A DNA stretch of 64,000 bases, taken from the NCBI GenBank assembly GCA_004402895.1, contig SORT01000005.1:1-64000 (forward strand). Direction: 5' to 3'. The DNA is from Fidelibacterota bacterium MT.SAG.3. GTDB lineage: Bacteria > Fidelibacterota > SORT01. Position 1 is the stretch's first letter. The number at the start of each line of letters is the position of its first letter. Positions 1 through 64,000 of the stretch are shown here, one piece after another. Under the pieces are notes generated by a model. The model was not told the DNA's origin. It saw only the letters and a program-made list of their open reading frames with translations, and did no database searches. The position numbers and the translations under genes are program-made.

Positions 1-936
1 CAAGGGTCTCAACCCGCCCTGACAAACGATACAACCTACTTTATCATCTATGGATGGGGAGGACCCTATTTATCAAAATCGTTCGAAGGAGAATCGAACA
101 CAGCGATCGAAGATAGTTGGAGGAATGCTTATATATATTCTAATAGTAAAACAATAAATGCCTCCGGTGACAGCGTATATGGTAAGATCACGAGCAGAGG
201 CGCGAACGGAGAAGTAGATGGGGAAGGCTATGATGCGGATATTGATCTTGAAATACTTAAACGTGAAGTGGTCAGCACCGTCTATGGAAGCGCTTATACT
301 ATTGATGGAAATCCGATGGTATCCGGTAAGGTCTATCTCCGGAAACCGAATGGTACAGCTTCACTCAAAATAGTTTCTGTTGTTACCGGATTACAGGGGA
401 CTTATTCATTCAGCGGAGTGTCTCGAGGCGCCAGAACTCTTTCATTTAAGGCTGTAGGCGGTATAGAAACAAACATAAAAAGTATACTTGTAGCGGAGAG
501 TGCCGTGGCTGTGCCAAGAGTTTCAAGCATATCAAATCTGATTTTCGTTTCGGGAAGCGCAACAGTTTTGGGATCGTCGGACGAACAGGTACAATTTCAA
601 TTACGAAATCTTCTGGGTCAGAGCATTACAATCACGGATTATAGAGCTGATTACCCGGGTAGCCATAGTAGCTATAAATACAACCAATTGAACGTTAACG
701 CCGTAACTGTCTTTTCAGAGGCGCTATTTGCGGATATGGCGGGGAGCTTAGAGCAAATTGATTTTAAAGGGAGCGGAATGGCGAATTTTATTTTGCCTAA
801 CAGTCAGACAAGAACTTTTTTGATGAGCGGTTTCCAGGATAATTCGGCGGTTCTTCAGGATATGACCGTCACAAGCTTTACGGTTATTTTATATTCTTCA
901 GACGGAAAACAATATTCTTTTGACTTTAGTCTATGA
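1..936 (+). CDS. C-terminal part of a surface or secreted protein (5' truncated by window edge)
   Basis: The reading frame is open from base 1 with no stop, so the gene begins outside the window; the GTG at 268 is only an internal codon. About 311 residues remain. Around codons 90-165 there is a carboxypeptidase-regulatory-like (CarboxypepD_reg/SpaA-like) beta-sandwich pattern: GSAYTIDGNPMVSGKVYL, then a YSFSGVSRG turn. The rest is rich in Ser, Thr and Val and in beta-strand-like segments, with no membrane helix. Such domains are common in large cell-surface proteins of FCB-group bacteria. No enzymatic motif is visible and the specific function is unknown. It ends 71 bases before the next gene. 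Confidence 0.6.
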   Translation, partial: QGSQPALTNDTTYFIIYGWGGPYLSKSFEGESNTAIEDSWRNAYIYSNSKTINASGDSVYGKITSRGANGEVDGEGYDADIDLEILKREVVSTVYGSAYTIDGNPMVSGKVYLRKPNGTASLKIVSVVTGLQGTYSFSGVSRGARTLSFKAVGGIETNIKSILVAESAVAVPRVSSISNLIFVSGSATVLGSSDEQVQFQLRNLLGQSITITDYRADYPGSHSSYKYNQLNVNAVTVFSEALFADMAGSLEQIDFKGSGMANFILPNSQTRTFLMSGFQDNSAVLQDMTVTSFTVILYSSDGKQYSFDFSL

Positions 937-1007
937 GTGAATTAAGTTTACGACTCGGTTTATAGCTTATAATGCTTTTTTTATTGATTTAATAGGAGGA
1001 GAAAATT

Positions 1008-1427
1008 TTGATAGCCTTCCCAATTCTCGGTGGCGTACTTATTCTGTTTGGAATTATGTTCATTATACTTCCCGCTCAATTATTGAAACTTACGAGCGCT
1101 GCGAACACTATAATTCCTGTTGATCAACAACTCTTCAAGCATCGGTACCTTGTCGGTGCATTAATGCTGATAGCATCGTTCCTTTTGTACTATATTTCAC
1201 GCACGTTAATGCAGACCAATGAAACATTAGGGATAACCTCGCTTCTGCTTGCCGTATTTGTTTTACTGATTTCCGCCATTCTTGTCTTCAGCCCCCGATT
1301 AATGGAAAAGTTGAATGAAGTAGGGGGGAAGGTGATAGCCACCGATGAAATTACGCTGGTTTATCGGAAAACTACCGGATTTTTCTTTATCGCAGCGGGG
1401 AGTTACATGATTTACAGCTGGATGTAG
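1008..1427 (+). CDS. Small integral membrane protein, unknown function
   Basis: A 139-residue protein starting at TTG, chosen because a strong Shine-Dalgarno AGGAGGA (994-1000) sits seven bases upstream. Four hydrophobic segments are visible: residues ~3-22, ~47-65, ~75-95 and ~120-138, consistent with a four-helix inner membrane protein. There are no catalytic motifs and the family is not recognised. It stands alone between the surface protein and the pilus regulator. An imperfect hairpin (CCGATA/TATCGG arms, 1449-1466) follows the stop but has no T-tract. Confidence 0.65.
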   Translation: MIAFPILGGVLILFGIMFIILPAQLLKLTSAANTIIPVDQQLFKHRYLVGALMLIASFLLYYISRTLMQTNETLGITSLLLAVFVLLISAILVFSPRLMEKLNEVGGKVIATDEITLVYRKTTGFFFIAAGSYMIYSWM

Positions 1428-1568
1428 TAAAGTTCGGTCTCTTTAATTCCGATACTCGGCTATCGGGAAGAGTAAGTATATACATTAAAAAGCAGCGCCA
1501 CCACACGCTTTTAACCCTTATATTATCTCAATAAATAAAGTATTCCCCCTCTGATATTGAAAATTTAC

Positions 1569-1597
1569 TTGACAAACGTGGTGTGAACCTCTATATT
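1569..1597 (+). promoter_or_regulatory. Sigma70 promoter of the MerR-like/pilus operon
   Basis: TTGACA at 1569-1574 and TATATT at 1592-1597 with a 17-base spacer. This puts transcription start near 1604, about 42 bases before the MerR-like start codon. The same -35/-10 hexamers and spacing recur upstream of the ArsR gene at 12834. Confidence 0.8.
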
Positions 1598-1606
1598 CAA
1601 CTCCTG

Positions 1607-1637
1607 AACCATTGAGTATACTCACTAACCATTGAGT
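1607..1637 (+). promoter_or_regulatory. Direct-repeat and palindrome operator over the transcription start
   Basis: AACCATTGAGT occurs twice, at 1607-1617 and 1627-1637, exactly 20 bases apart (about two helical turns). A perfect 12-base palindrome TGAGTATACTCA (1613-1624) lies between and overlaps them. Position just downstream of the -10 box suggests an autoregulatory operator for the MerR-like protein encoded next. The sites are seen; their role is inferred. Confidence 0.5.
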
Positions 1638-1645
1638 GATAGTAA

Positions 1646-1897
1646 ATGAGCAAAAAAAATATTATGGATCAAATCTACCTAATCGGCGATCTCGCACGGT
1701 TAACTGGGTTCTCGATCGATACGCTAAACTATTATTTGAGAATCGGGTTGATTGAAGCAAAGGGAAGAAGTATGCACAATGGTTACCGATATTTTGATGA
1801 CGAGACAATAGAATTATTAAATAAAATCAAGGAACAGAGGGCTAAACATGTGCCGATACGCTATATAAAAAGAAGGATTGAAGATGGAATATTATGA
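1646..1897 (+). CDS. MerR-like winged-helix regulator, DNA-binding domain only
   Basis: 83 residues. Residues ~10-80 match the MerR DNA-binding fold: YLIGDLARLTGFSIDTLNYY (helix-turn-helix), then the wing with GYRYFDDETIELLNKI. The C-terminal effector-binding half of classical MerR proteins is absent, so it probably acts as a small repressor or a partner-dependent regulator. It overlaps the ExeA-like ATPase by 14 bases and heads the pilus operon, which suggests control of pilus expression. The palindromic repeats right upstream are candidate sites for it. No clear Shine-Dalgarno is visible. Confidence 0.75.
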   Translation: MSKKNIMDQIYLIGDLARLTGFSIDTLNYYLRIGLIEAKGRSMHNGYRYFDDETIELLNKIKEQRAKHVPIRYIKRRIEDGIL

Positions 1898-2711
1898 AGA
1901 ACTCGGACTAAGAAAAGAGCCATTTTCAACCTCACCTGACCCTGATTTTTTCTTTTATACGAGGGAACATAAAGAATGTATTCAGCGCTTGGAAATAAAT
2001 ATACGAATGAGACGGGGATTGAGCGTTATACTCGGAGATGTAGGTACAGGAAAAACGACTCTGAGCAGGATGATAATAAAACTGTTTGATACTTTTTCAA
2101 GTCAGTATGATTTTCATCTGATTTTGGACCCTGCATTCGAATCGGAGTTCGAATTCGTTAAGAATCTCGCCTCAGTTTTTAATATTAAGGATACGGCGAG
2201 ATCAACTTTCGAATACAAAATGCTTGTGGAAAATTTTCTTTTTAAGAAGGCTGTTGAAGAGAACAAGGTTGTCGTGTTGGTCGTCGATGAAGGACAAAAA
2301 CTGACTCCGCTGCACATTGAGGCGTTACGAACGCTTCTTAATTACGAAACGAATGAATTTAAACTGCTGCAGTTAGTCATTCTTGCTCAGATGGAATTCA
2401 TGAATAAGATAAAACGGCAACCGAACTTTCTTGACAGGATCAGCTTGGGTTACGTCATAAATCCGATAAACGAGGAAGATACGGTAGGTATGATTCAGTA
2501 TCGTCTGAAAAAAGCCGGTTATAGAGGAAAAGAGCCCTTATTTACAAAAGAGGCAGTATCTAAGATTCATCAATATACTCAAGGATATCCGAGAAAAATT
2601 ATTCAGTTTTGTCATAATGTGCTGGTTGAAATATTGCGGAACGGAGATAAACAAGTAAAGGAAGAGACGGTGGTTTCAGTCATTAGAAGAGAGAGTCCGT
2701 GGCATGTCTAG
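1884..2711 (+). CDS. ExeA/GspA-like AAA ATPase
   Basis: 275 residues from ATG 1884, preferred over an in-frame TTG at 1878 because AAGGA (1873-1877) is six bases upstream. It begins with the ExeA signature FxxxPDPDFFF, followed by Walker A GDVGTGKT (51-58), Walker B VLVVDEGQ (131-138) and a C-terminal winged-helix-like lid with GYPRKIIQFCHNVL. ExeA proteins help assemble secretins through the peptidoglycan. This copy lacks a transmembrane helix and peptidoglycan-binding domain, so it is probably the cytoplasmic ATPase part only. It overlaps the PilM/N gene by eight bases, and a secretin is encoded four genes on, so a role in pilus secretin assembly or regulation is plausible. Confidence 0.8.
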   Translation: MEYYEELGLRKEPFSTSPDPDFFFYTREHKECIQRLEINIRMRRGLSVILGDVGTGKTTLSRMIIKLFDTFSSQYDFHLILDPAFESEFEFVKNLASVFNIKDTARSTFEYKMLVENFLFKKAVEENKVVVLVVDEGQKLTPLHIEALRTLLNYETNEFKLLQLVILAQMEFMNKIKRQPNFLDRISLGYVINPINEEDTVGMIQYRLKKAGYRGKEPLFTKEAVSKIHQYTQGYPRKIIQFCHNVLVEILRNGDKQVKEETVVSVIRRESPWHV

Positions 2712-4734
2712 CGATCCACATTTAGATAACCCCAGCATCAAATTATTAGAAACGCTGCGGAAGCGGGACAAGTTGCAGTCGCCTGTCGGGCGTGAGGCAG
2801 CTTCCTTTGTCGAAGAATCCGAAGCGCTGATCGAAGAGGAGCTGTTAGGCAGCAAAGTCGTCACGGTTCCCGCTGACCCGTTTGACGATTTGGAAGATGC
2901 TGCGAATGAGCCTGAAGAAAAAGTTCCGGTAGAGGAGAGCTCGACAGAAGAAAAACCGGTTCAAACAACATCCTCTGAATTAGAAGAAACAAAGATACAA
3001 ACTCAATTTATTAACCTCTCAACGGTGAAAAAGGAGGCTTTTCTTAATAGAGCTGTCTCTTATTTCAAAAGATGGCTGAAGGGTGAACAGAATGTCATAG
3101 GTATAGATATCAGTGGCAATTTTATAAAGATTATTAGGATTTCCAACCGGATGAAAGGGAGAGTTCTTACTCACTGCGTAGCCTGCGAAATAATCGGGGA
3201 ATCCGGTGTAAAGAGCAGTAAGGACGTGGCGAATGTCATCCGTGAAATAATGAAAGAGAAAAAGTTCAAAAATAACAGTGTCGTTCTATCGGTTTCTGGT
3301 CCGCACACAGCCATCAAGCAAATAGTGCTTCCGAAATTAAGTAAGAAAGAGATCATACAGGCTATTCAATGGCAAGCGAAAAAAACCCTCCCATTCCCGT
3401 TAGAAAGTTCTCAATTTGATTACATCGTCCATGAGAATGAAAATGATAAATCAGAGGCATCTCCGATTACTCTCTTCGCGGCGGAGAATAAATATTTGGA
3501 TGGAACTCTTGCGCTGTTTGAGAAATCCGGAATTAAGATAAGTAAGGTTACAGCAGCGCCGTTTGCGCTCTTGGATATTCTCAAACAGAATGGGATGGAG
3601 GACGGTGAATCTACTTCTGTCATCATAGATATCGGCTGGGATAAGATGTCGATAACCTTCGTAAGTGCAGGTATGATTCAATTTATACGAGAGGTACCGG
3701 TTGGAGTAGAGGAATTGATCGAGGGATTGCAGGGAAGCATCACGTTTCGCGGAAAGACAGCCAATGTGAGCGAAATAATGGCGAAGAGACTTATTGATAA
3801 GTATGGAATACCTCTCGAGTTGATAGACTCATACATCGATGAAGATAAAGAGATAAATAGTATCTCTCAACAAATGAGCGGTTCTGTGGATAGGATAGTT
3901 GAAGAAGTACTTCGCTCATTGAATTATTTCAAAAAGAAATTTCCTGAAATTGATGAGCCGGACATCTTATACATTTCCGGGCATGGCGCAGATTTGTATA
4001 ACATGGGTCTGCTGCTAAAAAGAACCACCAATAAGCGGATCGAAAGAATAAATCCTTTATTGGGAATAGAGATCGATGAAGATTCTGTCCTGCCGATAAT
4101 GTTCAACAAGATCGCTTCATCATTGTCTGTGGCAGCGGGCATGGCTCGAAATTTTTTTGAAGGTCCGAATATTGCACCTGCGTCAGCAAAAGATGATATT
4201 GCTTTCGGCGTGGCGAAACGGTTATTTGCGATATCGGCAATTATTCTCTCGTTAGCGCTCTCTTCATTCACTTTCTCGGTTAAATGGGAGTTGGATGCGA
4301 AGAAACAGAAAGCTCTATTGAAGGAGGCTGATTTAGTGTCACTCTCTCCAATCCAGCAGCAATTTTTAACCTCGAGTAAAGAGATAGGGGCATTACGGGG
4401 ATTAGTGCAGATAATGGATAAAGAAGAAAAGAAGGCTGAATGGTTGAGATCTCAGCTTAGAGTACTCAGCGCCCTCTCTCCTCCGGAGATGATGTTATCG
4501 CATGTGGATATAAGAACAACCGTAAGCCAGGCGGATCAAAACAAGGGTGTCCCATTTGTACAATTAACAGGCGCTATCTTTGCCGACGATTTCTTCTCTC
4601 GCCAGATAATTAAGGATTTCCACGACTCCCTTTTAGGCACCAACCTTTACGCAAATGTAGAAATTGTCGAATCGAATCTTGCAGGAACCGGAGGATCACG
4701 GGCGATGTTTTTTGTAATAAACTGCTTTTTATAA
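2704..4734 (+). CDS. pilM: Type IV pilus assembly protein, PilM-PilN fusion
   Basis: 676 residues. Residues 1-125 are an acidic, probably disordered extension. From ~131 (VIGIDISGNFIKI) comes the actin-like PilM ATPase fold, with the conserved QWQAKKTLPFPLE segment and SVIIDIGWDK (phosphate-2 region). A transmembrane helix at ~505-525 (LFAISAIILSLALSSFTF) is followed by a coiled-coil and a PilN-like periplasmic domain. PilM and PilN are normally separate proteins; here one chain carries both, bridging the cytoplasmic ring to the periplasmic PilO/PilP. No separate pilN lies between it and pilO, which supports the fusion reading. Confidence 0.85.
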   Translation: MSSDPHLDNPSIKLLETLRKRDKLQSPVGREAASFVEESEALIEEELLGSKVVTVPADPFDDLEDAANEPEEKVPVEESSTEEKPVQTTSSELEETKIQTQFINLSTVKKEAFLNRAVSYFKRWLKGEQNVIGIDISGNFIKIIRISNRMKGRVLTHCVACEIIGESGVKSSKDVANVIREIMKEKKFKNNSVVLSVSGPHTAIKQIVLPKLSKKEIIQAIQWQAKKTLPFPLESSQFDYIVHENENDKSEASPITLFAAENKYLDGTLALFEKSGIKISKVTAAPFALLDILKQNGMEDGESTSVIIDIGWDKMSITFVSAGMIQFIREVPVGVEELIEGLQGSITFRGKTANVSEIMAKRLIDKYGIPLELIDSYIDEDKEINSISQQMSGSVDRIVEEVLRSLNYFKKKFPEIDEPDILYISGHGADLYNMGLLLKRTTNKRIERINPLLGIEIDEDSVLPIMFNKIASSLSVAAGMARNFFEGPNIAPASAKDDIAFGVAKRLFAISAIILSLALSSFTFSVKWELDAKKQKALLKEADLVSLSPIQQQFLTSSKEIGALRGLVQIMDKEEKKAEWLRSQLRVLSALSPPEMMLSHVDIRTTVSQADQNKGVPFVQLTGAIFADDFFSRQIIKDFHDSLLGTNLYANVEIVESNLAGTGGSRAMFFVINCFL

Positions 4735-4750
4735 TATTGGGTATTGGTAG

Positions 4751-5341
4751 ATGAATAATGTACAACGAAAGTTGATAGGCTTGATTGGAGCATTACTGAC
4801 AATCATAGCCGGTTGGTACTTCTTCATTCATTTTCCTATATCGGCTGAACTCGAACCCATTGATGCGAGGATCGAGTTCATTGAAAATCAGATGGTTAAG
4901 GTAGAAGAAATGAAGGGTGGCATAAGTGAACTGATTGATGACCTCGAGGATGCGAGGGATACGGTCATGTTATTGAAGTATAAAATGGGTTCAACACTCA
5001 CCGTGGACTCCATTTTAATGAAAATACGCGTGCAGGCGCTCAAGCATGAATTACAAGTACAAACACTTGCGCCGAAATTATCGTTAAATTCATTTAATGA
5101 TGAACAGCAGTACAACAAAGAGTCGGTAAAAGGATTGGTGAAGCTCCCCTTGGAGCTGAGATTAAGGGGAGAATATTTGAATTTCGCAAAGTTTATGGAT
5201 TCGCTGAATGAGGAAAGAATTTCATATTCTGTCGAAGATCTTCGTATCAGACGAAAAGTTGATGAACTGCCCGTACTATCGTTTCAAGTAGTGATGTATC
5301 TTTATCTCATTATGAATGAATCAGAATTAAGTAAAACATAA
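4751..5341 (+). CDS. pilO: Type IV pilus assembly protein PilO
   Basis: 196 residues: a short cytoplasmic N-terminus, one membrane helix (~8-28, LIGLIGALLTIIAGWYFFIH), a coiled-coil (~35-80), then a ferredoxin-like periplasmic domain with the typical LPLELRLRGEYLNFAKFMDSL stretch (written here as positions ~130-150). PilO dimerises with PilN in the inner-membrane alignment complex. It sits directly after the PilM/N fusion and before the PilP-like gene. Confidence 0.85.
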   Translation: MNNVQRKLIGLIGALLTIIAGWYFFIHFPISAELEPIDARIEFIENQMVKVEEMKGGISELIDDLEDARDTVMLLKYKMGSTLTVDSILMKIRVQALKHELQVQTLAPKLSLNSFNDEQQYNKESVKGLVKLPLELRLRGEYLNFAKFMDSLNEERISYSVEDLRIRRKVDELPVLSFQVVMYLYLIMNESELSKT

Positions 5342-5354
5342 AAGGTGTAGGAGA

Positions 5355-5849
5355 TTGGCAACAAGACAAAAAATACTATTAGTACTGCTCGGATTATCCG
5401 CGTCTTATTATTTTTATGACCTATTAAGTGGCGATGGTGAAGGTGGAATATCTAACATTCCCGTAGTTAAAAATTTCCCCGTTTCCATATTACCATTGCT
5501 GGATAAAACGGAACAGGTAAAGCAGGCGGTTTTGTTATCTCCTGGTGAAGGGAATTTGTCGGTGAGTTATATAGGTGAATTACTCAATGATCCATTCTAC
5601 AATCTGCAGTTTTTAGAGTTACTATCCCAAACTTCCGACGGGAAATTTGTTGAGATCGATGCGCAGGACAGTAGTTTCATATTATCCGGTATAGTGGACG
5701 AATGGGCTATAATAGGTGGGGGAATCTATGAATTAAATAGTGAAGTTAATGGGTACAAGTTAGTTGAGATCGGCGAGGAATATGCGATCTTAAAATTGGG
5801 GAATACAAAACTGAGGCTTGAATTAGGAGGCATAGAAGAAAATGAATAA
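5355..5849 (+). CDS. pilP: PilP-like type IV pilus alignment-complex protein
   Basis: 164 residues from TTG 5355. One N-terminal hydrophobic segment (~6-22) is followed by a C-terminal beta domain containing FILSGIVDEWAIIGG and VNGYKLVEIGEEYAILK. This is the PilP/GspC homology-region pattern that binds the secretin N0 domain. It overlaps the secretin gene by eight bases. The family match is weak in sequence, so the call rests mainly on fold pattern, size and operon position between pilO and pilQ. A lipobox, common in PilP, is not visible; it seems membrane-anchored instead. Confidence 0.7.
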   Translation: MATRQKILLVLLGLSASYYFYDLLSGDGEGGISNIPVVKNFPVSILPLLDKTEQVKQAVLLSPGEGNLSVSYIGELLNDPFYNLQFLELLSQTSDGKFVEIDAQDSSFILSGIVDEWAIIGGGIYELNSEVNGYKLVEIGEEYAILKLGNTKLRLELGGIEENE

Positions 5850-7182
5850 AAATAGATTTAATTATTGGAAGACGATTCCATTTTTACTGTTATTCTTGAT
5901 AGCGATGACTGGAAACAAAGCTAATGCTAATTTAATACTGCAAAGCCATACTACAGCTGTAAGTATGGAATTGAAGAATGCTGAGATTCAAGATGTATTA
6001 CGGCTATTAGCAAAAAAACACAAATTGAATATTATAACAAGCCCGGAAGTTACAGGAGAAATCACTGTATCACTGAAGAATGTGAAAGTCAAAAGAGCCT
6101 TAGATGCTATAGTTAAAATGAATGGTTATGAATGGTTTCAGGAAGGTAACATCATTATGGTAAAGCCGTCCGACATGGAGATTCGAGGTGACAAGCTGAC
6201 CAAAGTATACAAACTCAACTATGTTGACGCAGATAAAGTCAAAGATGCGCTGGCGGGTGTTATTAGTTCAAAAGGGAAGATCACTACTTTTGGAATGGCT
6301 GTAAAGGGAGGTGATTCCGAGAAAACTGGCGCGTCGAATGTCATTATCGTAACCGATGTTCCGCAAAATATTCCCAAAGTGAGCAGTGTGATCGCACAAT
6401 TAGATGTGCCGATTCCACAGATAACCATAGAAGTTCAATTTGTTGAAACTTCTATCTCTGAAAATGAAGATATCGGAATAAATTGGACTACTAAGGCATC
6501 GGCTACCGGTGGTCCATCGTCATCACTCGGGACTTCAACCGGTGCAGCCGGTGCAGCAGGACAATCTAGCGGTTTTCCGTTGTTCGGCACCTGGGGCGGT
6601 TTGAATCTTGCAACCCTGACGTTCCAGGAGTTTTCAGTGGTTATGGAGATGCTGCGCACAAGTGGGAATTCAAAGCTTCTTAATAATCCTACGCTCTCGA
6701 CTTTAGACAATCAAGAGGCATTCACGGAGGTCAACACGGTGGTTCCGATTGCTGTTCCTCAAGCGCAGAATACGGGTGGTCTTACCGGTGGGTCTGCCAT
6801 CCAAACATTGACTTTTGAGGATAAGAATATTGGAATATCTTTAAAGATAATCCCTCATGTAACGGAAAAAGATTATGTGCTTCTTTCGATTACCACATCA
6901 GTGTCAGCGATAACGGGATTTACCGGTCCTAATAATGACAGACCGATAACTTCTGAGCGGAGAGCCGATACCAAGATAATGGTAAAAGCAGGCGATACTG
7001 CGGCGATCGGTGGTCTGATAAAGGAAGATGAATACATCAACTATAAAAAAGTTCCCTATTTAAGCTCTATACCTATCTTGGGGAGATTGTTCATCCACAA
7101 GTCTGTGCAAAAGAATAAAAACGAATTATTGATATTCATCACTCCTCGAATCCAGTATTTCCCTGATCTGATTTCAAAGTGA
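5842..7182 (+). CDS. pilQ: Type IV pilus secretin PilQ (compact form)
   Basis: 446 residues with a signal peptide ending near ANA (~29). There is an N0/STN-like domain (~38-105, VSMELKNAEIQDVLRLLA), one N1/KH-like domain (~115-200, YKLNYVDADKVKDAL), and the secretin beta-barrel domain (~205-440) with VQFVETSI, the LNNPTLSTLDNQEA motif and the terminal GLIKEDE...LLIFITPRI. It forms the outer-membrane pilus channel. Well-studied PilQ proteins reach about 700 residues; the AMIN peptidoglycan-binding domains are missing here. The ExeA-like ATPase in the same operon may compensate for anchoring. Confidence 0.9.
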   Translation: MNKNRFNYWKTIPFLLLFLIAMTGNKANANLILQSHTTAVSMELKNAEIQDVLRLLAKKHKLNIITSPEVTGEITVSLKNVKVKRALDAIVKMNGYEWFQEGNIIMVKPSDMEIRGDKLTKVYKLNYVDADKVKDALAGVISSKGKITTFGMAVKGGDSEKTGASNVIIVTDVPQNIPKVSSVIAQLDVPIPQITIEVQFVETSISENEDIGINWTTKASATGGPSSSLGTSTGAAGAAGQSSGFPLFGTWGGLNLATLTFQEFSVVMEMLRTSGNSKLLNNPTLSTLDNQEAFTEVNTVVPIAVPQAQNTGGLTGGSAIQTLTFEDKNIGISLKIIPHVTEKDYVLLSITTSVSAITGFTGPNNDRPITSERRADTKIMVKAGDTAAIGGLIKEDEYINYKKVPYLSSIPILGRLFIHKSVQKNKNELLIFITPRIQYFPDLISK

Positions 7183-7217
7183 TTTTTGAAACTCGATATG
7201 GCGTGGTGAGACGATAA

Positions 7218-8282
7218 GTGGAGATATTCGAACTACTTAAATTTGCCGTAGATTCGGGGGGATCTGACCTTCATTTGTCGGTCGGCGTTCCACCGATGTT
7301 AAGACTCGACGGTAGAATGAAAAAAGTTGATTCCCCGCCTCTTGAGAAAGAAGAAGTGGACAGATTGATATATGATGTGATGACCGAAGACCAGAGGAGA
7401 ATTCTCGAGGAAACTCTGGAGTTGGATTTCTCAAGAGAGTTGAAGGGTATTGGCAGATTCAGGATCAATGTCTTTTACGGCAGATTAGGTAAGGGTGCCG
7501 TATTGAGAGTGATAAATTCAGATATTCTGAGTTTTGACCAGCTTGGTTTACCGGAGATCTTAAAAGATTTTGCATCGATGGACAAAGGATTGGTATTGGT
7601 GACGGGACCTACCGGTTCGGGGAAATCCACAACGCTTGCCACGATGATAGATTATATTAACAGCAACTTTGAGTATCACATAATTACCATAGAGGATCCG
7701 ATAGAATTCATCCACAAGCCGAAAAAGTCTCTGATCAACCAGAGAGAGCTTCATACGAATACATTGTCCTACTCCAATGCCTTAAGGTCCTCTCTCAGGG
7801 AAGATCCGGACGTGATCCTCGTGGGCGAATTAAGAGATCTTGAAACAACTTCATTGGCAATAACTGCAGCGGAGACGGGGCATTTAGTTTTCGGAACACT
7901 CCATACCAATTCCGCCGCTAAAACGGTAAACAGAATAATCGATCAATATCCGGCGGAAGAACAGAGCCAGGTCAGAACTATGTTGGCTGAGTCGCTGAGG
8001 GGGGTGGTTGCTCAAATATTGCTGCCTAAAAAGGGAGGGGGGAGAGTCGGCGCGTTTGAGATTCTGCTCTGCACACCCGCAGCTTCAAATATGATTCGAG
8101 AAGATAAGATATTCCAGCTCGATTCGATCATTCAAACTAGCATGAAAATAGGAATGGCTACTATGGACCAATCGCTGGCTAACCTAATAAAAGAGGGATT
8201 GATAGAGCCTGAAGACGCATATAAGCATTCTCGTGACGCTAAATCAGTCGCAAAACTTGCGGGACTGGCAACTATTGAATAA
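7218..8282 (+). CDS. pilT: Type IV pilus retraction ATPase PilT
   Basis: 354 residues from GTG 7218. N-terminal PAS-like domain, Walker A GPTGSGKST (130-138), Asp box IITIEDPIEF (~155-164), Walker B ILVGELRD (~200-207), His box TGHLVFGTLHTN, and the PilT-type FPAEEQ-like QYPAEEQSQVR segment. Length and motifs are standard for PilT, the hexameric motor that depolymerises the pilus. It is followed by its paralogue pilU. The extension ATPase PilB, platform PilC and the pilin are not in the window. Confidence 0.93.
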   Translation: MEIFELLKFAVDSGGSDLHLSVGVPPMLRLDGRMKKVDSPPLEKEEVDRLIYDVMTEDQRRILEETLELDFSRELKGIGRFRINVFYGRLGKGAVLRVINSDILSFDQLGLPEILKDFASMDKGLVLVTGPTGSGKSTTLATMIDYINSNFEYHIITIEDPIEFIHKPKKSLINQRELHTNTLSYSNALRSSLREDPDVILVGELRDLETTSLAITAAETGHLVFGTLHTNSAAKTVNRIIDQYPAEEQSQVRTMLAESLRGVVAQILLPKKGGGRVGAFEILLCTPAASNMIREDKIFQLDSIIQTSMKIGMATMDQSLANLIKEGLIEPEDAYKHSRDAKSVAKLAGLATIE

Positions 8283-8312
8283 AATAGATCACATTTCACG
8301 GAAGATGCTGTC

Positions 8313-9458
8313 ATGGATTTGACTCCGCTGTTCAACCTTATGGCGCAGAAGGAGGCTTCCGACATGTTCATCACTGTAGACTCTCCTGTATATTTTAAAA
8401 TTAAGGGATCAATACATAGCGTAGCGGACCGGATTTTGAAGGCGGACGAGATAGAGGAAATGATCTCCCATCTCATTACGGGCGATGCATACAAAACGTT
8501 CAAAGAAAAAAAGGACTTTGACTCTAGCTTGTTCGTGGAGGGAGTCGGAAGGTTCAGACTGAATTTTTTTGTCCAGAAGGGAATGCCGGGAATGGTGGCA
8601 AGGCGGATTTCCACCGAGCTTCCCACTTTAGAAAGTTTGGAATTACCTTCGCAACTTGCTGATGTCGCAATGATGAATTTAGGTCTTGTTCTTGTCGTAG
8701 GAGGCACCGGTTCCGGGAAATCAACCACCTTAGCAGCAATGATAAACCACAGAAACAGCAACAAAGACGGACATATTATTACTATCGAGGATCCGGTGGA
8801 ATTTGTTCATGAGAATAAAAAAAGCATTATAACGCAACGGGAGATCGGGTCGGACAGCGAATCGTATCGCACCGCTCTCAGAGGCGCTCTGAGGCAAGCG
8901 CCGGACGTTTTACTGATCGGTGAAATACGTGACAGGGAATCGATGGAGGCAGCGATTTCATTTGCTGAGACGGGTCATCTTGTCCTCGGAACGCTGCACG
9001 CGAATAACGCACCTCAGACTTTGGACAGGATCATGGGATTTTTCCCGCATGACATGCATGATATGCTGAGGCTTCAATTATCACAAAATCTCAACGCTGT
9101 TCTTGCGCAAAGGCTGATAAAATCTAAAAGAAGAAATGAACGCTTTGTTGCAGTGGAGTTCATGACGCTGACTTCACGTGTATCCGATCTTATACTTAAA
9201 GGGGAATTTCAAACGCTTAGGAATGCCATCGAGCGTTCAGCGGGTCAAGGAATGATCTCATTTGATGAATCATTATATCAATTGTATAAAGCGGGAAGGA
9301 TAGACGTAGAAACGGCTTTGGCAAATTCAGATTCTCCTACGGACCTTCAATTGCGGATACGCTCAGAAGAGGAAGCCGAGATGCCGACGAATATTAGGTT
9401 AGCAGATGAGGAGAGCGGAAGCGATCTAACTGAAGAGGAGTCATCGGAGTTTGAATAG
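8313..9458 (+). CDS. pilU: Type IV pilus retraction ATPase paralogue PilU
   Basis: 381 residues. Same domain order as PilT: Walker A GGTGSGKST (130-138), IITIEDPVEFVH, Walker B VLLIGEIRD, and TGHLVLGTLHANNAPQTLDRI. The N-terminus DLTPLFNLMAQKEASDMFI and the acidic C-terminal tail (last ~25 residues, Glu-rich) are characteristic of PilU, which works with PilT in retraction. It is 30 bases downstream of pilT and likely co-transcribed. Confidence 0.9.
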   Translation: MDLTPLFNLMAQKEASDMFITVDSPVYFKIKGSIHSVADRILKADEIEEMISHLITGDAYKTFKEKKDFDSSLFVEGVGRFRLNFFVQKGMPGMVARRISTELPTLESLELPSQLADVAMMNLGLVLVVGGTGSGKSTTLAAMINHRNSNKDGHIITIEDPVEFVHENKKSIITQREIGSDSESYRTALRGALRQAPDVLLIGEIRDRESMEAAISFAETGHLVLGTLHANNAPQTLDRIMGFFPHDMHDMLRLQLSQNLNAVLAQRLIKSKRRNERFVAVEFMTLTSRVSDLILKGEFQTLRNAIERSAGQGMISFDESLYQLYKAGRIDVETALANSDSPTDLQLRIRSEEEAEMPTNIRLADEESGSDLTEEESSEFE

Positions 9459-9478
9459 ATTTATAATTTGGATATCTC

Positions 9479-9880
9479 TTGATCTATGAACTGAAATCAT
9501 TCGATGTCTGGACAGTCGCGAGGACAGTATTTATCATTGCGCTGATAATTCATCTGCTTTTCGGCTTAACAGGAGCGCTTCTAATTATGTTCGGCGTAAA
9601 TGCGATGAATTCAGTGTGGGATGATTCAGATACCTATTATGAAGAATCTTCGCCGGAAGATTCAAAAATACCGCTGCTTATTATTTTCATCTTTCTGATC
9701 TCGATAGGATTATCATTCGGGTACATGATTTTGTCAGCCATTGTAACACTGATTTATAATAAGATGTCTGGCATTGTAGGGGGAATCGAAGTCGATCTGA
9801 ATGAACTTTCGCAGCTGAAGAAGACGAAACTGTTACCGAAAGCGCCCAAAGCTCCTGAAGAGGAAGAATCCCTTAGTTGA
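9479..9880 (+). CDS. DUF3566-like small membrane protein
   Basis: 133 residues from TTG 9479. Two membrane helices (~14-40 and ~62-86) flank an acidic loop; after the second helix comes VTLIYNKMSGIVGGIEVDLNEL, the YNxxxxxxGGIEVxL pattern of the DUF3566 family. The C-terminus is charged and Pro-rich. Function of this family is not established. Its TGA stop overlaps the gltX TTG start (TTGA, 9877-9880), implying translational coupling. Confidence 0.65.
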   Translation: MIYELKSFDVWTVARTVFIIALIIHLLFGLTGALLIMFGVNAMNSVWDDSDTYYEESSPEDSKIPLLIIFIFLISIGLSFGYMILSAIVTLIYNKMSGIVGGIEVDLNELSQLKKTKLLPKAPKAPEEEESLS

Positions 9881-11310
9881 CCGAAAGCCTTGCACAAGTT
9901 AGGGTGCGGTTTGCGCCAAGCCCCACCGGACACCTGCACGTCGGTGGAGCAAGAACAGCCCTTTTTAACTATCTCTTTGCCAAAAATCATAATGGTAAAT
10001 TCCTTCTTCGCATAGAAGATACCGACAGGGAGCGATCCGAAGAGAGTTTTGTGATAGAAATAAATCAAAGCCTCCAGTGGTTGGGCTTAAATTGGGACGA
10101 AGAACCGGTTTACCAATCCGAGCGAATGGAAATTTATCTGAACGCAGCATCTGAGCTAATAGCAACCAACAATGCGTATCACTGCTTTTGTGAACCGGCA
10201 GAGTTGGACGAAAAACGGAAAACAGCGCAGCAGAAGAAAAAACAGTATAAATACGACCGAAAATGCCGCAGCCTTAAAAAAGCTGAGGTGGAAAATCGTT
10301 TAAAGAATGACGATAAGTTCGCAATTAGATTCGCTGTTCCCAATGAAGGGGAAACAGTTGTTAACGATCTTGTCTATGGCGTTGTGCAGTTCAACAACAA
10401 TGAGATAGACGACTTCATAATCGTGCGAAGAGACAAAACACCCACTTATCAGTTAGCTGTTGTGGCTGACGATAAAGATATGAAAATATCTCATGTAATA
10501 CGGGGTGACGACCACCTTTCAAATACTCCTAAGCAGCTGCTCATATTCAAGGCTTTGGCTGTCAAACCGCCTCTTTACGCCCATCTTCCACTGATTATGG
10601 GGCAAGATGGTAAGAGACTCTCGAAACGGCATGGCGCTGTTTCTGTGGCTGAATTTCAAAATGAAGGAATATTCCCGGAGGCGCTTCTGAACCATCTCGC
10701 TCTACTTGGATGGTCGCCCAAAGATGACACTGAATTTATGGCTATTGATGAATTGATAAGCCGCTTTAAGATCAACGATGTATCAAAGAGAAGCGCGATC
10801 TTCGACTATAAAAAATTGATATGGATGAATGGGCAGCATCTCTCCTCGAAAAGCGCAGAAGAGCTTCTGCCGATTGTTTCAGCCGATTGGGGAATAACTC
10901 CGGATACGGAACTCGATGACGTCTATTTGAAAAAAGTTTTGGAACTGGTTAAAGCGCGTGCAAAGACCAGAGAAGAGTTGATAAATTTTGGGAAATATTT
11001 TTTTGAAGATCCCGACAGCTACGACGAGAAGGGAAGAAATAAGCATTGGAATGACAGCAGCGTTACTTCAAATGTCCAACAACTTGTTAAAAACTTAGAA
11101 GAATTAAATTCATTCGGAGAAGAAAAGATTGAGGAAGTCTTACGGTCAACCGCTGAAACACTTGGAATCAAAGCCGCTGAACTGATTCATCCGGTAAGGT
11201 TAGCTCTCACCGGCTTTTCAGTAAGTCCGAGCCTCTTTGAAATAATGGGATTGCTCGGAAAAGAGATTTCGGTGCGACGTATAAAATCAGCTTTAAACCG
11301 ACTGCCTTGA
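9877..11310 (+). CDS. gltX: Glutamyl-tRNA synthetase
   Basis: 477 residues, normal length for bacterial GluRS. Class I signatures are present: HIGH as GHLHVG (~18-23) within RFAPSPTGHLHVGGARTALF and KMSKS as KRLSKRHG (~248-255). The Rossmann fold contains LLRIEDTDRERS, and the all-helical anticodon-binding domain follows (~300-477). It charges tRNA-Glu (a discriminating or non-discriminating role cannot be told from the sequence). It ends two bases before the convergent DUF3179 gene. Confidence 0.95.
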   Translation: MTESLAQVRVRFAPSPTGHLHVGGARTALFNYLFAKNHNGKFLLRIEDTDRERSEESFVIEINQSLQWLGLNWDEEPVYQSERMEIYLNAASELIATNNAYHCFCEPAELDEKRKTAQQKKKQYKYDRKCRSLKKAEVENRLKNDDKFAIRFAVPNEGETVVNDLVYGVVQFNNNEIDDFIIVRRDKTPTYQLAVVADDKDMKISHVIRGDDHLSNTPKQLLIFKALAVKPPLYAHLPLIMGQDGKRLSKRHGAVSVAEFQNEGIFPEALLNHLALLGWSPKDDTEFMAIDELISRFKINDVSKRSAIFDYKKLIWMNGQHLSSKSAEELLPIVSADWGITPDTELDDVYLKKVLELVKARAKTREELINFGKYFFEDPDSYDEKGRNKHWNDSSVTSNVQQLVKNLEELNSFGEEKIEEVLRSTAETLGIKAAELIHPVRLALTGFSVSPSLFEIMGLLGKEISVRRIKSALNRLP

Positions 11311-11311
11311 G

Positions 11312-12358
11312 TTATTCCGATGGGTTCCAAATAGCTGTTCTCGGATAAAACCCTCTCCACCCGAACCAGAATGCCTGAGTGCTTACAAAAGGTTCAAGTT
11401 TCTGACCCTTTAATTTTCCTTCTAAAGCTTCGCCGCTCAAGCCGTTCCAGAGTGTACCCGTCTCAATATCTCTGATGTAATGCCCTTCCGGGGATACGGC
11501 TGTCTCAAAAGATAACAGCTGCTCGCCGACTTGCCTGTTAAAGGCGGTTGCCGCATCAGCGTCTTTAGAGAATACGACCAGCAGGTTAACTCCGGCGATT
11601 GAATAGTTTACAGAGTTTATCCCGACGAAATATTTGTGAGGGAATACAAGAGGAATATCGTCAACGATGAGACCAAGGACTTTATCTTTTCCATCGAGTC
11701 TCCTGTCGAAATTCACTGTTCCAACAATACCGAGCCTTTCTCTTGACCGGTTATATCTATCATAACTCGATCTGGTCGTGAATCTACTCTTCTGAAGTAC
11801 TTTAGAGCCGGGATGGATTTTTTTCCATTCACTCCATTTTAGATGCTGAACGGGTAATGATTTTAGTTGGGTGCCTTTATATTTTCCCTTAATGCCTTTC
11901 CCCGTAACGTGGCTCCAATAGCTCCCAGTTTCCCTGTCGTACATTACAAGTGCGTCCCTCCATAGATTTCCGGACACTCCAAAACTGTTTATCTTTCCTT
12001 CAAATTCCCGGACATACACGATGCCGGTAAAACAAAGAGGTCACCAAGTTACCGAAACATGAACTCCGCCGACATAATCGTTGACTATCTCATGCCTGTC
12101 CAAATGCCAGGTGGAATAAGCTCTTGCGTCGCCGTTGACGACTAAACCCAGGACTAGCTCGTCATCATTCATAAACTTTTCGGCTTCAGGAACTGTCTTA
12201 AATTGCGGATCGTCTATAGCGGGGATTGCGTCAGCGGGGAGAATCTTATACATTTCAGCGCCTTCTATCATTTCGTAAGAACCCCTTTGTGAATAACCAA
12301 TATTTACGTTATACACGATTATAGTGATAATTAGAAGAGTAATAGAACTCAAATTCAT
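11312..12358 (-). CDS. DUF3179 family protein, probable selenoprotein (in-frame TGA at a conserved Cys)
   Basis: One continuous frame of 348 residues is interrupted only by TGA at 12041-12043 (residue ~106). Both sides match the DUF3179 family: before it HEIVNDYVGGVHVSVTW, after it PLCFTGIVY and FGVSGNLWRDALVMYDRETG. Family members usually read VTYCPLC, so TGA replaces exactly the first Cys of the CPLC motif, giving U-P-L-C. A hairpin with GU in the loop sits at SECIS distance, and selD is 2 kb away. Conventional callers would split this into two fragments. N-terminus: ATG 12358 gives a signal-anchor-like start (MNLSSITLLIITIIVY); the frame stays open to 12541, so the start is uncertain. DUF3179 function is unknown. 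A plain nonsense mutation is the alternative. Confidence 0.75.
12008..12027 (-). promoter_or_regulatory. Candidate bacterial SECIS hairpin in the DUF3179 gene
   Basis: Starting 14 bases after the TGA on the coding strand: CCGGCAT, loop CGTGT, ATG-T-CCGG. The stem has seven pairs with a one-base bulge. The loop holds GU at about +22/+23 from the UGA, inside the window in which SelB-binding apical loops usually lie. Confidence 0.5.
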
Positions 12359-12531
12359 GGTCTTGATTGATCTTATAAGACTTAAAACCCAAATAAACAT
12401 GATCAAGTATACAACAGAGAGAGTGATATTACTGTAATAAATAATACAAGCGCGATAATTGACTTTATTTGCATGATTAGAGTAAAAATCATACTGAAAT
12501 ATAAAGAAGTCAATACATTGAACCCTCTGAG

Positions 12532-12705
12532 TTATCAACACTGATGTTATTAAAGTATAGATTTAATGAATAACCGGAAAAGACTGCTCTCAAGGCATAT
12601 ACGTTGCAATATATTTTAAGTATTCCAATAATAAGTTTGATTTTTTATGCGATTATACACAAGTTATCAACATTCAATCTATCCGTTCGATTATTATGTG
12701 GATAA
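12532..12705. other. Cluster of DnaA-box-like sequences in AT-rich intergenic DNA
   Basis: The 511-base stretch between the DUF3179 and ArsR genes is AT-rich and has no convincing gene. It holds TTATACACA (12653-12661) and TGTGGATAA (12697-12705, the reverse of TTATCCACA), both fitting TTATNCACA. Two TTATCAACA near-matches lie at 12532-12540 and 12664-12672. It may be a minor origin-like or DnaA-regulated region; dnaA itself is not in the window. Confidence 0.35.
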
Positions 12706-12833
12706 ACTATGGTAGCTATACAATATGATGAATATGCAGACAAGAGTTTAGGATATATAGGGGAAAGTTAAGAATTTATTGATATGAATAATGGACGGCT
12801 GTAAAATAACAGCAGGGCTGCTGTAAAAAATCC

Positions 12834-12875
12834 TTGACAAATGCAACATACCAAATTATATTAAACCATATGGTT
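12834..12875 (+). promoter_or_regulatory. Sigma70 promoter and palindromic operator of the ArsR gene
   Basis: TTGACA (12834-12839), 17-base spacer, TATATT (12857-12862). The expected transcription start (~12869-12870) coincides with ATG 12870, suggesting a leaderless or nearly leaderless mRNA. The perfect palindrome AACCATATGGTT (12864-12875) covers the start point and start codon and is a likely self-operator for the ArsR protein. Confidence 0.7.
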
Positions 12876-13208
12876 AAATATACTGCAAACTCTATGAACA
12901 GAACTCTATCGGCTTTGTCTGATCCAACTCGCAGGGCTATAGTCGAGCGATTAGCCGGAGGAAAGCATTCGGTTCTTCAAATAGCTAAGCCTTTTGAAAT
13001 GTCTTTACCCGCCGTGTCAAAGCATTTAAAGGTTCTTGAAAAAGCCGGTTTGGTCAAAAGAGAGGTAAACGGCAGGGTGCATACTTTCAATCTTGTGGCG
13101 GAACCTATGAAAAACGCCATCGACTGGCTGAATAAATACAGAGTCTTCTGGGAGGGGCAGTTTGATTCTTTAACACATTATCTAAATAACGAGAAAGAGA
13201 AGGAGTAA
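12870..13208 (+). CDS. ArsR-family transcriptional regulator
   Basis: 112 residues from ATG 12870. An upstream TTG at 12834 is rejected because it is the -35 box. The N-terminus MVKYTANSMNRTLSALSDPTRRAIVERLAGG (here cited only as its SDPTRRAI core) and HTH segment MSLPAVSKHLKVLEKAGLVKR are typical of ArsR proteins that pair with SRPBCC/AHSA1 genes. No metal-binding ELCV-type cysteines are present, so it is not an arsenic sensor. The next gene is a broken SRPBCC protein, so the usual pair is present but the partner is damaged. Confidence 0.88.
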   Translation: MVKYTANSMNRTLSALSDPTRRAIVERLAGGKHSVLQIAKPFEMSLPAVSKHLKVLEKAGLVKREVNGRVHTFNLVAEPMKNAIDWLNKYRVFWEGQFDSLTHYLNNEKEKE

Positions 13209-13216
13209 GAGTATAA

Positions 13217-13654
13217 ATGACGTCAAAGAAGAGAAAAATGTAGTATTAAACATGAACCGAAAATTTGAAGCGACTGTCGAAGAAGGTTTGGGATGCATAG
13301 ACAAATCCGGTTACCATATCAAAATGGTGGTTACCCGAGGGATTTACAGAACCTATGCCGAATGAAGTGGATCTAAAAGTGGGAGGCGGATTTAAATATC
13401 ATATGCAACCGCCGGAAGGCGATGCATTTTACGCTCATGGAATATATAAAGAGATAATACCGAACAAACTCATAAAATCTACCTGGTTGTGGAGTCATTT
13501 GGATCAGGAAACTCTATTAACCATAACGTTTAAGGAGTCCGACGGCGGTACCGAACTGATTCTGATCCATGAGTTATTCTTGGATGAAGCTCAACGTGAC
13601 TTACACTATGATGGCTGGCAGAAATGCTTTGATAGAATTGAAAATCTATTTTAA
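13217..13654 (+). pseudogene. Decayed SRPBCC/AHSA1-family protein
   Basis: The family sequence can be followed across two lesions. MNRKFEATV reads from 13252 in one frame; then KKVWDA continues in the +1 frame. A TAG (13298-13300) replaces the Leu expected in the WDALTNP motif. Next come SKWWLPEGFTEP and the intact C-terminal part (MPNEVDLKVGGGFKYH..., 13355-13654), with WLWSH and GTELILIHE typical of AHSA1. So there is one indel near 13275 and one nonsense codon. The true start is unclear. Sequencing error cannot be excluded, but two independent lesions favour a pseudogene. Confidence 0.7.
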
Positions 13655-13674
13655 TTAAACGAAAGCAGCTCTAA

Positions 13675-13717
13675 GAAAAAAACATCCCTTCAATCAATAT
13701 GAAGGGATGTTTTTTTA
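13675..13717. terminator. Strong intrinsic terminator, bidirectional
   Basis: AACATCCCTTCA (13681-13692) pairs with TGAAGGGATGTT (13700-13711) over 12 bases around a 7-base loop, with an A-tract before and a T-tract (13710-13716) after. It closes the ArsR/SRPBCC unit. The remaining ~300 bases up to selD hold only the candidate promoter listed next. Confidence 0.85.
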
Positions 13718-13946
13718 GAAGTTCTATATTGCTATTAGAAGTTTAATAATTTACATTTCATTCGCTTATCCCGATAATCGAGTGAGCTGATATAAAAGTT
13801 TAAATTGAATTAGAAAGTGAAATTGTAACCGAAAGGAGTTTCATCGCTACGTTTGAAACAAAAATCCTTCTAATTCTAAAATTTGATTATCTGCTGAACT
13901 TTATATAATAATTTCATTAAATCATATAAAACATAATCGTTTCATC

Positions 13947-13976
13947 TTGACAATCAATGGTTCTGAGAGCTAAATT
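13947..13976 (+). promoter_or_regulatory. Candidate selD promoter
   Basis: TTGACA at 13947-13952 followed after 18 bases by TAAATT (13971-13976). The -35 is perfect and the -10 is weak. Predicted start ~13983, about 29 bases before the proposed selD initiation codon. Confidence 0.45.
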
Positions 13977-14011
13977 CTGTATTGACTAAACACTGATTAA
14001 GGATAGATACT

Positions 14012-15061
14012 ATTAAAGAAAAAATACGAATTACCAAGTTTTCTTCGTCAGGCGGCTGAGCTTGCAAGTTAAGTCCGGCGGACTTAAAGGAGCTTCTCAA
14101 AGACTTGCCGACCGGCTCGAGCGAGAATCTGATAATCGGGTTTGACAGCAACGAGGACGCAGCTGTCTATCGCATTACGGATGAAACAGCTCTCGTTCAA
14201 ACGGCGGATTACATCACGCCTATGACGGATGATCCCTATTTATTCGGGCAGCTCGCTGCTGCTAATGCTTTAAGTGATATTTATGCAATGGGAGCAAAAC
14301 CGATAACAGCGATAAATTTGTGTAACTTCCCGGGAGAAGGGATTCCAAACGAAATTTTCAGCGAAATATTAAACGGAGGAGCTTCAAAAGTATTAGAATC
14401 GGGTGCCGTTACGGTAGGCGGGCATACGATTAAAGACGATGAACTGAAATATGGATTATCAGTTTCCGGTATAGTGCACCCGGATAAGGTAGTCAGAAAT
14501 TCTTCCATCGAGATCGGCGATTCTCTGATACTCAGTAAACCTGTAGGTACAGGTGTGCTCTTTAACGGTGTTAAGAAAGGCGCACTCGAATCAAAATGGT
14601 TGGATCGCGCAGTTCAACGTAATGTCGTACTGAATAAAAAGGCATCGGAGCTAATGCTAAAATATGACGCAAATGCCTGCACCGATCTTACCGGATTCGG
14701 ACTGCTCGGTCATCTGAACGAGATGGTATCCTCAAATGATCTATCTATGGAGATTAACGCGTTATCTGTCCCATATTTCGAGAAGGCGATCGAGACTTCA
14801 GAACAGGGATACAAACCCGGAATGTCAAAAGATACGATGAGGTCTCTCGAAAAATCTGTTTCATTTGATTCAACTGTAAGTGAGGCATACCAATGGTTAC
14901 TGGTCGACCCTCAGACATCCGGTGGACTTATAATCTCGATCCCTGAAGAGAGAACTGATGATCTTTTGAAGGAGCTAAAGTCGGACGATTCCCCTGAAGC
15001 AGCCATCATCGGCAAAGTTACCGAACCCGGTCATACGGCAATAATGGTAGTCAGCAAGTGA
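14012..15061 (+). CDS. selD: Selenophosphate synthase, itself a selenoprotein (Sec16)
   Basis: 349 residues if started at ATT 14012 (E. coli SelD is 347). The frame upstream of the first usual start (TTG 14105) reads KIRITKFSSSGG-TGA-ACKLSPADLKELL, the catalytic N-terminus of SelD with TGA at 14057-14059 where Cys or Sec stands in the family. This residue and Lys19 are the active-site pair. Later motifs: DSNEDAAVY, QTADYITPMTDDP, AAANALSDIYAMGAKP, DLTGFGLLGHL, DPQTSGGL. No ATG/GTG/TTG exists between the preceding stop (13994) and the TGA; ATT 14012 has AAGGA (13999-14003) eight bases upstream. It makes selenophosphate from selenide and ATP, for Sec and for selenium-dependent molybdenum hydroxylases such as the one at 53.6 kb. 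Confidence 0.9.
14069..14087 (+). promoter_or_regulatory. Candidate SECIS hairpin of selD
   Basis: A perfect 8-base-pair stem, TTAAGTCC / GGACTTAA, with loop GGC, begins 10 bases after the TGA; the apex lies at +18 to +20. Position suits a bacterial SECIS. The loop lacks the usual GU, so binding details may differ from the DUF3179 element. Confidence 0.55.
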
Positions 15062-15888
15062 TAAACCGATTTAATTTATCAAGGAAACCGAAAAGAAATA
15101 TTTTTTACATATTTTTACTTTTATCGATGTTGATCCCTCATAGCCTTTATTCTCAGGACAATTTTCCCAATCCTACAGGGTTTATAAATGATTTTGCAAA
15201 TGTGCTGTCACCAAAAGTAAAAAGCGCAATGGAAAATCTTTCACGAGAATTGAAGCAGAAGACAGGCGCTGAGGTGGTTGTCGTAACAGTTAAAAGTTTA
15301 AATGGAATGGATTATACAGATTATGCCGTCAGACTTTTCGAAAAATGGCGAATAGGGGAGATGGGGAAAGATAACGGTATACTGCTGTTAAATGCAGTAG
15401 AGGAGCGAAAGATACGAATCGAAGTCGGCTATGGTCTCGAAGGGATAATTCCTGACGGTTTGGCAGGCGAGATCAGAGATAAATATCTAATTCCATCGCT
15501 GAAGCAAAACGATTATGACACCGGTCTATCACTCGGTTTAGCCGCAATAGCTTCGATAATCGCATCCGATGCGAATGTAAAGTTGACCGGAAATTATTCC
15601 GCGCTGACTCAAAATAGACATCAGAGAGGACGTAAAGGCGGGGGAGGGGTCAGCATATTCCAGATAATGATTCTGTTTTTTGTCATTTCCAGTTTCTTAG
15701 GTCGTGGTCGAAAGGGTAGAGGTCGAGGAAGAGGTGGCTTGATCGGCAGCATCTTATTGATGAGTATGCTCGGCGGTGGAGGAAGAGGATATCATTCAGG
15801 TGGATTTGGCGGCGGTTTTGGGGGAGGAGGATTTGGAGGATTTGGGGGAGGCATGGGCGGTGGAGGCGGCGCCGGAGGAGGTTATTAA
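15058..15888 (+). CDS. TPM-domain (YgcG-like) secreted or membrane protein
   Basis: 276 residues from GTG 15058, overlapping the selD stop (GTGA). Signal peptide (~15-33, ending SLYSQ). The TPM domain spans ~38-160: FINDFANVLSPKVKSAMENL, GAEVVVVTVKSLNG, NGILLLNAVEERKIRIEVGYGLEGIIPDG (cited by its GYGLEG core). A membrane helix (~198-215) and a Gly/Phe-rich C-terminal tail follow, as in many YgcG/TPM proteins. The family is linked to photosystem repair in plants and to LemA in bacteria; lemA lies two genes on. The biochemical role here is not established. Confidence 0.85.
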   Translation: MINRFNLSRKPKRNIFYIFLLLSMLIPHSLYSQDNFPNPTGFINDFANVLSPKVKSAMENLSRELKQKTGAEVVVVTVKSLNGMDYTDYAVRLFEKWRIGEMGKDNGILLLNAVEERKIRIEVGYGLEGIIPDGLAGEIRDKYLIPSLKQNDYDTGLSLGLAAIASIIASDANVKLTGNYSALTQNRHQRGRKGGGGVSIFQIMILFFVISSFLGRGRKGRGRGRGGLIGSILLMSMLGGGGRGYHSGGFGGGFGGGGFGGFGGGMGGGGGAGGGY

Positions 15889-15911
15889 ATGATTTATGGA
15901 GTAATATAATT

Positions 15912-16640
15912 ATGTTCAAGAAACCTGTAAAACCAGAAGAAGTTTATGAAGAATTTTCATCCGGCATAAAGTCAATATTTGGCTCCAATCTGCTGTCGAT
16001 CTATCTTTATGGAAGCGGCGCAAGGGGCGAATACATACAGGGAAAGTCAGATATTAACTTTCTGGTCGTAATAAAATCTGAAGGATTAAAATTCTTGTCA
16101 GGAGTCTGGGAGTATTTAGATAAGTGGGAAAAACGGGGAATTTCAACCCCGCTGATCTTAACCGAGTCTTATCTGAGTTCCTCGCTTGATACATTCCCGC
16201 TTGAATTTCATAATATGAAAGAGGCAAATGATCTGGTTTTCGGCAAAGACCTCCTCGAAAATATAATCATAAACGATAATGATCTGCGGGTGCAGGTTGA
16301 ACATGAATTGAAGGCAAAATTACTTAGTCTTCGTCAGGGATTCATGAACACTAAAGGGAATCGAAACGAACTTATTGATCTGATATCTCAATCGCTCCCG
16401 ACAATTTCAGCTATATTCAACGGTACGCTGCATCTTAAGAAAATAGAGATCAAAGGTAAAAAACTGTCCGAATTGTACACTGCGGTTGAGGAAACATTCA
16501 AACTGCGCAATGGTCTATTCCGGGATCTGCTGAATGTCAAATTAGCTGTGGGTAAAAGAACGACCTCGGAATTGATAGAGCTGATGGAAGAGTATATGAC
16601 TGCGATTCGCTCAATATTTAGAAATGTGGATAAAATGTAA
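15912..16640 (+). CDS. Nucleotidyltransferase-fold protein
   Basis: 242 residues. Residues ~25-55 carry the NTase motif: IYLYGSGARGEYIQGKSDINFLVV, cited by its core GSGARGE and SDIN. The second Asp of the usual DxD is Asn here, so catalysis may be altered. The C-terminal half is helical and HEPN-like in flavour. It may be an AadA-like or regulatory nucleotidyltransferase; the substrate is unknown. It lies between the TPM protein and LemA in the same direction, 23 bases after the former. Confidence 0.65.
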   Translation: MFKKPVKPEEVYEEFSSGIKSIFGSNLLSIYLYGSGARGEYIQGKSDINFLVVIKSEGLKFLSGVWEYLDKWEKRGISTPLILTESYLSSSLDTFPLEFHNMKEANDLVFGKDLLENIIINDNDLRVQVEHELKAKLLSLRQGFMNTKGNRNELIDLISQSLPTISAIFNGTLHLKKIEIKGKKLSELYTAVEETFKLRNGLFRDLLNVKLAVGKRTTSELIELMEEYMTAIRSIFRNVDKM

Positions 16641-16689
16641 TGCTAAATAAGACAATGAGAAAAATCATAATAAACAGTTGGAGAACGTA

Positions 16690-17250
16690 ATGAAAAAATG
16701 GATAATTTTAGGTGTAGTATTACTTTTACTTATAACGGTTTATTCTTCGATCAAGGGCACGTTCAACAGCATGGTGGCAGGTGATGAGCAAGTTATAAAC
16801 GCCTGGGCACAGGTTGAGAACGTATTCCAAAGGAGATTTGATCTTATACCGAATTTGATCGCAACTGTCAAAGGTTATGCGTCTCACGAAGAGGAAGTTC
16901 TTACCGCGGTAACGAATGCGAGAGCGCGGGTAGGAGGAGCCGGAGCGCCATCGGAAGCAATAGAAGCCAATAACATGCTCAGCGGCGCACTCTCGCGTCT
17001 CTTAGTAGTTGTGGAGAATTACCCTAACCTTAAAGCGGATCAAGGTTTTATACGCCTACAAGACGAATTAGCGGGTACTGAGAATAGGATAGCCGTCGAG
17101 AGAAGAAGATATAACAATGTAGTGTTATCCTACAACACGATGATCCGCTCATTTCCGAATAGGCTCTATGCGGGACTATTTGGGTTTGACGCGGCTACTC
17201 CTTTTGAGGCTGCGACAGGGGCGGATATTGTTCCGAAGGTTGAATTTTAA
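16690..17250 (+). CDS. lemA: LemA family protein
   Basis: 186 residues from ATG 16690, preferred over TTG 16678 because GGAG (16680-16683) serves as ribosome site. One N-terminal membrane helix (~3-20) is followed by the LemA coiled-coil domain with INAWAQVENVFQRRFDLIPNL, GYASHEEEVL, and ENRIAVERRRYNNVVLSYN. Family length is normal (~185). LemA proteins sit in the inner membrane and often accompany TPM proteins, as here. Molecular role unknown. Confidence 0.9.
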   Translation: MKKWIILGVVLLLLITVYSSIKGTFNSMVAGDEQVINAWAQVENVFQRRFDLIPNLIATVKGYASHEEEVLTAVTNARARVGGAGAPSEAIEANNMLSGALSRLLVVVENYPNLKADQGFIRLQDELAGTENRIAVERRRYNNVVLSYNTMIRSFPNRLYAGLFGFDAATPFEAATGADIVPKVEF

Positions 17251-17299
17251 AATATTAAATTACTATGACAATTTACGATATTGAGGTGATCATAAAAGA

Positions 17300-18358
17300 T
17301 TGAATAAACAAGAGAAAGAAGAATACGGCAAAAAAATAGCTAATTTATTGACGGATCATCTGTTGATAAAAAGTATAACCACTTTGGGACCCAATATCAC
17401 GATAAACGGGGAAATCTTTGGCAACACAACTCTAGAGGATATTTCAAGAGCCTTGACAAGTCACGGCGTTAAAGGATCAATAACACTGCAGGGAAGTGAT
17501 GCTGAAATAAGGATCAAACTTCAGAGTGACGAAATAGCCGGCATCCCCATAATTAATATTCTGCTATTTGTCGCTACGATCATCACAACCACGTTAGCCG
17601 GCGCTATGATGGAAGGAGTAACTGATCCGTTTTCACTCGAAGGAATAATTTCAGGTTTGCCGTTCTCTATTACGCTACTTTCGATACTGTTATTTCATGA
17701 ATTTGGTCATTACTTTGCCTCAAAACGAAATAACGTCACCGCAACCCTGCCCTATTTTATTCCCGCGCCGACATTTATAGGAACGTTCGGCGCATTCATA
17801 AAGATGAAATCTCCGATAATAGATAGAAAAAGTCTTCTCGAGATCGGTGCGGCAGGTCCTATTGCCGGTTTTCTTGTAGCAGTCCCGGCGCTATATTATG
17901 GATTATCCACAAGTGAAGTTCTTGAATCTGTGGGAGGCGCGGGTATACATCTTGGGGATTCGATCATCATGATGATTCTCACCTCTATAATTCATCCGAA
18001 TATTGCTGACGGATATGACATATATCTAAGTTCTATAGCCTTTGCCGGATGGATTGGACTGCTCGTTACCTCACTGAACTTAATCCCTATCGGACAACTT
18101 GACGGTGGACATATAGCCTACGCATTGTTTGGCAAAAAGCATGATAGCATTGCTAAATGGGCGTTTCTTCCGATGATTCCTCTCGGATATTATTCTATAA
18201 ATTGGATTTTATGGGCGATCTTGATCCTTGTCTTCATTAAATTGAAGCATCCGCCGGTTGTGGATGAAGATGCTCCGTTAAATGTGTTTCAAAAATGGCT
18301 TGGATATATCTCCATAGCTATTTTTATTCTCACATTTATTCCTATACCGTTTTCTTAA
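17300..18358 (+). CDS. Site-2-protease-like M50 membrane metalloprotease
   Basis: 352 residues from TTG 17300. An N-terminal soluble domain (~1-80) is followed by six or so membrane segments. Zinc motif HEFGH (133-137) lies in a helix, and the second motif NLIPIGQLDGGH (~257-268) supplies the Asp ligand. GAAGPIAGFLVA is typical of the group of M50 proteases related to plant EGY proteins and distinct from RseP, since no PDZ domain is seen. It probably cleaves membrane-embedded substrates; the target is unknown. Confidence 0.85.
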   Translation: MNKQEKEEYGKKIANLLTDHLLIKSITTLGPNITINGEIFGNTTLEDISRALTSHGVKGSITLQGSDAEIRIKLQSDEIAGIPIINILLFVATIITTTLAGAMMEGVTDPFSLEGIISGLPFSITLLSILLFHEFGHYFASKRNNVTATLPYFIPAPTFIGTFGAFIKMKSPIIDRKSLLEIGAAGPIAGFLVAVPALYYGLSTSEVLESVGGAGIHLGDSIIMMILTSIIHPNIADGYDIYLSSIAFAGWIGLLVTSLNLIPIGQLDGGHIAYALFGKKHDSIAKWAFLPMIPLGYYSINWILWAILILVFIKLKHPPVVDEDAPLNVFQKWLGYISIAIFILTFIPIPFS

Positions 18359-18376
18359 CGCGCTTTGTAAAAATAA

Positions 18377-18417
18377 GCAAGAGAGAACACACGGAGGGCC
18401 CGGTATTCTCTCTTTGC
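18377..18417. terminator. Hairpin between convergent genes
   Basis: GCAAGAGAGAA (18377-18387) pairs with TTCTCTCTTTGC (18406-18417) with one bulged T around a GC-rich loop. There is no long T-tract on either strand, so terminator function is plausible but weak. Confidence 0.4.
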
Positions 18418-18474
18418 GAGCATGGCAACGCTTTTGATAAGGCTGCCTTACCCTGGGCGAAACGTCCTATTTGA

Positions 18475-18951
18475 TCAGCGAATCGGAATCATACTATCCA
18501 CATAAAAACTTTTCCAACCGAACGTGAATCCGATTGCGGAGCCGACAGCCGCGAATCCTAATAAATTTGTTCCTTCTGACTCAAGACCAAGTGAGGCAAC
18601 TCCTGTAAATAATGCTCCCGCTCCTACACTCATTATTCCGACAAGGAAGAGATCAGTGGATTTCCGTTTAAGAACTATTGACTCAATATTCCTAACGGGG
18701 ATCTTTAATTCTTTACCGGATGACTCCAATTTAAAATACTCGTTTTTAACACCGAGGAATTTACCGGTCGATATTAGTCCGTCGAATCCATGCACTTCCA
18801 TTTGTCTGTTGGTCCAATTTCTGGACATACGCTTAACTTTGATCAATTTTACCTGCTGATTGTATTCAGAAGTTTCCTGTCCTGATATTGCTTGGGCATC
18901 ATAAAGCAAGCTGAACGTAAGCAGCAATATTAAGTAGTTTATCTGTTTCAT
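18475..18951 (-). CDS. Exported protein of unknown function, end of the sigma54 operon
   Basis: 158 residues from ATG 18951, which has AGAGG nine bases upstream; the ATG at 18960 touches the ribosome site and is rejected. Signal peptide (~1-24, LILLLTFSLLYDAQA). Then a beta-rich region (VKLIKVKRMSRNWT..., FDGLISTGKFLGVKNEYFKL, LKIPVRNIESIVL) resembling a small Sm-like or PRC-like barrel, and a C-terminal Gly-rich hydrophobic pair of helices (~105-150). It is 14 bases behind the larger gene upstream and transcribed with it. Confidence 0.6.
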   Translation of the reverse strand: MKQINYLILLLTFSLLYDAQAISGQETSEYNQQVKLIKVKRMSRNWTNRQMEVHGFDGLISTGKFLGVKNEYFKLESSGKELKIPVRNIESIVLKRKSTDLFLVGIMSVGAGALFTGVASLGLESEGTNLLGFAAVGSAIGFTFGWKSFYVDSMIPIR

Positions 18952-18965
18952 GATCGCCATCCTCT

Positions 18966-20363
18966 TTAAAATTGGAAGAATTTCCAGTAAAGCGTCAAAT
19001 ATGGAGTCTGGAAATGCACGCCAAGCCTGAGAGCATCATTGACCGCATACGTAAATCCGAAATCAAGGTCAACCGGTCTGTAATCCCCGATCTGAGAATC
19101 AACTGTAAACGGCGTTCCTCCGAAATCCCAGTAAGACTTGATCGATTCTCCTAAAGAAACATATTTATGGCCGTTATCAGCATAAACTTCGATCAGGAAC
19201 TTCAATCTTTTGGTAAGATCGTAGTCCATTCCACCCCAAATTCTATAGGGTAATTTGAAGGCAGAGTCCCAATCGTATCCTTCTATAGGATCAGGTCTGC
19301 TTATCAGGTAAGTATTTGTTTCGAATCCCATATGCCAACCCCACTTACCGCGACCGGATTTAAGGGACTGTTTCTTGCTCAATACTAAATAAGTCGAGGC
19401 AAAGAACGTTCTATCATCGATGTTTACAAAGACGGAATCCAAATCTACCGCGCCCGCTTCATCTAAGCGTTGTCCGGTAGCATCATTCACTATCCAATGG
19501 CTATACCGTTGTGATTCGACGTGATCATCATGTCGGGTGAATATTCTAAATCCCAATGAAAGAGCTGTTTTCGATTTTCCCGTCGAGCGGTGGTACAATC
19601 TGAACATAGGATGGAGGTTCAAATCACCGACGATATCTCTTCCGAATTCTGTCCTAAGCATAAAGCTCTCGGTGAACCCATAGCCGACCGAAAATCCGCT
19701 GATATATACTACATTTGGCTGTAAAGGAAATGCAGTAGGATCCAAGAATATGTCAATAACATCTTCCCCGGACAGAAATCTCCTTTTTTCCTCTGTCCAT
19801 GATATTTTCTTATCTCCATAGTATCTATCCATAGAACGAATATCTTCTTTGAGAACTACCGCTACTCCGTAGGGAGTCTTGATCGAGATAGAAAAATCAT
19901 CCTCAGATAGAATAGGACCGAGAAAATGAGTTCCATCTTGTTTCACGAGGTCCGCCATTTCTTCCAATATTTCAATCGAGGGGACTCGTAATTTTCCTTC
20001 TGCAGTTTCTATGATCGCAATAGAATCCCCTTCCATTGCCACAATTGTTCCGATAATTACGTTTTCATCTCTCAAGTGAAAGATGCGGGACATTCCAACT
20101 TCGAGAACAGCCGGTTTGGATTTTCTGATTTCTTTCGGTTTCACCGATGCCAGAAGCTTCTCAAGAATTTGATTTTTAGCGGCGGTCAGCGAAGTACCGT
20201 CGCGAATGCAGAACTTGCTTGACCATTTGTTTACATAGCCGTCAGTCGGGCATACGACCGTTTCCGGATGCTTTATCTCTTGAGCGTAAGCGTCAACGAT
20301 AAACAGTGAACTCAATAATACGAACGTGAGCAGAGTAGTATTGATATTTTGAATTATTTTCAT
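18966..20363 (-). CDS. Predicted outer-membrane beta-barrel protein with N-terminal Cys ribbon
   Basis: 465 residues with a signal peptide (~1-27, ending DAYAQ). Immediately after it is VVCPTDGYVNKWSSKFCIRDGT, a two-half ribbon with only two Cys (positions ~38 and ~53). A Lys-rich linker and a beta domain (~85-180, MSRIFHLRDENVIIGTIVAMEGD) follow. The C-terminal ~270 residues alternate hydrophobic and polar residues with many aromatic ends, finishing LYWKFFQF, the pattern of an outer-membrane barrel with terminal Phe. It is 33 bases downstream of a second ribbon-bearing exported protein. No family recognised. Confidence 0.6.
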   Translation of the reverse strand: MKIIQNINTTLLTFVLLSSLFIVDAYAQEIKHPETVVCPTDGYVNKWSSKFCIRDGTSLTAAKNQILEKLLASVKPKEIRKSKPAVLEVGMSRIFHLRDENVIIGTIVAMEGDSIAIIETAEGKLRVPSIEILEEMADLVKQDGTHFLGPILSEDDFSISIKTPYGVAVVLKEDIRSMDRYYGDKKISWTEEKRRFLSGEDVIDIFLDPTAFPLQPNVVYISGFSVGYGFTESFMLRTEFGRDIVGDLNLHPMFRLYHRSTGKSKTALSLGFRIFTRHDDHVESQRYSHWIVNDATGQRLDEAGAVDLDSVFVNIDDRTFFASTYLVLSKKQSLKSGRGKWGWHMGFETNTYLISRPDPIEGYDWDSAFKLPYRIWGGMDYDLTKRLKFLIEVYADNGHKYVSLGESIKSYWDFGGTPFTVDSQIGDYRPVDLDFGFTYAVNDALRLGVHFQTPYLTLYWKFFQF

Positions 20364-20396
20364 TTTGACAACTCCTTCTGTGAGTTAATATTTAAC

Positions 20397-20960
20397 TTAT
20401 CCTGCCGCTAAAATTCCGATGCCGAATATTATGAGTGTGGTTGCCCCAACGGCTTTTAAGAAGCTCCCAAACCCGCTCTCTTTTTTATTAATAACTTTCG
20501 TTCTCACGATATTTTGGTCTCGTAATGTATTTTCCAACAATCTTCTGAATTCTGCCTGTGTCAGATCACCGATATAATTCGGATTTCTTACTTTTCTCAC
20601 ATTGGCAGCCTCTAGCCTTTCTGTCAATTTTATCAAAAACAGCTCCATCTCAGCGCTGCTCACATTTTCAAATGAGAGCTCCGGTTGACCTACCGACTTC
20701 GGTTGACTTTCAGTTTGAGGAATGAAGGTTTTAACTGCTGCAGGTTTTTCAACCGGTCTGATCGCAGCCTGTTGTTTTTGGATTTTTGAGAGATTAAATC
20801 CGTCATTCCAACAGAATTTTGCTCCGGCAACGTTTTCTTCTCCGCATTGCGGACAAATTATATTTTTTGGTTGAGCATATAGATCTCCGGCGCCCGTAAT
20901 GAGAAATCCTATTAGAATCAGGACAACCATTGGAGCCGCTGTTTGTGATTTGTTATTCAT
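20397..20960 (-). CDS. Exported or membrane-anchored zinc-ribbon protein
   Basis: 187 residues from ATG 20960 (GAGG eight bases upstream; an earlier ATG at 20999 lacks a ribosome site). A hydrophobic N-terminal segment (~9-28) is followed by IICPQCGEENVAGAKFCWNDG: CPxCG plus KFCxxDG, resembling a zinc ribbon with the fourth ligand replaced by Asp. A Lys/Pro linker, a helical domain (~90-150) and a C-terminal membrane helix (~168-186) follow. First gene after the sigma54 promoter at 21028-21043. The ribbon resembles the start of the downstream barrel protein, suggesting a shared origin. Confidence 0.65.
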   Translation of the reverse strand: MNNKSQTAAPMVVLILIGFLITGAGDLYAQPKNIICPQCGEENVAGAKFCWNDGFNLSKIQKQQAAIRPVEKPAAVKTFIPQTESQPKSVGQPELSFENVSSAEMELFLIKLTERLEAANVRKVRNPNYIGDLTQAEFRRLLENTLRDQNIVRTKVINKKESGFGSFLKAVGATTLIIFGIGILAAG

Positions 20961-21027
20961 TTCATCGCCCTCGCTTTTTGTTGAGTATTTTAAAGTCATC
21001 GTCCAAGGATGCCTTCACTATTGTAAT

Positions 21028-21043
21028 GGCAATAGGTGTGCCA
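21028..21043 (-). promoter_or_regulatory. Sigma54 promoter of the zinc-ribbon operon
   Basis: On the minus strand: TGGCAC, ACCTA, TTGCC. The essential GG-N10-GC spacing is exact and only the last base departs from consensus TTGC(A/T). Predicted start ~21017, giving a ~57-base leader. The gene directly upstream is an NtrC-type activator, the class that drives such promoters. Confidence 0.7.
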
Positions 21044-21194
21044 ATAAATTGAAAAGAGTGAAAATATGCCCGTAAACTCTTGTGAATAAAGGTTTAAATA
21101 GGAATGATTATTATAAACGATTTGCGAATTGTAATAAAATATGCCTTCGTTAAAGGGCATAAACCGAACGATAAAACATGCACCGAAAATACTG

Positions 21195-22592
21195 TTATTC
21201 TTTAAATTCCTGAGCATTGATCCCAAGTTTTTTTAGTTTATCCTGCAAATACTGACGTCTCAAGCCGATTTGTTCTGCCGCTCGACTGATATTACCATTT
21301 TGTTGCAACAAGGCGGAGATAAAAAACTCTTTTTCAAAACCATCAACCACTGATTTCTTTTGCTCTCTGAATGACAAGAGATCATCTGAGGAGAGATTCG
21401 AGTAAGTTTTTGAAGGCTTTTTAGATTCAAACTCAGACAGCGTCAATGTATTCGAATCGGAAAGAGCAACTGCTTTTTCGATTGCATTCATCAATTCACG
21501 GACATTTCCGGGCCAATCTGAATTTATCAGCATCGACATTGCATCCGGAGTCAGACTTTCAATATTTTTTGAGTGCTTTTTATTGAATCTTCCTAAGAAA
21601 TACTCAATAAGAAGCGGAATATCATCACGTCTTTCATACAAAGGAGGGAGATTGATCTGTACAACATTTATACGGTAATATAGGTCGCTTCTAAACCAGC
21701 CTTCTTTTATCCCCGATTCAAGATCCTTATTTGTTGCGCTTACGATGCGGACATCTGCCTTCTTGGTAGTAGTGGAACCGAGCCTTTCAAACATGCCTTC
21801 TTGCAGTACACGAAGTATTTTTGCTTGTGTTTCTGTCGCCATGTCCCCGATTTCATCAAGAAATAAGGTCCCTTTATCTGCGGCTTCAAATTTACCCATT
21901 CTTGATTCTACAGCGCCGGTGAAGGCGCCTTTTTCATGTCCGAAGAGCTCGCTTTCTATCAGCTCGGTAGGAAGAGCGGCGCAATTAAAGGTAACAAATC
22001 TATTAGCTGAACGAGCGCTCTGTTGGTGAATGGATTGAGCGATCAATTCCTTGCCCGTGCCGCTTTCTCCGGTAATAAGGACACTTATGTCAACCTCTCC
22101 GGTTTTTTTTGTTAATTCGAGTATCTTCCTAATCGCTTCGCTTTCACCGATAAGTTTGTTCTTAGCGCTCATTTTCTGAATTTGCCGGCGGAGAGTCTTA
22201 TTCTCAGATAAAAGCATTACTTTATCAGAAGCGTTGCGAACTACCATCCGAAGTTCATCAATATCAAAAGGTTTAGAAATATAGTCAAAAGCGCCGGATT
22301 TCATTGCATCAACGGCAATTTTCTCATTTCCAAATGCGGTAATAAATATTGTGACCGGATTAAAATCGAGTTTATTTAGGTGTTTAAGAAGTTCCAATCC
22401 GTTCATACCCGGCATCATCATATCGGTAATTACAATATCAGGTTCAATTTTTATGGCAAGCTCGAGACCCTGCTCGCCGTCTGGCGCTTCACTTACATCG
22501 TATTTTGGAGATAGCAATTTTATAAGTGATGTTCTTTCAGATTGTTCGTCATCGATGATCAGAATGGAAATTTGCCTATCGGGTTCTACCAT
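21195..22592 (-). CDS. NtrC-family sigma54-dependent response regulator
   Basis: 465 residues. Receiver domain 1-125 with acidic pair D14/D15, phospho-acceptor D57 (VITDMMMPGMNG) and K107. AAA+ domain ~148-385 with Walker A GESGTGKE (175-182), sigma54-contact loop GAFTGA (222-227) and LFLDEIGDM. The C-terminal Fis-type HTH is NISRAAEQIGLRRQYLQDKLKKLG (cited by its SRAAEQIGL core, ~440). It is an orphan: no histidine kinase gene is adjacent. It ends ~150 bases before the sigma54 promoter that it faces codirectionally, so that operon is its likely target. Confidence 0.93.
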   Translation of the reverse strand: MVEPDRQISILIIDDEQSERTSLIKLLSPKYDVSEAPDGEQGLELAIKIEPDIVITDMMMPGMNGLELLKHLNKLDFNPVTIFITAFGNEKIAVDAMKSGAFDYISKPFDIDELRMVVRNASDKVMLLSENKTLRRQIQKMSAKNKLIGESEAIRKILELTKKTGEVDISVLITGESGTGKELIAQSIHQQSARSANRFVTFNCAALPTELIESELFGHEKGAFTGAVESRMGKFEAADKGTLFLDEIGDMATETQAKILRVLQEGMFERLGSTTTKKADVRIVSATNKDLESGIKEGWFRSDLYYRINVVQINLPPLYERRDDIPLLIEYFLGRFNKKHSKNIESLTPDAMSMLINSDWPGNVRELMNAIEKAVALSDSNTLTLSEFESKKPSKTYSNLSSDDLLSFREQKKSVVDGFEKEFFISALLQQNGNISRAAEQIGLRRQYLQDKLKKLGINAQEFKE

Positions 22593-22731
22593 ATGGAATT
22601 CATTATTTATTAAGTTTACGTATCAAGCAAAATATAATAAAAAAATGATGTTACAACGAGCTATATTTTATGAATATTGGTCAATTTTAAATTTGCAATT
22701 AGATCAAGCAATTACTTTATAACGAATAAGG

Positions 22732-22758
22732 TTGACAATACTAACTCTCAGGTATACT
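22732..22758 (+). promoter_or_regulatory. Promoter of the riboflavin operon
   Basis: TTGACA at 22732-22737 with TATACT at 22753-22758. The spacer is short (15 bases); a 17-base alternative would use TACTTT. Either places transcription start a few bases before the FMN aptamer. Confidence 0.6.
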
Positions 22759-22767
22759 TTTTATGTT

Positions 22768-22903
22768 ACTTCCGGGGCGAGGCGGAATTCCTCACCGGCG
22801 GTGATTTCCGAATAGGAAAAGCCCGCGACTCCCTCCAAAATTTTGGGGGGACTGAGTAAGTGAAACTCTTACGCCGACGGTCAGAGTCCGGATAGGAGGA
22901 AGT
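22768..22903 (+). promoter_or_regulatory. FMN riboswitch (RFN element)
   Basis: The closing stem ACTTCC/GGAAGT (22768-22773 / 22898-22903) brackets the conserved RFN blocks: GGGCGAGG, CACCGGCGGTGA, AAGCCCGCGA, a variable stem with a GGGGGG run, CGCCGACGGTCAGAG and CCGGATAGGAGGAAG. This aptamer binds FMN and turns down riboflavin synthesis genes. It lies directly before ribD, followed by a terminator hairpin, so control is by transcription termination. Confidence 0.95.
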
Positions 22904-22934
22904 TGAAATTGCGAATCAGTATGATTCGGAACGT

Positions 22935-22958
22935 CCCGGCTATTATGCCGGGTTTTTT
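22935..22958 (+). terminator. Riboswitch-controlled intrinsic terminator
   Basis: CCCGGC (22935-22940), loop TATTAT, GCCGGG (22947-22952), then six T residues (22953-22958). It stands between the FMN aptamer and ribD, four bases before the ribD ATG. Confidence 0.9.
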
Positions 22959-22961
22959 GTT

Positions 22962-24053
22962 ATGACAGATAAAGATACTGAATTTATGACTTATGCTCTT
23001 TCTTTAGCGGAGAGGGGGAAGCTTTGGACTTCTCCTAATCCGATGGTTGGAGCCGTTATTACCTCGAACAATAAAATTATCGGTGAAGGATTTCATGAAA
23101 AGTATGGCAGAGAGCATGCTGAGGTAAACGCCTTTAAGGGTTTAGGCGATAATTTAGAGGGAGCCACTCTCTATGTGACTCTCGAACCATGTTCGATTCA
23201 TGGTAAAACTCCTCCATGCACCGATGCAATTCTATCTTCCGGAATTAGAAGAGTGGTGATAGCGATGAAAGACCCTAATCCTCAAATAAACGGCGCAGGA
23301 ATAAGAATATTGGAAGAGAAGGGAATTAAGGTAGATATAGGTTTATTGGAGGAGAAAGCCTCAAGATTAAACGAAAAATATGTTAAATACGCATCTACAT
23401 CTGTTCCGTGGGTGACGCTGAAAGCCGCCCAAACGCTTGACGGCAGAATTGCCGATATGAATGGAGATTCGAAATGGATTACAGGGGAATCTTCCCGCAA
23501 GACGGTTCATTCCCTTCGGGCAACTCATGACGCTCTGCTCGTGGGAGCGGGAACAGTTATAAAAGATGACCCTGTATTGAACGTTCGGAACGTTGAAGGG
23601 AAAAATCCTGTAAGAGTTATCATTGATGAGGATCTTGCCGCCGATCTGAACTCAAAAGTGTATCAAGTGAAGACCGATGCTTCAACCATATTGTTTACAG
23701 CAGCTAAAAATGGTCGGGAAAAAATTGACATTCTTACTGAAAGTGGTGTCAAAGTTATAACTTATGAGAATTCAGACGGCTTGGATATCAGTTGGATGTT
23801 ACGGGAATTAGGGTCGCTCGGAATATCTTCGCTTTTGGTCGAAGGCGGTTCAAGGATATTTTCTTCATTTTTAAGCTCGGACAGTGTGGATAGATATATA
23901 TTTTTCATAAATCCCAGTCTGATGGGTAACGGGTTGGATACTTTTAAATCGGATGGCTTTAAAGTTTCAAAGCGCTTACAGTTAAAAGAGCAATCAATTG
24001 AATTAGTAGGGGAAGATTTTATGATTCAAGGCGTCCCCGTGAGAGGGGATTAA
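22962..24053 (+). CDS. ribD: Bifunctional diaminohydroxyphosphoribosylaminopyrimidine deaminase / reductase
   Basis: 363 residues. N-terminal deaminase domain with zinc ligands H52 (HAEVNAF), C77 and C86 (EPCSIHGKTPPC). The C-terminal NADPH-dependent reductase domain starts with VTLKAAQTLDGRIAD and contains LLVEGGSRIFSSF. It catalyses the second and third steps of riboflavin synthesis. The ATG lies four bases after the riboswitch terminator T-tract and has no recognisable Shine-Dalgarno, which is unusual. First gene of ribD-ribE-ribBA-ribH. Confidence 0.95.
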   Translation: MTDKDTEFMTYALSLAERGKLWTSPNPMVGAVITSNNKIIGEGFHEKYGREHAEVNAFKGLGDNLEGATLYVTLEPCSIHGKTPPCTDAILSSGIRRVVIAMKDPNPQINGAGIRILEEKGIKVDIGLLEEKASRLNEKYVKYASTSVPWVTLKAAQTLDGRIADMNGDSKWITGESSRKTVHSLRATHDALLVGAGTVIKDDPVLNVRNVEGKNPVRVIIDEDLAADLNSKVYQVKTDASTILFTAAKNGREKIDILTESGVKVITYENSDGLDISWMLRELGSLGISSLLVEGGSRIFSSFLSSDSVDRYIFFINPSLMGNGLDTFKSDGFKVSKRLQLKEQSIELVGEDFMIQGVPVRGD

Positions 24054-24055
24054 CC

Positions 24056-24694
24056 ATGTTTACGGGCTTAGTGGAAGAGGTTGGCATCATATCTGATATC
24101 CAGGAGAGTGGAGACGGAAGAAAAATCAGGATAAGCTGTCAAAAAGTAGTTGAAGATATTAAGGTGAAAGAGAGTATTTCCGTAAGCGGCATATGCTTGA
24201 CGGTCGTTGAAGCCGGTACTGATTATTTTGAGGTTGATGTAGTTTCTGAAACCCTAAAACGTTCAAATATAGGGCGATATACAGTGAATGATAAAGTAAA
24301 CCTTGAACGTGCTTTGATGCTTTCTGATCGTCTTGGCGGTCATATCGTCCAGGGGCATGTTGATGGAGTTGCATCGGTAATATCTCATGAACACGGGGAT
24401 AACGGCTCCCTTCTGATCATCGATATTCCGAAAGAGCTCAGAGAATTTGTTGTCGAGAAGGGTTCGATCACACTCGACGGGATAAGCCTTACCGTCGCAT
24501 CGGTGAAGGATACAGAGGTTAGTGTCGCATTGATCCCTCATACTTTGGAGATCACTACTTTGGGAACAACGGTGTCGGGCGATTTAGTGAATGTGGAGGT
24601 TGATGTTCTTGCCAAATACGTGAAAAATATGATGAAAGGATACACAGAACCAAGTTCCCTTACATTAGAGAAACTCCAAGATATGGGGTATTAA
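24056..24694 (+). CDS. ribE: Riboflavin synthase alpha subunit
   Basis: 212 residues with two lumazine-binding repeats: MFTGLVEEVG (1-10) and the second at ~98 (GGHIVQGHVDG). SVSGICLTVVE and ITLDGISLTVAS are the paired ligand-binding segments. It dismutates two 6,7-dimethyl-8-ribityllumazine molecules into riboflavin. It starts two bases after ribD. Confidence 0.95.
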   Translation: MFTGLVEEVGIISDIQESGDGRKIRISCQKVVEDIKVKESISVSGICLTVVEAGTDYFEVDVVSETLKRSNIGRYTVNDKVNLERALMLSDRLGGHIVQGHVDGVASVISHEHGDNGSLLIIDIPKELREFVVEKGSITLDGISLTVASVKDTEVSVALIPHTLEITTLGTTVSGDLVNVEVDVLAKYVKNMMKGYTEPSSLTLEKLQDMGY

Positions 24695-24718
24695 ATAACT
24701 TCAAATAAAAGGTAACCA

Positions 24719-25924
24719 TTGGAAGAATTCAATAATATAACAGACGCAATTGAAGCATATAAAAACGGCGAGATCATAATCGTTGTAGATGATGAGGACA
24801 GAGAGAATGAGGGTGACCTGATAATGGCGGCTGAACACTGTACAGCCGATTCGATAAATTTTATGTCGAAAGAAGGAAGAGGCTTAATTTGCGTTTCATT
24901 GTCCGAAGAGAGGGCTAATCTTCTTGATATAGAACTGATGGTTCGGGACAATACTGCGTTGCATCAAACACGATTTACGATTTCGGTGGATGCTATAGAA
25001 GATACAACTACCGGTATTTCCTCCCGAGACAGGGCGAAGACTGTGCAGGTACTGATTGATCCTGAATCGAAACCTTCTGATTTAGCCAGACCGGGGCATA
25101 TTTTTCCGATATTGGCTGCTGAAGGTGGGGTATTACGTAGAGCAGGGCACACAGAAGCGTCGATTGATTTGGCAAAATTGGCGGGTTTGAACCAATCAGG
25201 AGTACTATGCGAGATCATAGACGATGACGGCAGTATGGCAAAGCTACCCAAACTGATGGAGCTATCTAAGAAGTTTAATTTAAGAATAATCAGCGTTCGT
25301 GATATAATTGAATATCGTCGCCGTAACGAAAAGTTGGTTAAATTAGTAGAGAAAGTAAAATTACCGGCAAAGAACGGGGATTTTATTCTGCACTTATATG
25401 AAAACATATTGAGCGGGGAGACACACGTTGCGCTTGTTAAAGGAGAAATTTCGCCTAACAATCCAATTCTTGTAAGGGTACATTCGGAGTGCCTTACAGG
25501 AGATGCTCTCGGTTCTTTGAGGTGTGATTGCGGAGATCAATTGAATGCTGCGATGAAAAGGATAGAGAAAGAAGGAACAGGGATAATTCTGTATATGAGA
25601 CAAGAGGGGAGGGGAATTGGCTTAAAAAATAAAATTCTTGCATACCATTACCAAGACATGGGAAAAGACACTGTCGAGGCGAATGAGATTTTGGGATTCA
25701 AACCTGATTTGCGTGACTATGGAATCGGCGCCCAAATCTTAGTCGATCTTGGAGTTAAGAAGATGCGGTTGATGACGAACAACCCTAAAAAAGTCGTGGG
25801 ATTAGATGCGTACGGCATAGAGATCAGTGAACGCGTTGCCATTGAAATCAAGCCGCAGGAGAATAATAAAAAGTACCTCGAAACGAAAAGAGACAAACTC
25901 GGACACATGATTTTAAAGGGTTAG
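24719..25924 (+). CDS. ribBA: Bifunctional DHBP synthase / GTP cyclohydrolase II
   Basis: 401 residues from TTG 24719 (GGTAACC just upstream; no better start). DHBP synthase domain (~1-200) with DDEDRENEGDLI, GRPGH-like ARPGHIFP and the HTEAS motif. The GTP cyclohydrolase II domain (~205-401) has zinc cysteines in CLTGDALGSLRCDCGDQL and RQEGRGIGL. It supplies both precursors of lumazine from ribulose 5-phosphate and GTP. Confidence 0.95.
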   Translation: MEEFNNITDAIEAYKNGEIIIVVDDEDRENEGDLIMAAEHCTADSINFMSKEGRGLICVSLSEERANLLDIELMVRDNTALHQTRFTISVDAIEDTTTGISSRDRAKTVQVLIDPESKPSDLARPGHIFPILAAEGGVLRRAGHTEASIDLAKLAGLNQSGVLCEIIDDDGSMAKLPKLMELSKKFNLRIISVRDIIEYRRRNEKLVKLVEKVKLPAKNGDFILHLYENILSGETHVALVKGEISPNNPILVRVHSECLTGDALGSLRCDCGDQLNAAMKRIEKEGTGIILYMRQEGRGIGLKNKILAYHYQDMGKDTVEANEILGFKPDLRDYGIGAQILVDLGVKKMRLMTNNPKKVVGLDAYGIEISERVAIEIKPQENNKKYLETKRDKLGHMILKG

Positions 25925-25936
25925 GAGATAAGAGAG

Positions 25937-26404
25937 ATGGCAAATGTTATAGAAGGGGATCTGATTGCAAGAGGGTTGAAATTTGCGATCGTGGCTGGAA
26001 GATTTAACGAGATGATCACAAAACAGCTGCTGGAAGGAGCAATGAATTGTCTTAAACGGCACGAAGCATCAGAAGATATGCAAGATATCTACTGGGTGCC
26101 GGGAGCTCGTGAAATACCGACTCTCGCCCGAAAATTAGTTGAAACAGGGAAATATGACGGCATTATATGTATAGGAGCAGTGATAAAAGGGGCGACTTCA
26201 CATTTTGATTTCGTAGCGCAAGAAGCTTCAAAGGGGATTTCGGAACTCGCTTATAATTCCAAAATTCCTGTGATATTCGGAGTTTTAACTACCAACACTA
26301 TCGAGCAGGCGATCGAGAGGGCAGGAACGAAAATAGGGAACAAAGGTTGGGACTCGGCGTTAGCAGCTATAGAAATGCATAATCTCTTTAAAAAGGTCAG
26401 CTAA
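25937..26404 (+). CDS. ribH: 6,7-dimethyl-8-ribityllumazine synthase
   Basis: 155 residues, the usual length. Motifs: FAIVAGRFNEMITKQLLEGA, WVPGAREIP, and GAVIKGATSHFDFVAQEASKG with the catalytic His. It condenses the products of RibD and RibBA to lumazine and normally forms icosahedral or pentameric shells. Last gene of the riboswitch operon; the next gene starts 10 bases on and may be read through. Confidence 0.95.
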   Translation: MANVIEGDLIARGLKFAIVAGRFNEMITKQLLEGAMNCLKRHEASEDMQDIYWVPGAREIPTLARKLVETGKYDGIICIGAVIKGATSHFDFVAQEASKGISELAYNSKIPVIFGVLTTNTIEQAIERAGTKIGNKGWDSALAAIEMHNLFKKVS

Positions 26405-26414
26405 ACGCTTCCAA

Positions 26415-28778
26415 TTGCCTAAATTTTTCCCCATTGTGTTTATTTCTCTCTTTTTGAGATTTTCTGAATCTACCGCTCAGATAAACTATAGAGTGGATGA
26501 ATGGCGTGTAGAAACAAGCAAATTGATAGTTCGCGCCATGAATTCGTTCGGAGATGAAATTTTCGCCGGTACAAGCGGCGGACTTGTCATATACTCTCCA
26601 ACCGGAACGAAGACTATAACGGTATTAGACGGTTTATCTTCATTGGATATATTGAGTATGGCTGTCGATGAGACGGGAATAGTGATTCTCGGAATGAATG
26701 CTCCCACTGGTAATATTGATTTTTATTCTTCTACCGATGGTTCAATATACTCCATCGATGAAAATTTAACAAAAATTACTTCTATTACTGTTGTTGGTGA
26801 TTCGATCTATGCCGGATTTATCGCACTCGACCAAATTGGAGTTTTATTGGTTACATTCGATGGTAACAGCGGAAGATATCAGTTTAGAGATTCGTTTCAG
26901 AATTTTCCAGAGGGAATTTCATTTTCTGAAGTCAGAGCCATTTCGGTTATTCAAGATTCAATTTATTTGGGAACAGATGGGGGTTTATTATCAGCTTCTA
27001 TATTGGGGGATAATTTAAAAGATCCGGCAAATTGGGTGCATCTCAAATTAAATACCGGGGAAGAAGAATTTGTCAATGCGATCGGATTGACCGAAGGGAA
27101 ATTAATAGTAGCTCTCAAACGCGGAGTTTTCAGGCGTGATGAAGCATCATGGGTGCAGGATGGAACTTATTCTCCTCTCTCTTTGGTGGTTAGAGCGTTC
27201 TACAATACAAGTGACGCTACTCTTATGGCGACGAATGTGGGTATTTATAAACGGGATGTCGGTGGAGGCTGGACTCTCTTTACCAGCAGAAGAGTTGATA
27301 CGGCTGATTTGGCCGAGAATAGCGCCGGCATATTATGGGCGGGATATAGTATAAACGGGCCTGCAGAATATGATGAGGCAAGTTCCCAATTTGTTTCCCG
27401 AGCTTTGAATTCTCCGTTCAACAACATCTTATCCGCCATCTCAAACGTAATTGATTCAACGATGTGGATAGGGAGCAATAAGGGTTTTAGCAAATTATCA
27501 CCTGATGGATGGAAAAGTTATCTGCATTCGACCGACGGCGAGACGAGACTAAATGATTCAGAGATTGAATTAGACAGATATATAGCCGATACACTCACAA
27601 TTCCGAGATCAGGTATTCATGTTTCGTTAGCTGCATCAAATGGGTTGGTATATTTTGGCTATGGTGGCAGAGGAATGCTCGAGTTTGATCCCGAATCTCC
27701 TGCGGATTTTACGTTATATGACGCATCAAACGGTTTTTTATCGGGTTCGGAAGGGCATGGAGGGGCTTCTCATTTTGTGGTAATAAGAGATATTGCTGAG
27801 GACAATAGCGGAAATATCTGGATTGCCAATGCGTTTGCGCAAGATGACAAACATCTTGCAGTTATTGACACGTTTAATCAATGGCATTATTTCCAAAAAA
27901 GCAGCACCGGTCTGATAAATGGGGTATTGGGAGCTATTACACATGACAGCAGAGGAAACGTTTGGTTGGGCATGCAAGCAGATTCTGAAATATTATTGCC
28001 GGAAGGAGGTTTGCAGGTTCTCAATTATTCGGGTACCCTCTCTGACAAATCGGATGACATATGGGCACGGTTGACCAAAGTTGATGGATTAGAAAGTAAT
28101 TACGTAAATGATATTGCGGTAGATGGTGATGATGTTTTGTGGATTGCTGTTGTGGGGGGTGTACACCGACTTGTGATACCACAGGAATTGACCAGAGAAA
28201 GTTTAAGAGCGAATCTTTCCGGTATAATTCCCATAGTATCAGATCATGATGTGAGAAAATTAGAGGTGGATTCCAGAAATAATAAGTGGTTCGCGACTGA
28301 AACAGGCGGGGTTAAAGTGCTTCTAAATGATAATACATGGCTGAATGGGAACGAAGGTTTTACAGTGGATAACAGTCCTCTTCTTTCAAATAGCATTGAA
28401 TCGATCGCCTTCAATCCAAAAAACGGTGACGCATTTATTGCAACTCTCAAAGGCATATCAATTTTAAGAACGGAGTATTCAGAACCTTTATTTACATTGG
28501 AAAAAGTAAAAACGTATCCGAGTCCGTTTATTATTCCGGCAAATTCTGACCTTGTTATTGATGGATTAGCGGATAATACAGGAGTAAAAATACTTGATAT
28601 AAACGGTGATCTTATCAGGAATCTTACCTCAGGGAGCCGCGAAATCAGGGGTAGCCAGGGATTTTGGGATGGAAGGGATGATGATGGAAGAATTGTCCCC
28701 AGCGGAATTTACATTGCGTTTATTTACACAAGTTTAGAGCTTAAGGCAACAGCAAAAATTGCGGTCATACGAAGATAG
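26415..28778 (+). CDS. Secreted beta-propeller protein with FlgD-like/type A C-terminal sorting domain
   Basis: 787 residues from TTG 26415, with signal peptide to STAQ (~22). Two-component-regulator-type propeller repeats run through ~25-690 (FAGTSGGLVIYSP, IYLGTDGGLLSA, MWIGSNKGFSKL, IWIANAFAQ, VWLGMQ, LWIAVVGGVHRL). The C-terminal ~90 residues carry KTYPSPFIIPANSD and GFWDGRDDDGRIVPSGIYIAFI, the FlgD-like fold used as a sorting signal in FCB-group secretion (type IX-like). No kinase or effector domain follows, so it is an extracellular or surface propeller of unknown ligand. Convergent with add, three bases away. Confidence 0.8.
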   Translation: MPKFFPIVFISLFLRFSESTAQINYRVDEWRVETSKLIVRAMNSFGDEIFAGTSGGLVIYSPTGTKTITVLDGLSSLDILSMAVDETGIVILGMNAPTGNIDFYSSTDGSIYSIDENLTKITSITVVGDSIYAGFIALDQIGVLLVTFDGNSGRYQFRDSFQNFPEGISFSEVRAISVIQDSIYLGTDGGLLSASILGDNLKDPANWVHLKLNTGEEEFVNAIGLTEGKLIVALKRGVFRRDEASWVQDGTYSPLSLVVRAFYNTSDATLMATNVGIYKRDVGGGWTLFTSRRVDTADLAENSAGILWAGYSINGPAEYDEASSQFVSRALNSPFNNILSAISNVIDSTMWIGSNKGFSKLSPDGWKSYLHSTDGETRLNDSEIELDRYIADTLTIPRSGIHVSLAASNGLVYFGYGGRGMLEFDPESPADFTLYDASNGFLSGSEGHGGASHFVVIRDIAEDNSGNIWIANAFAQDDKHLAVIDTFNQWHYFQKSSTGLINGVLGAITHDSRGNVWLGMQADSEILLPEGGLQVLNYSGTLSDKSDDIWARLTKVDGLESNYVNDIAVDGDDVLWIAVVGGVHRLVIPQELTRESLRANLSGIIPIVSDHDVRKLEVDSRNNKWFATETGGVKVLLNDNTWLNGNEGFTVDNSPLLSNSIESIAFNPKNGDAFIATLKGISILRTEYSEPLFTLEKVKTYPSPFIIPANSDLVIDGLADNTGVKILDINGDLIRNLTSGSREIRGSQGFWDGRDDDGRIVPSGIYIAFIYTSLELKATAKIAVIRR

Positions 28779-28781
28779 CAT

Positions 28782-29828
28782 TTAGAATTTAGCCAGCTCT
28801 TCCACAACTTCTTTCACTAATTTTCGTTTTTCCTTATATGGCAAAAATGCGCTTTTAAAGCCGAAAATGATCATCTCTTTAAAATCATCCAAATCGAAAT
28901 CATAATACTTATGTGCTGTAAGAAATTCTTTGGTTATTGTAGTGTCGGAGACGAGTAAATTATCGGTATTAATCGTTACTCTTAATCCGAGATCGTAATA
29001 GTTTCTTATGGGGTGAGTTTCAAAACTGTTGACGCTTCCCGTTTGAACATTTGATGTAATACACATTTCAAGGGGAATCCGATGATCGTTTATATAGTTC
29101 AGCAGATCACCATCTTCCCTTGTCCGGGTGCCATGTCCGATCCGGTGCGCTCCACAATAATGTATCGCTTGATGGATACTCTCCGGACCATACGTTTCGC
29201 CCGCGTGTATCGTCAAATTCAGATTGTTATTCAAAGTCAGATAAAATGCTTCCATGTGGTCTTTTGCCGGAAAGTTCTCTTCTTGTCCCGCCAAATCGTA
29301 CCCAACAACTCCTCGATTTTTAAAAGCAACGGCGAGTTCCGCGAGCGTGAGGGAAGTTTGAGCGCCTATACTTCTTATACCGCAGACGATTATTCCTGTC
29401 TTAATACCGTATTTTGCTTCCGCTCTTTTTAACCCTGCCTTGGTAGCCTCGATAGTTTCGGCTAAAGTCAGGCCTTTCTCGATGTTCAACACAGGAGAAA
29501 AGCGAACTTCCAATAGCCTCACACCGTCATTCCATTGGTCCTCTGCGAGCTCGAATGCCACTCTTTCCAATGCGGGCGCTTCTTGAAGTACGCTGAGAGT
29601 GTAATCGAATACTTTCAGATATTCTGCAAGACTTTTGTTTCTTTCGCTGCCGGCATGTATGATGTTATTTAATTCTTCAACATTATCGGCAGGAAGATCC
29701 ACTCCCTGTTCATGAGCAAGTTCAAGCAGGGTTTCCACCCTTAATGAGCCGTCCAAGTGACAGTGTAGATCAGTCTTCGGTAATGCCCTTACAAGCTCTT
29801 CTGTAATCTCCGTATTATTCTTTTTCAT
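28782..29828 (-). CDS. add: Adenosine deaminase
   Basis: 348 residues from ATG 29828 (AGG seven bases upstream). Zinc motif HCHLDGSL (~22-29), then YDLAGQE, LTIHAGET (His/Glu catalytic) and VTINTDN (Asp ligand). Standard length for bacterial adenosine deaminase, converting adenosine to inosine. The start overlaps the DUF84 gene end by 14 bases, forming a purine-oriented pair. Adenine deaminase or a related aminodeoxyfutalosine deaminase are alternative activities within the superfamily. Confidence 0.88.
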   Translation of the reverse strand: MKKNNTEITEELVRALPKTDLHCHLDGSLRVETLLELAHEQGVDLPADNVEELNNIIHAGSERNKSLAEYLKVFDYTLSVLQEAPALERVAFELAEDQWNDGVRLLEVRFSPVLNIEKGLTLAETIEATKAGLKRAEAKYGIKTGIIVCGIRSIGAQTSLTLAELAVAFKNRGVVGYDLAGQEENFPAKDHMEAFYLTLNNNLNLTIHAGETYGPESIHQAIHYCGAHRIGHGTRTREDGDLLNYINDHRIPLEMCITSNVQTGSVNSFETHPIRNYYDLGLRVTINTDNLLVSDTTITKEFLTAHKYYDFDLDDFKEMIIFGFKSAFLPYKEKRKLVKEVVEELAKF

Positions 29829-30384
29829 AAGTAATCCTATTATAAAAAGGTGCAAAAGCTGTTATTAAGGCTGATATAAAGCTTAGCTCCCTCGTAAGTA
29901 AATCATTGGTTAAAACGCCGAATACGCCTTGATTGTTCCTAACATTGTTTTGTCCGGAGTATTTGTCGATTGCAACCGCTAAACTTTCATTATTGTCATA
30001 CACCGCCTGAGCTAATTTTCCCGGAACGCTTAAATTCGGTGAAGAACCGAATTCGATCGTTTTACCGTCGGACACTGCTGCCCAGCCCTGTATAAATGTG
30101 ATAGTTCTGCCGTTCAATTTCGTTTGATGGAATCCACCTTCCATCCCGACATAATAATCTGCTTCTTCATTCTGTTTGTCTAAAAGAATTTTAAGTGACT
30201 TAATCCTATTAAGCGCGCCGTTGGCGATCTCTCCCATAGTAATGGGCGTTTCACTCACTCCGGAGTCTGTTTTCCTTGAAATTATTGACCAATCGGAACT
30301 GTTGAATTGCTTGGAGATAACCTCCATAGCGGCCGAGAGAGCATCCAATTTTGGTTTTCGCTCAGTAGCGACAGCGATTATCAA
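29815..30384 (-). CDS. yjjX: Inosine/xanthosine triphosphatase (DUF84/YjjX family)
   Basis: 189 residues from TTG 30384. MIIAVATERKPKLDAL is the N-terminal nucleotide loop, followed by SGVSETPITMGEIANGALNR, YYVGMEGGF and FGVLTNDLLTR, all hallmarks of the DUF84 NTPase family that removes ITP and XTP. The start overlaps the upstream PqqD-like stop (TTGA). Being coupled with adenosine deaminase, whose product is inosine, fits a role in policing inosine nucleotides. Confidence 0.85.
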   Translation of the reverse strand: MIIAVATERKPKLDALSAAMEVISKQFNSSDWSIISRKTDSGVSETPITMGEIANGALNRIKSLKILLDKQNEEADYYVGMEGGFHQTKLNGRTITFIQGWAAVSDGKTIEFGSSPNLSVPGKLAQAVYDNNESLAVAIDKYSGQNNVRNNQGVFGVLTNDLLTRELSFISALITAFAPFYNRITYEKE

Positions 30385-30731
30385 TTGAGCTCTATTGCTT
30401 TTAAGTTTTTTAGCATATTAAAAAAAATCTTAATCCTTTCATAAACCGGTTCAATCTCATCACCAAACTCTTTCACCAATTCTATTGAAATTTTATGCAC
30501 ATTATTCCGCCCGTCACACTCCTTCCATAGAAAGGCTCCGATCACATCCAACTTTACCTCGTAATTAGGATTTTTAAATCTTGAGGCAAACATTTTACCG
30601 ATTTTGCTCTTGAATTTTGGAAGGATCAAAGTTACAAGCCCTTCATCATTATTTTTCCAATCTGAAACTCTCATCGGTATGAGTTCAAGTAAATTCGTTT
30701 CTTTATTACTTTTTTTATCGTCTCTATTCAC
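30381..30731 (-). CDS. PqqD-like peptide-chaperone-fold protein
   Basis: 116 residues. LIPMRVSDWKNNDEGLVTLILP and VKLDVIGAFLWKECDGRNNVHKI match the PqqD family core (winged-helix RiPP recognition fold), with helices to the end. PqqD proteins usually present peptides to radical SAM enzymes, but none is nearby. Stand-alone PqqD-like proteins of this length occur in FCB genomes without known partners. First gene of the unit ending in add. Confidence 0.7.
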   Translation of the reverse strand: MNRDDKKSNKETNLLELIPMRVSDWKNNDEGLVTLILPKFKSKIGKMFASRFKNPNYEVKLDVIGAFLWKECDGRNNVHKISIELVKEFGDEIEPVYERIKIFFNMLKNLKAIELN

Positions 30732-30760
30732 ATTTGTCTCTAAAACGTTTAAGTTACAGC

Positions 30761-30795
30761 AACGCCCGGAATCTTCAGAGTGAAACCCGGGCGTT
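30761..30795 (-). terminator. GC-rich hairpin after the OPT transporter gene
   Basis: AACGCCCGG (30761-30769) and CCGGGCGTT (30787-30795) form a perfect nine-base stem 46 bases after the OPT stop. No T-tract follows on either strand, so it may be a processing or pausing hairpin instead of a true intrinsic terminator. Confidence 0.45.
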
Positions 30796-30840
30796 CCGAC
30801 TTAAATCAGGTCTAAAAATTCAGATCATAATATAAGCAAA

Positions 30841-32826
30841 TTATGATTCATCCGGTGTGCTTGCAACCTTATAAAGCCAATAACAAACACCGCCAAGCAC
30901 AGCTATTCCGGGAAGCGCCATCGGCTCTGAAACCAAAGAGAACACATTTCTATCCTGGAAGACGACGATCGGAATTGCCATCAAAATCCCAACCAAAGCT
31001 TCACCGGTGATCAATCCTGAAGCGAATAAAAGACCGTTACCGGCGCTGCTTTTCTTATCTTTTCTTATTGATTCTTTTTCAGCTTCGGGCGCCACAGAGA
31101 TTTTATTTTTAAAATGCTTTGACGCAAAGTGAGCAATGAGTCCACCGATAAATATTGCTGAAGAAAGTTCTAAAGGAAGGTAAATTCCTACTGCCACGGC
31201 GAGAACAGGCATTCTAAAGTTCGAGCCTTGCTTTTCTAAATACTTATCGATCATAATAATTACTACAGCAACAACGCCGCCTATATAGATCAAATTCATC
31301 GGTAAGCCGCCTCTGAAAACACCGAGAGCAACGCTTGCCATCAAAGTTGCTTGCGGAGCAGCGAGAGGATTGGGATGGGCTGCTGTGGCAATTCCTATAC
31401 CATAGGCTTTTAGCAAAAGGGTGAGAATGGGCGCCATTACCAGTGCAGCAGCAAGTACACCGACTCCTTCCATTACTTGCTGTTTCCACGGCGTTGCTCC
31501 GAGAAGCTGACCTGCTTTCAGATCTTGCAATACATCTCCGCCGATTGCGGCGGCACAACAGACCACCGCGCCGATAAGTATGGCAGCGGCAGGACCGATG
31601 ACACTGTCAGTTCCCAATAAGACAACAAGCAACAGTGCGCTTGTCAGTATCGTAGCTATCGTGACACCCGAAATCGGATTGTTCGAGCTGCCGACCAACC
31701 CCGCCATATATGCAGCAACTGCGGAAAAAAGAAATCCCGCTATTATCATCAGAACTGCCATGATAGCTGCGATGGCGATATTATCCATAAGAAAGGAATA
31801 TAATAAGAACAGCGGAACGATGGATGCCAAAAGGAGAATCATAACCCATTTCATAGATACATCTCTTTCGGTTCGTAATATTGTCGAACCGCCATCTTCA
31901 TTCTTTGAGCGATACGCTTCCATACTGCTTTTAATGCCATCGATCAGCGGTTTACGAAGATTTATCAATGCCCACAATCCGCCTATAACCATTGCACCGA
32001 CGCCTAAATACCTTATTTGAGTGCTCCAAATCGTTCCGGCTTCCTGAACCGCTTCTCCTGCGGGAATACCATTGATCCACACATAAATCGGTATTGCCAC
32101 TATCCAGGACAGAACACCTCCTAAAAAGACAAGCGAGGAGATGTTCAGACCTATAATATAACCGACCGAAACCAATGCAGGTGAGAGATTAACTCCGAAA
32201 TATGCGATGGTTCCTAACACATACCGTGCCGATTCCCAAGTGGCGCTCCAAAGATGCAATCCCGTTTCGGCGAATTTAAAGCTCGCTCCGACAATAGCCG
32301 ACCAGACAATATACTTGATCCTTGATCCGCCCTCTGCTCCCGATTTGAGAATTTCGGCGGTAGCAATTCCTTCCGGATATTTCAACCGCGCTTCAACGAT
32401 AAGCGCCCTGCGGAGAGGAATTGTGAACAATACTCCTATAGCGCCGCCAAGCCCTGCAATTAGAGTAGTTTGGAGATAATTGAATTCAGTCCAGTAATTA
32501 AGCATTATCAATGCAGGAATAGTGAAAATAACTCCTGCGGCGAGGGATTCACCTGAAGATGCGGCTGTCTGAACGATGTTGTTCTCGAGAATATTTGATT
32601 TTGCAAAAAGTCTGAGCACAGCCATTGATATAACTGCGGCAGGAATTGAAGCAGAAACGGTAAGTCCTGCAAAAAGACCTAAATATGCGTTTGCCCCTGC
32701 TAATACAGCGGCAAGAACCACGCCGAGCACTACCGCTTTCACTGTTATTTCAGGTAAGTTGGTCTCCGCTGATATATAAGGTACTACTTTATCCAATTGT
32801 ACTGCACCTTGATCTGATTCGCTCAT
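30841..32826 (-). CDS. Oligopeptide transporter, OPT family
   Basis: 661 residues with about 14-16 hydrophobic segments. The N-terminus has LPEITVKAVVLGVVLAAVLAG and AYLGLFAGLTVSASIPAAV, followed by EARLKYPEGIATAEILKSG (cited by its YPEGIATAEI core), the OPT/YSL signature, and NPISGVTIATIL. OPT proteins are proton-coupled importers of peptides or metal chelates. It stands alone with its own consensus promoter. Substrate unknown; the wider context (peptidoglycan recycling, purine use) suggests scavenging. Confidence 0.9.
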   Translation of the reverse strand: MSESDQGAVQLDKVVPYISAETNLPEITVKAVVLGVVLAAVLAGANAYLGLFAGLTVSASIPAAVISMAVLRLFAKSNILENNIVQTAASSGESLAAGVIFTIPALIMLNYWTEFNYLQTTLIAGLGGAIGVLFTIPLRRALIVEARLKYPEGIATAEILKSGAEGGSRIKYIVWSAIVGASFKFAETGLHLWSATWESARYVLGTIAYFGVNLSPALVSVGYIIGLNISSLVFLGGVLSWIVAIPIYVWINGIPAGEAVQEAGTIWSTQIRYLGVGAMVIGGLWALINLRKPLIDGIKSSMEAYRSKNEDGGSTILRTERDVSMKWVMILLLASIVPLFLLYSFLMDNIAIAAIMAVLMIIAGFLFSAVAAYMAGLVGSSNNPISGVTIATILTSALLLVVLLGTDSVIGPAAAILIGAVVCCAAAIGGDVLQDLKAGQLLGATPWKQQVMEGVGVLAAALVMAPILTLLLKAYGIGIATAAHPNPLAAPQATLMASVALGVFRGGLPMNLIYIGGVVAVVIIMIDKYLEKQGSNFRMPVLAVAVGIYLPLELSSAIFIGGLIAHFASKHFKNKISVAPEAEKESIRKDKKSSAGNGLLFASGLITGEALVGILMAIPIVVFQDRNVFSLVSEPMALPGIAVLGGVCYWLYKVASTPDES

Positions 32827-32935
32827 TCAATCCTCCGCTAATTGATAATTAAAAAACGGTTAGCATATCCCAACGGGATATAATTATTCATCCCTGTTAC
32901 AAAAATATAATATTAAATGAATAAATATTAGGGTA

Positions 32936-32964
32936 ATTATAAGCCATTGAAAATCAGATGTCAA
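32936..32964 (-). promoter_or_regulatory. Consensus sigma70 promoter of the OPT gene
   Basis: On the minus strand TTGACA (32964-32959), 17-base spacer, TATAAT (32941-32936): a full match to the canonical promoter. Predicted start ~32929, leaving a ~100-base leader before the OPT ATG. Confidence 0.8.
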
Positions 32965-33157
32965 GTTTAATCAAAACAGCGTTTCATTAACGCCGGATAA
33001 GCAAGATAATTCGAAATATCCGGGGAAGTGTCTCAAAATCGGCAGCTCAATACCGATAATCATAAAAAATTAGTAGTGAGCCATCGAAAGAAAAAATCGA
33101 CCTATCTATTTATTTATTAAGAATATAAGGCGGAAATAATGTAACTAAATGTCCAAA

Positions 33158-33173
33158 TGGCACAATAATTGCT
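33158..33173 (+). promoter_or_regulatory. Perfect sigma54 promoter upstream of the mini zinc-ribbon gene
   Basis: TGGCAC, AATAA, TTGCT: all eleven consensus positions match with exact GG-N10-GC spacing. Predicted start ~33185, about 79 bases before the ATG at 33264. The remaining ~330 bases of this intergenic region hold the OPT promoter and an ATCGG/CCGAT inverted repeat (~33040-33058) that could be an activator site; no gene is seen there. Confidence 0.75.
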
Positions 33174-33263
33174 CTGTATATAAGTAATGCAAATAGGGAT
33201 TTATAGAGAAATTACTAAACTTTTTGCTTTTTGATGCGTTAAAATGATTAGAGAGGATAAGAC

Positions 33264-33473
33264 ATGGTAACTGCATTAAGACACAAAGATGAGAGTTGGA
33301 CGCTACCAAGACAGCTGCATGAGACCGAAGCAGAAGTCTTAGAATATCTTGTTTGTGACGTTTGTGGAACATACTGGAGCCCTGACGCAAATGATTATCC
33401 TTGGTTGAAGAACGAGGATCATATCAGCTGCAGTTGCGGGAATCTTCTTTGTCTAAAAGGAGATTTGATTTAA
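33264..33473 (+). CDS. Small four-cysteine zinc-ribbon-like protein
   Basis: 69 residues with AGAGGAT upstream of ATG 33264. CDVCG (~31-35) and CSCGN (~55-59) form two Cys pairs, 22 residues apart, with WSPDANDYPWLKNEDH between: a treble-ribbon pattern. It is flanked by a perfect sigma54 promoter and a strong terminator, so it is an independent one-gene transcript. No known family recognised. Expression under a sigma54 activator suggests a stress or nutrient response role, but this is inference. Confidence 0.75.
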   Translation: MVTALRHKDESWTLPRQLHETEAEVLEYLVCDVCGTYWSPDANDYPWLKNEDHISCSCGNLLCLKGDLI

Positions 33474-33558
33474 GTTTCTAAGAAGTTTTGGCGGAGTTTG
33501 TTCAACATAAAATTGGTTAAACATCATTAAGCTGAGTAAAGCTTGCGAATATAGATAA

Positions 33559-33585
33559 GCTCCGATCATATCGGGGCGTTTTTTT
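33559..33585 (+). terminator. Intrinsic terminator of the mini zinc-ribbon gene
   Basis: GCTCCGAT (33559-33566), loop CAT, ATCGGGGC (33570-33577) form an eight-pair stem with one G-T pair, then a seven-T tract (33579-33585). It overlaps the end of the convergent TPR gene. Confidence 0.88.
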
Positions 33586-35173
33586 ATCCCTTACTGATCT
33601 TCTCGTTCAATTTGTCAATCTTTTTTTGAATTTTACCTACATCTTTATACGACGAATATTTTTTTACTATTATTTGAAGAGTGCTGACAGCTCCACTTAA
33701 ATCCTTTTTCTTTTTTTCTTGAAGTTGAGCAGCTTTAATAAGCAATTCGATCGCCTTTAGATCGGTCGGATATTTTTCATGTACTCCGATATAATCTATA
33801 ATTGCTGCATCGACATCTTTCTGTTTTGATTCTGCTACATTGCCGGACAATTTAAGAGCTTCTCCACCTCTTGGATCATTCGGATATTTCGTCGTGATAA
33901 GGTGATAGAACCGGCGGGCATCTTTATAATCTTTAACTTTGTTGGTCAGTACTTTTGCTCCATCCAACAGTGCGGGTACTGCTAAAGTATCGGCGGGGTA
34001 TTCGTCGACTAATCTTCTGAAAGTTCGTACCGCTTCTGAATGATCCTTCAGTCTTTCTGTTTGAATAGTGGCAGCATTGTATAAAGAAAGGGCTGCCAGC
34101 CCATGCGTGGGGTATTTATCTACTACGATAAGGTAATTAGTAGCCGCATCGTCATGTTTACCCAACTTTCCCGTTAGAATAGTAGCTTTTAAAAAATAAG
34201 CATCCGGTACTAACGGGCTGTTCGGATATCCTATGATTACCTTGGAAGCAAAAAAGGAGGATTCTTTCTCATGTTTGAGTCGTTCATGAAGTTTTGCGTA
34301 CCAATAAGCTATTTGCGGCTGTCTTTCATCATCAGGTAAGATACTGTTAAAATATTTTATTTCATTAAGAGTCCAATCATTTAGTTTTGAGATCTCAAGA
34401 TTATAAATAGTCTGAATATAGGCAAAGTACTTATCTTGATATGGCTTTTCCTGCTGAGGAATACCGACTATCCTGGATATGTCAGATTGCTTTTCCGAAA
34501 TACGTTTATTGACCTTACCGGAAATGAAATTGACTAAGTCCGCACGAGCCTGATCCCCTTTCGAGGAGGAGGGATAAAGGTGTATAAATTTTATATAAGA
34601 AGCGAGTGCCTCGAATTGCATTTTCTTCTTTTCATACATTTCAGCCATCATTAATTGTACATCTTCTGATAGCTTTCCAGACCAGTATAATTTCGTGAAA
34701 TTGTCCATCTCGATTATTGCATCGTCAAATAGATCCTTCTCCTCTGATTCTACGAGCAATTTTATGAACCCGAAATAGTTTTTAGCCGTTTCACTGTCAG
34801 AAGAACGGGAAGAAGACATCTTAAATTTCATGGATTCTGTCAGAGCCTTCTTTTCTTCTTCGAACATGTCGGTCAATTCTTGGGTAATAGCGCTTCTTAA
34901 TGAATCCAGGATCAGAAGATGTTTTGATGACATTTTTTGTGTCAGCGAATCGATCTCTGATTTTTGAAGCATCTTCAACGAGTCTTCGCGAGCTGTATAC
35001 TTACTGTTCAATTCATTGCTGAGAGCTTCAAGCTGTTTATTCAGTTCCTCGGGAGAAATTCCGGTCGGCGTAGTAATTACAGAGTCGGAATCCTGACCAA
35101 ACGACTGAAGAGGCAGAAAGAGAGTGATAAAAATAACAACGAACGAAATCAAGTTTAACATCTTACTCATCAT
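33584..35173 (-). CDS. Exported tetratricopeptide-repeat protein
   Basis: 529 residues with a signal peptide (~6-27, ending QSFGQ). A coiled-coil (~37-110) is followed by TPR/BamD-like repeats from ~125 to ~520; recurrent pattern GKHDDAATNYLIVVDKYPTHG, DHSEAVRTFRRLVDEYPADT and DYKDARRFYHLITTKYPNDP (each shown in part). Similar architecture occurs in periplasmic scaffold proteins such as CpoB/YbgF and gliding-associated TPR proteins. Likely periplasmic; partner unknown. It is divergent from the secreted EEP protein and convergent with the mini zinc-ribbon gene. Confidence 0.75.
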   Translation of the reverse strand: MMSKMLNLISFVVIFITLFLPLQSFGQDSDSVITTPTGISPEELNKQLEALSNELNSKYTAREDSLKMLQKSEIDSLTQKMSSKHLLILDSLRSAITQELTDMFEEEKKALTESMKFKMSSSRSSDSETAKNYFGFIKLLVESEEKDLFDDAIIEMDNFTKLYWSGKLSEDVQLMMAEMYEKKKMQFEALASYIKFIHLYPSSSKGDQARADLVNFISGKVNKRISEKQSDISRIVGIPQQEKPYQDKYFAYIQTIYNLEISKLNDWTLNEIKYFNSILPDDERQPQIAYWYAKLHERLKHEKESSFFASKVIIGYPNSPLVPDAYFLKATILTGKLGKHDDAATNYLIVVDKYPTHGLAALSLYNAATIQTERLKDHSEAVRTFRRLVDEYPADTLAVPALLDGAKVLTNKVKDYKDARRFYHLITTKYPNDPRGGEALKLSGNVAESKQKDVDAAIIDYIGVHEKYPTDLKAIELLIKAAQLQEKKKKDLSGAVSTLQIIVKKYSSYKDVGKIQKKIDKLNEKISKG

Positions 35174-35355
35174 AAATGTTATGAACTCCCTTTTACTTAA
35201 GTTGAGTGGAGACTTTCATCTCTAATAAATCAATCTTCAAGGTCTTATTTTAATACACTACAAATTAAATTACAATAAATTACATGAACAATTTAATAAA
35301 TATTAATTGCTAAGTTTCTATTTGGAAAAATCGTCCCGATAATTAAGTTCAGGTT

Positions 35356-37119
35356 ATGATCGTTCTCAAACTATATACGTTGGTAGTTGTTGTCCTGATC
35401 TCCTCCAATTTATTCAGTCAATCTTATCCCATACTGATGGAAGGTGAATTCTCCGATTGGGATAGTATATCCTTCATATATAGCGATTCGATAGGAGATG
35501 TGCCATCGGGAGGTGTGGACTTCGGTGGTTTAAAGGCGGCAAATGACGGCGAATATTTGTACCTATACATAGAGCTGAACTATGAAGTGAATCTTCAATC
35601 AGAACTGAATTCTACATTGTTTTTAGACAGTGACAACAATGCCTCAACCGGATTAAGTATTGATGGGATTGGCGCAGAATTAGAATGGAATTTCGCGGCT
35701 AAAAGTGGAAAATTTTATTTTGGCGGCGCTATTACAGTTATATCTCAAATTGATTTAAAGATTATTACATCTCCGACTATGAGCTCTGAAACATTTGAAA
35801 TATCTTTAGAATTAGCTTCAAGACCTGATGGTACGAATTTACTCTTTGCCGAATCAGAAATCTCCGTTCTTCTAAAGGACAATGATAGCGGTGATGTTCT
35901 GCCTGAACTCGGGGAGAACGTATTGTATCAAATTGAGCCGGTTATCGGAGTTCCTTTTGATATGATAGGGCTTGTAAAAAACGATTCTCAATTCTTGCGA
36001 TTTTTGACTTGGAATGTCAGAGTAGATGATTTATTTGAGCCGTCACTTTTTGATGAGTATAGTCGTATTCTGAAGGCTATAGATCCTGATATAATCACAT
36101 TTCAGGAGGTGTATGACCATAGCTCCGAAGATTTGAAGACGCTGATGGAATCTATTCTGCCATCCGAGGAGGGTGAAGAGTGGTTCACTTTTAGAGATTC
36201 AAATGATATTGCGCTTGCGAGCAGATATAATATTATCGGAAACTGGTTGCCAAGTATAAATAGCGGTAACAGGGCATTTCTCATCGACTTGTCTCCTGTA
36301 TACACGAAAAATCTTTTGGTCGTTGGCGTTCATCCCCCGTGTTGCGCTAACGATGCCGGAAGACAGAATGAAATCGATGCCATGATGGCTTTCTTACGAG
36401 ACGAAATGCAAGGGGGTGGAGCATTTCAGTTAGATCCAGGTACTCCGGTAATTTTCGCAGGGGATTTTAATTTTGTGGGTGACAAAAGACAGTTGGAAAC
36501 AATGTTGACGGGCGACATTATGGATAACGCCACGTGGGGAGCGGATTTTGCTCCTGATTGGGACGGGACTTTACTCAGAGATGCCGTCCCGAGACATAGC
36601 AGGCTAAGTCAAACATACACCTGGCAGAATGAATTCAGTCCATTCAGTCCGGGAAGACTTGATTTTATAATATTCACTGATTCAGCCATCGATATAGAAA
36701 AATCTTACGTGCTTCGGACTGAGGAGATGATACCGGACAGTTTATCAAAATATGGATTACTAAGTGAAGATACTCGCCTTGCTTCTGATCATCTGCCGGT
36801 AGTTGCAGATTTTTATCTACAGTTAAAAGATATTGCTGTTGATGGATCTCTGCCGATGACCCTGAGGCTCGAACAAAATTATCCGAATCCGTTCAATCCA
36901 TCAACGCAGATCGGTTTTTTTCTTGAATTAGGAGGAAGAGCTACATTGAACATTTATGATACGCATGGCAGAGAGGTTGCCGAATTGCTCGACAGTCTGA
37001 TCGAGCAGGGATTCCATTCAATAATTTGGAATCCAAAAGATATAGCTTCCGGTATCTATTTTTATCGTCTCAGTTCAGGTGGCCGGACTGTGACGAAGAA
37101 AATGCTTTTGCTTAAATGA
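35356..37119 (+). CDS. Secreted endonuclease/exonuclease/phosphatase-fold protein with type A sorting domain
   Basis: 587 residues. Signal peptide to LFSQ (~22). Residues ~25-200 form a beta-sandwich resembling CBM9/DOMON-type domains (GEFSDWDSISFIYSDS, FLDSDNNASTG). The EEP domain runs ~212-490 with FLTWNVRVDD, DIITFQEVYD (metal Glu), GDFNFVGD and the terminal SDHLPVVADF (catalytic Asp-His). The last ~80 residues are the FCB sorting domain: LEQNYPNPFNPSTQI through GIYFYRLSSGG. Likely an exported nuclease or phosphodiesterase, perhaps for nucleic acid scavenging. Confidence 0.85.
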   Translation: MIVLKLYTLVVVVLISSNLFSQSYPILMEGEFSDWDSISFIYSDSIGDVPSGGVDFGGLKAANDGEYLYLYIELNYEVNLQSELNSTLFLDSDNNASTGLSIDGIGAELEWNFAAKSGKFYFGGAITVISQIDLKIITSPTMSSETFEISLELASRPDGTNLLFAESEISVLLKDNDSGDVLPELGENVLYQIEPVIGVPFDMIGLVKNDSQFLRFLTWNVRVDDLFEPSLFDEYSRILKAIDPDIITFQEVYDHSSEDLKTLMESILPSEEGEEWFTFRDSNDIALASRYNIIGNWLPSINSGNRAFLIDLSPVYTKNLLVVGVHPPCCANDAGRQNEIDAMMAFLRDEMQGGGAFQLDPGTPVIFAGDFNFVGDKRQLETMLTGDIMDNATWGADFAPDWDGTLLRDAVPRHSRLSQTYTWQNEFSPFSPGRLDFIIFTDSAIDIEKSYVLRTEEMIPDSLSKYGLLSEDTRLASDHLPVVADFYLQLKDIAVDGSLPMTLRLEQNYPNPFNPSTQIGFFLELGGRATLNIYDTHGREVAELLDSLIEQGFHSIIWNPKDIASGIYFYRLSSGGRTVTKKMLLLK

Positions 37120-37129
37120 GCGCTGTCAA

Positions 37130-37507
37130 TCAGTGCGAATGGACGTTATCCGGACCCCATTTCACATCTTCCGCCTCGACTCCGGCTAAAATACCTCTGC
37201 CTATAGCCCAAGATTGACCGCATTCCCCACAAACAGACTCGCCTTTAGTTAAATGGGTAGCGCAATTGCAATGTTTGTCATTTATGAGGCACCAATTACA
37301 AGGTGGCATAACGCAGCAACTATATTCTCCCTTTGCAGCCAGTCCTTTCTTGGCGGTTTCGGTATCACTTACAATACTTGCGTGTTGTTCTTCAAATGAT
37401 AGGTCTGCGAAATTAGCTTCTTTCACTTCAGCAGGCATATCCGATTTTTGCTCGGCACATGCGCCAATCATCAACATCGAAAGCAGAACAGCTGCTATAA
37501 TTCTCAT
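37130..37507 (-). CDS. Cysteine-rich lipoprotein
   Basis: 125 residues from ATG 37507, with AAGGAG eight bases upstream. Lipobox LMIGAC (Cys ~17). The mature part has an unusual Cys cluster: CCVMPPCNWCLINDKHCNC, then CGECG, nine Cys within about 35 residues plus several His. This pattern suggests binding of a metal or cluster at the outer surface of a membrane. No family firmly recognised; similar Cys-rich lipoproteins occur near copper or heavy-metal functions. Monocistronic, convergent with the EEP gene. Confidence 0.65.
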   Translation of the reverse strand: MRIIAAVLLSMLMIGACAEQKSDMPAEVKEANFADLSFEEQHASIVSDTETAKKGLAAKGEYSCCVMPPCNWCLINDKHCNCATHLTKGESVCGECGQSWAIGRGILAGVEAEDVKWGPDNVHSH

Positions 37508-37690
37508 ATGAACCACTCCTTGATTAGATTTAGTCTTAAGTGTAGTTTCAAATAATCATTAAGTCAAATACTACCTTAAGAAAAATAAAACGCACGAAGT
37601 AGGATTTTCACAGACTTTCAAACAAAATCTACTTGAAGAACCCAAGTCTTTAAACTAAGTTTATCTTTTCGTATAACCATCGGACAGATA

Positions 37691-40411
37691 ATGGCAAAGA
37701 AAAATAAAACGGTATATCTTATTGACGCATTCGCGGAAATATACCGCTTTTATTTTGCCATGTTCAGAAATCCTCTGACGAATTCAAAGGGCGAAAATAT
37801 CAGCGCGATTTTCGGATTCGCGAGATCACTCTATTCAATTCTTAAAAATAAAGAACCGGATTATATTGCTGTTGTATTCGATCCTAAGGGTCCCACATTT
37901 CGTCACAAGATGTATAAGGAATACAAGGCAACACGGGAAAAGATGCCTGATGATCTTCGCTCTCAGCTTCCTATGATAGACAAGCTGCTTAAAGCGCTCA
38001 ATATTCCCCGCCTTGATCTTGATGGATATGAAGCGGATGATATCATAGGAACTATGGCGGGTAAAGCAGAAAAAGAGGGCTTTGAGGTTCTCATGGTTAC
38101 GGCTGATAAAGATTTTGCTCAACTCGTCACTAAAAAAGTTGTGATGTACAATACAAGAGCGAAAGCGGATGAATCAAACCTTATTGATATTGAAGGCGTG
38201 AAGAAAAAATGGGGTGTCTCTCCCGGTCAGATCAGAGATTACTTGGCGCTTGTGGGTGACAGTTCCGACAATGTTCCGGGAGTCAGAGGAGTCGGTCCCA
38301 AGGGAGCAGTGAAACTTTTAGCTGAATACGGCTCTCTCGAAGAAATTTTGAACCATGTGAATGACATTAGTGGAGAGAAACTAAAAGAAAGTTTACTGAA
38401 CGATGCGGAAGTCGCCCGGCTCTCGCTTGACCTCGTAACAATTCGCACAGATGCGCCCGTCGGTGTAGAGATGAAAGATATTATTCGCAAAGAGTTCGAC
38501 CTGACTGAACTGACCGATCTCCTGAAGGAATTGGAATTTTGGAACATGCTTGAAGAGATTCAGGGAGATAGCGGTGTTGAGTACAAAAAGATCAAGAAGA
38601 ATTATGAAGCTGTCTTAGACCAAAAGTCACTCGAAAAGATAATCGAGACTATGAAAAAATCAAAACTCGTCTCCTTTGATCTTGAAACGACCTCTATCAA
38701 TCCGATGCAAGCGGAGATCGTTGGGTTTTCATTCAGCATTAAGCCCGATCAGGGTTGGTATGTACCAATCGTTTATTCGGGAGGAGACGGCAATTTATTC
38801 AGAGAGGAAGGTCATGATCTCGAAAAATTGTTGGATGAGTTGAGACCTATCTTAGAAGATCCCGATATTCCGAAATGCGGACAAAACATCAAATATGATA
38901 ATCTGATTTTATCCCGCTATGGAGTAAATGTAATGGGAGTACTGTCTGACAGCATTATACTGGCTTTCCTGTTAAAGCCGGATGCGCGTTCATATAAAAT
39001 TGACTATCTGTCCATGGAACATTTAAAATATCAAATGCAGCCGATCACCGATCTGATAGGTACGGGCAAAGACCAGAGATCAATGGCGGACGTTCCATTA
39101 GAGGATATCACATTTTATGCTGTAGAGGATGCGGATGTGGCGCTCCAATTGGTGAATAAACTTCAGCCGGTAGTTGAAGCTGAAGGGATGAGTGGAATAC
39201 TGCATGATATAGAAATTCCGTTGATCGATGTTCTACTGCGAATGGAAAAGAGCGGGGTTTATTTAGACATAAAACATTTGAATAAAATGTCCACTGAGGT
39301 AACCAAAGAAATAAAGAAAATTGAGAAAAATATATTCAAACATGCTGGCGAAGAGTTCAGTATCAATTCACCAAAACAATTGAGCGTAATACTGTTCGAA
39401 AAACTCGGTCTTCCACCGTCCCGGAAAACCAAAACGGGATATTCTACCGATCACCAGGCGATGGAATCTCTCAAAGAGGAGCACGAGATAGTCAGAAATG
39501 TGCTTGAGTATCGAATGTACTCAAAATTGAGATCGACTTATTTGGAAGCATTACCGGAATTGGTGGATTCAAATACGGGCAGGATCCACAGCTCTTTTAG
39601 TCAGACAGTTGCCGCGACAGGTAGACTTTCCAGTAGTAATCCGAATTTTCAGAACATTCCAATTAAAACCGATGTTGGCAGGAGGATCAGGCACGCCTTC
39701 ATACCGGAAGCGACGGGCTGGAAAATATTAGCGGCAGATTACTCGCAGATCGAGCTCAGGATAATGGCTCATCTGTCCGATGATCCGACTATGATTCAGG
39801 CGTTTTTGGACGATGAGGATATTCATAGCATTACCGCTTGCGGGCTTTATAAAGTCGGACTCGATGAAGTAACAGCTCAAATGAGAAATGCTGCGAAAAC
39901 CGTAAACTTTGCGATTATGTATGGCGCAAGAGCATTTAGGATTTCGGGCGCATTGGGAATCTCCATGAAAGACGCTTCCGACACGATCGATGAATATTTT
40001 AACCGGTTTCCGGGATTGAATGATTTTATCGTGAACACGATAGCAAAAGCAAGAGAGGACAAGTTTGTAACAACAATACTCGGCAGGAAACGATATTTGA
40101 ATGAAATAGATTCAAGTAATTTTAATTTGAGACAAAGCGCCGAGCGGATAGCCGTGAATACCCAACTTCAAGGTTCTGCGGCTGATATGATAAAGATAGC
40201 GATGATACGAATCGACAAGCGCATTAGAGAAGAGAATCTCAAATCTATGATGATACTGCAGGTTCATGATGAATTGGTGTTTGAGGTTCCGTCTGAAGAA
40301 CTTGAAGTTCTGCAGGAACTCGTGGTATCCGAGATGGTCGGCGCCATGGAACTCAAGGTTCCTGTAAAGGTCGATGTGGGTATCGGGAAAGATTGGTTCG
40401 AAGCGCACTGA
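37691..40411 (+). CDS. polA: DNA polymerase I
   Basis: 906 residues, full length. 5'-3' exonuclease/flap domain (~1-290: YLIDAFAEIYRFYFA, VVFDPKGPTFRH, GYEADDIIGTMA), an intact 3'-5' exonuclease domain (~325-500, FDLETTS giving the DxE metal motif), and family A polymerase (~510-906: ATGRLSSSNPNFQNIP, ADYSQIELRIMAHLS, KTVNFAIMYGA, and motif C QVHDELVFEV). It fills gaps and removes RNA primers. It overlaps nadB by one base (TGATG). Confidence 0.96.
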   Translation: MAKKNKTVYLIDAFAEIYRFYFAMFRNPLTNSKGENISAIFGFARSLYSILKNKEPDYIAVVFDPKGPTFRHKMYKEYKATREKMPDDLRSQLPMIDKLLKALNIPRLDLDGYEADDIIGTMAGKAEKEGFEVLMVTADKDFAQLVTKKVVMYNTRAKADESNLIDIEGVKKKWGVSPGQIRDYLALVGDSSDNVPGVRGVGPKGAVKLLAEYGSLEEILNHVNDISGEKLKESLLNDAEVARLSLDLVTIRTDAPVGVEMKDIIRKEFDLTELTDLLKELEFWNMLEEIQGDSGVEYKKIKKNYEAVLDQKSLEKIIETMKKSKLVSFDLETTSINPMQAEIVGFSFSIKPDQGWYVPIVYSGGDGNLFREEGHDLEKLLDELRPILEDPDIPKCGQNIKYDNLILSRYGVNVMGVLSDSIILAFLLKPDARSYKIDYLSMEHLKYQMQPITDLIGTGKDQRSMADVPLEDITFYAVEDADVALQLVNKLQPVVEAEGMSGILHDIEIPLIDVLLRMEKSGVYLDIKHLNKMSTEVTKEIKKIEKNIFKHAGEEFSINSPKQLSVILFEKLGLPPSRKTKTGYSTDHQAMESLKEEHEIVRNVLEYRMYSKLRSTYLEALPELVDSNTGRIHSSFSQTVAATGRLSSSNPNFQNIPIKTDVGRRIRHAFIPEATGWKILAADYSQIELRIMAHLSDDPTMIQAFLDDEDIHSITACGLYKVGLDEVTAQMRNAAKTVNFAIMYGARAFRISGALGISMKDASDTIDEYFNRFPGLNDFIVNTIAKAREDKFVTTILGRKRYLNEIDSSNFNLRQSAERIAVNTQLQGSAADMIKIAMIRIDKRIREENLKSMMILQVHDELVFEVPSEELEVLQELVVSEMVGAMELKVPVKVDVGIGKDWFEAH

Positions 40412-42033
40412 TGAAATCTAAAGAATTCAGCTCTGATTTTTTAGTTATCGGCAGTGGAATCGCCGGTTTGTCTTTTGCGCTCAAAGCCGCGGAGCACGGC
40501 ACAGTTTTCATAATCACTAAAAAAGAAAACAAAGATTCTGCTACTAATTATGCTCAAGGCGGCATCGCTTCGGTTTTTACGAAGGAAGACTCGATAGACC
40601 TTCACATTCAAGATACTTTAAAGGCGGGGGATGGCCTTTGCCATGAAGATGTTGTGAGCATGATGATAAAAGAAGGACCGGCGAGCGTTAAAAGTCTTCA
40701 GGAGTGGGGGGTAGAATTCTCGATGAAGAAGAATTCAAAAGAGGAATACGATCTCGGAAGGGAAGGTGGACACACTAAGAGCAGAGTATTTCATTCGGGA
40801 GATATAACAGGAAGAGAGATTGAAAGAGCTCTTATAGAAGCAATATCTTCTCATAAAAATATTAAAGTGTTCGAGCATCATTTAGCGATAGATCTTATTA
40901 CGGAACACCATTTCAAACCGGATTTTCAATTACATAAAGACAATTTAAATTGTTATGGGGCTTATGTTTTTGACACTCACAACTCAACCGTAAACAAATT
41001 TCTTGCTAAAAATACTCTACTCTGTACCGGCGGCGCGGGCAGGGTATATCTGCATACGACCAATCCGTCTATAGCTACGGCTGATGGAATTGCGATGTCA
41101 TACCGGGCAGGAGCGAAATTGGCAAACCTCGAGTTTATGCAGTTTCATCCGACAGCTCTATATAACCCATCGGGCGAACCGTTTTTACTGTCCGAAGCGA
41201 TAAGAGGTTTCGGCGGGATTCTTCGGACGCGATCGGGTGAACGTTTTATGAAAAAATATGATGAGCGCGAAGAACTTGCTTCGCGGGATATCGTCGCAAG
41301 AGCTATCGATAACGAAATGAAAACAAGAGGCGATGATTACGTATATCTTGATGTGACACATCTTAACGGTGATTCCGTTAAGGAAAGGTTTCCGAATATA
41401 TACGAAAAATGTCTGGAGTTTAAATTCGACATAACAAAAGAACCGGTTCCGGTCGTTCCTGCGGCTCATTATATGTGCGGCGGAGTCGTAACCGATGAAA
41501 ATGGAGCAACTTCAATAAATTATCTATGGGCTATCGGTGAGGTCGCCTGTACAGGAGTACATGGCGCTAACCGGTTAGCGAGCAACAGTCTTCTTGAAGG
41601 TGTAGTTTTCTCCAACAGGGCATTAAAGGCAATTATCGAGTTAAAAGATTTCAAATCACATGATAATCCCGAGGTACCTGAGTGGGACGAATCCGGAACA
41701 TATAATCAAGAGGAGTGGGTACTGATCTCGCACGACAGAACTGAAATTCAGGAGCTCATGTGGGATTATGTAGGTATAATAAGAACAAATTTACGACTTG
41801 AAAGAGCATTAGGCAGGATACAGTATATTAATAGAGAGATTGAAAAGTATTATAAGAAGACGAAAGTATCAGAGGAACTGGTCGAGCTTCGGAATCTTGC
41901 CGCAGTCGCCTTTCTGATAACGAAATGCGCACAAAAAAGAAAGGAAAGCAGGGGCTTGCACTTCAACAGTGATTATCCGAAAAAATCTAAATCATGGGAG
42001 CAGAAGGACACCGAAATTATACGTAATTTTTAA
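40411..42033 (+). CDS. nadB: L-aspartate oxidase
   Basis: 540 residues from ATG 40411, which overlaps the polA stop. FAD-binding GSGIAG (14-19), then NYAQGGIASVF, EGGHTKSRVFHSGDITG (cited in part), FMQFHPTALY and GEVACTGVHGANRLASNSLLEG. It oxidises L-aspartate to iminoaspartate, the first step of NAD synthesis; quinolinate synthase NadA is not in the window. Domain order and size are standard. Confidence 0.93.
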   Translation: MKSKEFSSDFLVIGSGIAGLSFALKAAEHGTVFIITKKENKDSATNYAQGGIASVFTKEDSIDLHIQDTLKAGDGLCHEDVVSMMIKEGPASVKSLQEWGVEFSMKKNSKEEYDLGREGGHTKSRVFHSGDITGREIERALIEAISSHKNIKVFEHHLAIDLITEHHFKPDFQLHKDNLNCYGAYVFDTHNSTVNKFLAKNTLLCTGGAGRVYLHTTNPSIATADGIAMSYRAGAKLANLEFMQFHPTALYNPSGEPFLLSEAIRGFGGILRTRSGERFMKKYDEREELASRDIVARAIDNEMKTRGDDYVYLDVTHLNGDSVKERFPNIYEKCLEFKFDITKEPVPVVPAAHYMCGGVVTDENGATSINYLWAIGEVACTGVHGANRLASNSLLEGVVFSNRALKAIIELKDFKSHDNPEVPEWDESGTYNQEEWVLISHDRTEIQELMWDYVGIIRTNLRLERALGRIQYINREIEKYYKKTKVSEELVELRNLAAVAFLITKCAQKRKESRGLHFNSDYPKKSKSWEQKDTEIIRNF

Positions 42034-42109
42034 GTGAATATTACCCCTTTAAAGCGTAATATTGGTCTCATTAAAGTTGATTAGTAATTGAATTAAGGAA
42101 ACAAACAGA

Positions 42110-42607
42110 ATGATTGAAAAAACACTTGTGCTCATAAAGCCGGATGGTGTTTCGAGGGCGCTTACGGGAGAAATATTTTCTCGGTTTGAACGAGCCGGAC
42201 TTAAAATTATCGGTTTGAAGATGCTTCAGGCTGGAAAAGAAATTGCCGGAACCCATTATACCGAAGAAGATATTGGAGCGAGGTTGGGCGAAGATATTAG
42301 AAATCTTTTAATAAATTTTGTGACTGAAGGACCAATTGTAGCCGCAGTGCTCGAGGGTGACGAGGTTGTGGAAGTTGTTAGAAAAATGTGTGGCGCTACT
42401 GAACCGAAAGCTGCCTTACCGGGAACAATACGTGGGGATTATTCTCATCATAGTTATGGTTATGCCGACGAAGCCGGAACTGCCGTAAGAAATGTGATCC
42501 ACGCATCATCCGATAAGGAAGCAGCTAAATACGAAATAGCGGTCTGGTTCAAAGATGACGAGTTGGTGTATTACAATAGAGCAGATCAACGACATCACTG
42601 GGAGTGA
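42110..42607 (+). CDS. ndk: Nucleoside diphosphate kinase (long, archaeal-like form)
   Basis: 165 residues versus about 140 in most bacteria. TLVLIKPDGVSRALTGEI, GPIVAAVLEGDEVVEVVRKM, GATEPKAALPGTIRGDYS and active-site His in RNVIHASSD. The extra residues lie between IRGDYS and RNVIH (HHSYGYADEAGTAV) as in archaeal and some spirochaete enzymes, and the C-terminus is longer. It balances NTP pools. The stop overlaps the next gene start. Confidence 0.92.
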   Translation: MIEKTLVLIKPDGVSRALTGEIFSRFERAGLKIIGLKMLQAGKEIAGTHYTEEDIGARLGEDIRNLLINFVTEGPIVAAVLEGDEVVEVVRKMCGATEPKAALPGTIRGDYSHHSYGYADEAGTAVRNVIHASSDKEAAKYEIAVWFKDDELVYYNRADQRHHWE

Positions 42608-43092
42608 TCATTCCGAGAAATAGAATTATGACTGCCTACTTATCCGGCGCAATGGAGTATTCTCCCGATCAGGGAAGAGGATGGCGGCAGGAGGTCTCTT
42701 TGCTCCTGAAAGAGCGTCTTGGGCACGAGGTTTTCAATCCGAACGAAGAGATAAATCAAATTCTTAGCGATGAAGAAGAGCTCCACTTCAGAGAATGGAA
42801 AGAAAATGACGAAGAAAAGTTCAAAACCATTATGAATAGGATAATAGACAGGGATTTGAGGCATCTTACAGAAAAATCCGACTATGTTATATGCAAATGG
42901 GACGAATATGCCGTCAAAGGAGGGGGTACTCATGGAGAAATTACGGTGGCATACTATCATAAAATACCGGTGTTTTTACTCAGCGAAATGCCCAGAAACC
43001 GCATAAGTTCTTGGATTTTGGGGTGTTCTGAAAATATTTTTTTTGACGTAGAATCACTGCTTTTAGAGCTCGAAATTCGGTATAAAAAGTGA
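42604..43092 (+). CDS. Nucleoside 2-deoxyribosyltransferase-like protein
   Basis: 162 residues from GTG 42604 overlapping ndk (GTGA); ATG 42628 (MTAYLSGAMEY) is a possible alternative. AYLSGAMEYSPDQGRGWRQE (shown in part), HEVFNPNE, DRDLRHLTEKSDYVICKWD and GGGTHGEITVAYYHKIPVF follow the Rossmann-like deoxyribosyltransferase/DUF4406 pattern, with Asp and Glu at the substrate face. Being coupled with ndk supports a role in nucleoside or nucleotide processing. Exact substrate unknown. Confidence 0.7.
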   Translation: MIIPRNRIMTAYLSGAMEYSPDQGRGWRQEVSLLLKERLGHEVFNPNEEINQILSDEEELHFREWKENDEEKFKTIMNRIIDRDLRHLTEKSDYVICKWDEYAVKGGGTHGEITVAYYHKIPVFLLSEMPRNRISSWILGCSENIFFDVESLLLELEIRYKK

Positions 43093-43236
43093 ATTAAATA
43101 TTATTGGCTAATTACAATATAAATAATATGTTACGGTATACATATTTTCGTGTCAGCTTAGCGTAAAATGCCCGCAAACTCTCTTAATTAAAGAGTTATA
43201 GAGAATGTCTTAAATCAGATAAAATGTATTTTTTCC

Positions 43237-43264
43237 TTGACATTCCATTTTCTGAGCTTATATT
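43237..43264 (+). promoter_or_regulatory. Sigma70 promoter of the HU gene
   Basis: TTGACA (43237-43242), 16-base spacer, TATATT (43259-43264). Predicted start ~43271, giving a ~65-base leader that ends in the strong ribosome site AAAGGAGGA (43321-43329). Just upstream lies a near-palindrome AACTCT...AGAGTT (43177-43197). Confidence 0.75.
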
Positions 43265-43335
43265 CCTTCTAATAGTAAGTAACAGCAATAGTTACAGCAG
43301 TTTCACCCATCAAACAAATAAAAGGAGGATCTCAA

Positions 43336-43614
43336 ATGAACAAACAAGAACTTATAGCGGCGATCGCCACCGACAGTGGATTGACAAAAGTAGAAGCAGA
43401 GAAGGCACTAAACTCGGTAACTTCGAACATCACTGCTGCACTGACAAAGAAAGACAAAGTGACTCTCGTAGGATTTGGCACTTTTTCAACATCAGACCGT
43501 GCCGCAAGGATCGGACGCAATCCGCGAACAGGCGAATCTATCAACATCGCTGCAACAACAGTTCCAAAGTTCAAAGCAGGAAAAGAATTGAAAGCGGCTA
43601 TCAAAGGCTTATAA
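43336..43614 (+). CDS. hup: HU-family DNA-binding protein
   Basis: 92 residues: NKQELIAAIATDSGLTKVEAEKAL, VTLVGFGTFSTSDRAARIGRNPRTGE (cited in part), the beta-arm with Arg-rich GRNPRTGE, and PKFKAGKELKAAI at the end. Standard HU length. A strong Shine-Dalgarno, own promoter and a strong terminator indicate an abundant nucleoid protein transcribed alone. Confidence 0.95.
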   Translation: MNKQELIAAIATDSGLTKVEAEKALNSVTSNITAALTKKDKVTLVGFGTFSTSDRAARIGRNPRTGESINIAATTVPKFKAGKELKAAIKGL

Positions 43615-43637
43615 CTCTAACCAATTCTTTAATGAAA

Positions 43638-43668
43638 ACAGCGGGCGATCTTCGTCCGCTGTTTTTTT
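43638..43668 (+). terminator. Intrinsic terminator of the HU gene
   Basis: ACAGCGGGCGA (43638-43648), loop TCT, TCGTCCGCTGT (43652-43662): eleven pairs with one G-T, then a T-tract to 43668. Confidence 0.92.
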
Positions 43669-43684
43669 ATTATAGTAAAGCATT

Positions 43685-44635
43685 ATGATCTTCTTAGGAA
43701 TAGATGCAGGTGGCACAAAAACAACTGCGGTAGCAGCTGATCTGAATGGCGAGCAGCTGCGCACGGCTCAGGGAGCTCCCGGCGCAATATCCGCGATAGG
43801 AGTAAATGGTGTCAAATCTCTGATAACAGATCTGTTAAAAAAATTAGATCTGTCTGATTCCTTAGAAAAAATTCAAGCATCTGCATTCGGCTTTTCAGGA
43901 GTTGGACGGGCGGACATCAGGAAGAGTGTCGAGGATGAGATAAAGAAAATCGGTTTCACTGATTTTAGAGTTTTCACCGATGGAGAACTGTTACATTACT
44001 CTGCGTTCGGAGAGAGCGATGGAATTCTTCTCGAAGCGGGAACCGGCGCCGTAGCTGTCAGCAGGAAAAATAATTTGTTGACGCAGATCGGGGGATGGGG
44101 ATATCTCTTAGGTGATGAGGGAGGAGGATATCAAATTGGTAGAGATGCGATTAGAAACACATTGGCAGAGGAAGAGCATGACTTGCCGGACTCTAATCTT
44201 TCAAAAGCAATAGTGAATTTTTATGGTGTGGAAAAACGGGAAGAAATTATGAATATAGTTTATGCTGCCGACAGCGCTCAGCAAATCATCTCCTCTTCAG
44301 CAATCACGGTATGCGAGCTGGCTAATCAAGGCGACTCCGATGCAATGACTATTGTAGAAGATGCGGCGACTCATTTATTTTCTCTTCTCAAAACCGCTCT
44401 TGAAAAATTTGATGCTGACGATTTCATAAAAATAGCATGTGCGGGTTCTATTTTAAGCAATGATTCTCCAGTGCTTGATTTATTCAACAAAAAATTAGAG
44501 AACACCGGTTATGACTATGAACTTGTAAACATTTCTGTCGAGCCAGCTGCCGCAGGAGTTTTATATGCGATTAATAGTTCAGGAGAAGAAGCTTCGGAGC
44601 AGCTTCTAAATTCTCTTAAGGGAATAACTGTTTGA
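43685..44635 (+). CDS. BadF/BadG/BcrA-type sugar kinase (N-acetylglucosamine/muramic acid kinase-like)
   Basis: 316 residues of the ASKHA fold. Phosphate-1 loop FLGIDAGGTKTTAVAAD (~3-19), SAFGFSGVGRAD, FTDGELLHYSAFGE, GILLEAGTGAVAV, GGWGYLLGDEGGGYQIGRDAI and the adenosine motif CAGSILSN. The GWGYLLGDEGSG-type motif is characteristic of N-acetylhexosamine kinases in the BadF family. Upstream of alr and a GH3 NagZ-like enzyme, so it probably phosphorylates GlcNAc or anhydro-MurNAc during peptidoglycan recycling. The stop overlaps the alr start. Confidence 0.85.
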   Translation: MIFLGIDAGGTKTTAVAADLNGEQLRTAQGAPGAISAIGVNGVKSLITDLLKKLDLSDSLEKIQASAFGFSGVGRADIRKSVEDEIKKIGFTDFRVFTDGELLHYSAFGESDGILLEAGTGAVAVSRKNNLLTQIGGWGYLLGDEGGGYQIGRDAIRNTLAEEEHDLPDSNLSKAIVNFYGVEKREEIMNIVYAADSAQQIISSSAITVCELANQGDSDAMTIVEDAATHLFSLLKTALEKFDADDFIKIACAGSILSNDSPVLDLFNKKLENTGYDYELVNISVEPAAAGVLYAINSSGEEASEQLLNSLKGITV

Positions 44636-45753
44636 GTAAAGGAGGACATCTCACCTGGGCCGAAATAGATGTAGGCGCTCTTCGGCATAACTATTGGATA
44701 CTCAAAAATAAAGCGGCTGGCGCAGCAATGATGACCGTAGTGAAAGCTGATGCTTACGGGCACGGGGTTATAGAATCGAGCAAAGTTTTCATAGAGGAAG
44801 GGGTTTCATATCTGGCTGTCGCATTTGTAACCGAAGGGGTCGAGCTGCGTGATGCGGCGATTAAGACACCGATTCTCGTCTTCGCCAGACCGAACGAAGA
44901 GAGCATAGGGATTCAACTGCAAAATTCTCTTGATGTGACGGTCACGGACCCCGATGATGTCACGCTTATTTCTGAAGTAGCAAAAAAACTTTCTCTCAAA
45001 GCCAGGGTCCATTTGAATATTGATACGGGAATGAGTCGTCTCGGAGTAACGATCGGAGATGCTGTTGAGACCGCTAAAAAAATTGCTGAACAAGAGCAAC
45101 TTGTATTCGCCGGAATTTATTCTCATCTTTCTTCATCCGATGACTTGGATCAAACTTTTACTGATAACCAATATGAGAAATTCATGAATATAGTTGACGC
45201 TGTCAAAAAGGAGGGAATTAATCCGGGATTGACTCATATCAGCAATTCAGGAGGATTGCTTGGAGATTCTTCCCGGACCTTCGACATGGTAAGACCGGGT
45301 ATTGCATTATATGGACATCATCCAAATCCGGGCAGACAGGATGAAAAGGAATTGATTCAGGTGATGACCTTAAAATCAACAGTCTCACAGCTGCGAAAAA
45401 TTGAGAAGGAGAGTCCTGTAAGTTATGGTCAAAGATGGCGAGCAAAAGAGAAGACGATAATTGCCACCATTCCTATCGGTTATGCGGACGGAATAAGCAG
45501 GTTACTCTCAAACAATATGGAGGTGTTGATAGGGGGGAAAAGATATCCTGTCGTCGGAACGATAACCATGGACATGATAATGGTGGACGTGGGCAATTCT
45601 GATGTTAAAATAGGAGATGAAGTAGTGATATACGGGAATCAAGAATCTGAATCTATCAGGATTGCAGATGTTGCGCTGAAATTGAACACGATTTCATATG
45701 AGATCACTTGTTTAATTTCGAAAAGGGTACCGCGAATTTACGTGAACAAATAA
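44632..45753 (+). CDS. alr: Alanine racemase
   Basis: 373 residues from TTG 44632 (TTGA overlap). LTWAEIDVGALRHNYWILK, PLP lysine in MTVVKADAYGHG (~38), HLNIDTGMSRLG, HISNSGGLL, and the C-terminal catalytic Tyr in IPIGYADGISR with VVGTITMDMIMVDV. It interconverts L- and D-alanine for cell-wall synthesis; here it is embedded in a muropeptide-use operon. Confidence 0.95.
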   Translation: MSKGGHLTWAEIDVGALRHNYWILKNKAAGAAMMTVVKADAYGHGVIESSKVFIEEGVSYLAVAFVTEGVELRDAAIKTPILVFARPNEESIGIQLQNSLDVTVTDPDDVTLISEVAKKLSLKARVHLNIDTGMSRLGVTIGDAVETAKKIAEQEQLVFAGIYSHLSSSDDLDQTFTDNQYEKFMNIVDAVKKEGINPGLTHISNSGGLLGDSSRTFDMVRPGIALYGHHPNPGRQDEKELIQVMTLKSTVSQLRKIEKESPVSYGQRWRAKEKTIIATIPIGYADGISRLLSNNMEVLIGGKRYPVVGTITMDMIMVDVGNSDVKIGDEVVIYGNQESESIRIADVALKLNTISYEITCLISKRVPRIYVNK

Positions 45754-45767
45754 GGAAAATAAGTTTA

Positions 45768-48623
45768 ATGAAAAAATATATTTATTTGTTGGGGTCGACA
45801 CTCATTCTTGGCTGTTCCTCTATGGGAGTTAAGACAGGAGAAAATTGGGTCAATGACAGGATAGCAAAGATGACAATTGAGGAGAAAGTTGGGCAGATGA
45901 TGGTTCCAGCTTATGCCCCGAGGTTCTTCAATGAAGGGAATGCGCAATTTAACAGATTGCTCAAATTGGTGGAAAAGTACTATGTCGGCGGTGTGATGTT
46001 TTTTCGAGGAAATCCGTATTCAGTCGGAAGATCGGTTGATCGGTTACAGGCGGCGGCGAAAACTCCGCTACTTGTAATGGCAGATATGGAATGGGGACTT
46101 CCTATGCGGGTCGACGAAAGTACGCGCTTTCTTCAGAATATGGCTACGGGGGCTGCCGGGAATGAAGATTACGCGTATCAAATCGGCAAAATCACAGGAA
46201 AAGAAGCTCGTGCCATTGGAGTTCATATCGGGTTTGCGCCTGTTATGGACGTTAATAATAATCCAGATAATATCATTATAAATACGCGTTCATACGGCGA
46301 GGACCCGGCGCTTGTATCAAAAATGGGAACTGCATTCATTCGCGGACTGCAGGAAGAGGGTGTTTATGCCACAGCAAAACATTTTCCCGGACATGGTGAC
46401 ACAGATGTTGATCCTCATATGTCGCTGCCGACCATTAATGCTTCAAGAGAGCGCATAAATAATTTAGAACTGCCTCCATTTCAGGCGGCTGTTGATGCCG
46501 GTGTACAATGTATAATGGTTGCTCATATTACTTTTAGTCAGATAAAGGAAATGCAGGGGAGACCGACGACACTAGATCCTTATTTTATCAAAACCGTTCT
46601 GAGAGAGGAGATGGGTTTTAAGGGACTCGTTGTCAGTGATGCAATGGATATGGGCGGCATAACCGATAATTACTGGTCCGGCGAAGCAGCTGTCATGGCG
46701 ATAAATGCTGGAATAGATATGGTTCTTCTACCGCCGAATTTCGAAAGTACATATAAGTTTGTTCTTCAAGCGGTAAAAGAAGGCAGAATAAGTATGGAAC
46801 GACTCGACGAAGCGGTGCGGCGAATTCTCAGAGCAAAAGCGGATCATGGACTTGAAAAAAAGCCTCTCTATAGCGAAGATAACCTTGAAAAGATAATGTC
46901 TGATTCAAAATCAGCATGGAAGGCGGAGCAGATCGCAAACGCCTCAATGACCCTTCTCAGAGACGATAAGAATGTGATACCTTTTAAAGCCGAGAAGATC
47001 GGAAAACTGCTTGTGCTTACGGTGACTGATGAAGATGGGACTGCTTGGAGGGGAGCAACAATGAACAGGGAAGCTGCTGTTCGAGTACCCAATATGAAAG
47101 CAGTCTTTGTTGACCCACGTTCTACGGAAGAAGAGATCTCCCAAATAATCATAGAAGCTGATTCTGTAGATGCGATCATAGTCGGTGTATATGTAAAATG
47201 GCGGGACAGGAAAGGTACCATCTCGCTGCCTGACACGACGGTAGAATTGCTTAAAAACGTATTCAAGATAGACAAACCGATGGCAGTGATAGCATTCGGT
47301 TCACCATATACGTTAAGACAGATCCCTGAGGTGCCGTCTTATCTCGTGGCATATGAAACGGTCTCATTAGCGCAAAGAGCTGCGATAAAGGCGCTGTTCG
47401 GAGAGATTCCGATCAAAGCGAAATTACCTGTATCAATCCCGGGTTATTACGAGATTGGAGACGGACTTGAACGGAATGTACGCAAGATGGAACTCGTCGG
47501 GAATATTAAAGACGAATTATTTAAGGAAACATACGCTGTCATAAATGCAGCGATAGCTGATTCGGTATTCCCCGGTGCGCAAATTGCTATCATAAGAAAG
47601 GGTGAACTCGTTTCTAATAGATCGTTCGGGCATCAGACATACGACGCTTCGTCGCCGGAGATAACGCCGGAGACGATGTATGATTTGGCATCGGTGACTA
47701 AAATAGTTGCGACCACAGTTGTTGCGATGAATCTGTGGGAGAAGAAAAAAATAATGCTTGATATTCCTGTAAAGAGCTATCTTCCGGGTTTCGGTGGAGG
47801 TGAAAAAGACAGAGTGACTATCCGTCACCTCCTGACACATTCTTCCGGCGCCCATTGGTGGACAGACCTCTGGAACCAAGCCACCGATAAAGAAGCGGCA
47901 TATAAGCACATTTATGAGCTTCCGCTTGATTTTACTCCCGGCGATTCGATGATCTATTCTGATTTAGGATTGATCTTAATGATGGATATAATTGAAACTG
48001 TTACGGGCAGTACGCTGGATAAATTGGCAAATAGGTTATATTACAAACCGCTTGGAATGAAGAATACAATGTACAATCCGCCAAAAGGATTGCTTGGAAG
48101 AATAGCTCCGACTGAGATCGGAGGGAGCATGGACAGAGGGCTCATACACGGGGATGTGCATGACGAGAATGCTTTCTTCTTAGGGGGCGTTTCCTCTCAT
48201 GCGGGACTCTTCTCTACAGCGGAAGATCTGGCGTCAATGGCGCAAATGCTCATAAATAAGGGAATATACAAGCATCGGCGGTTTTTCAAACCTGAGACGA
48301 TAGAATATTGGACTGCGGCTCAAAATATCACTCCAAACAGCGATAGAGCTATCGGCTGGCGAACGCCCACAGCGCCGGGATCATCAGCAGGCGATTATTT
48401 CTCGGAGGGAAGTTACGGTCATACAGGATTTACAGGCACGACTTTTTGGATCGATCCAAATCGTGAGATAGCGCTAATATTACTTACTAACAGGGTACAT
48501 CCGACGCGCGAGCGGGGCGGAATATATCAGGTACGAAGGGATTTCCATAATTCTGTGATGAGAGCGCTTCTGACAGAAATGGGAGAGCCTATTCCTGATC
48601 TTAATGATCTATCCGAAAATTAA
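45768..48623 (+). CDS. GH3 beta-N-acetylhexosaminidase (NagZ-like) fused to a serine beta-lactamase-fold hydrolase; lipoprotein
   Basis: 951 residues from ATG 45768 (an in-frame upstream codon inside alr is rejected). Lipobox ILGCSS (Cys16). GH3 N-domain ~28-365 with KHFPGHGDTDVDPH (catalytic His/Asp dyad loop of NagZ, ~204) and LVVSDAMDMGGI (nucleophile Asp ~290). GH3 C-domain ~390-580. The beta-lactamase/PBP4-star-type domain ~590-940 has SVTK (SxxK, ~642-645), YSD (YxN-like) and YGHTGFTGT (KTG-like). This two-domain form is common in FCB bacteria and fits release of GlcNAc plus trimming of stem peptides or ester groups at the cell surface. It follows alr by 14 bases. Confidence 0.9.
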   Translation: MKKYIYLLGSTLILGCSSMGVKTGENWVNDRIAKMTIEEKVGQMMVPAYAPRFFNEGNAQFNRLLKLVEKYYVGGVMFFRGNPYSVGRSVDRLQAAAKTPLLVMADMEWGLPMRVDESTRFLQNMATGAAGNEDYAYQIGKITGKEARAIGVHIGFAPVMDVNNNPDNIIINTRSYGEDPALVSKMGTAFIRGLQEEGVYATAKHFPGHGDTDVDPHMSLPTINASRERINNLELPPFQAAVDAGVQCIMVAHITFSQIKEMQGRPTTLDPYFIKTVLREEMGFKGLVVSDAMDMGGITDNYWSGEAAVMAINAGIDMVLLPPNFESTYKFVLQAVKEGRISMERLDEAVRRILRAKADHGLEKKPLYSEDNLEKIMSDSKSAWKAEQIANASMTLLRDDKNVIPFKAEKIGKLLVLTVTDEDGTAWRGATMNREAAVRVPNMKAVFVDPRSTEEEISQIIIEADSVDAIIVGVYVKWRDRKGTISLPDTTVELLKNVFKIDKPMAVIAFGSPYTLRQIPEVPSYLVAYETVSLAQRAAIKALFGEIPIKAKLPVSIPGYYEIGDGLERNVRKMELVGNIKDELFKETYAVINAAIADSVFPGAQIAIIRKGELVSNRSFGHQTYDASSPEITPETMYDLASVTKIVATTVVAMNLWEKKKIMLDIPVKSYLPGFGGGEKDRVTIRHLLTHSSGAHWWTDLWNQATDKEAAYKHIYELPLDFTPGDSMIYSDLGLILMMDIIETVTGSTLDKLANRLYYKPLGMKNTMYNPPKGLLGRIAPTEIGGSMDRGLIHGDVHDENAFFLGGVSSHAGLFSTAEDLASMAQMLINKGIYKHRRFFKPETIEYWTAAQNITPNSDRAIGWRTPTAPGSSAGDYFSEGSYGHTGFTGTTFWIDPNREIALILLTNRVHPTRERGGIYQVRRDFHNSVMRALLTEMGEPIPDLNDLSEN

Positions 48624-48756
48624 ATTGATTTCTCTGAATTATTTAATGAAGCAGATTATACTCTCGCTGGGTGAATCGGGACTCGTTTCAAAGGAACTCC
48701 TACGGAGGATTTTGGCGAAGCCAAAAGACGGGGTGTGTCAGAAGTTGATGATCATA

Positions 48757-48879
48757 GTCATTGCGAGGAGTGAATCGACAAAGCCCCAGAGGGATTCCTA
48801 TGGAACAATCTCATAATTATCGCCAGTTGACACAATATTTTAGATTGCCGCGTCCGGTTAAAGCCGGACTCGCAAAGAC
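48757..48879. repeat. Palindromic MITE-like repeat, copy 1
   Basis: A 123-base element with terminal inverted repeats GTCATTGCGAG (48757-48767) and CTCGCAAAGAC (48869-48879), one mismatch. Inner arms are CAATCT and AGATTG, plus a perfect GTCCGG/CCGGAC hairpin (48852-48869). It lies in the ~315-base gap between the GH3 gene and the first symporter, which holds no convincing gene. The GTCATTGCGAGGAG core returns at 53444. No transposase is nearby. Confidence 0.7.
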
Positions 48880-48939
48880 AGTTTTTTCATTTTCCATACA
48901 CAAGATTATCAATCTGAATAATTCTTAATGGGAGAGTGA

Positions 48940-50457
48940 ATGGGATTTACCTCAATTGATATGATAATCGTAGTAGTGTATATGGCTGCTTCAGTAGGCT
49001 TGGGTTCGTGGATTGGCAGAAAACAGACCAACACAACAGATTACTTTCTCGGTGGCAGAGATATTCCCTGGCAGGCTGTAACGTTCAGTATAGTAGCAAC
49101 GGAAACAAGTGTTCTTACTTTTATCGGTATTCCGGCGATTTCCTATTTGGGAAATATTACGTTTCTACAGATAGTATTCGGTTATATGATAGGTCGGTTA
49201 TTGGTAGCGCTGATCATGATTCCGGCTTATTCTGAAGGAAAGATCGAAACTGCATACCATTTTCTCGGCAACAGGTTCGGACAGAAAATGAGGAGCATAG
49301 CCAGTATAACGTTTATGGGCACTCGTCTTTTGGCGGATGGTGTGCGGCTATTTGCTACCGCGATCCCGCTAACGATAATAATCAAGGGAAGTGGTTTTCT
49401 TGGCGGATTAACCGAGGGTCAATTTTACGTTCTCTCTATTGTTTTTATCGGTATCCTGACGATGGTATATACCTATATAGGAGGAATTCGTTCGGTCATC
49501 TGGATGGACGTTATTCAAATGAGTGTCTATATAGGTGGAGCGCTGCTTGCCGTTCTGCTTATTCTAAACAGACTTCCCGGCGGATTTGACGGTGTCATCG
49601 AATGGGCTGCCGATGAAAATAAACTTCGGTGGCTTTATTTCGGAACTGATCTTTCCTTAAGAGAATTTATAAAAGCGCCGTATACTTTGTTTACCGCAGT
49701 GATAGCCGGCTCAATATTTTCTCTTGCGTCTCACGGCACCGACCAACTTATTATTCAGAGGGTACTTACGTGCAGGGATAAACGTTCAAGTCAGCTTGCG
49801 ATTACGTCAAGCGGTATAGTGATATTCTTTCAATTTTTGATCTTCTTACTTCTCGGAGCAATGCTTTACGCATATTACGAGGGATTGTCCCCTGAACAAT
49901 TAGGATTGACCCGCGCTGACGGAATCTTCCCTAAATTTATTGTGGAGGAGATGCCCGTGGGGATAAGCGGATTGATAGTGGCGGCATTGTTTGCCGCAGC
50001 TATGAGCACACTTTCAAGCAGCCTTTCAAGTCTTTCAAGCGCAACGGTTTTAGACATATATAAACCGCTCTTCGGAAAGGATAAGTCAGAAACCGAACTG
50101 CTGAGCATCTCCCGTAAAGTTACTCTTGGATGGGGGGTGATCCTGATCTCCACCGCTATCGGTTTTATCGGACTGAAAGGTACCGTAGTCGAAGTGGCTC
50201 TCGGTATAGCATCATACACATATGGCGGGCTGCTCGGAGTGTTTTTAATTGGAATTATAGACAAGAAAACAAAGCAGATTGATGCTATAATAGGCTTCAT
50301 TACAGCTCTTATTGTTATGACGGTGGTGATAGCCACCCTGAAGATCGCCTGGCCTTTATATACAGTGGTGGGAGCGACAACCGTTATAGTAGTCGGTCTG
50401 ATGTCAAGTAAATTCGGATTTGGCAGTGAATCTAAAACAAATAAGATGACTGAATGA
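48940..50457 (+). CDS. Sodium:solute symporter (SSS family)
   Basis: 505 residues with about 13 membrane helices. N-terminal IDMIIVVVYMAASVGLGSWIGR, TTDYFLGGRDIPWQAV, FSIVATETSVLTFIGIPAISY (cited in part), later AALFAAAMSTLSSSLSSLSSATVLDIYKP with the Na-site Ser/Thr run. It imports a solute with sodium. Operon position after the peptidoglycan-hydrolase lipoprotein suggests uptake of amino sugars or muropeptides. It overlaps the next symporter gene by four bases (ATGA). Confidence 0.9.
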   Translation: MGFTSIDMIIVVVYMAASVGLGSWIGRKQTNTTDYFLGGRDIPWQAVTFSIVATETSVLTFIGIPAISYLGNITFLQIVFGYMIGRLLVALIMIPAYSEGKIETAYHFLGNRFGQKMRSIASITFMGTRLLADGVRLFATAIPLTIIIKGSGFLGGLTEGQFYVLSIVFIGILTMVYTYIGGIRSVIWMDVIQMSVYIGGALLAVLLILNRLPGGFDGVIEWAADENKLRWLYFGTDLSLREFIKAPYTLFTAVIAGSIFSLASHGTDQLIIQRVLTCRDKRSSQLAITSSGIVIFFQFLIFLLLGAMLYAYYEGLSPEQLGLTRADGIFPKFIVEEMPVGISGLIVAALFAAAMSTLSSSLSSLSSATVLDIYKPLFGKDKSETELLSISRKVTLGWGVILISTAIGFIGLKGTVVEVALGIASYTYGGLLGVFLIGIIDKKTKQIDAIIGFITALIVMTVVIATLKIAWPLYTVVGATTVIVVGLMSSKFGFGSESKTNKMTE

Positions 50458-52205
50458 ACGTATCAACTCTCGATTGGGCATTGGTAATTTTATACTTCGT
50501 TTTCGCTTTGGGAATAGGGCTGTATTATTCTCGAAGAGCATCGGGGAGCATAGTAGAATATTTTACTTCAGGTAGGAGCCTTCCATGGTGGGTGGCGGGT
50601 ACGAGCATGGTCGCCACCACTTTTGCGGCTGACACTCCGTTAGCGGTCACAGAGCTCGTAGCGAACCATGGCATCGCAGGCAACTGGCTATGGTGGAACA
50701 TGCTGATGAGCGGTCTCCTGACTGTATTTTTATTCTCCCGACTATGGAGAAGGGCGGAAGTGATAACGGATGTGGAGTTTACGGAATTACGTTATTCGGG
50801 TAAACCCGCGGCATTTTTGAGGGGATTTAGAGCGTTGTACCTGGCTATACCTATAAACCTGATAGTCATGGGCTGGGTAACATTGGCAATGGTCAAGATA
50901 ATCGAATTGAGTATCGGCGTTGATAAATGGATCGCGGTTGGAATAACTATGGCGGTAGTTCTGCTTTACAGTACCATGAGCGGATTGTGGGGGGTAGTGA
51001 TGACAGACATGCTTCAATTCATAATCGCGATGGTCGGTTCGATAGCCTTAGCGTATTTCGCAATCGATGCGGTCGGTGGAATTGACGGATTGAAAACGGG
51101 GCTGATCGATATTTACGGACCCGACCATGGACTGTTAGATTTTATGCCTGATATAGGCTCGGTATGGATGCCGATGACAGCTTTTTTTGTTTATCTTGCC
51201 GTGAATTGGTGGGCTGCATGGTATCCGGGCGCCGAACCGGGCGGCGGCGGTTACATCGCTCAACGGATGTTTGCCGCCAAAGATGAGAAGCATTCGTTCC
51301 TCGCAACGCTCTGGTTCAACGTAGCGCACTATGCGCTTCGTCCATGGCCATGGATACTTGTCGCTTTAGTAAGTATAGTATTATATCCTGATTTAGAGGA
51401 TAAACAGACAGGCTATATCCTCGTGATGCTCAATGTCTTACCGGTAGGATTTAAAGGATTACTTTTGGCTTCGTTCGCCGCGGCATTTATGTCCACGATA
51501 AGCACTCAGCTCAATTGGGGCAGCTCATATCTTGTTAATGATTTCTATAAGCGGTTCATTAATAAAGATGCGAGCGATTCACACTATGTTATGATTGCGC
51601 GATTATCAACTGTTGTCTTAGTAATTCTATCGGCGTTTGTTACTTCGCAGATGGATACGATCGCCGGCGCATGGAAATTCCTACTTGCCATTGGCGCTGG
51701 AACGGGTTCTGTCTATATATTACGCTGGTTCTGGTGGCGTATAAATGCATGGTCGGAGATTTCCGCGATGGTCATGTCATTTATTACCGCGATCAGTTTA
51801 CAAACGATCTTTGGCATGGACACTTCCGATGCTAACGTTTTCGCCCAAGTCATGCTGATAACCGTCGGCGCAAGTACTATCGTATGGCTCAGTGTTACAT
51901 TTTTGACCGCGCCGGAGAGTGAGGAAGTACTGCTGAAGTTTTATAGGAAAGTTCGTCCGGGCGGAAATTTTTGGAAGCCTATCAGTGAATTAGCTCCCGA
52001 GGTTAAAACCGATAAAGGATTATCATGGGACCTCGCGGATTGGGCTGCAGGATTGGTTATGATCTATTCTACTCTTTTTGGAGTCGGTAAAATACTGCTC
52101 GGACATTCGCTGCTCGGCATTGGTTTACTTATACTTGCGGCTTTCGCATTCTCATTTATTAGATGGGATCTGAATCGAAGGGGCTGGAAGAGTATTTCCG
52201 AGTAA
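50454..52205 (+). CDS. Sodium:solute symporter (SSS family), second paralogue
   Basis: 583 residues, about 13-14 membrane helices. LDWALVILYFVFALGIGLYYSRR, VEYFTSGRSLPWWVAGTSMVATTFAADTPLAVTELVA (cited in part), PGAEPGGGGYIAQRMFAAKDEKH, and AAFMSTISTQLNWGSSYLVNDFYKR, the SSS sodium-site motif. It belongs to a different branch from its neighbour; such tandem transporters may handle different sugars or one may act as a subunit. Translationally coupled to the first symporter. Confidence 0.9.
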   Translation: MNVSTLDWALVILYFVFALGIGLYYSRRASGSIVEYFTSGRSLPWWVAGTSMVATTFAADTPLAVTELVANHGIAGNWLWWNMLMSGLLTVFLFSRLWRRAEVITDVEFTELRYSGKPAAFLRGFRALYLAIPINLIVMGWVTLAMVKIIELSIGVDKWIAVGITMAVVLLYSTMSGLWGVVMTDMLQFIIAMVGSIALAYFAIDAVGGIDGLKTGLIDIYGPDHGLLDFMPDIGSVWMPMTAFFVYLAVNWWAAWYPGAEPGGGGYIAQRMFAAKDEKHSFLATLWFNVAHYALRPWPWILVALVSIVLYPDLEDKQTGYILVMLNVLPVGFKGLLLASFAAAFMSTISTQLNWGSSYLVNDFYKRFINKDASDSHYVMIARLSTVVLVILSAFVTSQMDTIAGAWKFLLAIGAGTGSVYILRWFWWRINAWSEISAMVMSFITAISLQTIFGMDTSDANVFAQVMLITVGASTIVWLSVTFLTAPESEEVLLKFYRKVRPGGNFWKPISELAPEVKTDKGLSWDLADWAAGLVMIYSTLFGVGKILLGHSLLGIGLLILAAFAFSFIRWDLNRRGWKSISE

Positions 52206-52360
52206 AAGTCGAATAGTCATTTGCAATAGAATTATGAAATATTCACGGATGACCGATTGAATATAAATGAAAACGGAGTGTTTAATTCACCCTTAGTACT
52301 GATTCCGCTTTAATTAATGAAGCTTGATCCTTCCAAATACCATAACATATTTATTATTAA

Positions 52361-52399
52361 ATAGGGGTATATAACCTGTTATGGTCTATATACCCCTAT
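52361..52399 (+). terminator. Long hairpin after the symporter genes
   Basis: ATAGGGGTATATA (52361-52373) pairs perfectly with TATATACCCCTAT (52387-52399) over 13 bases and is followed by ATTTTCG. It probably ends the symporter transcript. A second possible stem, ACCATAACA (52339-52347) with TGTTATGGT (52377-52385), would compete with it. The rest of the ~480-base gap contains a CATAAACGCT/AGCGTTTATG inverted repeat (52473-52482 / 52551-52560), then the sigma54 promoter and leader ORF listed next. Confidence 0.55.
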
Positions 52400-52558
52400 A
52401 TTTTCGTTATTAAATACTTCTGAAAGAGGTGGAACAGATATTATATTTAAAACGTATAAGAAGTAAAGATTGCATAAACGCTGTAATAATAATATAACAA
52501 CTGCATTATGTTCTGATCATCATGTGAACTAATTGTTAATTTAAAATATAAGCGTTTA

Positions 52559-52574
52559 TGGCACAAGGTGTGCA
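52559..52574 (+). promoter_or_regulatory. Sigma54 promoter upstream of the RRM gene
   Basis: TGGCAC, AAGGT, GTGCA: ten of eleven consensus positions with exact GG-N10-GC spacing. Predicted start ~52586, which leaves a ~104-base leader containing the small ORF at 52629. The AGCGTTTATG arm of an upstream inverted repeat overlaps its -24 element. Confidence 0.6.
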
Positions 52575-52628
52575 CTAATAATAACAATATAGTGAATCCT
52601 AATAACTTTATAGTGAGGAGGATATTGG

Positions 52629-52652
52629 ATGGTAGAAGTCTCTAAGAATTAG
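52629..52652 (+). CDS. Candidate leader peptide (7 codons)
   Basis: ATG at 52629 preceded by GAGGAGGA (52615-52622) at ideal spacing encodes MVEVSKN and a TAG stop. This ribosome site is much stronger than that of the RRM gene 38 bases downstream (only GTGGGA near 52679-52684), and the frames differ. The arrangement suggests translation of the leader affects the main gene, but it could be chance. Confidence 0.35.
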   Translation: MVEVSKN

Positions 52653-52689
52653 CAATACCTAACGTCTACAGGGGTAGAGTGGGAACTTA

Positions 52690-53172
52690 ATGAGAATTTA
52701 TGTAACAAATTTACGGGCTGAAGTTACCGACGAAGACTTGAAAGCACATTTTGAAGTCATCGGAGAGGTATCTTCAGCAATGATTGTTAGAACCAAGACC
52801 ACAAATGAACCGACCGGATTCGGATTCGTTGATATGCCAGATGAATCGGCAGCGCTCCAGGCTTATAAACTACTCGAAGGAAAACCCCTTAAAGGGAATC
52901 CGCTAAAATTGTATGATCGGAGAGATTCCTTAGAAAGACGCGGTGGTTTGGAAAGGCGAACTGATTTTGTTAGGAGGGTCACCGTTGAACGCAGGGATTT
53001 TCCAAGGAGAATCGCTACCGGCGAAGAGGAAATAGTCAGTCTCTTTGTTGATCTTGATAGGAGAACCGAGCCGGAGCGACGCATTGATGCCAACAGAAGA
53101 TATATACCTGAAAGACGTGCAGGAGAAGATAGAAGGGTGGAAGAGGATAGACGTTTTCCGTTTGTAACGTAA
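52690..53172 (+). CDS. RRM RNA-binding protein with Arg-rich repeat tail
   Basis: 160 residues. Residues 1-75 are a bacterial-type RNA recognition motif: RNP2 IYVTNL (2-7), RNP1 TGFGFVDM (~43-50). Residues ~76-160 form an unusual tail built of DRR/ERR/NRR units every 6-10 residues (LERRGGLERRTDFVRR, VERRDFPRR, LDRRTEPERR, ANRRYIPERR, EDRRVEEDRR). Small bacterial RRM proteins usually end in a Gly-rich tail instead. It probably binds single-stranded RNA; the tail could drive self-association or further RNA contact. Own sigma54 promoter and possible leader peptide. Confidence 0.85.
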   Translation: MRIYVTNLRAEVTDEDLKAHFEVIGEVSSAMIVRTKTTNEPTGFGFVDMPDESAALQAYKLLEGKPLKGNPLKLYDRRDSLERRGGLERRTDFVRRVTVERRDFPRRIATGEEEIVSLFVDLDRRTEPERRIDANRRYIPERRAGEDRRVEEDRRFPFVT

Positions 53173-53283
53173 TTATTAATCAGGCGTCTATCATACAAAT
53201 AAGAAAAATCGTCTAAAGAGCAACAATGAAGCGCCGTCGAAGCCTTAGCCCTAAAACAAATATTTAAATTATGATCTAATCTG

Positions 53284-53367
53284 TGCCGCGGGCGAGACTC
53301 GAACTCGCACAGGCTCGCGCCCACAAGGTCCTGAACCTTGCGTGTCTACCAATTTCACCACCGCGGC
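53284..53367 (-). tRNA. tRNA-Leu (anticodon CAG)
   Basis: On the minus strand the acceptor arms GCCGCGG and CCGCGGC pair over seven bases. The anticodon stem CAAGG/CCTTG encloses loop TTCAGGA, giving anticodon CAG. A long variable arm (TGGGCGCGAGCCT region) and the T-arm GCGAGTTCGAGTCTCGC complete a class II tRNA-Leu. The 3' CCA is not encoded. Confidence 0.93.
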
Positions 53368-53442
53368 GGGAAAAGTAATTTAGTCTGACTGTTCAAAAAG
53401 TCAAGAGTGGATAAATTGTGCGAGTCAGGGTTTATCCATTAC

Positions 53443-53519
53443 TGTCATTGCGAGGAGCGAAGTGACGTGGCAATCCCGCTTATTAGGTTTTGGGTACGTT
53501 TGAGATTGCTCCAATGACA
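53443..53519. repeat. Palindromic MITE-like repeat, copy 2 (short form)
   Basis: TGTCATTG (53443-53450) and CAATGACA (53512-53519) are perfect terminal inverted repeats, with inner arms GCAATC (53470-53475) and GATTGC (53504-53509). The first 14 bases GTCATTGCGAGGAG equal those of the copy at 48757. It lies between the tRNA and the purine cluster. Confidence 0.7.
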
Positions 53520-53600
53520 ATAATCTTGATTGTTAAAGCGATTCAAGGTAATTTCATAACCTAATTTTAAGAATATAAATTGAACGAAAGACGACTGTTA

Positions 53601-53640
53601 TTTTATCGATAAAACCGGTGAGAATTGTCACTGTCAGTGA
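53601..53640 (+). promoter_or_regulatory. Two palindromes before the purine cluster
   Basis: TTTTATCGATAAAA (53601-53614) is a perfect 14-base palindrome and TCACTGTCAGTGA (53628-53640) a perfect inverted repeat around one T, ending 10 bases before the first start codon. They are candidate operators for a regulator of the molybdenum hydroxylase operon; no regulator gene is adjacent. Confidence 0.45.
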
Positions 53641-53650
53641 TTGTTAGGCT

Positions 53651-55948
53651 TTGAGTAAGAAAGACAAATTTAAATATAAATATGTTGGGAATTCAATTCC
53701 GCGGATAGATGCCCGCTCAAAAGTTACGGGCAGGACGGACTTCATAAAAGATATGCAATTCCCAAATCTTCTTCACGCGAAAATGGTTTTGAGTCCGCAC
53801 CCGCACGCTCATATACAAAACTTAGATGTGTCAAAAGTGAAGAGATCCTCCGGTGTTGTCTGTGTTTTGACGGGGTCGGATGTGCCTCATGAGAATCAAG
53901 TAGGATTGATAATCAAAGATCAGCCTCTGTTTGCAGATAAAAAAGTACGTTATGCGGGAGATGCAGTGGCAATTATAGCCGCTGAGACGGAGGAAGAGGC
54001 AAAAAGCGCTGAATCAAAAATTCAAATCGACCTCAAACCTATTAGAACACTCTACTCGGCTGAAAAGAGTTTCAATTCTAAACGCACCCTGATTCATCCG
54101 GGAGGAAATGTACTTTCGCACTTGAAAATTCGTAGGGGCAACCATGCGAATCCTCTTAAAAGCGCAGCCGTAACAGTTGAAGCGAGCTTGAAAACTCCAC
54201 ACCAGGAACATGCATATCTTGAGACTTTAGGTACCGTCGTTGTCCCGCATAAAGACGGATCTGTCACGGTTTACGGCAGTATCCAGTGCCCGTATTATGT
54301 TCAACGATCCGTTTCGGAAGTGTTGGGGATAAAATTTAACAAGGTAAAAATTGTTCAAGCGGCAACGGGAGGAGCGTTTGGAGGAAAGGAAGACGTTCCA
54401 TCCGAGATCTGTTCTCGGGTTGCGCTAGTCGCTGTCGTCACGGGGCGACCTGTACGATTGATCATGAGCAGGGCGGAGGATGCGATCTATTCGAGCAAGC
54501 GTCATCCGTTTGAAATGCGTTATAAGATTGGGGCGAAAAAGAACGGAAAACTCGTGGGTGTCATCGCCGAGCAGTACGCCGCAGCCGGTGCATATGCGAC
54601 ATTGTCGCCTGTGGTCATGTTCAGAGCAGTTATTCACGCGGCGGGTCCTTATGTTATCCAAAATGTCAAGGTCGATACATACGCCTGCTATACCAATCAT
54701 CCGCCATCCGGGGCTTTTCGTGGATTCGGCGCACCGCAATCCGCATTCGGGATCGAGCGGACAATGGATCTTCTTGCTGACGAATTAGGAATGGATCCGA
54801 TCGAGCTCCGTGAACGGAATATTCTTCGAGCCGGTGATCGTACAGTTACTAATCAACTTTTGAGTCAAAGCGTCGGTCTGCCCGAGACACTGAAATTAGT
54901 CAAAGAGTCGAGTTTAATTAAAAATAAGAAAAGAAAGAAACAAACCGGCAGGTATGTAGAAGGAGTCGGAACTGCATGCATGCATTACGGAAACACACTC
55001 GGAGCGATGGGGTGGTATCTTGACGCGGCGGGCGCTCACGTTCAAGTCCACAGAGACGGTTCGATATCTGTGGCCGTTGGAATAACGGAATTGGGTCAAG
55101 GTTCGGGGACAACTCTCGTGCAAATGGCGGCAGATGCGTTCGGCGTTAAAACGGAACGGATTCGAGTATTGGAAGTAGATACAAGTTATGTGCCGGACAG
55201 TGGTCCTACCGTAGCTTCCCGCAGCACGATAATGAGCGGTAACGCAATTCTCAACGCGGCGGAGCAATTGAGACCTTCGTTATCGAAGGCGGCTGGCAGG
55301 CTTCTGAAGATCGCTCCGTCAAAAGTAATATTCAAAAACGACAGAGCATATAATGCCTCGGGTAAAGGGAAGAGTCTGACATTCGAAGCCGTTGCGGAAA
55401 ACGCATTCATAAATAACGAAAAGTTAGCGGCAGCCGGTTGGTGGGTCGCCCCTTATTCGCAGTGGGACATCAAAACAGGGATGGGCAGCACATATTTCGC
55501 CTACTCCTTCGCAACACATGCCGTAAAAGTTCGAGTGGACACTCTCACAGGGAAAACTAAAGTGTTGGAAGTTGTTGCCGCTCACGATGTAGGAAAAGCT
55601 ATCAATCCGGAAGGAGTTCGAGCGCAATCTGAAGGGGGAATAGTGCAGGGCATAGGATATGCGCTTTACGAGGATCTGCAGTTCAAAGATGGTAAATTAA
55701 TGAATCCATATTTTTCCACCTATATTTTACCCTATCCCGAAGAGACGCCAAAAATAACTACACTCATCGTAGAAGAGATAGGACCCGATGGACCTTACGG
55801 CGCCAAGAGCATGGGTGAACCTCCTATTATACCGATAGGGGCAGCCGTTGTCAGCGCTGTTTCAAATGCGCTCGGTGTTCAATTCAGAGAAATGCCGTTG
55901 ACTCCTGAACGAATACTCAGAGGAATTGGAGTGTTGAAGAATGGTTGA
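53651..55948 (+). CDS. xdhD: Molybdenum hydroxylase large subunit (XdhD/xanthine dehydrogenase-like)
   Basis: 765 residues from TTG 53651. Xanthine oxidase family molybdopterin-binding subunit: IPRIDARSKVTGRTDFIKDM, GGAFGGKEDVPSE (~240), AFRGFGAPQSAFGIER, ELGQGSGTTLVQMAADAFG and the catalytic Glu in YGAKSMGEPP (~722). It oxidises a purine-like ring at molybdenum. Unlike E. coli XdhD (about 950 residues), it lacks a fused 2Fe-2S domain; that subunit is encoded separately at 63767. The YgfK/SsnA/YgeY neighbours mark it as a selenium-dependent type by family knowledge. It overlaps ygfK by eight bases. Confidence 0.88.
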   Translation: MSKKDKFKYKYVGNSIPRIDARSKVTGRTDFIKDMQFPNLLHAKMVLSPHPHAHIQNLDVSKVKRSSGVVCVLTGSDVPHENQVGLIIKDQPLFADKKVRYAGDAVAIIAAETEEEAKSAESKIQIDLKPIRTLYSAEKSFNSKRTLIHPGGNVLSHLKIRRGNHANPLKSAAVTVEASLKTPHQEHAYLETLGTVVVPHKDGSVTVYGSIQCPYYVQRSVSEVLGIKFNKVKIVQAATGGAFGGKEDVPSEICSRVALVAVVTGRPVRLIMSRAEDAIYSSKRHPFEMRYKIGAKKNGKLVGVIAEQYAAAGAYATLSPVVMFRAVIHAAGPYVIQNVKVDTYACYTNHPPSGAFRGFGAPQSAFGIERTMDLLADELGMDPIELRERNILRAGDRTVTNQLLSQSVGLPETLKLVKESSLIKNKKRKKQTGRYVEGVGTACMHYGNTLGAMGWYLDAAGAHVQVHRDGSISVAVGITELGQGSGTTLVQMAADAFGVKTERIRVLEVDTSYVPDSGPTVASRSTIMSGNAILNAAEQLRPSLSKAAGRLLKIAPSKVIFKNDRAYNASGKGKSLTFEAVAENAFINNEKLAAAGWWVAPYSQWDIKTGMGSTYFAYSFATHAVKVRVDTLTGKTKVLEVVAAHDVGKAINPEGVRAQSEGGIVQGIGYALYEDLQFKDGKLMNPYFSTYILPYPEETPKITTLIVEEIGPDGPYGAKSMGEPPIIPIGAAVVSAVSNALGVQFREMPLTPERILRGIGVLKNG

Positions 55949-57905
55949 GCTTCATCCCGCTACCTTCGGAGCACTGTTGCGTTCCATGCTGACAGAGTAC
56001 AAAGAACATCAAAGTATATTCAGCCTTCCGAAAGAAAAATGGTACAAAGCCACAAAGGGGATTGATCATACGGTCATTTTTAACAGTAAAAAAGCATCGA
56101 CGCCGCTTGGTCCGGCAGCAGGACCGCACACGCAGATGGCTCAAAATATTGTCCTCTCCTGGTTAGGCGGAGGCAGGATAATGGAACTTAAAACGATCCA
56201 GTTGAATGACCGGTTAACGATTCCGAGACCATGTATTGATGCAACAAATGTCGGATATAACGTAGAATGGTCACAGGAATTATTATTGGAACAATCGCTA
56301 AAAGAATATGTCTCAGCCATGATGCTTATAGAGATCCTCAAGAACGAAGATCTCCTTGGAGATGACGGCGCTTCCTCCCATACGATTTTCGATATGAGTG
56401 TCGGATATGATCTTAAGGGTATCCAAACGTCCGAGATTCGGGATTGGATCAATTCCATGAAGAACTCGAAAAAGCTGATTGATGAGATTAGAAATGAAAT
56501 CCCTAATGAGTTCTCAAAATATAAGGATTTGGATTATCCGCCTGAGGTCAGCAGTTCAGTTACGCTCAGCACGTTTCATGGGTGTCCGGCGGATGAAATA
56601 GAATCTATCTCACAGTTTCTAATGACAGAGATGGGGATAGATGTGGTTGTGAAGATGAATCCTACGCTATTAGGTAAGGAGAGAGTAGATGAACTGCTGC
56701 AAGAAGTCATGGGATATCACGATATAAAAACAGAGCAGAAATTCTTTGATTCTGATATGCAGTTTGAGCAAGCGATAGATATGGTAGGACGATTAGAGGA
56801 AACCGCTAAAAGAGAAGGACGATCTTTCGGAGTCAAATTCAGCAACACGCTTATAGTAAAGAATCATAAAAGCTACTTTGAAGATGAAGAAGTCATGTAT
56901 ATGTCGGGAAAACCTCTGCACGTTATCACCATGAATCTTGTCGGCAGGTTCAGGGAAACTGTGGGAGGAACCCTTCCGATCTCTTTTTCAGCCGGCATCG
57001 ATCAGCATAATTTTTGCGATGCGGTATCTATGGGGCTTGTTCCCGTCACGGTATGTACCGATTTATTGCTGCCGGGCGGTTATGGAAGAATGAGCAAATA
57101 TCTCAGTCGTCTCAGTGCTGAAATGGAAGAGATAGGCGCAATCAATATTGGGGAATTCATTTCAAAGTCATCCAACACTCATACGGACTTCGAAGAAGCG
57201 GTCATTACCAATACAAAGTCGGTAGTCGAAGAGGTGACGGCAGCTGTTCGATATAGGAGTGAAAAAAACAGTTTGGAGCCGAAAAAAATAGGCTCGAAAC
57301 TTCATCTATTTGACTGCATAAATTGCGATAAGTGTATACCTGTTTGTCCTAATGTCTCCAATTTCTACATTGAAATTAAGCCGGGTGAAATAGCATATAC
57401 GATATTGAAATATGATGGTTCCAAAGTGGAGGAACATCCGGGTAGCATGTTGGTCATCGAAAAGAAGCATCAGATCGCCAACTACGCTGATTTTTGTAAT
57501 GAATGCGGAAATTGTGATGTTTTTTGTCCCGAAGACGGAGGTCCGTTTATTGAAAAGCCTCGGTTCTTCACTTCTCCCGAAACGTTTGAACTTTATTCCG
57601 ATGAAGACGGCTATGTCGTTTATGAAGAGAACGGAAAGAGCGTTATCTTGGCGCGAGGTTCTGGAATGGAGTACAAACTGAAATTAGAAGAGAACGGCAA
57701 TTCAATCTTTAGCGACAAGTACATTTCCGTTGAACTGGACGGCGAGGACGACACTGTTATTTCTTCTACAACCCGGAATGAATGTCCTGATGGTCATGAA
57801 CTTTCCTTAAAAACATATCATATAATGAAGCTGCTGTTAGAGTCTGTAAGAAAAAGCGGAAGCACAAATTTCGTACGCACGGTTTTAGAGGAATCAGTAG
57901 CCTGA
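55941..57905 (+). CDS. ygfK: YgfK-like iron-sulfur protein, short form without FAD domain
   Basis: 654 residues; E. coli YgfK has about 1030. The N-terminal ~430 residues form the dihydroorotate-dehydrogenase-like barrel with FNSKKASTPLGPAAGPHTQMA (cited in part), STFHGCPADEIE, FGVKFSNTLIVKN and LLPGGYGRMSKY. Two 4Fe-4S clusters follow: CINCDKCIPVCP (~458) and CNECGNCDVFCP (~518). The GltD-like FAD/NADPH domain of full-length YgfK is missing, so electrons must come from or go to another protein. Family name putative selenate reductase subunit is historical; context points to reductive purine-ring metabolism. Confidence 0.85.
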   Translation: MVELHPATFGALLRSMLTEYKEHQSIFSLPKEKWYKATKGIDHTVIFNSKKASTPLGPAAGPHTQMAQNIVLSWLGGGRIMELKTIQLNDRLTIPRPCIDATNVGYNVEWSQELLLEQSLKEYVSAMMLIEILKNEDLLGDDGASSHTIFDMSVGYDLKGIQTSEIRDWINSMKNSKKLIDEIRNEIPNEFSKYKDLDYPPEVSSSVTLSTFHGCPADEIESISQFLMTEMGIDVVVKMNPTLLGKERVDELLQEVMGYHDIKTEQKFFDSDMQFEQAIDMVGRLEETAKREGRSFGVKFSNTLIVKNHKSYFEDEEVMYMSGKPLHVITMNLVGRFRETVGGTLPISFSAGIDQHNFCDAVSMGLVPVTVCTDLLLPGGYGRMSKYLSRLSAEMEEIGAINIGEFISKSSNTHTDFEEAVITNTKSVVEEVTAAVRYRSEKNSLEPKKIGSKLHLFDCINCDKCIPVCPNVSNFYIEIKPGEIAYTILKYDGSKVEEHPGSMLVIEKKHQIANYADFCNECGNCDVFCPEDGGPFIEKPRFFTSPETFELYSDEDGYVVYEENGKSVILARGSGMEYKLKLEENGNSIFSDKYISVELDGEDDTVISSTTRNECPDGHELSLKTYHIMKLLLESVRKSGSTNFVRTVLEESVA

Positions 57906-59215
57906 TGTTGATCACCAATGCGGGCATAATTACGGGAAATATCGATAATCCGTTTATTTCTGACGGAGCGATAACGATAGAAGGTACGAGAATTGTAGAA
58001 GTTGGGGAGAGCGCCGAGTTGACCGGAAAGTATGATTCCCATGAAATTTTATATGCAAAGGGGTCTATCGTTACTCCCGGTCTGGTAAACGCTCATATGC
58101 ACCTGTACAGTTCGTTAGCGAGAGGGATGCCCTATCCGAAAGAGGCTCCGAAAAATTTCGTTGAGATTCTTGAGAAGATCTGGTGGAAGCTCGACAAAGC
58201 GCTGACTCTTGATGACGTTCAGCTATCGGCGATGGTCGGTTTGATGGAGAGTGCTAAGTGGGGGGTAACCACCGTAATAGACCATCATTCGAGTCCGAAC
58301 GCGATAAGCGGCAGCCTGAATCTGATAGGCGACGCTTTGAAAGAGGTCGGCTTACGAGGAGTTTTATGTTACGAAGTTTCTGACAGGGACGGAGCATCTT
58401 CAAGAGATAAAGCTATAAAAGAAAATGCCGATTTTCTTGATGCTCTGAACGCAAAGTCAGGTGATTTGGCAGGGTTATTCGGTCTGCACGCGTCTTTTAC
58501 TCTGTCGGATGATGCATTGGATGCCGCGTTAGAGGCTAACAGTGGTCACGGATTTCACATCCACGTAGGTGAGGATCGGTTTGATTTGGAGGATGCGATC
58601 CGAAAAAATAATGTGGGCGTTGTTCAACGATTAAGCGAAAAAGGAATACTGACTGAAAAATCGATTGCCGCTCACTGCGTCTATATAGTCGAAGGCGACA
58701 CTGAATTGCTGAATGAGTCCGGCGTATTGGTTACGCATCAACCGCAATCGAACGCGAATAACGGGGTGGGGCGCGCTGGAATCCCCGATCTACTGAAAAA
58801 AGGTGTTCGGGTTGCGCTTGGGACCGATAGTTACACACATAACATTTTGGAAGAAGCACATTTTGCGCTTTTGAACCATGATACGCAAAATAACGGACCG
58901 TTGAATATCGATGACCTCAAATTGATTTTAAGTGAAAATGCTTGCGCCGCATCAGGTTATTTAAACGTAAAATTAGGAATAATCGAAGCGGGAGCCGAAG
59001 CGGATATTTTAATGTACGACTATGACTCTCCGACTCCGATGAATTCAGAAAACATTTACTCTCATTTGTTTTACGGTTTGAGAGGGGAGCATCCCAAAAA
59101 TGTGATCGCTAAGGGAGAGTTCATAGTTAAGGATTTCATTCTAACGAAAGTCAATGAAGAAACGGTATTAGAGAGATCACGAAAAGCATCGAAAGAGCTT
59201 TGGGATCGGCTATAA
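57905..59215 (+). CDS. ssnA: SsnA-family amidohydrolase
   Basis: 436 residues (E. coli SsnA 442). Metal motif NAHMHLYSSLARGM (~62), GLHASFTLSD, FHIHVGED, HCVYI, and the terminal Asp in GTDSYTHN. It belongs to the aminohydrolase group related to guanine and chlorohydrolase-type deaminases. In selenium-linked purine clusters SsnA is thought to hydrolyse an amide or amine of a purine-ring intermediate. Shares one base with the ygfK stop (TGATG). Confidence 0.9.
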   Translation: MLITNAGIITGNIDNPFISDGAITIEGTRIVEVGESAELTGKYDSHEILYAKGSIVTPGLVNAHMHLYSSLARGMPYPKEAPKNFVEILEKIWWKLDKALTLDDVQLSAMVGLMESAKWGVTTVIDHHSSPNAISGSLNLIGDALKEVGLRGVLCYEVSDRDGASSRDKAIKENADFLDALNAKSGDLAGLFGLHASFTLSDDALDAALEANSGHGFHIHVGEDRFDLEDAIRKNNVGVVQRLSEKGILTEKSIAAHCVYIVEGDTELLNESGVLVTHQPQSNANNGVGRAGIPDLLKKGVRVALGTDSYTHNILEEAHFALLNHDTQNNGPLNIDDLKLILSENACAASGYLNVKLGIIEAGAEADILMYDYDSPTPMNSENIYSHLFYGLRGEHPKNVIAKGEFIVKDFILTKVNEETVLERSRKASKELWDRL

Positions 59216-59227
59216 CAGGAGATATGA

Positions 59228-60280
59228 ATGACGGAAAAAATTAATTGGGATGCGGCATCGAAATCAGCAGACACTGTTCTTGATATGGTTGGTCGAACGC
59301 CTCTTGTAAAACTAAATAAAATAAGCGAAGAAGCGGGCGCCGATATTTACGCTAAAATTGAATGGTACAGCATGTCAGGGAGTCTGAAGGACAGGATATA
59401 CAAGCAGATGTTTGAAGAGGCGGAAAAAAGAGGTGACCTGAAACCCGGGATGACCGTATTGGAATGCTCAACCGGTAACGCGGGAATAGCGTGCTCGTTC
59501 TTGGCAGCCGTAAAAGGATATAAATGTATCATCGTTATGCCTGTCGGCATGAGCGAGGAGCGCAAAAAACTGGATATCGCTTACGGTTCGGAGATGGTCT
59601 ATACACCGGGCGGTGAGAGCGATGTCGATCTTGCCCTCGAAAAATTGGAGGAAATTCGAAGCGCTGACCCCGAAAAATATTGGGTACCCGGACAGTTCGA
59701 TAACGCCGACAATATCGCCGCTCATGAGGCGACAACGGGTCCCGAAATTTGGGAGCAGATGGGAGGCGATATCGACATATTTGTCGCCTCGCAGGGAACG
59801 GGCGGAACTCTTACAGGGATAGGGAAATATTTCAAGAGCGTAGGATCAAACGCTCAGCTTTACGCTGTCGAACCCTCCGAATGTCCTTTACTCTCTCGGC
59901 GAGAGTGGGGCGAGCATAAGATAGAAGGGATCGGGGATGGATTCGTTCCGAAAAATCTGCATCTTGAACTGTTAGACGGAATCGTTACCACAACATCTGA
60001 TGAATCTCTCGAAATGGCTCGGCGGTTGGCGAGAGAAGAAGGTCTTCTTTGCGGCATTTCCAGCGGTTGTAACGTTGTAGCGGCAATAAAACTCGCTAAA
60101 AAATTTCCTGAAGCCAAAAGGATAGTTACGATGCTGAACGATACGGGACAGCGATATTTTTCCACCGAATTGATGGGCGAACCGAAAGAAGTGGAAATTC
60201 CCGACAGGGAGCATCCGATGGATGATTACACAAAACAGGAATTAGATAAATATCAGTCCGCATGGATTATAGTCGATTGA
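59228..60280 (+). CDS. Cysteine-synthase-like PLP enzyme of the purine cluster
   Basis: 350 residues, fold type II. NDxVGRTPLVKL start, PLP lysine in MSGSLKDRIYKQM (~53), STGNAGIACSFLAA, phosphate loop GTGGTLTGIGKYF, and ISSGCNVVAAIKLA near the end. Sequence is closest to CysK/CBS-type enzymes, but the operon is not about sulfur. In related clusters the PLP enzyme is YgeX, diaminopropionate ammonia-lyase, which has a different lysine motif. This protein may do a comparable beta-elimination or replacement on a diaminopropionate-like intermediate. True cysteine synthase remains possible. Confidence 0.8.
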   Translation: MTEKINWDAASKSADTVLDMVGRTPLVKLNKISEEAGADIYAKIEWYSMSGSLKDRIYKQMFEEAEKRGDLKPGMTVLECSTGNAGIACSFLAAVKGYKCIIVMPVGMSEERKKLDIAYGSEMVYTPGGESDVDLALEKLEEIRSADPEKYWVPGQFDNADNIAAHEATTGPEIWEQMGGDIDIFVASQGTGGTLTGIGKYFKSVGSNAQLYAVEPSECPLLSRREWGEHKIEGIGDGFVPKNLHLELLDGIVTTTSDESLEMARRLAREEGLLCGISSGCNVVAAIKLAKKFPEAKRIVTMLNDTGQRYFSTELMGEPKEVEIPDREHPMDDYTKQELDKYQSAWIIVD

Positions 60281-60290
60281 GGAGAATCGG

Positions 60291-61478
60291 ATGAGCAAAA
60301 AGTATATCGAGGAGGCTGCTAAAATTCAAGAGAATATGGTTTCCTTTCTTAGAGATATAGTCGCGATACCCAGCCCGAGCTGCGAGGAAGAGGGTGTGGC
60401 AGAACGCACTAAGAGCGAAATGGAGAGCCTGGGTTATGAAGATGTCAGGATAGACAGTTTCGGAAATGTGATAGGAAAGCTGGGAGACGGCAAAAATGTC
60501 ATCCTTTATGACGCTCATATGGATACGGTTGGTATCGGCGATCCGGATGCTTGGTCGCATGACCCGTATAAAGGGAAGGTGGAGGACGGTATAGTCTATG
60601 GACGAGGGACGGGAGACAACAAAGGCGGTCTTGCCTCAATGGTATACGGCGCTGCTCTCGCCAAGAAGATGGGTCATCTTGAAGGAGTGACCCTATATGT
60701 CGTCGGATCGGCTCAGGAGGAAACATCCGACGGTCTAGCCTATAAAACCATTATAACGGAAGACGGTTTACGCCCTGATGTAGTTGTGTTGGGTGAATGT
60801 ACCGGATTGAAACTGTATCGCGGTCAGCGCGGCAGAATGGAGCTGACCGTCACGACGAGAGGTAAATCATGCCACGCGAGCGCGCCCGAAAGAGGAGAGA
60901 ACGCAATATACAAGATGGTGAAGATTATAAATGGTATAGAGCAGTTAAATCCAAAGCTGCGAGACGATGATTTTCTCGGTAAAGGAACGGTCGCGGTCAC
61001 AAATATGGAGGTCGACACGGCATCTTTGAATGCTGTTCCGGACAAGGCGGTGATCTACATCGACAGGCGGCTTACCGCCGGTGAGACGAAAGAGTCGGCA
61101 ATTTCTGAGATAAAAGAGATTGCGGGCGATGATGCGGTCGTGGAACTCTCTGAATATAAAGCGACCTCCTATACCGGCAAAGAAGTCGGAATGGAGAAAT
61201 ACTATCCGACCTGGAATCTTGATCCAAATCATCATGCACTGAGATCGGCTGAGGCGGCGTACAAAGAGATATTCGGTGAGGAGCCGGTTGTAGATAAATG
61301 GACTTTCAGCACTAATGGAGTCTATACGGCAGGGATAGAAGGGATTCCTACATTCGGTCTCGGTCCATCGGTTGAAGAGGTGACTCATTCCGTGGACGAC
61401 CAGGTGAGCATAGATGATCTCATAAAGGCAGCTGCGTTTTACGCCGGTTATCCAGCGTTTTTCAAAAATGCTAATTGA
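60291..61478 (+). CDS. ygeY: YgeY-family M20 metallohydrolase
   Basis: 395 residues (E. coli YgeY 403). Di-zinc motifs: YDAHMDTVGIGD (~73-84), GRGTGDNKGG with bridging Asp, AQEETSDG (catalytic Glu pair ~141-142) and the dimerisation domain inserted at ~185-300. The family is annotated as selenium-metabolism-linked by co-occurrence. In purine degradation clusters it probably cleaves a ureido or acyl amide from a linear intermediate before or after YgeW. 10 bases behind the CysK-like gene. Confidence 0.9.
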   Translation: MSKKYIEEAAKIQENMVSFLRDIVAIPSPSCEEEGVAERTKSEMESLGYEDVRIDSFGNVIGKLGDGKNVILYDAHMDTVGIGDPDAWSHDPYKGKVEDGIVYGRGTGDNKGGLASMVYGAALAKKMGHLEGVTLYVVGSAQEETSDGLAYKTIITEDGLRPDVVVLGECTGLKLYRGQRGRMELTVTTRGKSCHASAPERGENAIYKMVKIINGIEQLNPKLRDDDFLGKGTVAVTNMEVDTASLNAVPDKAVIYIDRRLTAGETKESAISEIKEIAGDDAVVELSEYKATSYTGKEVGMEKYYPTWNLDPNHHALRSAEAAYKEIFGEEPVVDKWTFSTNGVYTAGIEGIPTFGLGPSVEEVTHSVDDQVSIDDLIKAAAFYAGYPAFFKNAN

Positions 61479-61562
61479 CCGTGACAGCGCATTTGCTAAC
61501 GGGGGATACTCTACCGCAGTAAATAAACAGATATGTGAACGGGTAGAAACGGAGAAATTTAT

Positions 61563-62537
61563 TTGGATCTAAAAGGTAAGGATTATATAGAAACAGCTGA
61601 TTGGTCGAACGAGGAGCTAGAGGAACTGCTGCGGGTCGCGGGTGAATTGAAAGATGATTTTAAGAACGGCAGACCGCACAGACGGCTGCCTGATAAAACT
61701 CTTTTCATGCTCTTCTTCGATAAATCCACGCGGACAAGGAATTCGTTTGAGGCGGGTATGACTCAATTAGGCGGTCATGCGCATTTCATAGATTCAGAAA
61801 CTTCCCAGATATCGCATGGTGAAAGTCCGAAAGATATGGGAATAATACTCTCAGGTTATGGACACGGCATAGCGATTCGTCACGACCTTTTCCCGGGAGA
61901 GGGCAATAAATATCTGCGTGAAGTTGCTGAACACGCCGGAATACCTGTACTGAATATGCAGTGCGATATCGACCATCCGTGTCAAACACTTGCCGATCTG
62001 ATGACTATCAGGGAAATTTACGGGAGTGACCTGAAAGGAAGGAAAATAGCGGTTAGCTGGGCATACGCTCCCTCTTATGCGAAGCCGATGTCCGTTCCGC
62101 AGGGATTGATATCTCTCATGTCGCGTTTCGGCATGGACGTGGTTCTTGCGCATCCTCCGGAATTCAAACTGATGCCGGAGATAATTGAAAAGGCAGAAAA
62201 ATTCGCAGAGGAGAACGGCACTAAATTTGAGGTGGTCGATTCGATGGAAGCGGCGTTTGAGGATGCGGACGTTGTCTATCCTAAGAGTTGGGGATGTATC
62301 GACTTATTCGAAAAACCTGAAGAATCGATTGAATTATCAAAAAAATATAAGGATTGGATCTGTGACGATAAATTAATGAAAATAGCAAAGGATGAATCTA
62401 TATATATGCATTGTCTTCCTGCCGATAGGAACAATGAGGTCACTGATGAAGTTATCGACGGCAGACAATCTGTGGTATATCAGGAAGCGGAGAACAGACT
62501 GCACACTTGCAAAGCGATAATGGCATTGACGATGTGA
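61563..62537 (+). CDS. ygeW: YgeW-family carbamoyltransferase
   Basis: 324 residues from TTG 61563, with GGAG ten bases upstream. Transcarbamoylase motifs: carbamoyl-phosphate loop STRTRNSFEAG (~55), DHPCQTLADLMT (~137) and substrate loop HCLPADRNNEVTDEVIDG (~283). SWAYAPSYAKPMSVPQ is specific to the YgeW branch rather than ornithine or aspartate enzymes. E. coli YgeW is longer (~396). In this setting it likely works backwards, phosphorolysing a ureido compound to carbamoyl phosphate, which would yield ATP via a carbamate kinase not seen here. Confidence 0.9.
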   Translation: MDLKGKDYIETADWSNEELEELLRVAGELKDDFKNGRPHRRLPDKTLFMLFFDKSTRTRNSFEAGMTQLGGHAHFIDSETSQISHGESPKDMGIILSGYGHGIAIRHDLFPGEGNKYLREVAEHAGIPVLNMQCDIDHPCQTLADLMTIREIYGSDLKGRKIAVSWAYAPSYAKPMSVPQGLISLMSRFGMDVVLAHPPEFKLMPEIIEKAEKFAEENGTKFEVVDSMEAAFEDADVVYPKSWGCIDLFEKPEESIELSKKYKDWICDDKLMKIAKDESIYMHCLPADRNNEVTDEVIDGRQSVVYQEAENRLHTCKAIMALTM

Positions 62538-62544
62538 GCTGATT

Positions 62545-63765
62545 TTGACTTTTGTAACAAATTTAGAGTGTATCGAGTGCGGCGAAACCTATGAAAAAGA
62601 AGGGATCCATTACCTTTGCTCTAATTGCGGTGGGAACTTGGAAGTCAATTATGATTATTCCGCCGCCGCCGAAGAATGGCACAGATATGAAGCCAAGAAG
62701 GGGAATGAACTTTCAATATGGAGATACGCGCCGCTTTTACCTGTAGAACCGATTCAGTTCGGCGGATTGAACGTAGGTTGGACTCAGCTGATCGAGAGTG
62801 TCAGACTGAAAGAACTGCTCGGAATGCCTAACCTGTCGCTTAAAGACGACAGTAAAAATCCGACTGCTTCTTTGAAAGACAGGGCAACTGCCATTGCACT
62901 GGCTCGGAGTTTGGAGAACGGTGCGGAGGTCATAACTTGTGCTTCTACAGGAAATGCTGCCTCTTCATTAGCCGGTCTCGGCGCGTCGATAGGAGCAACG
63001 GTCAAGATTTTCGTACCTGAAAATGCGTCGAGAGCTAAGGTAGCACAAATGCTTTTATATGGAGCAGAAGTGTTCAAGGTAAAGGGGAGTTATGATGATG
63101 CATTCGACCTTTGCATTAAGGCGACTGAAAAGTTTGGATGGTATAACAGGAGCTCGGGATTCAACCCGTATCTTTCCGAAGGGAAGAAGACGGTCGCTTA
63201 TGAGATCTGCGAACAGCTAATGTGGAATCCTCCCGACGCTATCATAGTGCCTGTCGGTGACGGTTGTATTATCGGAGGTGTTCATAAAGGCTTGAAAGAT
63301 CTGATCGAAATCGGTGTAATCTCTGAAATGCCGCGTCTAATTGCAGTTCAAGCCGACGGCGCTAATTCTATTGTCAAGGCGTTTGAGAGCGGAGAAGAGA
63401 TAGGAACAACATCCGGGACCACAATTGCCGATGGGATCGCGGTTGGTAAACCTCGTGAAGGAGTGAAGGCGCTCCGTGCCGTAAGTGAGACGAATGGATA
63501 TGCCCTAAGCGTTTCGGATAAAGAGATTCTCGAAGCTGTCAGAACACTCACAGAGACGGCTGGAGTTTTTGTTGAACCGTCTGCAGCCGCAACATTAGCC
63601 GGATTGAATAAGTTACTGAGCAGCAGTGTCTTATCGCAAAACGATAGAGTGGTATTATTGCTTACCGGGCATGGATTAAAAGCGCCTGAAGCTGCTATCG
63701 GCGATCTGAAAGCCACGACGATAGAACCTGATATTTCCGATGTTGAAAAGGTGTTAGAAGGTTAA
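62545..63765 (+). CDS. Threonine-synthase-like PLP enzyme of the purine cluster
   Basis: 406 residues from TTG 62545. N-terminal zinc ribbon with Cys 9, 12, 25 and 28, then the ThrC-type fold II core: PLP lysine in NPTASLKDRATAIALA (~112), CASTGNAASSLAGLGA, VPVGDGCIIGGVHKGL, and FVEPSAAATLAGL. Genuine threonine synthases resemble this, but thrA and thrB are absent and the gene is embedded between ygeW and the hydroxylase 2Fe-2S subunit. Release of ammonia from a diamino acid, giving pyruvate, is a plausible role shared with or divided from the CysK-like enzyme. Confidence 0.8.
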   Translation: MTFVTNLECIECGETYEKEGIHYLCSNCGGNLEVNYDYSAAAEEWHRYEAKKGNELSIWRYAPLLPVEPIQFGGLNVGWTQLIESVRLKELLGMPNLSLKDDSKNPTASLKDRATAIALARSLENGAEVITCASTGNAASSLAGLGASIGATVKIFVPENASRAKVAQMLLYGAEVFKVKGSYDDAFDLCIKATEKFGWYNRSSGFNPYLSEGKKTVAYEICEQLMWNPPDAIIVPVGDGCIIGGVHKGLKDLIEIGVISEMPRLIAVQADGANSIVKAFESGEEIGTTSGTTIADGIAVGKPREGVKALRAVSETNGYALSVSDKEILEAVRTLTETAGVFVEPSAAATLAGLNKLLSSSVLSQNDRVVLLLTGHGLKAPEAAIGDLKATTIEPDISDVEKVLEG

Positions 63766-63766
63766 T

Positions 63767-64000
63767 ATGTCTAAGTATAATATAACGCTTGAACTAAACG
63801 GCGTAAAACGCTCAAACATAGTTGACACTGAGAAATTACTTCTCAATTATATAAGAGAAGATTTACATTTGACAGGTACAAAAGAATCTTGTGGAGAAGG
63901 CGAATGCGGTTCATGCACGATCATCATGGATGGAGAAGCCGTGAACTCATGTTTGATACTTGCCGTGGAAGCTGACAAAACTAAGATAACTACAATTGAA
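63767..64000 (+). CDS. xdhC: 2Fe-2S subunit of the molybdenum hydroxylase (3' truncated by window edge)
   Basis: 78 codons remain. ITLELNGVKRS, LLLNYIREDLHLTGTKESCGEGECGSC: the CxxxxCxxC plus a later Cys (NSC) of plant-type 2Fe-2S ferredoxin domains in xanthine dehydrogenase and CO dehydrogenase small subunits (residues cited in part). It begins one base after the ThrC-like stop and should pair with the large subunit at 53651. The second, helical 2Fe-2S domain lies beyond the window. Confidence 0.88.
   Translation, partial: MSKYNITLELNGVKRSNIVDTEKLLLNYIREDLHLTGTKESCGEGECGSCTIIMDGEAVNSCLILAVEADKTKITTIE

Follow-up and report, generated by a model that had tools for sequence, protein, structure and literature searches.

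The window, by which we mean the whole 64-kb stretch of DNA analysed, carries a DUF3179 gene on the reverse strand and, with its start about 1.7 kb away, the selenophosphate synthetase gene selD on the forward strand (Table 1). Translation of the DUF3179 frame (12358-11312, reverse strand) gave a 348-codon gene whose sole internal stop is a TGA at codon 106 (12043-12041), in the context ...HVSVTW*PLCFTGIVY...; both the single interruption and the proximity of selD had been remarked upon when the DNA was first read without database searches (hereafter the sequence-only reading), and both were confirmed. The read-through protein matched the PF11376 profile with 266.5 bits (E=4e-79) over profile positions 2-292 of 292, the curated cut-off being 27 bits, and therefore belongs to DUF3179. 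No NCBIfam model matched the protein, and a PDB sequence search returned no homologue. Gene finders that stop at TGA would split or truncate the gene.

Table 1. Positions of the DUF3179 gene, its predicted selenocysteine site and hairpin, and the genes for selenocysteine synthesis and insertion (window positions where no prefix is given)
Feature	Position	Strand	Remarks
DUF3179 selenoprotein gene (predicted)	11312-12358	-	348 aa, Sec at residue 106; stop codon 11312-11314
SECIS-like hairpin CCGGCAU-CGUGU-AUG(U)CCGG	12008-12027	-	fold; conservation and compensatory pairs
In-frame TGA, read as Sec106 in W-U-P-L-C	12041-12043	-	column TGA or Cys only in 128 domains
Codons of D87-R88-H89-E90	12089-12100	-	candidate active-site partners of Sec106; alignments
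selD (selenophosphate synthetase)	14018-15061	+	translation, AIRS domains, fold; itself a Sec gene; start codon tentative
selA	C1:40360-41454		source genome
selB	C1:41520-43367		source genome, directly behind selA

DUF3179 was found in 22 of 100 relatives, and the addition of the rest of the phylum and of 80 named loci brought the comparison to 128 distinct domains. At the column of residue 106, 70 of the aligned domains have U, 58 have C, and none has any other residue, which places the TGA on the first Cys of the motif exactly as had been proposed; the ratio of Sec to Cys forms is biased, since Sec forms underlay a query that retrieved part of the comparison set. In each of the four same-family relatives, one DUF3179 copy has TGA at this codon and a second has Cys (CPLT; L039-L042), while the source genome (1.75 Mb, 69% complete) shows the Sec copy only. 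The closest named matches come from Candidatus Marinimicrobia MT.SAG.2 (92% identity) and a Neomarinimicrobiota MAG (82% identity), which places the source bacterium in Candidatus Neomarinimicrobiota. Around the site, Trp precedes U in 70/70 Sec forms, where Cys forms often have Tyr or Phe, His-Glu is invariant, and Asp87 is nearly so. At motif position 4, the 70 Sec forms have Cys (51), Ala (17), Leu (1), or Val (1), and the 58 Cys forms have Thr (38) or Cys (20). A separate DUF3179 variant, also a Sec gene, was seen at three loci (L063, L064, and L065, in G129, G051, and G134); it has MGIHELGND and SWU-P-[LV]-C, and the profile matches its second half weakly. Outside the 128 domains, a divergent DUF3179-like protein (L066, G099:C18:58442-59017) has U in S-F-U-G-V-C, apparently at the equivalent place, so that its Sec site does not belong to a CPL motif.

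In bacterial SECIS elements, the apical loop lies about 16-37 nt from the UGA, with a G within the first two loop positions. The hairpin of the source gene starts 13 nt past the UGA and has its apical loop, CGUGU, 21-25 nt downstream, so the claim of a hairpin with GU in its loop at SECIS distance was borne out. Since the fold energy of this hairpin alone is unexceptional (z -0.54), the case for it rests on comparison, for which the 45 nt downstream of the UGA were taken from 68 distinct Sec sequences, with synonymous codon draws (usage taken per gene) as the null for stem pairs. From nt 14 onward, the Sec genes have a 7-bp stem in common and form on average 6.56 of its 7 pairs versus 4.87 under the null, whereas Cys homologues form 2.78 versus 2.33 and never reach 7/7. 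The stem is missing even from Cys forms with the identical downstream peptide ...IVY (e.g., L080, L085, and L114). Two stem pairs show compensatory exchange (pair 19/27, A-U in 38 and G-C in 30; pair 18/28, C-G in 59 and U-A in 7), and the loop reads CGUGU in 53 of the 68 Sec sequences and AGUUU, GGUUC, GGUCU, or CGUGC in the remainder, with G-U at loop positions 2 and 3 in every one. An Rfam search around the DUF3179 gene gave no credible match.

The machinery that selenocysteine would need was found in full. In addition to selA and selB, the source genome has a tRNA-Sec gene (selC; 66.3 bits, the sole match above the cut-off), and selD is itself a selenoprotein gene, with an in-frame TGA at 14057-14059 (GG-U-ACK, in the translation KIRITKFSSSGG-U-ACKLSPADL) and a predicted hairpin immediately after the UGA. 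Because selA, selB, tRNA-Sec, and a Sec-type selD are all present, this bacterium very probably decodes UGA as Sec. Standard open reading frame calling puts the start of selD at the TTG at 14105, which is too late and loses the active site. Across phyla, 27 of 29 genomes with the Sec form have a genuine SelA (called at E<1e-40), compared with 5 of 21 with the Cys form (Fisher p=5e-7); the two Sec-form genomes in which no SelA was found are both MAGs and possibly incomplete. Within the phylum, this co-occurrence is uninformative, as nearly all DUF3179 genomes tested there have SelA.

Taken from sequence comparison, it is highly likely that the TGA of the source DUF3179 gene encodes selenocysteine, which SelB and tRNA-Sec would insert at the UGA under the direction of the hairpin 13 nt behind it. 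If the TGA were instead a true stop, either the gene would have decayed to a pseudogene, the sequence would be in error, or the locus would encode two proteins, and there is something to be said for a true stop, given that a GTG start (12019) lies right behind the TGA and that PF11376 matches the two sides of it separately (E=1e-20 and 4e-45). However, the four family relatives share this TGA, and it recurs in 70 domains from about a dozen phyla, always in one Cys column; the retention of the TGA in all four family relatives excludes sequencing error and decay. In comparison with four relatives, purifying selection acts on both flanks of the TGA (pN/pS about 0.1-0.2), and the hairpin is conserved exclusively where the TGA occurs, all of which makes a true stop very improbable. 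Still less credible is a changed genetic code that assigns UGA to a different amino acid such as Trp, a reading that has the open frame in its favor and nothing more. Against it, the genome has the complete Sec machinery, homologues without TGA all have Cys at the column, and TGA serves as an ordinary stop elsewhere in the window. A scan of TGA codons over the 64-kb window gave no sign of general UGA reassignment: among the long frames, the DUF3179 gene alone had a TGA well inside, and in the rest TGA stood near the end and served as an ordinary stop.

The sequence-only reading had also presented DUF3179 as a probable new selenoprotein family, and this part of it fails, as published lists of predicted selenoproteins already include DUF3179. 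One review (PMC9312934, 2022) has DUF3179 (UxxC/T) in its Table 1, and another (PMC13188914, 2026) places it, also in Table 1, among the families 'predicted with high confidence', with Zhang & Gladyshev 2007 named as the source. The tabulated protein is likewise a comparison-based prediction with the same PF11376 domain and Sec first in a UxxC-type motif; its source is a deltaproteobacterial symbiont, whereas the present gene comes from another phylum, and where the tables give UxxC/T, the Sec forms collected here have C, A, L, or V. A public record, that of a DUF3179 gene on Halorubrum salinarum plasmid pHAR01 (L178), names the product 'DUF3179 domain-containing (seleno)protein', yet Cys is encoded there (WCPIC). 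The Cys forms of the family (CPLT or CPLC) share the domain, the invariant His-Glu, Ser-Gly, Asp, and Trp with the Sec form but have a Cys codon, no hairpin, often Tyr or Phe before the site, and often Thr at the second position. The source gene is thus a well-supported member of a known predicted selenoprotein family. The present analysis adds that the Sec clade is broad, that the second Cys is optional, that the hairpin covaries, and that the domain is duplicated and may have a Rieske-like fold.

By their record labels, the Sec forms come from phyla that include Neomarinimicrobiota, Acidobacteriota, Chloroflexota, Verrucomicrobiota, Calditrichota, Eiseniibacteriota, Zixiibacteriota, Krumholzibacteriota, Planctomycetota, Thermodesulfobacteriota, Myxococcota, and Bacillota; many of the records are MAGs, and individual phylum labels may therefore be wrong. 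In a tree of DUF3179 domains built without the motif columns, one supported group unites 62 Sec and 3 Cys rows and leaves the remaining 54 Cys rows outside; the Sec/Cys label changes 4 times on the tree versus 40 in shuffles. Cys forms are nested three times within the Sec clade, which covers about a dozen phyla. The simplest reading, which depends on where the root lies, is a single ancient Sec clade in which Sec later gave way to Cys in places.

The AlphaFold2 model of the protein (mean pLDDT 92.4, pTM 0.89) leaves residues 1-21 disordered, which is consistent with the signal-peptide-like N-terminal stretch of about 21-25 residues, and export of the protein by way of a signal peptide is probable. 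The remainder is built from a beta-rich domain that is present twice through internal duplication, the N and C halves being homologous by hhalign (99.7%, E=2.6e-25), with the Sec/Cys and His-Glu retained in the first half only. The best specific Foldseek matches in the PDB were Rieske domains (top ten with probability 0.97-1.00 and E 0.007-0.06; TM-score to target about 0.55), although the N half alone matched less well (E 0.4-0.8). A local profile comparison of the C half with the Rieske profile gave P=1e-5 and a probability of 62%, and the match to the Rieske sequence family was marginal (E 0.067, 1 of 46 members). Rieske iron-sulfur protein domains (PF00355) have 2Fe-2S ligand motifs, whereas the DUF3179 alignments contain no conserved C-x-H or C-x-x-H cluster ligand motifs. 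The CPLC motif was considered as the second Rieske motif (CPxHG) and ruled out, as the Rieske ligand positions fall away from the Sec site in the profile alignment. We treat the Rieske-like fold as a lead. Tentatively, and somewhat against the balance of probability, the family may descend from a duplicated Rieske-like domain that lost its Fe-S cluster and gained a new single-selenol/thiol site (Sec/Cys106 with His89-Glu90) in the first copy; the Sec version would be an old clade that spans about a dozen phyla and from which Cys forms were derived more than once.

With regard to function, the U-P-L-C motif had been taken for a redox-like pair, of which the Sec/Cys position proved invariant and the second Cys did not. 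The latter is present in the source protein and in 51/70 Sec forms, and its replacement in 19/70 Sec and 38/58 Cys forms makes an obligatory CxxC-type pair unlikely. The most economical mechanism, about as likely as not, is one in which Sec106 serves as the catalytic selenolate of a redox or peroxide-type reaction, with help from His89-Glu90; Cys109 would regenerate the selenolate in proteins that have it, and an outside thiol would do so in the others; the redox role is suggested by the Cys/Sec exchange alone. In the main alternative, the selenocysteine would be real and the site would bind a metal together with His89 and Glu90, carrying electrons or handling the metal rather than performing thiol chemistry. 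The invariance of His and Glu beside Sec/Cys, the dispensable second Cys, and the Rieske electron carriers among the best fold matches would all suit a metal site, but the misalignment of the Rieske cluster ligands with the Sec site and the lack of a C-x-H / C-x-x-H set in DUF3179 count against it, and few families are known to use Sec as a metal ligand (hydrogenases and formate dehydrogenase); metal binding is the less likely of the two readings but a serious one. Neighbor clustering over about 65 loci revealed no conserved operon partner, and the repeated neighbors (sigma factor, FAD-dependent reductase-like, and glycosyltransferase-like frames, at 5-6 loci each) vary in distance and strand.

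For the large DUF3179 family, the evidence for a selenol/thiol active site now goes far beyond a table entry, with the partner Cys being optional. This narrows the enzymology to test to a one-residue selenol/thiol center beside His-Glu, rather than a CxxC-type disulfide.
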